Assembly: GCA_934364765.1 (NCBI GenBank)
Contig: CAKRMO010000015.1
Span: 1-11,732, forward strand
Length of the DNA stretch: 11,732 bases
Reading direction: 5' to 3'
Origin: an uncultured Bacteroidaceae bacterium
GTDB lineage: Bacteria; Bacteroidota; Bacteroidia; Bacteroidales; Bacteroidaceae
Shown: piece after piece, positions 1-11,732 of the stretch
Layout of the letters: every line of letters starts with the position of its first letter
Position numbering within the stretch: the first letter of the stretch is position 1
The notes under the pieces: generated by a model
Databases searched by the model: none
Told to the model about the DNA's origin: nothing
The model's input: the letters and a program-made list of their open reading frames with translations, nothing else
Program-made: the position numbers and the translations under genes

Positions 1-1570
1 CAAAGACGCAAAAAACAAGAAGAAATCCGGCAAGAAAGACGGCAAAGGCGCGAAAAAGGAAAACGGCAAAAAAAACGCCAAGTCTGCCGGCAATGACAGC
101 GTGAAAGCCAAGAAGGATTCCGTTGAGGACGTTAAGCTGCTGCTTGACGGACGCGAGGATCGCATTGAACGGCTCACGATGGCCTCCTCATACCTTGGCG
201 ACTTCGCCCTCTCACCCGACGGCACGAAGATTTACTACATTGCACAATTCTCCACAAGCTGCGACATTCACGTGCGCAACCTCGAAGACGGCAGCGACCG
301 CGTGGCAGTTCCCGACTTCGGCTTTGCAAGGTTTGTGGCTTCCGCCGACGGCAAGAACGTTTATGCCGGGGGCAGGAAGATACGAAAGGTTTCGCTTGAC
401 AACGGAAACCAGAAGTTCATAGAGATTAAGGCGGACTACGACTGGAGCATTTCAAAGGAGAACGCCTATATATTCGAACACGTGGTGAACCTTTTGAAGG
501 ACAAGTTCTACCGCGCCGACATGGGCGGCGTTGACTGGAACTACTACGCCGACAACTACCGCGCCTTTGTGAAGGACATCGACAACAAGTACGACATGGC
601 GGAGATGCTGAGCGAGATGCTCGGCGAGCTTAACGCGTCGCACACCGGGGCACGCTACGGCGGCACAAGCGCGGAGCTTCCAACGGCGAGCCTCGGGGCT
701 TTCTACGATGAGGACTATGACGGCGCGGGGCTTAAGATAAAGGAAATCTTGAAGAAAGGGCCGCTCGATTTTATAGGATGCAAGGCAAAGGCCGGCGACA
801 TAATCACCAAAATCAACGGCAAGCCCATAGAAAAGGGCAAGGACTATTTCCCGCTCCTCGCGGGGCTTTCTGGCAAGCACACGCTGCTCACGCTGACCAA
901 CGCAAAAGGCAAAGGCGAGTATGAGCAGGACGTGAAGCCCATAGGCGGCGGCATGGAGCGCGAGCTGCTCTACAACCGCTGGCTCAAACAGCGCGAGGAA
1001 ATGGTGGAGAAGTACTCCGGCGGCAAGGTAGGCTATGTGCACGTTCGCGCAATGAACACGCCGAGCTTCCGCAAGGTGTTCTCGCGTGTGCTCGGCAAGC
1101 TGCGCAACAAGGAGGCCCTCGTGGTTGACATACGCAACAACGGCGGCGGATGGCTTCACAACGACTTGGGAGTGCTGCTGAGCGGAAAGCTTTTCGCCAC
1201 CAACGAGCCGCGCGGACAGTTCATAGGCAACGACCCGTATATGCGCTGGTTCAAGCCCTCGGCAGTGGTGATGAGCCAAAACGACTACTCCAACGCCCAC
1301 GGCTTCCCCTATATGTACAAGACGCTCGGCATGGGCAAACTTGTGGGTGCGCCGATGGCAGGCACGATGACCGCCGTGTGGTGGGAGACACAGTATGACG
1401 ACGAGCTTGTGGTGGGCGTGCCCGAAGTGGGGGTTAAGGACTTGAACGGCAACTACCTCGAAAACCAGACGCTAAACCCCGACGTGGAGGTGATACCCAC
1501 CCCCGAACAAACTTTAAGCGACGACGATGTGCAGGTGAAGCGTGCAGTTGACCTGCTATTGGGCAAGTAA
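1..1570 (+). CDS. Tricorn-like S41 family serine peptidase, C-terminal part (5' truncated by window edge)
   Basis: The frame is open from base 2 to the TAA at 1568-1570, so the start lies outside the window; the GTG at 101 is internal. In order: a Lys-rich stretch (nt 2-121, 16 of 40 residues Lys), the end of a beta-propeller (nt about 188-420, with SPDGTKIYY and SADGKNVY blades), the tricorn C1 helical domain with YRADMGGVDW and the GELNASH motif, a PDZ domain (about nt 725-915), and the S41 core with DIRNNGGGW. Catalytic candidates are Ser-His at nt 638-643, nucleophile Ser at nt 1289-1291 in NDYSNAHGF, and Glu at nt 1460-1462 before NPDVEV, matching the Ser/His/Ser/Glu tetrad of archaeal tricorn. 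These homologues are usually around 1,000 residues or more, so about half is seen. They are thought to degrade peptides; a signal peptide would lie upstream and cannot be checked. Confidence 0.9.
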   Translation, partial: KDAKNKKKSGKKDGKGAKKENGKKNAKSAGNDSVKAKKDSVEDVKLLLDGREDRIERLTMASSYLGDFALSPDGTKIYYIAQFSTSCDIHVRNLEDGSDRVAVPDFGFARFVASADGKNVYAGGRKIRKVSLDNGNQKFIEIKADYDWSISKENAYIFEHVVNLLKDKFYRADMGGVDWNYYADNYRAFVKDIDNKYDMAEMLSEMLGELNASHTGARYGGTSAELPTASLGAFYDEDYDGAGLKIKEILKKGPLDFIGCKAKAGDIITKINGKPIEKGKDYFPLLAGLSGKHTLLTLTNAKGKGEYEQDVKPIGGGMERELLYNRWLKQREEMVEKYSGGKVGYVHVRAMNTPSFRKVFSRVLGKLRNKEALVVDIRNNGGGWLHNDLGVLLSGKLFATNEPRGQFIGNDPYMRWFKPSAVVMSQNDYSNAHGFPYMYKTLGMGKLVGAPMAGTMTAVWWETQYDDELVVGVPEVGVKDLNGNYLENQTLNPDVEVIPTPEQTLSDDDVQVKRAVDLLLGK

Positions 1571-1597
1571 GTTCACACAAACAACACATACATAATT

Positions 1598-2191
1598 ATG
1601 GACAATAAAGAAATGGAATTCTGTCAAAGCTGCGGAATGCCGCTTACAGACGAAATCCTCGGCACCAACGCCGACGGAAGCAAGAATGACGAGTATTGCA
1701 TCTACTGCTACAAGGACGGCGCATTCACCGGCGACTTCACAATGGAGGAAATGGTTGAATACTGCTCCATGTTCGTGGAAGAATACAACAAGAACACAGG
1801 CAAGCACCTCACCTGCTGCGAATACAAGGAGGTGTTGCGTCAGTTCTACCCGACATTGAAGCGCTGGAACCTTCCAAAGAACCAGATACCGCACGCAAAC
1901 CACCCCATGAAGAAAGTCTTTATTGAGGAAGTGAACGCCCTCGGCATAAAAGGTTTGCATATAGAAAACCTGTTTGTTCTTCAAGGCTCTTTCATCAACC
2001 AGGAATACAAGCTCAACGGCAACTCCGTGTTCCTGCTTGACAACAACGCCACATACTGGGGCACGCAGGTGCAAAAACCAAACTCGGAAGGACGGTGTTT
2101 CGGCATAGCGTGCGATGAAAAGTACATTCTCGTTTCCGAGTACGGCAAGGACGGCTCCGACCCGGAAATAGTGATGCTGAAAAGAAGATAG
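1598..2191 (+). CDS. Zinc-ribbon domain protein with unrecognised C-terminal half
   Basis: 197 residues; ATG at 1598, 27 nt after the peptidase stop, so it may share that transcript. Residues 9-60 match the putative zinc-ribbon family Zn_ribbon_2 (PF12674): CQSCGMPL (Cys9, Cys12), the LGTNADGS signature, then YCIYCY (Cys34, Cys37), followed by a MEEM helix. These four Cys are the likely zinc ligands; Cys56, Cys73 and Cys74 are additional. Standalone members of this family are often only about 80-95 residues, so roughly residues 100-197 are an extra domain. It looks like an alpha/beta or beta-rich fold and I do not recognise it. No signal peptide or membrane segment, so it is probably cytoplasmic. 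The zinc-ribbon call is firm; the biological role is unknown. A strong terminator lies 14 nt after the stop. Confidence 0.85.
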   Translation: MDNKEMEFCQSCGMPLTDEILGTNADGSKNDEYCIYCYKDGAFTGDFTMEEMVEYCSMFVEEYNKNTGKHLTCCEYKEVLRQFYPTLKRWNLPKNQIPHANHPMKKVFIEEVNALGIKGLHIENLFVLQGSFINQEYKLNGNSVFLLDNNATYWGTQVQKPNSEGRCFGIACDEKYILVSEYGKDGSDPEIVMLKRR

Positions 2192-2204
2192 AAGCATGAA
2201 ACCG

Positions 2205-2240
2205 AAAAAGGATGCACCCGAGTGAAGGTGCATCCTTTTT
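2205..2240 (+). terminator. Rho-independent terminator, bidirectional
   Basis: A perfect 14-bp stem (2205-2218 with 2227-2240) with an 8-nt loop. The core pairs GGATGCACC with GGTGCATCC. The right arm ends in a run of T that continues to 2241, giving the U-tract for the plus-strand transcript of the zinc-ribbon gene. The left arm starts with five A, so a minus-strand transcript would also end in a U-tract; it could stop read-through from the convergent regulator gene that ends at 2741. Confidence 0.9.
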
Positions 2241-2380
2241 TGCCGTGCGGCCTTACCGCCACAACGGCACACTTACAACCAATCTATTAAAAGCTTTTTC
2301 TCACGCCTGTCTCCGCATAGCCCCCCCTCACCCGCAGCCTTCGCCATGCTGCCGTTTCCAGTGGGAAAGTGGCGGAAACT

Positions 2381-2461
2381 ATGTCTGATATAATTTTTCC
2401 TACGTCTGATGTAGTTTTTTCTACATAGGACGTAGTTTTTCTTATGTCCCGCATTGTTTCC
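2381..2461 (+). repeat. Tandem 20/21-bp repeat array A (about four degenerate units)
   Basis: Units begin at 2381, 2401, 2422 and 2442 with lengths 20, 21, 20 and 20. The shared pattern is TAYRTCnGAYGTAG followed by a T-run and CC. The first half of each unit is a hyphenated palindrome (TAYRTC-n-GAYRTA); the last unit is the most decayed. The same repeat occurs at 9284-9366 in the same orientation, with a 20 of 21 match over CTACATAGGACGT-R-GTTTTTC (2421-2441 against 9324-9344). Function unknown. Confidence 0.8.
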
Positions 2462-2531
2462 GGGGATTGCGGGCCGCGCAATTCCGCCTATGCCCCTTGC
2501 GCCACCCCGGCGCGTGCTTTTTCGGTTAAAA

Positions 2532-2583
2532 GCATTTCCCCAACTCAATCTGTGTTTTACAGTACTCAAGATTGGGGAAATGC
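2532..2583. repeat. 12-bp perfect inverted repeat with 28-bp spacer
   Basis: GCATTTCCCCAA at 2532-2543 is the exact reverse complement of TTGGGGAAATGC at 2572-2583. In the minus-strand RNA an alternative fold pairs the outer 9 bp and then, after a 5-nt bulge, CAATCT with AGATTG. There is no adjacent U-run, so it is not a standard terminator. It lies about 160 bp past the end of the minus-strand regulator, so it could be a 3' RNA structure or a remnant of a small element. Confidence 0.55.
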
Positions 2584-2740
2584 ACCACTACTTATACCGT
2601 TTCGCGCATTTTGCGCCACGCACGCGCCCCCTGCGGTGCGCTTGTTTTCCTGTTGCAAATATATGCATCTTGCCAATACGCCGGCCCGCCATGGATTACA
2701 ATTATTTGTAATGTGCGATTTTGCCATGGCATTTTTTCCG

Positions 2741-3493
2741 CTACACCAGCTCCAGCACCCTAAGCACAACCAGCAGGGCCTGCGTGGTGGAGGCGTTGAA
2801 CCTGCGGCGGAGGCATCTCACCATATATACAACCTGATGTTCCTTGAGCGACAGGGCGCCGGCAATTTGCGCCGTGCTGTAATTGGCGTAAAGCATGGCG
2901 CACACCTTCTCCTCAACCGGCGCAAGCCTGCAGCTGAACACATTCAGCCTGCCCTCGCCGTCAAGCCGGTAAAATTCGTTTGTGTTCTTATTGTAAATGC
3001 CGCACACCTCGGAGGTGTCGTTAACATAACGCCCCACCATGACTATTGAGCACCAGACACTGTTGGACGCCGTCTTGAACAGCGGGTACTCCTTTATGCA
3101 CACCGGGTACTTCTCCCTGCCGCCGCCGACGGCAATAACCGTGTTGAAGATAATGTTCACATATTTAAGCCCGCCGCAGCAGATTTCGGCATATTTCCCG
3201 GATGTCTGGCGGAGGAAATCCTGGGCGTGCTTCACAAACACTCCCGAAAACCTCACGGAACGCCTCAGCGCGGCCAGCAGCCTGTCGTCGCAGTTGCGGT
3301 ATTCCTTGTTGCGGTATGACATGTAAACAATCCTCCGGCGGCTATAGTCGGCAACAAAAGCCATCCTGTTTGTAGGCATCAGCGAACAGCTTTCAAGGCA
3401 CGCCACCATGCCTTTCAGCCTTTCCCGCTCCTCATCAGGAAGCCTGCCGATGTCGTTGGTTTCGGGAGAAAATATAAAGTCTATGATATTCAC
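2741..3493 (-). CDS. LuxR-type HTH transcriptional regulator (paralogue 1)
   Basis: 250 residues; ATG at 3491-3493, TAG at 2741-2743. Residues about 190-250 form a LuxR/GerE-type four-helix HTH: an LAPVEEKVCAML opening, ANYSTAQIAGALSL as scaffold helix and turn, a recognition helix around HQVVYMVRCLRRRF, and a closing helix ending VLRVLEL. The N-terminal 180 residues resemble the PAS-like sensory region common in Bacteroidales LuxR proteins (NRMAFVADYS at 42-51, then FNTVIAV, PLFK and VWCS), but no ligand can be assigned. No receiver Asp pattern, signal peptide or membrane segment, so it should be a cytoplasmic DNA-binding protein. It is a tandem paralogue of the gene at 3752-4504. Target genes are unknown; the neighbouring secreted-protein gene is an obvious but untested candidate. 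Confidence 0.82.
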   Translation of the reverse strand: MNIIDFIFSPETNDIGRLPDEERERLKGMVACLESCSLMPTNRMAFVADYSRRRIVYMSYRNKEYRNCDDRLLAALRRSVRFSGVFVKHAQDFLRQTSGKYAEICCGGLKYVNIIFNTVIAVGGGREKYPVCIKEYPLFKTASNSVWCSIVMVGRYVNDTSEVCGIYNKNTNEFYRLDGEGRLNVFSCRLAPVEEKVCAMLYANYSTAQIAGALSLKEHQVVYMVRCLRRRFNASTTQALLVVLRVLELV

Positions 3494-3751
3494 AGCAACT
3501 CTTCTTTATCCCAAACCAACGACCGGCACAAAACGCACTTCCCAATATGTCCCCAACTCATGTTCAATCCTATCACCTGTCAGAACAGAGGGAAATGCCA
3601 CTAACACATTCCTTTGCATACACGTACTCATCGTGTTTTGTATTTCTGCCTTGTTTTCGTGGCAAAATTACACACCAGACAAATACGCCGCACTTGAAAG
3701 AATTACTATTATTAGTAAATCCTAATATTTTTGCATTAGCCGCGCCCCCGG
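3494..3751. other. Intergenic region upstream of LuxR paralogue 1
   Basis: 258 bp separating the two regulator genes, AT-rich near 3700-3735. No supported gene or terminator-like hairpin was seen. This spacing suggests paralogue 1 has its own promoter. A candidate is given separately. Confidence 0.5.
3663..3670 (-). promoter_or_regulatory. Candidate Bacteroidota -7 element for LuxR paralogue 1
   Basis: The minus strand reads TAATTTTG, an exact match to TAnnTTTG. No well-spaced TTTG -33 element was found upstream: the CAAA at 3680-3683 would be only 9 bp away. The leader would be about 160 nt. Weak call from the motif alone. Confidence 0.3.
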
Positions 3752-4504
3752 CTACAAAATCTCGAGCGTACGAAACACAACCATCAACGCCCTTGTGTTG
3801 GTAACATTGAACCGCCGGCGGAACTTTTTCAGGATATTCACAACCTTGTACTCGTCAATGCCGAGCTTTTTCGCTATCTGGGCGTTGGAGTAATTTGCAA
3901 ATATGAAGGAGCACACCAGCTTCTCCATGCCCGTCATCCTGTACAGCCTCGAGGCAAGCCTTCCGCCCTTGTCAACATACCAATACCGCTTGTGCAGCTT
4001 GTTGTATATGCCGCAGCTTTCGGGCAGGTCCTTTACAAAGCGGCTCACAACCGCCATTGAGCACCACACGCGCCCGTCGTCGGTTACAAACAGCGGATGC
4101 TCGGCTATGCAAATGGGATATTTGCTGCCGACGCTCTTTACGGTTACAAGCGTGTTGAATATATAGTCTGTGTTCCGCGCCCCGCCCTTGAACACTTCCC
4201 GCTGCCGGCCCGCCTCTGCGCCCGACAGGGAGGCTGCCATGCTTTTGAAACTTTTCATGAAGCTCACCCTGCTGAGCAGCATTAGCAGTTGCCTGTAGGC
4301 ACATTCGCCACGGAACTCCCTGCACTTGTGCCGCAGAAAGGGTATCTCGCCCCTGCTGTAATCGATCACAAACACAAGCCGGTTTGACACAAAGGGAAAA
4401 TTTCCGATACACGACAGCATCCTTTCCAAATCGCGGTGGCGGGACACACGAAGCTCGTTGAGCGGCTTGGGGAAAACGCTTGTTATATATTCGGCGACAT
4501 TCAT
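3752..4504 (-). CDS. LuxR-type HTH transcriptional regulator (paralogue 2)
   Basis: I place the start at the ATG at 4502-4504 rather than an in-frame ATG at 4561. It gives exactly 250 residues, the length of paralogue 1, the first residues match (MNVAEYI against MNIIDFI), and an AT-rich leader precedes it. Residues about 188-250 are the LuxR-type HTH (FANYSNAQIAKKLGI, then YKVVNILKKFRRRF). The N-terminal part shares NRLVFVIDYS, FNTLVTV, KYPICIAEHPLF, VWCS and CGIYNK with its partner; from residue 111 to the end the two align without gaps. Probably a cytoplasmic DNA-binding regulator with a PAS-like sensory region; the signal and targets cannot be read from sequence. It lies downstream of the large secreted-protein gene on the same strand but is separated from it by a terminator. 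Confidence 0.82.
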   Translation of the reverse strand: MNVAEYITSVFPKPLNELRVSRHRDLERMLSCIGNFPFVSNRLVFVIDYSRGEIPFLRHKCREFRGECAYRQLLMLLSRVSFMKSFKSMAASLSGAEAGRQREVFKGGARNTDYIFNTLVTVKSVGSKYPICIAEHPLFVTDDGRVWCSMAVVSRFVKDLPESCGIYNKLHKRYWYVDKGGRLASRLYRMTGMEKLVCSFIFANYSNAQIAKKLGIDEYKVVNILKKFRRRFNVTNTRALMVVFRTLEIL

Positions 4505-4527
4505 ATACTTCCTTTTGGTTTTTATTA

Positions 4528-4535
4528 CAAAAATA
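4528..4535 (-). promoter_or_regulatory. Candidate Bacteroidota -7 element for LuxR paralogue 2
   Basis: The minus strand reads TATTTTTG, matching TAnnTTTG, about 24 bp before the chosen ATG and downstream of the terminator of the preceding gene. No convincing -33 TTTG at standard spacing. If real, the longer start at 4561 would lie upstream of the transcript, which supports the shorter start. Confidence 0.35.
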
Positions 4536-4620
4536 GCGGTTTCCGCAATTTGCGCCCCCAATGCCTTTTACCAATTTTTGCAATCCCGCAATTTTTCCGC
4601 AAAACACCCAGTATCGGAAA

Positions 4621-4654
4621 CAAAAATCCCCGCAGCCAAACAGGCTGCGGGGAT
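4621..4654 (-). terminator. Rho-independent terminator of the large secreted-protein gene
   Basis: A perfect 12-bp GC-rich stem, ATCCCCGCAGCC (4626-4637) with GGCTGCGGGGAT (4643-4654), and a 5-nt loop. On the minus strand the stem is followed directly by a U-run (complement of the A-run at 4622-4626). It begins 23 bp after the stop codon at 4678 and separates that gene from LuxR paralogue 2. Confidence 0.9.
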
Positions 4655-4677
4655 GATTTTTATAAAGGGTTGGTGTC

Positions 4678-7600
4678 TTACTTGATGAGGACCTTCTCCT
4701 TGCCGATGATATAGAGACCCTTCCTGAGACCCTTCTTGGCATCGGATGCCTTTACGTTGCGCTTGACGAGCGCACCGTCAACGGTGTAAACGTCAACCTT
4801 GACGCTGAGCTTGCTTACGGCCTCCTTAATCTTGTTGAGGATGCCGCCGTCGAGCGTGCTGATTACCACTTCCGGGTCGCCTTCCAAAGCCTGAATGAGG
4901 TTCGGGTTGATGTAACCGCTGTGCGCGCTTACAGAAACCTTCTTCTCGCCGTCGGTAACCTTGAGTGCATTGCCGCTGAAGTAACCGTAGCCGCCATCAA
5001 CAAGGCTCTTGCCGTTGAATGCGGCAACAAGGCCGTTGACAGAGTCGCCCTTGATGCTGAGGTCGGTCGGGGCGTCAAACATGAGGGTAACCTTGGGCTG
5101 TCCCTCCTCATAGAGAGTAGTGTCGCCTGTTACGAGGATGAACGGCTCGCCGGCTGCGAAGTCCCATTTCTCAACAAGTCCGAGTTCTGTGTCGCTCGGC
5201 TGGCTGTGGATTTGGTACGCATGAACATTTTCGTTCCTGCCGAGTTCTGTAACTGCGAACGGCAATGTAACAATCTTGGCAGTGTTGTTGTCGAACTGCA
5301 TTGCGATTTCGGGGTTCTCCTCTGTGTCGAACTCCTCGAATGTGAACGAAGCACGGCTGTCAAACTCTGCCGTGAGCAAATCGGCACGCACCTGGCGTGC
5401 GTTGTCGCCGAACGATACCAAAGCGCCTTCGCGCCTGCCGCCGAGAGACTGAATCTGGAACTGCTCCTTGCCGATGTATGTAACGCGGAACGGGAACGGA
5501 GTGGTACTGCCGCTGAAGTAGTAGTCGTTGCTTTGGATGTTGGCGTTGCCGAAGTACCAGCCTGTGCGCATATTCTGGATGTAGTATGCGCGCTTGCCAA
5601 GGTTGAGGCTGTCGGGAACGGGAACAAAGCGCCAGATAGCGTCAATGTCGCCCTCGCGCTCCTTGTTCTTTATGTCGTCCATACCCCAGCGCAGCTGGTT
5701 GCCCGCATTGTAAACGCCTTCGTTCTCACCCTTGCCGCTGCCGAGCACATAGAGGGCCGCGCCCTTGACCTCGGCGCGTGCGCCGTAGTAGTTTTCGGGG
5801 GCGGCATCACCCTCGGCTGTTGCGCTGAGTATGTAGTACCACTTGCCCGGCTCAACGGAAACGATGTTGTCGTAAACGTTCTCCATTGCGTCCTCGATGT
5901 TCTTCTTTATTTCGTTGAACTTCGCGGTGCTGGTCTGAAGGCCGGCTGCTGCGTCAATTGCAGCCTGAAGGTCGGTGAGCTTGCTTTCGTCCTTGAGCTG
6001 GCCCATGTATTCGCCAACCACTGCGTTGTCGATAAGCATCTTGGCTTTGTCTATCAGGTTGTCAAGAGCGTTGTGATCCTGATAGAGGGCCGCAACCGCG
6101 TCGATAGCATCCTGAAGGTCCTGTCCGTCGGTGAGAGTTGCGGAGCCGTTGTCAAGCTTGCCCTGAACTTCGGCCGCAAGGTTCATCATCTTGTCGGCAG
6201 CGTCCTTCATGCCTTCAACATAGTAGTACTGCGACTTGGCGTTGTCATACCTGTCCTTGGAGTCGTAAAGCTGGAAGCCGGAGATTGTCCAGTAAGGCAC
6301 ACCGTCGCAAGAGCTGGTGCAGCGGAAACGTATGTAGCGGTAAGGCTGGTCGGGAGTGATGTCCTTGCTGTAGTAAGGCCACTGGCTGTAAACGTTCCTG
6401 TCGGGGAAGTCGTTGAGAGTGGTAATCTCGGTCCAGGAAGCCAAGTCGGAAGTAACGTCTGCGCCGAGTGCGTCGTCGTTAGTGCCGTACACGATAGCCG
6501 TGCGCGGTGTTACGCCCATACGGTGGTTGCCGTTGTAAAGGTCATTGCGGCGGTCAATCCTCACGAGGAACGAAGCCACATCGCTGCGCTTGAGGTCAAT
6601 CTGGAGGTAAGAGGGGTTCTCTGCAAGAGTGCCCCAGTTCGGGTCGGAGTGCCAGTATGTCTGGTCGTTGTCGTCGATAAGCGCACCGAGAAGGTTGTAG
6701 CCGTCCTCGATGAACTCTGCGTTGAACGAATAGTTGTCGTTGCCGGGAGTGATGCCCATCCAAGTGTTGTTGGCGGTAAGCTGTGTGGTGCCGTCATCCT
6801 TTGAGTTAACCTCGGTGATGAGGCCGCCCTCGGTTGCGAGGGTGTAGAGCTTCTTGTTAAGGTCGTTTGCCTTCTTGACGATAGCCTGTATGCGCTCCGC
6901 GCTGTTCAGCAGGTCGTTAATCACGGCAATGCTGCTGCGTATCGGGGCCATTTCGGTTCCGTCAACGGTGAGGTTGTTCACGTGGTCGTCGGCAACAGAG
7001 AGAGCGGCTGCGAGGTCGTCAACAGCTTTCTTCATTTCGGCGTTCTTCGAGTAGAGAGAGCCTTCGGAAGCCGGGATGTCCTCGGGATAGAGCTGAAGCT
7101 CGCTGAGATTCCAGTAAGAATTGCCCGACGAGGTGCCCTTGACATACAGGCGCACATACTGGTAGTTGGCCTTCATGTCGATGAGCGGGGACACGTAGTG
7201 GGCGTTGTGTATGTTGCCGGGGAAGCCCTTTTCAAGAATGGTTATCTCCTTCCACGAAGTTTCGTCCTCGGGGGTGTTGGTGGCCTTCACAACATATTTT
7301 GTCGGTGTGTCGTGCCATGCCGTTCCCGAAACCGCGCCGTCGTTGCGTCCCCAGTGCTCGATTGTGAGCTTCGACACGTCGGTGCGGTTCAGGTCAATCT
7401 GAAGCCACTCGTCCTGATTGAAGAGGTTCATTCCCGTTGTGGAGTGGAAGTGGGTGTCGTGGTCGTTGTCAATCAGCTTGTCTACGCCGTTTGCGGCTGT
7501 CCACGCGCAGTTTGCGCTAATCTGCGAAGCCGCCTTTATGAGACCCGTGGTCGGGGCCTTGATTGTGAGGATGAGCGTGCGCGCCTCGACAAGAGAGTCT

Positions 7601-8991
7601 GCCAGTGCGCTTGCCCTGTCCTTCTTTGCCTGGAGTTCCTTCAGCTCGTCGAGCTTGCTTGCATCGGCGGGAACGAACTTCCACCACGAGATGTTCTCGT
7701 AAACGCTCGCCGGCGAAATCTTGCCGAAGCTGCCCGCGCCGCTGTTGTGCGACAGCGGATGGTAGGGGAAGGGGTTCGCCGTGTTTGCTATGTAGTAGCA
7801 TCCGTTTCCGAGAGGCTCAACCGTCTGGTGTATGGTGTCGGTGTCGTTCATCTTCACATACACGGCTGTAACCCATGCGTCGCCGGGCACGGTGTAAACG
7901 TATTTGTCGTTGCCGCCGTTGCGGAACGAGAAGTTGCCGTCCTCCTGACGTGTTGCATAGAAATAGTAGTAAGGGTTCTGGCTGTCCAGAGTGCCCCATT
8001 TCAGTTCCGCGTCGTCGGCGTTCCACGCCTTGTCAACGCCCTGCTTCTTGAAGAACGAGCTGTCGCCCGCCACGATGAAATACCAGCCGTCGGTGATTGG
8101 GTTCACGCTTGCCGTGATGTCGGCGATAGCCTTGCGCAAATTTGCAATGGCGGCGTTGAGCTCGTCGTCGCCGGCGTTGGGGTTGTCTATCTGGTCAAGG
8201 CAGGAGGCGAAAGTGGTCTGATAGGTGTCGTATGCCGTCTGGCTCACATAGCCTATGCCCTCACCAACCTTGAAGTCGCGGTTGAGGTCGTAGATTGAGT
8301 CAACCACGTTCTGCAGTATCTGCTTCTTGTCTGTAATGGGCACAGCGGGATAGAACTGCAGTTCCGAAAAAGTCCAATAGGCATACGAGGAGCCCGGGGT
8401 GCCTGAAGCCTTGCGCGGGATTAGGCGCAGGTAGCGGTAAGTCTCGGGCAACTCTATGTAGCCGTAGTAAGGCCAGCCTTCGCTGTCGGAAGCGGGGATG
8501 TCTTTGAGCTTCTTCACGAATTTCCACGAGCTTTCCTCGTCAGGGGTGTTGGTTGCGTAAATGTCCAGCTCCACAGGGGTGATGCCATGGCGCACCGTGC
8601 CGTTATAGACATCCTCGCGGCGGTGCATCATAAGCATGAGCTGCGTGAGGTCGTCGCGCATGAGGTCAACCTGAATCCACTCGTCCTGTGTCCTGAGGTC
8701 CATCCCTGTCGGGTCGGAATGCCAGTAGGTGTTCAGGTTGTCGTCAATAAGCGTGCCAAGATGGTTGTCAGCATCGTAGTACGCCTCGTTGTTTTCGGGA
8801 AGATAGTTGTCGTTTCCCTTTTCGGGCTTCCAGGTGCAGTTGCTCGTGAGCTGCGTCTCGCCTGTTGGCGAAACAACGGTGATGAGAGGCGTGCTCTCGT
8901 CAGCCTCATAGTTCTGAGCCTGCGCACCAGAAGAAAAGCCCAGGATGCAAGCCATTACGCACAGCTTGACCCAAAGTAAACATCTCTTCAT
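4678..8991 (-). CDS. Large secreted F5/8 type C (discoidin-like) multidomain protein with T9SS-like C-terminal tail
   Basis: 1437 residues; ATG at 8989-8991, TAA at 4678-4680. Residues 1-26 are a signal peptide (MKRC, hydrophobic core, SGAQAQ). Three F5/8 type C / CBM32-like domains follow at about 35-215, 485-636 and 725-910. Each has a DxLIDxxxxTxxHS core, a WIQVDL- or LQIDL-type strand, a TxYxxATNTP-like strand and a closing YWxxSExQLYP-type motif. Helical FIVAR-like spacers sit at about 220-295, 640-720 and 912-1045. Two beta-trefoil-like modules occur at about 298-445 and 1046-1225 (GWYFI or KWYYI start, WWKFVP or IWRFVP). A beta-rich region (1226-1395) precedes a tail at 1396-1437 (VDVYTVDGALVK, then KKGLRKGLYII) that resembles type IX secretion sorting domains. 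No catalytic domain was seen, so a surface or released glycan-binding or adhesive role is likely; the ligand is unknown. Confidence 0.88.
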   Translation of the reverse strand: MKRCLLWVKLCVMACILGFSSGAQAQNYEADESTPLITVVSPTGETQLTSNCTWKPEKGNDNYLPENNEAYYDADNHLGTLIDDNLNTYWHSDPTGMDLRTQDEWIQVDLMRDDLTQLMLMMHRREDVYNGTVRHGITPVELDIYATNTPDEESSWKFVKKLKDIPASDSEGWPYYGYIELPETYRYLRLIPRKASGTPGSSYAYWTFSELQFYPAVPITDKKQILQNVVDSIYDLNRDFKVGEGIGYVSQTAYDTYQTTFASCLDQIDNPNAGDDELNAAIANLRKAIADITASVNPITDGWYFIVAGDSSFFKKQGVDKAWNADDAELKWGTLDSQNPYYYFYATRQEDGNFSFRNGGNDKYVYTVPGDAWVTAVYVKMNDTDTIHQTVEPLGNGCYYIANTANPFPYHPLSHNSGAGSFGKISPASVYENISWWKFVPADASKLDELKELQAKKDRASALADSLVEARTLILTIKAPTTGLIKAASQISANCAWTAANGVDKLIDNDHDTHFHSTTGMNLFNQDEWLQIDLNRTDVSKLTIEHWGRNDGAVSGTAWHDTPTKYVVKATNTPEDETSWKEITILEKGFPGNIHNAHYVSPLIDMKANYQYVRLYVKGTSSGNSYWNLSELQLYPEDIPASEGSLYSKNAEMKKAVDDLAAALSVADDHVNNLTVDGTEMAPIRSSIAVINDLLNSAERIQAIVKKANDLNKKLYTLATEGGLITEVNSKDDGTTQLTANNTWMGITPGNDNYSFNAEFIEDGYNLLGALIDDNDQTYWHSDPNWGTLAENPSYLQIDLKRSDVASFLVRIDRRNDLYNGNHRMGVTPRTAIVYGTNDDALGADVTSDLASWTEITTLNDFPDRNVYSQWPYYSKDITPDQPYRYIRFRCTSSCDGVPYWTISGFQLYDSKDRYDNAKSQYYYVEGMKDAADKMMNLAAEVQGKLDNGSATLTDGQDLQDAIDAVAALYQDHNALDNLIDKAKMLIDNAVVGEYMGQLKDESKLTDLQAAIDAAAGLQTSTAKFNEIKKNIEDAMENVYDNIVSVEPGKWYYILSATAEGDAAPENYYGARAEVKGAALYVLGSGKGENEGVYNAGNQLRWGMDDIKNKEREGDIDAIWRFVPVPDSLNLGKRAYYIQNMRTGWYFGNANIQSNDYYFSGSTTPFPFRVTYIGKEQFQIQSLGGRREGALVSFGDNARQVRADLLTAEFDSRASFTFEEFDTEENPEIAMQFDNNTAKIVTLPFAVTELGRNENVHAYQIHSQPSDTELGLVEKWDFAAGEPFILVTGDTTLYEEGQPKVTLMFDAPTDLSIKGDSVNGLVAAFNGKSLVDGGYGYFSGNALKVTDGEKKVSVSAHSGYINPNLIQALEGDPEVVISTLDGGILNKIKEAVSKLSVKVDVYTVDGALVKRNVKASDAKKGLRKGLYIIGKEKVLIK

Positions 8992-9073
8992 TTGGTTTTT
9001 GTATTAAGATTAAACATAAGTTGATGCCATTGTTTGTTATGCATGGTTACGTTAGTGCTGCTTATTCGGCGTG

Positions 9074-9104
9074 TAAATTTACGATTATTTTTTCATATCC
9101 CAAC
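9074..9104 (-). promoter_or_regulatory. Candidate promoter of the large secreted-protein gene
   Basis: On the minus strand GTTG (9101-9104) is followed after exactly 19 bp by TAAATTTA (9074-9081). Each element is one mismatch from the Bacteroidota -33 TTTG and -7 TAnnTTTG consensus, and the spacing is ideal. Predicted leader about 75 nt. Motif-based only. Confidence 0.4.
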
Positions 9105-9283
9105 ATAAGCCCCGAAAAATGTGCAATTTTTTAACAATAAACCTTGTGGAAACCGGTGTCAAGGACACAAGCCGTGGAATACGGGCGAAAGAGCGGTAAC
9201 GATTTGATTCGCAGACGCTTGTACCGTTTCTTGGTTTTACGTGTAAGCGTTTGTTTTACAGAGGGTTGCAAGACGCGGAAAAA

Positions 9284-9366
9284 AGGTCTGATGTAGTCTG
9301 GATTATATCAGACATAATTTTTCCTACATAGGACGTGGTTTTTCCTACATCCGATGTAGTTTGGAA
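9284..9366 (+). repeat. Tandem 20/21-bp repeat array B (about four degenerate units)
   Basis: Units begin near 9284 and at 9304, 9325 and 9346, the last three 21 bp long. They share the TAYRTCnGAYGTAG plus T-run/CC pattern with the array at 2381-2461, in the same orientation. The unit at 9346 has a perfect 6+1+6 palindrome (TACATC-C-GATGTA). Relative to array A, one unit is missing between the ATAATTTTTCC unit and the TACATAGGACGT unit, as expected from unit gain or loss. The array lies upstream of the nigD-like gene, and its last unit runs into the candidate promoter there. Confidence 0.8.
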
Positions 9367-9394
9367 AGTGTTTCGGAAGAAAGCAATATGTTTG
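9360..9394 (+). promoter_or_regulatory. Candidate promoter of the nigD-sigma-anti-sigma operon
   Basis: TATGTTTG at 9387-9394 is an exact match to the Bacteroidota -7 element TAnnTTTG. TTTG at 9360-9363 lies 23 bp upstream, slightly longer than the usual spacing of about 19-21. The TTTG is part of the last repeat unit. Predicted leader about 120 nt. A promoter read by the operon's own ECF sigma factor might look different and cannot be identified here. Confidence 0.35.
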
Positions 9395-9518
9395 CGTTTG
9401 GCGCGTTTTATGGTATGGCAGGCGGTTTTGGTGATGCCCGAAAAAAAATCCGCACATTCAGGCAAGATTTCCGCAATGGGGGCATTATACATATGTATCA
9501 ACAACAAAACATGGGAAA

Positions 9519-10193
9519 ATGAAATGCCTGAACTACCTACTGCCGGCGTTGCTGCTTCTGCCTGCGTTCGCGCTGCAATCGTGCGACGACGACGGCGACA
9601 ACTCAAAAAACTACGCCAACGCAACCGTTACGCTGAAAACCAACCCTGACGACAACACGTTCTATATGCAGCTTGACGACTCCACCACCGTGCTGCCGGC
9701 AAACATCAAGGTGTCGCCCGCCGGGAAGAGCGAGGTGAGGGCGCTCGTGAACCTGAAGTTCACGAAAAACAGCGCAGGCCCTTACTCCCGCGAGGCGTTC
9801 GTGAACTGGATTGACACCATAAGGACGAAAGACATGGCGCAAAACCACGGGGACGACAACGCCACGCTCTACGGCGACGACCCTGTGGAAATCGTGAACC
9901 ATTGGGCGACAAACGCCGAGGACGGCTACCTCACGCTGCGCTTCAGGACATACCACAGCGGCAAAGCCAACCACAGGCTTAACCTTGTGAAAGGCGGCAA
10001 CGCCAACGAGGTGGTGCTGTATCACGATGCCCAAGGGGACAATGCAGGGCGCGTGGGCGACGGCATGATAGCCTTCCGCCTTGAGAAGCAGCCCGACAGC
10101 GACGGCACGCCAAGGGAAATGACGCTGAAATGGAAATCGTTCAGCGGACAGGAGAAGAGCATCAAGTTCAAATACATCCCCCGAAAGCAATAA
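9519..10193 (+). CDS. nigD: NigD-like lipoprotein
   Basis: 224 residues; ATG at 9519. Residues 1-21 are a lipoprotein signal peptide with lipobox L19-Q20-S21-C22. The mature protein would begin C-DDDGD, an acidic run like the Bacteroidota lipoprotein export signal, so surface exposure is possible. The rest matches the NigD-like family: N-terminal OB-like part with YANATVTLKT, YMQLDDSTTVLP and EVRALVN (32-78), then the C-terminal beta-sandwich part with VNWIDTIRTK, DPVEIV, EDGYLTLRFRT, GDGMIAFRL and LKWKSFSG (95-211). It appears full length. The family is named from the nigrescin bacteriocin locus of Prevotella, but its biochemical role is unclear. In Bacteroides thetaiotaomicron a NigD protein beside a sigma/anti-sigma pair affects outer-membrane vesicle production. 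The sigma gene starts 27 nt downstream, so the genes are probably cotranscribed. Symbol given by family only. Confidence 0.9.
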   Translation: MKCLNYLLPALLLLPAFALQSCDDDGDNSKNYANATVTLKTNPDDNTFYMQLDDSTTVLPANIKVSPAGKSEVRALVNLKFTKNSAGPYSREAFVNWIDTIRTKDMAQNHGDDNATLYGDDPVEIVNHWATNAEDGYLTLRFRTYHSGKANHRLNLVKGGNANEVVLYHDAQGDNAGRVGDGMIAFRLEKQPDSDGTPREMTLKWKSFSGQEKSIKFKYIPRKQ

Positions 10194-10220
10194 GGCGGCA
10201 CGTTACACGCCATATATATA

Positions 10221-10784
10221 ATGAGTCTGTTCGCAACCGGCAAAGAGCGCGGAATACTCTCGCTTTTCAAAAAAGATGACCCCTCGGCAATGAGCGTCCT
10301 GTATGGCGAATACGCAGGATGGCTCACCGCCGTATGCTCGCGCTACGTGGGCAACGGGGACGACTGCAAGGACGTGCTTCAGGAAACGTTCATAAAGATT
10401 TTCACGCAGATTGGCACATTTGAGTATCGAGGCAAAGGCTCGCTCAAGGCATGGGCGGGGCGCATAGCCGTGAACGAGGCGTTGCAGACGCTGCGGCGCA
10501 AGGCGGCAACGCCGGTTGAGAACGCCGAAACCCTGCCCGACCTGCCCGATGAGAAACCCGATGTGGAAAGCCTTTCGGCACAGGAGATAGCAGACATGAT
10601 AAAAAAACTTCCGCAAGGCTACCGCACGGTGTTCAACCTCTACGCCGTCGAGGGCAGAAGCCACAAGGAGATAGCCGCAACGCTCGGCATAAGGCCCGAC
10701 ACGTCGGCATCGCAATTCCACAAGGCAAAGAACATGCTCGCCAAGATGATTAACGACTACAAAAACAAAAAGGAGCTGCAATGA
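10221..10784 (+). CDS. ECF-type RNA polymerase sigma factor
   Basis: 187 residues; ATG at 10221 after an AT-rich leader (ATATATATA), TGA at 10782-10784. Region 2 spans about 20-92 (DDCKDVLQETFIKIF, then GSLKAWAGRIAVNEALQTLRR, the -10 and core-RNAP binding part). A short acidic linker covers 93-125. Region 4 spans about 126-178 (LPQGYRTVFNLYAVEGRSHKEIAATLGI as the -35-binding HTH start, with SASQFHKAKNML as recognition helix). There is no region 1.1 or 3, as expected for ECF factors. It directs RNA polymerase to a dedicated promoter set, probably including its own operon. The stop codon overlaps the next start (ATGA), which suggests coupled translation with its anti-sigma partner. In Bacteroides the sigma factor in this position pairs with a dual membrane-spanning anti-sigma protein. 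Confidence 0.93.
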   Translation: MSLFATGKERGILSLFKKDDPSAMSVLYGEYAGWLTAVCSRYVGNGDDCKDVLQETFIKIFTQIGTFEYRGKGSLKAWAGRIAVNEALQTLRRKAATPVENAETLPDLPDEKPDVESLSAQEIADMIKKLPQGYRTVFNLYAVEGRSHKEIAATLGIRPDTSASQFHKAKNMLAKMINDYKNKKELQ

Positions 10785-11732
10785 GAGACGAATGGACAAA
10801 ACGGCTGCAAGCGCGCCTTGAAAACCATGAGGAAACGCCTCCGCAGGGACTGTTTGCCGGCATACAGAAAGAGATGTCGCGGCGCGGCGCAGCCCCTGCC
10901 GCCAAAAAGCGCAGGAACGCCGCCGTGTGGCTGTGGACTGTGCCGGCAGCGGCGGCGGTTGTGGCCGTGGGGCTGTTTCTTGCCAACGCGGTGGACAAGG
11001 CTGTAATCGCAACACTGCCCGCAACCGGCAAGATGCCGCCCGTTGCAAATACAAGCACAAAGGAAAGCGCGGAAACGCCGGCGCACACCCTTTTGGCAAA
11101 AGCGGAAACGCCGCGCAGGAAACGCATCGTCCCGCAGGCTGCCGCCACAACTGGGACATACGCAACCGAAGCCGCAGAGGCTGCAACGCAGAGCGAACCC
11201 GAAACGATGAAGAACGAGGTGAAGAGCATGAGGGGCGCGAAAAAAAACGCGACGGCAGCGGGTGTTGCACGCTCATTCCAAAGCGGCGCAAGTGCCGCAT
11301 TGCACAAAAACGGCGGCACGCGCATAAGCCTCGGCGCATACTACGGCGGGACGGCGGGCAGCACAAACAGGGCGGACGGCGTTATGCTGACGGCGGGAAA
11401 GCCCTTCGGCGAATGCCCCAAGGAAATGGAGGACAACGAAAACGCCACGCTCACCGCCACATCGCGCACGCTGCACACCAAAGCCAGCCACAGCCAGCCC
11501 ATAAGGGCGGGCGTGTCGGCAAAACTCCACTTGGGCGAACGCTGGGGCGTGGAAACGGGAGTGGAATACAGCTACCTGTCATCGCAGTTCGACTATGACA
11601 ACGGCAGCACCGCAGTAAGCACCGAAAGGCAGCACCTGCACTACATCGGAATACCCATAAAGGCAAGCTATTCGCTCGTCAAAACAAAAAAACTCAACAT
11701 ATACGCCTCCGCAGGGGGCGCGGTGGAAAAAC
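10781..11732 (+). CDS. Dual membrane-spanning anti-sigma factor (Dma-type) with outer-membrane beta-barrel, 3' truncated
   Basis: Open from the ATG at 10781 to the window edge (317 residues seen, no stop). It overlaps the sigma gene by 4 bp. Residues 1-45 are a charged helical segment (MRDEWTKRLQARLEN, then PPQGLFAGIQKEM) typical of the cytoplasmic sigma-binding end in these Bacteroidota proteins. A basic KKRR precedes one hydrophobic helix at about 47-70 (VWLWTVPAAAAVVAVGLF), the inner-membrane anchor. Residues about 71-178 are Ala/Thr/Glu/Lys-rich and low complexity, a probable disordered periplasmic linker. From about 179 amphipathic strands begin (RISLGAYYGG, then WGVETGVEYSYLSSQF, HYIGIPIKASY, LNIYASAGG), a PorT/OMP beta-barrel signature. 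The layout matches the Dma family, in which the barrel sits in the outer membrane and the N-terminus holds the sigma factor in the cytoplasm. The missing part should hold the remaining strands. Confidence 0.85.
   Translation, partial: MRDEWTKRLQARLENHEETPPQGLFAGIQKEMSRRGAAPAAKKRRNAAVWLWTVPAAAAVVAVGLFLANAVDKAVIATLPATGKMPPVANTSTKESAETPAHTLLAKAETPRRKRIVPQAAATTGTYATEAAEAATQSEPETMKNEVKSMRGAKKNATAAGVARSFQSGASAALHKNGGTRISLGAYYGGTAGSTNRADGVMLTAGKPFGECPKEMEDNENATLTATSRTLHTKASHSQPIRAGVSAKLHLGERWGVETGVEYSYLSSQFDYDNGSTAVSTERQHLHYIGIPIKASYSLVKTKKLNIYASAGGAVEK

What the first reader, a model, noticed from the sequence alone, without database searches (positions are those of the whole stretch)
9519..11732. 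NigD / ECF sigma / dual membrane-spanning anti-sigma operon: probable vesicle-control switch
Seen: three same-strand genes with a 27-nt gap and a 4-bp ATGA overlap, encoding a NigD-like lipoprotein, an ECF sigma factor and a protein with an anti-sigma-like N-terminus, one TM helix, a linker and a beta-barrel. Known: in Bacteroides thetaiotaomicron the Dma family of anti-sigma factors controls its sigma factor and a NigD protein, and loss of Dma1 causes excess outer-membrane vesicles. Inference: this locus is a relative in another Bacteroidales lineage. Here nigD comes first in the operon, so the sigma factor may drive nigD together with its own synthesis.
Basis: partly seen in the sequence, partly recalled or inferred. 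Interest (0 to 1): 0.7.

Follow-up and report, generated by a model that had tools for sequence, protein, structure and literature searches.

The report
Self-regulated outer-membrane stress operon
Three neighbouring genes form a known kind of bacterial alarm circuit in which a protein spanning both cell membranes is thought to hold back a gene switch that turns on a surface lipoprotein; it is a new member of a described family, and a conserved start-signal-like sequence in front of it suggests that the circuit switches itself on.

Summary
In detail: nigD (9519-10193), ECF sigma (10221-10784), Dma-type anti-sigma (10781 to the end). The last is cut by the window edge, but a 96% identical homologue is modelled with a full eight-strand OmpA-like barrel.

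It belongs to the EcfO-Reo / Das1-Dma1 (Dma) family: its sigma lies in the Dma-associated clade (99% support) apart from 20 other sigmas; its lipoprotein passes the NigD1/NigD2 cut-off (192.6 bits against 60).

NigD linkage is not new: BT_4719 is numbered next to BT_4720/21, and a nigD of the P. vulgatus EcfO regulon next to ecfO-reo. The window's order occurs in 45 of 80 loci.

A conserved promoter-like element, TGCAAGRTTT-N10/11-GGATTTAW, precedes most such units; the window's copy (9461-9489) is its best site. In Bacteroides a variant precedes sigma and lipoprotein genes. Four of the nearest relatives lack it at the usual place.

Autoregulation is likely (0.75); vesicle control is borrowed from B. 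thetaiotaomicron, untested here (0.4). Known kind, modest interest.

The parts
9461..9470 (+). -35-like half of the predicted sigma promoter (GGCAAGATTT; family consensus TGCAAGRTTT)
   Evidence: weight matrix trained on 44 nigD upstream regions without the window; best-scoring place in the whole window on both strands
9481..9489 (+). -10-like half (GGCATTATA; family consensus GGATTTAWW), 10-nt spacer after the -35-like half
   Evidence: the GCA of the element starts 57 nt before the nigD start; 29 of 45 co-directional loci (window included) have it at 53-60 nt
9387..9394 (+). possible basal promoter: a match to the housekeeping sigma-ABfr -7 box TAnnTTTG (TATGTTTG)
   Evidence: pattern match only; consensus quoted in PMC7366714
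9519..10193 (+). nigD: NigD1/NigD2-family lipoprotein, 224 aa; lipobox LQSC, Cys22
   Evidence: Pfam NigD_N and NigD_C; NCBIfam NF051862, 192.6 bits, cut-off 60; lipobox
10221..10784 (+). ECF sigma factor, 187 aa (regions 2 and 4), of the Dma-associated clade
   Evidence: Pfam; tree
10781..11732 (+). Dma-type anti-sigma gene, cut by the window end (317 of about 405 codons)
   Evidence: ATGA overlap with sigma; homologue P0001 96% identical; alignment A1
10781..10900 (+). presumed cytoplasmic sigma-binding segment (residues 1-40; two helices modelled at 3-14 and 24-34)
   Evidence: model of P0001 (pLDDT about 50 here, low confidence); weak similarity to an anti-sigma model, 19.9 bits, below its cut-off of 100
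10925..10981 (+). inner-membrane helix (residues 49-67)
   Evidence: hydropathy maximum 2.09
10982..11320 (+). periplasmic tether (residues 68-180, about 113 aa, predicted disordered)
   Evidence: model of P0001: pLDDT under 50 from 38 to 178
11321..11732 (+). outer-membrane beta-barrel, first part (residue 181 on; the rest lies beyond the window)
   Evidence: Pfam OMP_b-brl_2; eight long strands, 181-402, in P0001; best PDB match OmpA

Best explanation
This is a one-operon outer-membrane stress circuit of the Dma family (EcfO-Reo / Das1-Dma1 type) in an unnamed member of the Bacteroidales whose sigma is closest to loci of Prevotella and relatives. The anti-sigma protein is a single chain: an N-terminal cytoplasmic segment that holds the ECF sigma factor, one inner-membrane helix, a disordered periplasmic tether of about 113 residues, and an eight-strand OmpA-like barrel in the outer membrane (anatomy from sequence and from a model of a 96% identical protein; sigma binding inferred from the family). 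When the outer membrane is damaged or the barrel is not properly assembled, the chain lets the sigma go (inferred; EcfO-Reo is induced by two antibacterial toxins, one of which inhibits BamA). The freed sigma recognises the element at 9461-9489 (TGCAAGRTTT-N10/11-GGATTTAW type; inferred from conservation) and transcribes nigD, its own gene and the gene of its inhibitor together. That gives a burst of the lipoprotein NigD plus positive feedback, which the newly made anti-sigma then shuts off (inferred). By analogy NigD changes the cell surface, either by more vesicles (B. thetaiotaomicron NigD1) or as part of a response that protects against envelope-attacking toxins (P. vulgatus EcfO regulon); which of the two holds here is unknown.
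For: Family: domains, NigD1/NigD2 family match, full barrel in P0001, sigma inside the Dma-associated clade. In two reference genomes, 0 of 26 sigma loci without a Dma-type anti-sigma have nigD nearby. Promoter: leave-one-out, 42 of 44 nigD upstream regions exceed the 99% point of shuffles; the window copy scores 17.8 bits, reached by 2 of 880 shuffled regions, and is the top site of the window. The element follows the first gene of the unit: before nigD in 42 of 45 co-directional loci, before sigma inside those same operons in only 4 of 45, and on both sides in 10 of 10 divergent loci. Loci fetched later, repeats removed: sigma side 28 of 32. Sigma genes of other Dma classes lack it: 0 of 9, 0 of 3, and 0 of 8 in a Prevotella clade without nigD. 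Genome-wide, the Bacteroides form gives 30 sites against 1 control site in 8 genomes, before the sigma gene (6 sites) and genes that look like lipoprotein genes by eye (14 sites). Literature: P. vulgatus NigD needs EcfO and appears when reo is lost; the regulon partly protects against toxins; nigD1 rises in a dma1 mutant and is required for its extra vesicles.
Against: Of the five co-directional loci fetched later that could be scored, three match the loose pattern, but two of those (L118, L120) lie 113 nt upstream instead of about 55 and are probably chance. So four of the nearest relatives (L116, L118, L119, L120) seem to drive nigD differently; L007, in the same small group, also failed. 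On the nigD side of divergent loci fetched later only 10 of 22 match. Among loci of the first set without a nigD only 14 of 25 have it before sigma. The window copy departs from consensus at its first base and in the -10 half. A housekeeping-like box also lies upstream at 9387. The N-terminal anti-sigma segment is modelled with low confidence. Release on outer-membrane damage, vesiculation and transcription as one unit were not tested.
Confidence: 0.75

Rival explanations
1. The operon belongs to the family but is driven mainly by the housekeeping sigma; the ECF sigma acts on other promoters, so nigD is carried along and is not an output of the switch.
For: The close co-directional relatives L116, L118, L119 and L120 lack the element at the usual position; the window has a TATGTTTG box at 9387.
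Against: The window does carry the element, at the usual distance from the start and as its best site; the element tracks the first gene of the unit across the loci examined; in P. vulgatus nigD expression depends on EcfO.
Confidence: 0.15
2. NigD is a bacteriocin immunity lipoprotein (as was suggested for the nigrescin locus), and the circuit is mainly a toxin-defence response; vesicles are a side effect.
For: Release of EcfO partly protects P. vulgatus against BcpT and BSAP-3, three nigD genes are in that response, and NigD was suggested to be the immunity protein of nigrescin.
Against: No bacteriocin family among the eight window proteins scanned; NigD1 is required for extra vesicles in the dma1 mutant; the P. 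vulgatus paper ties protection against BSAP-3 to longer O-antigen and leaves the cause of protection against BcpT open.
Confidence: 0.25
3. The operon is a nutrient (glycan) switch like the FecR-type sigma/anti-sigma pairs of polysaccharide loci or like Dma2.
For: Dma2 changes the expression of host-glycan loci; a large gene with F5/8-type-C domains lies on the other strand upstream.
Against: No FecR or TonB-dependent receptor domain among the eight window proteins scanned; the dma2 operon holds other genes instead of nigD.
Confidence: 0.05
4. The anti-sigma gene is broken or truncated, so the locus is decaying.
For: Only that the window ends inside the gene.
Against: Open frame to the last base; a 96% identical, full-length relative exists.
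Confidence: 0.02

Closest known systems
EcfO-Reo of Phocaeicola vulgatus and Bacteroides fragilis
   Same: ECF sigma gene followed by an anti-sigma gene whose product spans from cytoplasm to outer membrane with a C-terminal barrel; nigD genes in the regulon, one numbered next to the pair
   Different: in the named Bacteroides and Phocaeicola relatives where a nigD was found beside the pair it is divergent and the element reads TGCAGTA; in the window all three genes are co-directional and the element reads GGCAAGATTT
Das1-Dma1 of Bacteroides thetaiotaomicron (BT_4720/BT_4721, the numbers being recalled) with NigD1 BT_4005 and NigD2 BT_4719
   Same: Dma-type anatomy; NigD1/NigD2-family lipoprotein; NigD2 carries the neighbouring locus number
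   Different: vesicle phenotype reported in B. thetaiotaomicron and not tested here; the dma1 paper itself was not held
Das2-Dma2 (BT_1559/BT_1558)
   Same: ECF21 sigma plus Dma anti-sigma; extra vesicles when the anti-sigma is lost
   Different: neighbouring co-regulated genes are DUF4943 and DUF4858 genes and BT_1555, not nigD; nigD1 not raised
Dma3 type: sigma and anti-sigma in one protein
   Same: same domains in one chain; relatives L086, L125, L126 and L201
   Different: the window has separate sigma and anti-sigma genes; the three fusions scored lack the element upstream (0 of 3)
OmpA transmembrane domain (PDB 1bxw)
   Same: eight-strand outer-membrane barrel fold (E 2.5e-8, TM-score 0.56 by target length)
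   Different: a likeness of fold, 17% identity; OmpA has no sigma-binding part (own knowledge)

Membership tests
Dma (dual membrane-spanning anti-sigma) family | N-terminal sigma-binding domain, one membrane helix, long disordered tether, C-terminal barrel in one chain (definition read in PMC13088901) | tested here: met
   the N-terminal part is low-confidence and the barrel end was seen in P0001, not in the window
Dma (dual membrane-spanning anti-sigma) family | gene next to a sigma gene of the ECF21 type | tested here: met
   adjacent with ATGA overlap; sigma in the clade of Dma-associated sigmas, 99% support against 20 other sigmas. The ECF21 label itself comes from the paper; no ECF21 model was at hand
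Dma (dual membrane-spanning anti-sigma) family | anti-sigma binds and inhibits its sigma | not testable with these tools
   natural sigma/anti-sigma fusions in relatives are indirect support only
NigD1/NigD2 lipoprotein family (NCBIfam NF051862) | score above the curated cut-off | tested here: met
   192.6 bits against 60
NigD1/NigD2 lipoprotein family (NCBIfam NF051862) | lipoprotein signal with Cys after a lipobox | tested here: met
   LQSC, Cys22
EcfO-Reo type circuit | nigD is transcribed by the cognate sigma | tested here: inconclusive
   conserved element upstream; no expression data; four close relatives lack it at the usual place
EcfO-Reo type circuit | response to outer-membrane stress | not testable with these tools
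   proposed for P. vulgatus from induction by toxins
vesicle-control switch (Dma1-NigD1) | loss of the anti-sigma raises vesicle yield | not testable with these tools
   reported for B. thetaiotaomicron

The most novel reading that the evidence does not exclude
The anti-sigma barrel may itself be the sensor, as a client of the outer-membrane assembly machine. If it is not assembled, or is pulled out, the chain releases sigma, so the protein reports on its own insertion. Outside Bacteroides this circuit may be a minimal one-promoter, one-operon response whose main target is its own nigD. In Bacteroides the same promoter type (TGCAGTATTT form) then spread to a set of lipoprotein genes. Support: EcfO-Reo was reported as most induced by BcpT and by Bd-A, and bacteroidetocin A inhibits BamA. 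A strict pattern hit only the nigD operon in the three of 12 genomes where it matched at all, the other nine having no match even at their own operon. Against or neutral: a looser pattern gave one site in each of 5 of 7 Prevotella- and Muribaculaceae-side genomes (and one control site); of these five sites one is the own nigD operon, one precedes another lipoprotein gene and three have no sensible target.
Probability: 0.25. Interest if true: 0.65.

Novelty: new member of a known kind. Interest (0 to 1): 0.35.

Why it matters
Three nigD genes rank among the 30 most highly transcribed genes of P. vulgatus in monocolonised mice, and what NigD proteins do is not described. The conserved element and the simple three-gene operon give a testable wiring for the circuit outside Bacteroides: one promoter, one lipoprotein, one sigma and one sensor chain. 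The element also lets target genes be predicted from sequence in many gut species, and it separates this class of Dma systems from the others examined, which lack it.

Tried and rejected
Nothing was found, or little was gained, from the following. A first genome scan with the window's own anti-sigma found no relative; an alignment was needed. No convincing PDB relative of the anti-sigma by sequence (one match at E 0.99). No Rfam family in the window at gathering scores. Sigma-70 promoter and terminator scans were at chance level. I looked for sigma residues that change together with the element type (TGCAAGR against TGCAGTA): six columns separate the groups, at window sigma residues 24-83, outside region 4, and the groups are also largely clades, so I draw no conclusion. 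I considered the co-directional order as a novelty and rejected it (45 of 80 loci). I considered a FecR-type nutrient switch and rejected it. I considered a broken anti-sigma gene and rejected it. The linker-length survey gave an impossible value (-35) from a mis-placed helix; I use only P0001's own figures. Passages of PMC12596196 only mention Dma1 and EcfO in passing; the ECF21 matches in PMC8999054 were longer group numbers such as ECF217 and ECF216.

Caveats on counts. The 80 loci are 79 kept of 255 confirmed matches, plus the window, so they are the best-matching ones and not a random sample. The 25 counted as without nigD include two whose contigs begin within about 500 nt upstream (L003, L016) and L072, which has two overlapping nigD fragments but no start called. 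In two of the 45 co-directional loci the nigD lies 662 and 766 nt upstream. The loose regular expression was written after seeing the sequences. The weight matrix was trained without the window, but the same regions supplied its starting consensus. Five later loci repeat loci of the first set; L080-L083 were never counted, and L097 was still counted (29 of 33; 11 of 23) and taken out (28 of 32; 10 of 22). For the tree I left out L080-L083, every second one of L087-L112 and exact duplicates, cut three fusion proteins to their first 200 residues, and of 26 sigma hits in two genomes left out four Dma-type ones and two of RpoD size. Controls for nigD linkage come from two genomes only.
Full report
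1. What is there. The coordinates are right. nigD runs 9519-10193, the sigma gene 10221-10784 after a 27-nt gap, and the anti-sigma gene starts at 10781 inside the ATGA of the sigma stop and runs off the window. Pfam finds both NigD domains, sigma regions 2 and 4, and an outer-membrane barrel domain, each over its cut-off. The lipoprotein has a lipobox with Cys22; the third protein has a strong hydrophobic stretch at residues 49-67.

2. The cut gene is completed by its relatives. A protein search gave 59 homologues (of the 7996 candidates scored), the first 96% identical over the whole query and 405 aa long. The model of that protein (30 sequences; mean pLDDT 59; the barrel strands mostly 72-94, the rest low) shows two helices near the N-terminus, a disordered stretch 38-178 and eight long strands between 181 and 402. 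OmpA's membrane domain is the best PDB match by fold (E 2.5e-8). By sequence, no PDB entry matches the anti-sigma family convincingly. For NigD there are solved relatives, best 3k0y (E 1.9e-21); 3qwn (E 0.0046) is named nigD-like.

3. Which family. NCBI's family model for NigD1/NigD2, named after BT4005 and BT4719, takes the window protein at 192.6 bits against a cut-off of 60; 6 of 6 NigD proteins from other loci also pass. A tree of 138 sigma proteins puts the 118 Dma-associated ones (window included) together with 99% support against 20 other sigmas of two genomes. The window groups with seven co-directional nigD loci of Prevotella and relatives at 87%, and at 98% with a wider set of 25 rows (short search, several long branches among the other sigmas). 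Two further classes were seen in Bacteroides genomes: a shorter anti-sigma (346-370 aa) with its own sigma and no nigD found in the stretch held, and fusions of sigma and anti-sigma in one chain, as described for Dma3.

4. Gene order is not special. Of 80 loci (79 plus the window) nigD lies co-directionally upstream of sigma in 45, divergently in 10, and was not found in 25 (caveats in Tried and rejected). The sigma/anti-sigma overlap of 4 nt occurs in 37 of 80. In the Bacteroides and Phocaeicola loci where a nigD was found it is divergent. Near other sigma genes of two genomes nigD was found in 0 of 26 loci (30 loci, of which four are Dma-type).

5. The promoter-like element. Reading the upstream regions side by side showed TGCAAGATTT, then 10 or 11 bases, then GGATTTAT, 53-60 bases before the nigD start in 29 of 45 loci. 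A weight matrix trained on 44 regions without the window recovered 42 of 44 in leave-one-out above the 99% point of shuffled regions; L007 and L038 failed. The window's copy at 9461-9489 scores 17.8 and is the best site of the window on both strands; 2 of 880 shuffled regions reach it. Position is informative: in co-directional loci the element stands before nigD in 42 of 45 and before sigma in 4 of 45; in divergent loci it stands on both sides in 10 of 10; in loci where no nigD was found it stands before sigma in 14 of 25 (loose pattern, shuffles 0.1-0.7 on average). In loci fetched later, repeats removed, the sigma side has it in 28 of 32 and the divergent nigD side in only 10 of 22. It is absent before the sigmas of the short class (0 of 9), the fusions (0 of 3) and a Prevotella clade without nigD (0 of 8). 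Results against: among the window's nearest relatives only L117 has it at the usual place before nigD (as GGCAAGATTT, the window's form); L116 and L119 have none, L118 and L120 only a loose match at 113 nt, and L121 is cut before it.

6. Predicted targets. In eight Bacteroides-side genomes the form TGCAGTATTN12-14ATTTA occurs 30 times against 1 for the reversed control pattern; one of the eight, that of P. coprocola, has none. By a simple rule (first ATG frame of 60 or more codons within 400 nt) the next gene is the sigma itself at 6 sites, a protein that looks like a lipoprotein by eye at 14, something else or distant at 4, and nothing at 6. Ten downstream proteins were scanned, one of them from the separate search: three have DUF4840, one is a serpin with a lipoprotein-like start, three resemble NigD1/NigD2 weakly and below the cut-off, and the other three match nothing. 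In 12 other genomes a strict pattern gave three sites, each before its own nigD operon; in the remaining nine it matched nothing, not even their own operons, so this does not prove a one-operon regulon.

7. What is already in print. PMC13088901 (abstract, introduction, two result sections and passages read) describes Dma1-3, their four-part anatomy, ECF21 sigma partners, and that nigD1 is raised and required in the dma1 mutant but not raised in dma2. PMC13114119 (abstract, one section and passages) and PMC9308784 (passages) describe EcfO-Reo in P. vulgatus: a sensor chain through all compartments, three nigD genes in the regulon, the one NigD tested made only when reo is lost or under stress, induction by two antibacterial toxins, one of which inhibits BamA. 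PMC10861873 (passages) names BT_4720/BT_4721 as a likely sigma/anti-sigma pair in one operon; that BT_4721 is Dma1 is my recollection. PMC7366714 (passages) says that the EcfO recognition sequence of B. fragilis has been identified, citing a 2013 paper; that paper and the dma1 paper were not held, so I cannot say whether that motif equals the Bacteroides form seen here, and I claim no novelty for it. I made no text search for the letters of either form; the searches on ECF21 and EcfO promoters or regulons and the passages read showed me no TGCAAGRTTT motif, which is weak evidence that it is unpublished.

8. How it most likely works. Shown: gene order, domain anatomy, family membership, conserved element. 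Inferred: sigma binding, release on outer-membrane damage or mis-assembly, transcription of nigD-sigma-anti-sigma as one unit from the element, shut-off by new anti-sigma. Borrowed: the effect of NigD on vesicles or the part of the regulon in toxin protection. I give about 0.95 to Dma membership, about 0.75 to autoregulation by this element and about 0.4 to vesicle control in this organism (my estimates).

9. Verdict. New member of a known kind, interest 0.35.

Noticed in passing
window 2367-2449 and 9270-9373: Two intergenic copies of a repeat with a 21-base period, 6.9 kb apart; the second lies upstream of the nigD operon and includes a 12-pair stem-loop followed by T-rich sequence at 9286-9313.
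   Followed up: no
window 2741-3493 (-) and 3752-4561 (-): Two neighbouring genes on the minus strand encode paralogues (37% identical) with a weak C-terminal LuxR-type helix-turn-helix, below Pfam's cut-off, and no convincing Pfam domain in the N-terminal part.
   Followed up: partly
window 4678-8991 (-): A 1437-aa protein with F5/8 type C domains, probably a surface or secreted protein.
   Followed up: no
L086, L125, L126, L201: Natural fusions of an ECF sigma, an anti-sigma segment and a barrel in one open frame of about 550-600 aa, as described for Dma3; two of them (L125, L126) lie in one Bacteroides-genus genome (G005).
   Followed up: partly
L085, L127-L132, L134, L135: A second, shorter Dma-type pair in Bacteroides-genus genomes, with no nigD found in the stretch held and without the promoter-like element; its sigmas form a clade with 100% support.
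   Followed up: partly
L141 955-1521 and L144 6665-7285: In two relatives of the window a gene for a lipoprotein-like protein with internal repeats stands upstream of nigD on the same strand; in the window the next long frame upstream is the minus-strand gene ending at 8991.
   Followed up: no
G025:C1:6415738-6415938: Another sigma gene lies just downstream of the anti-sigma gene in a Bacteroides-genus genome.
   Followed up: no
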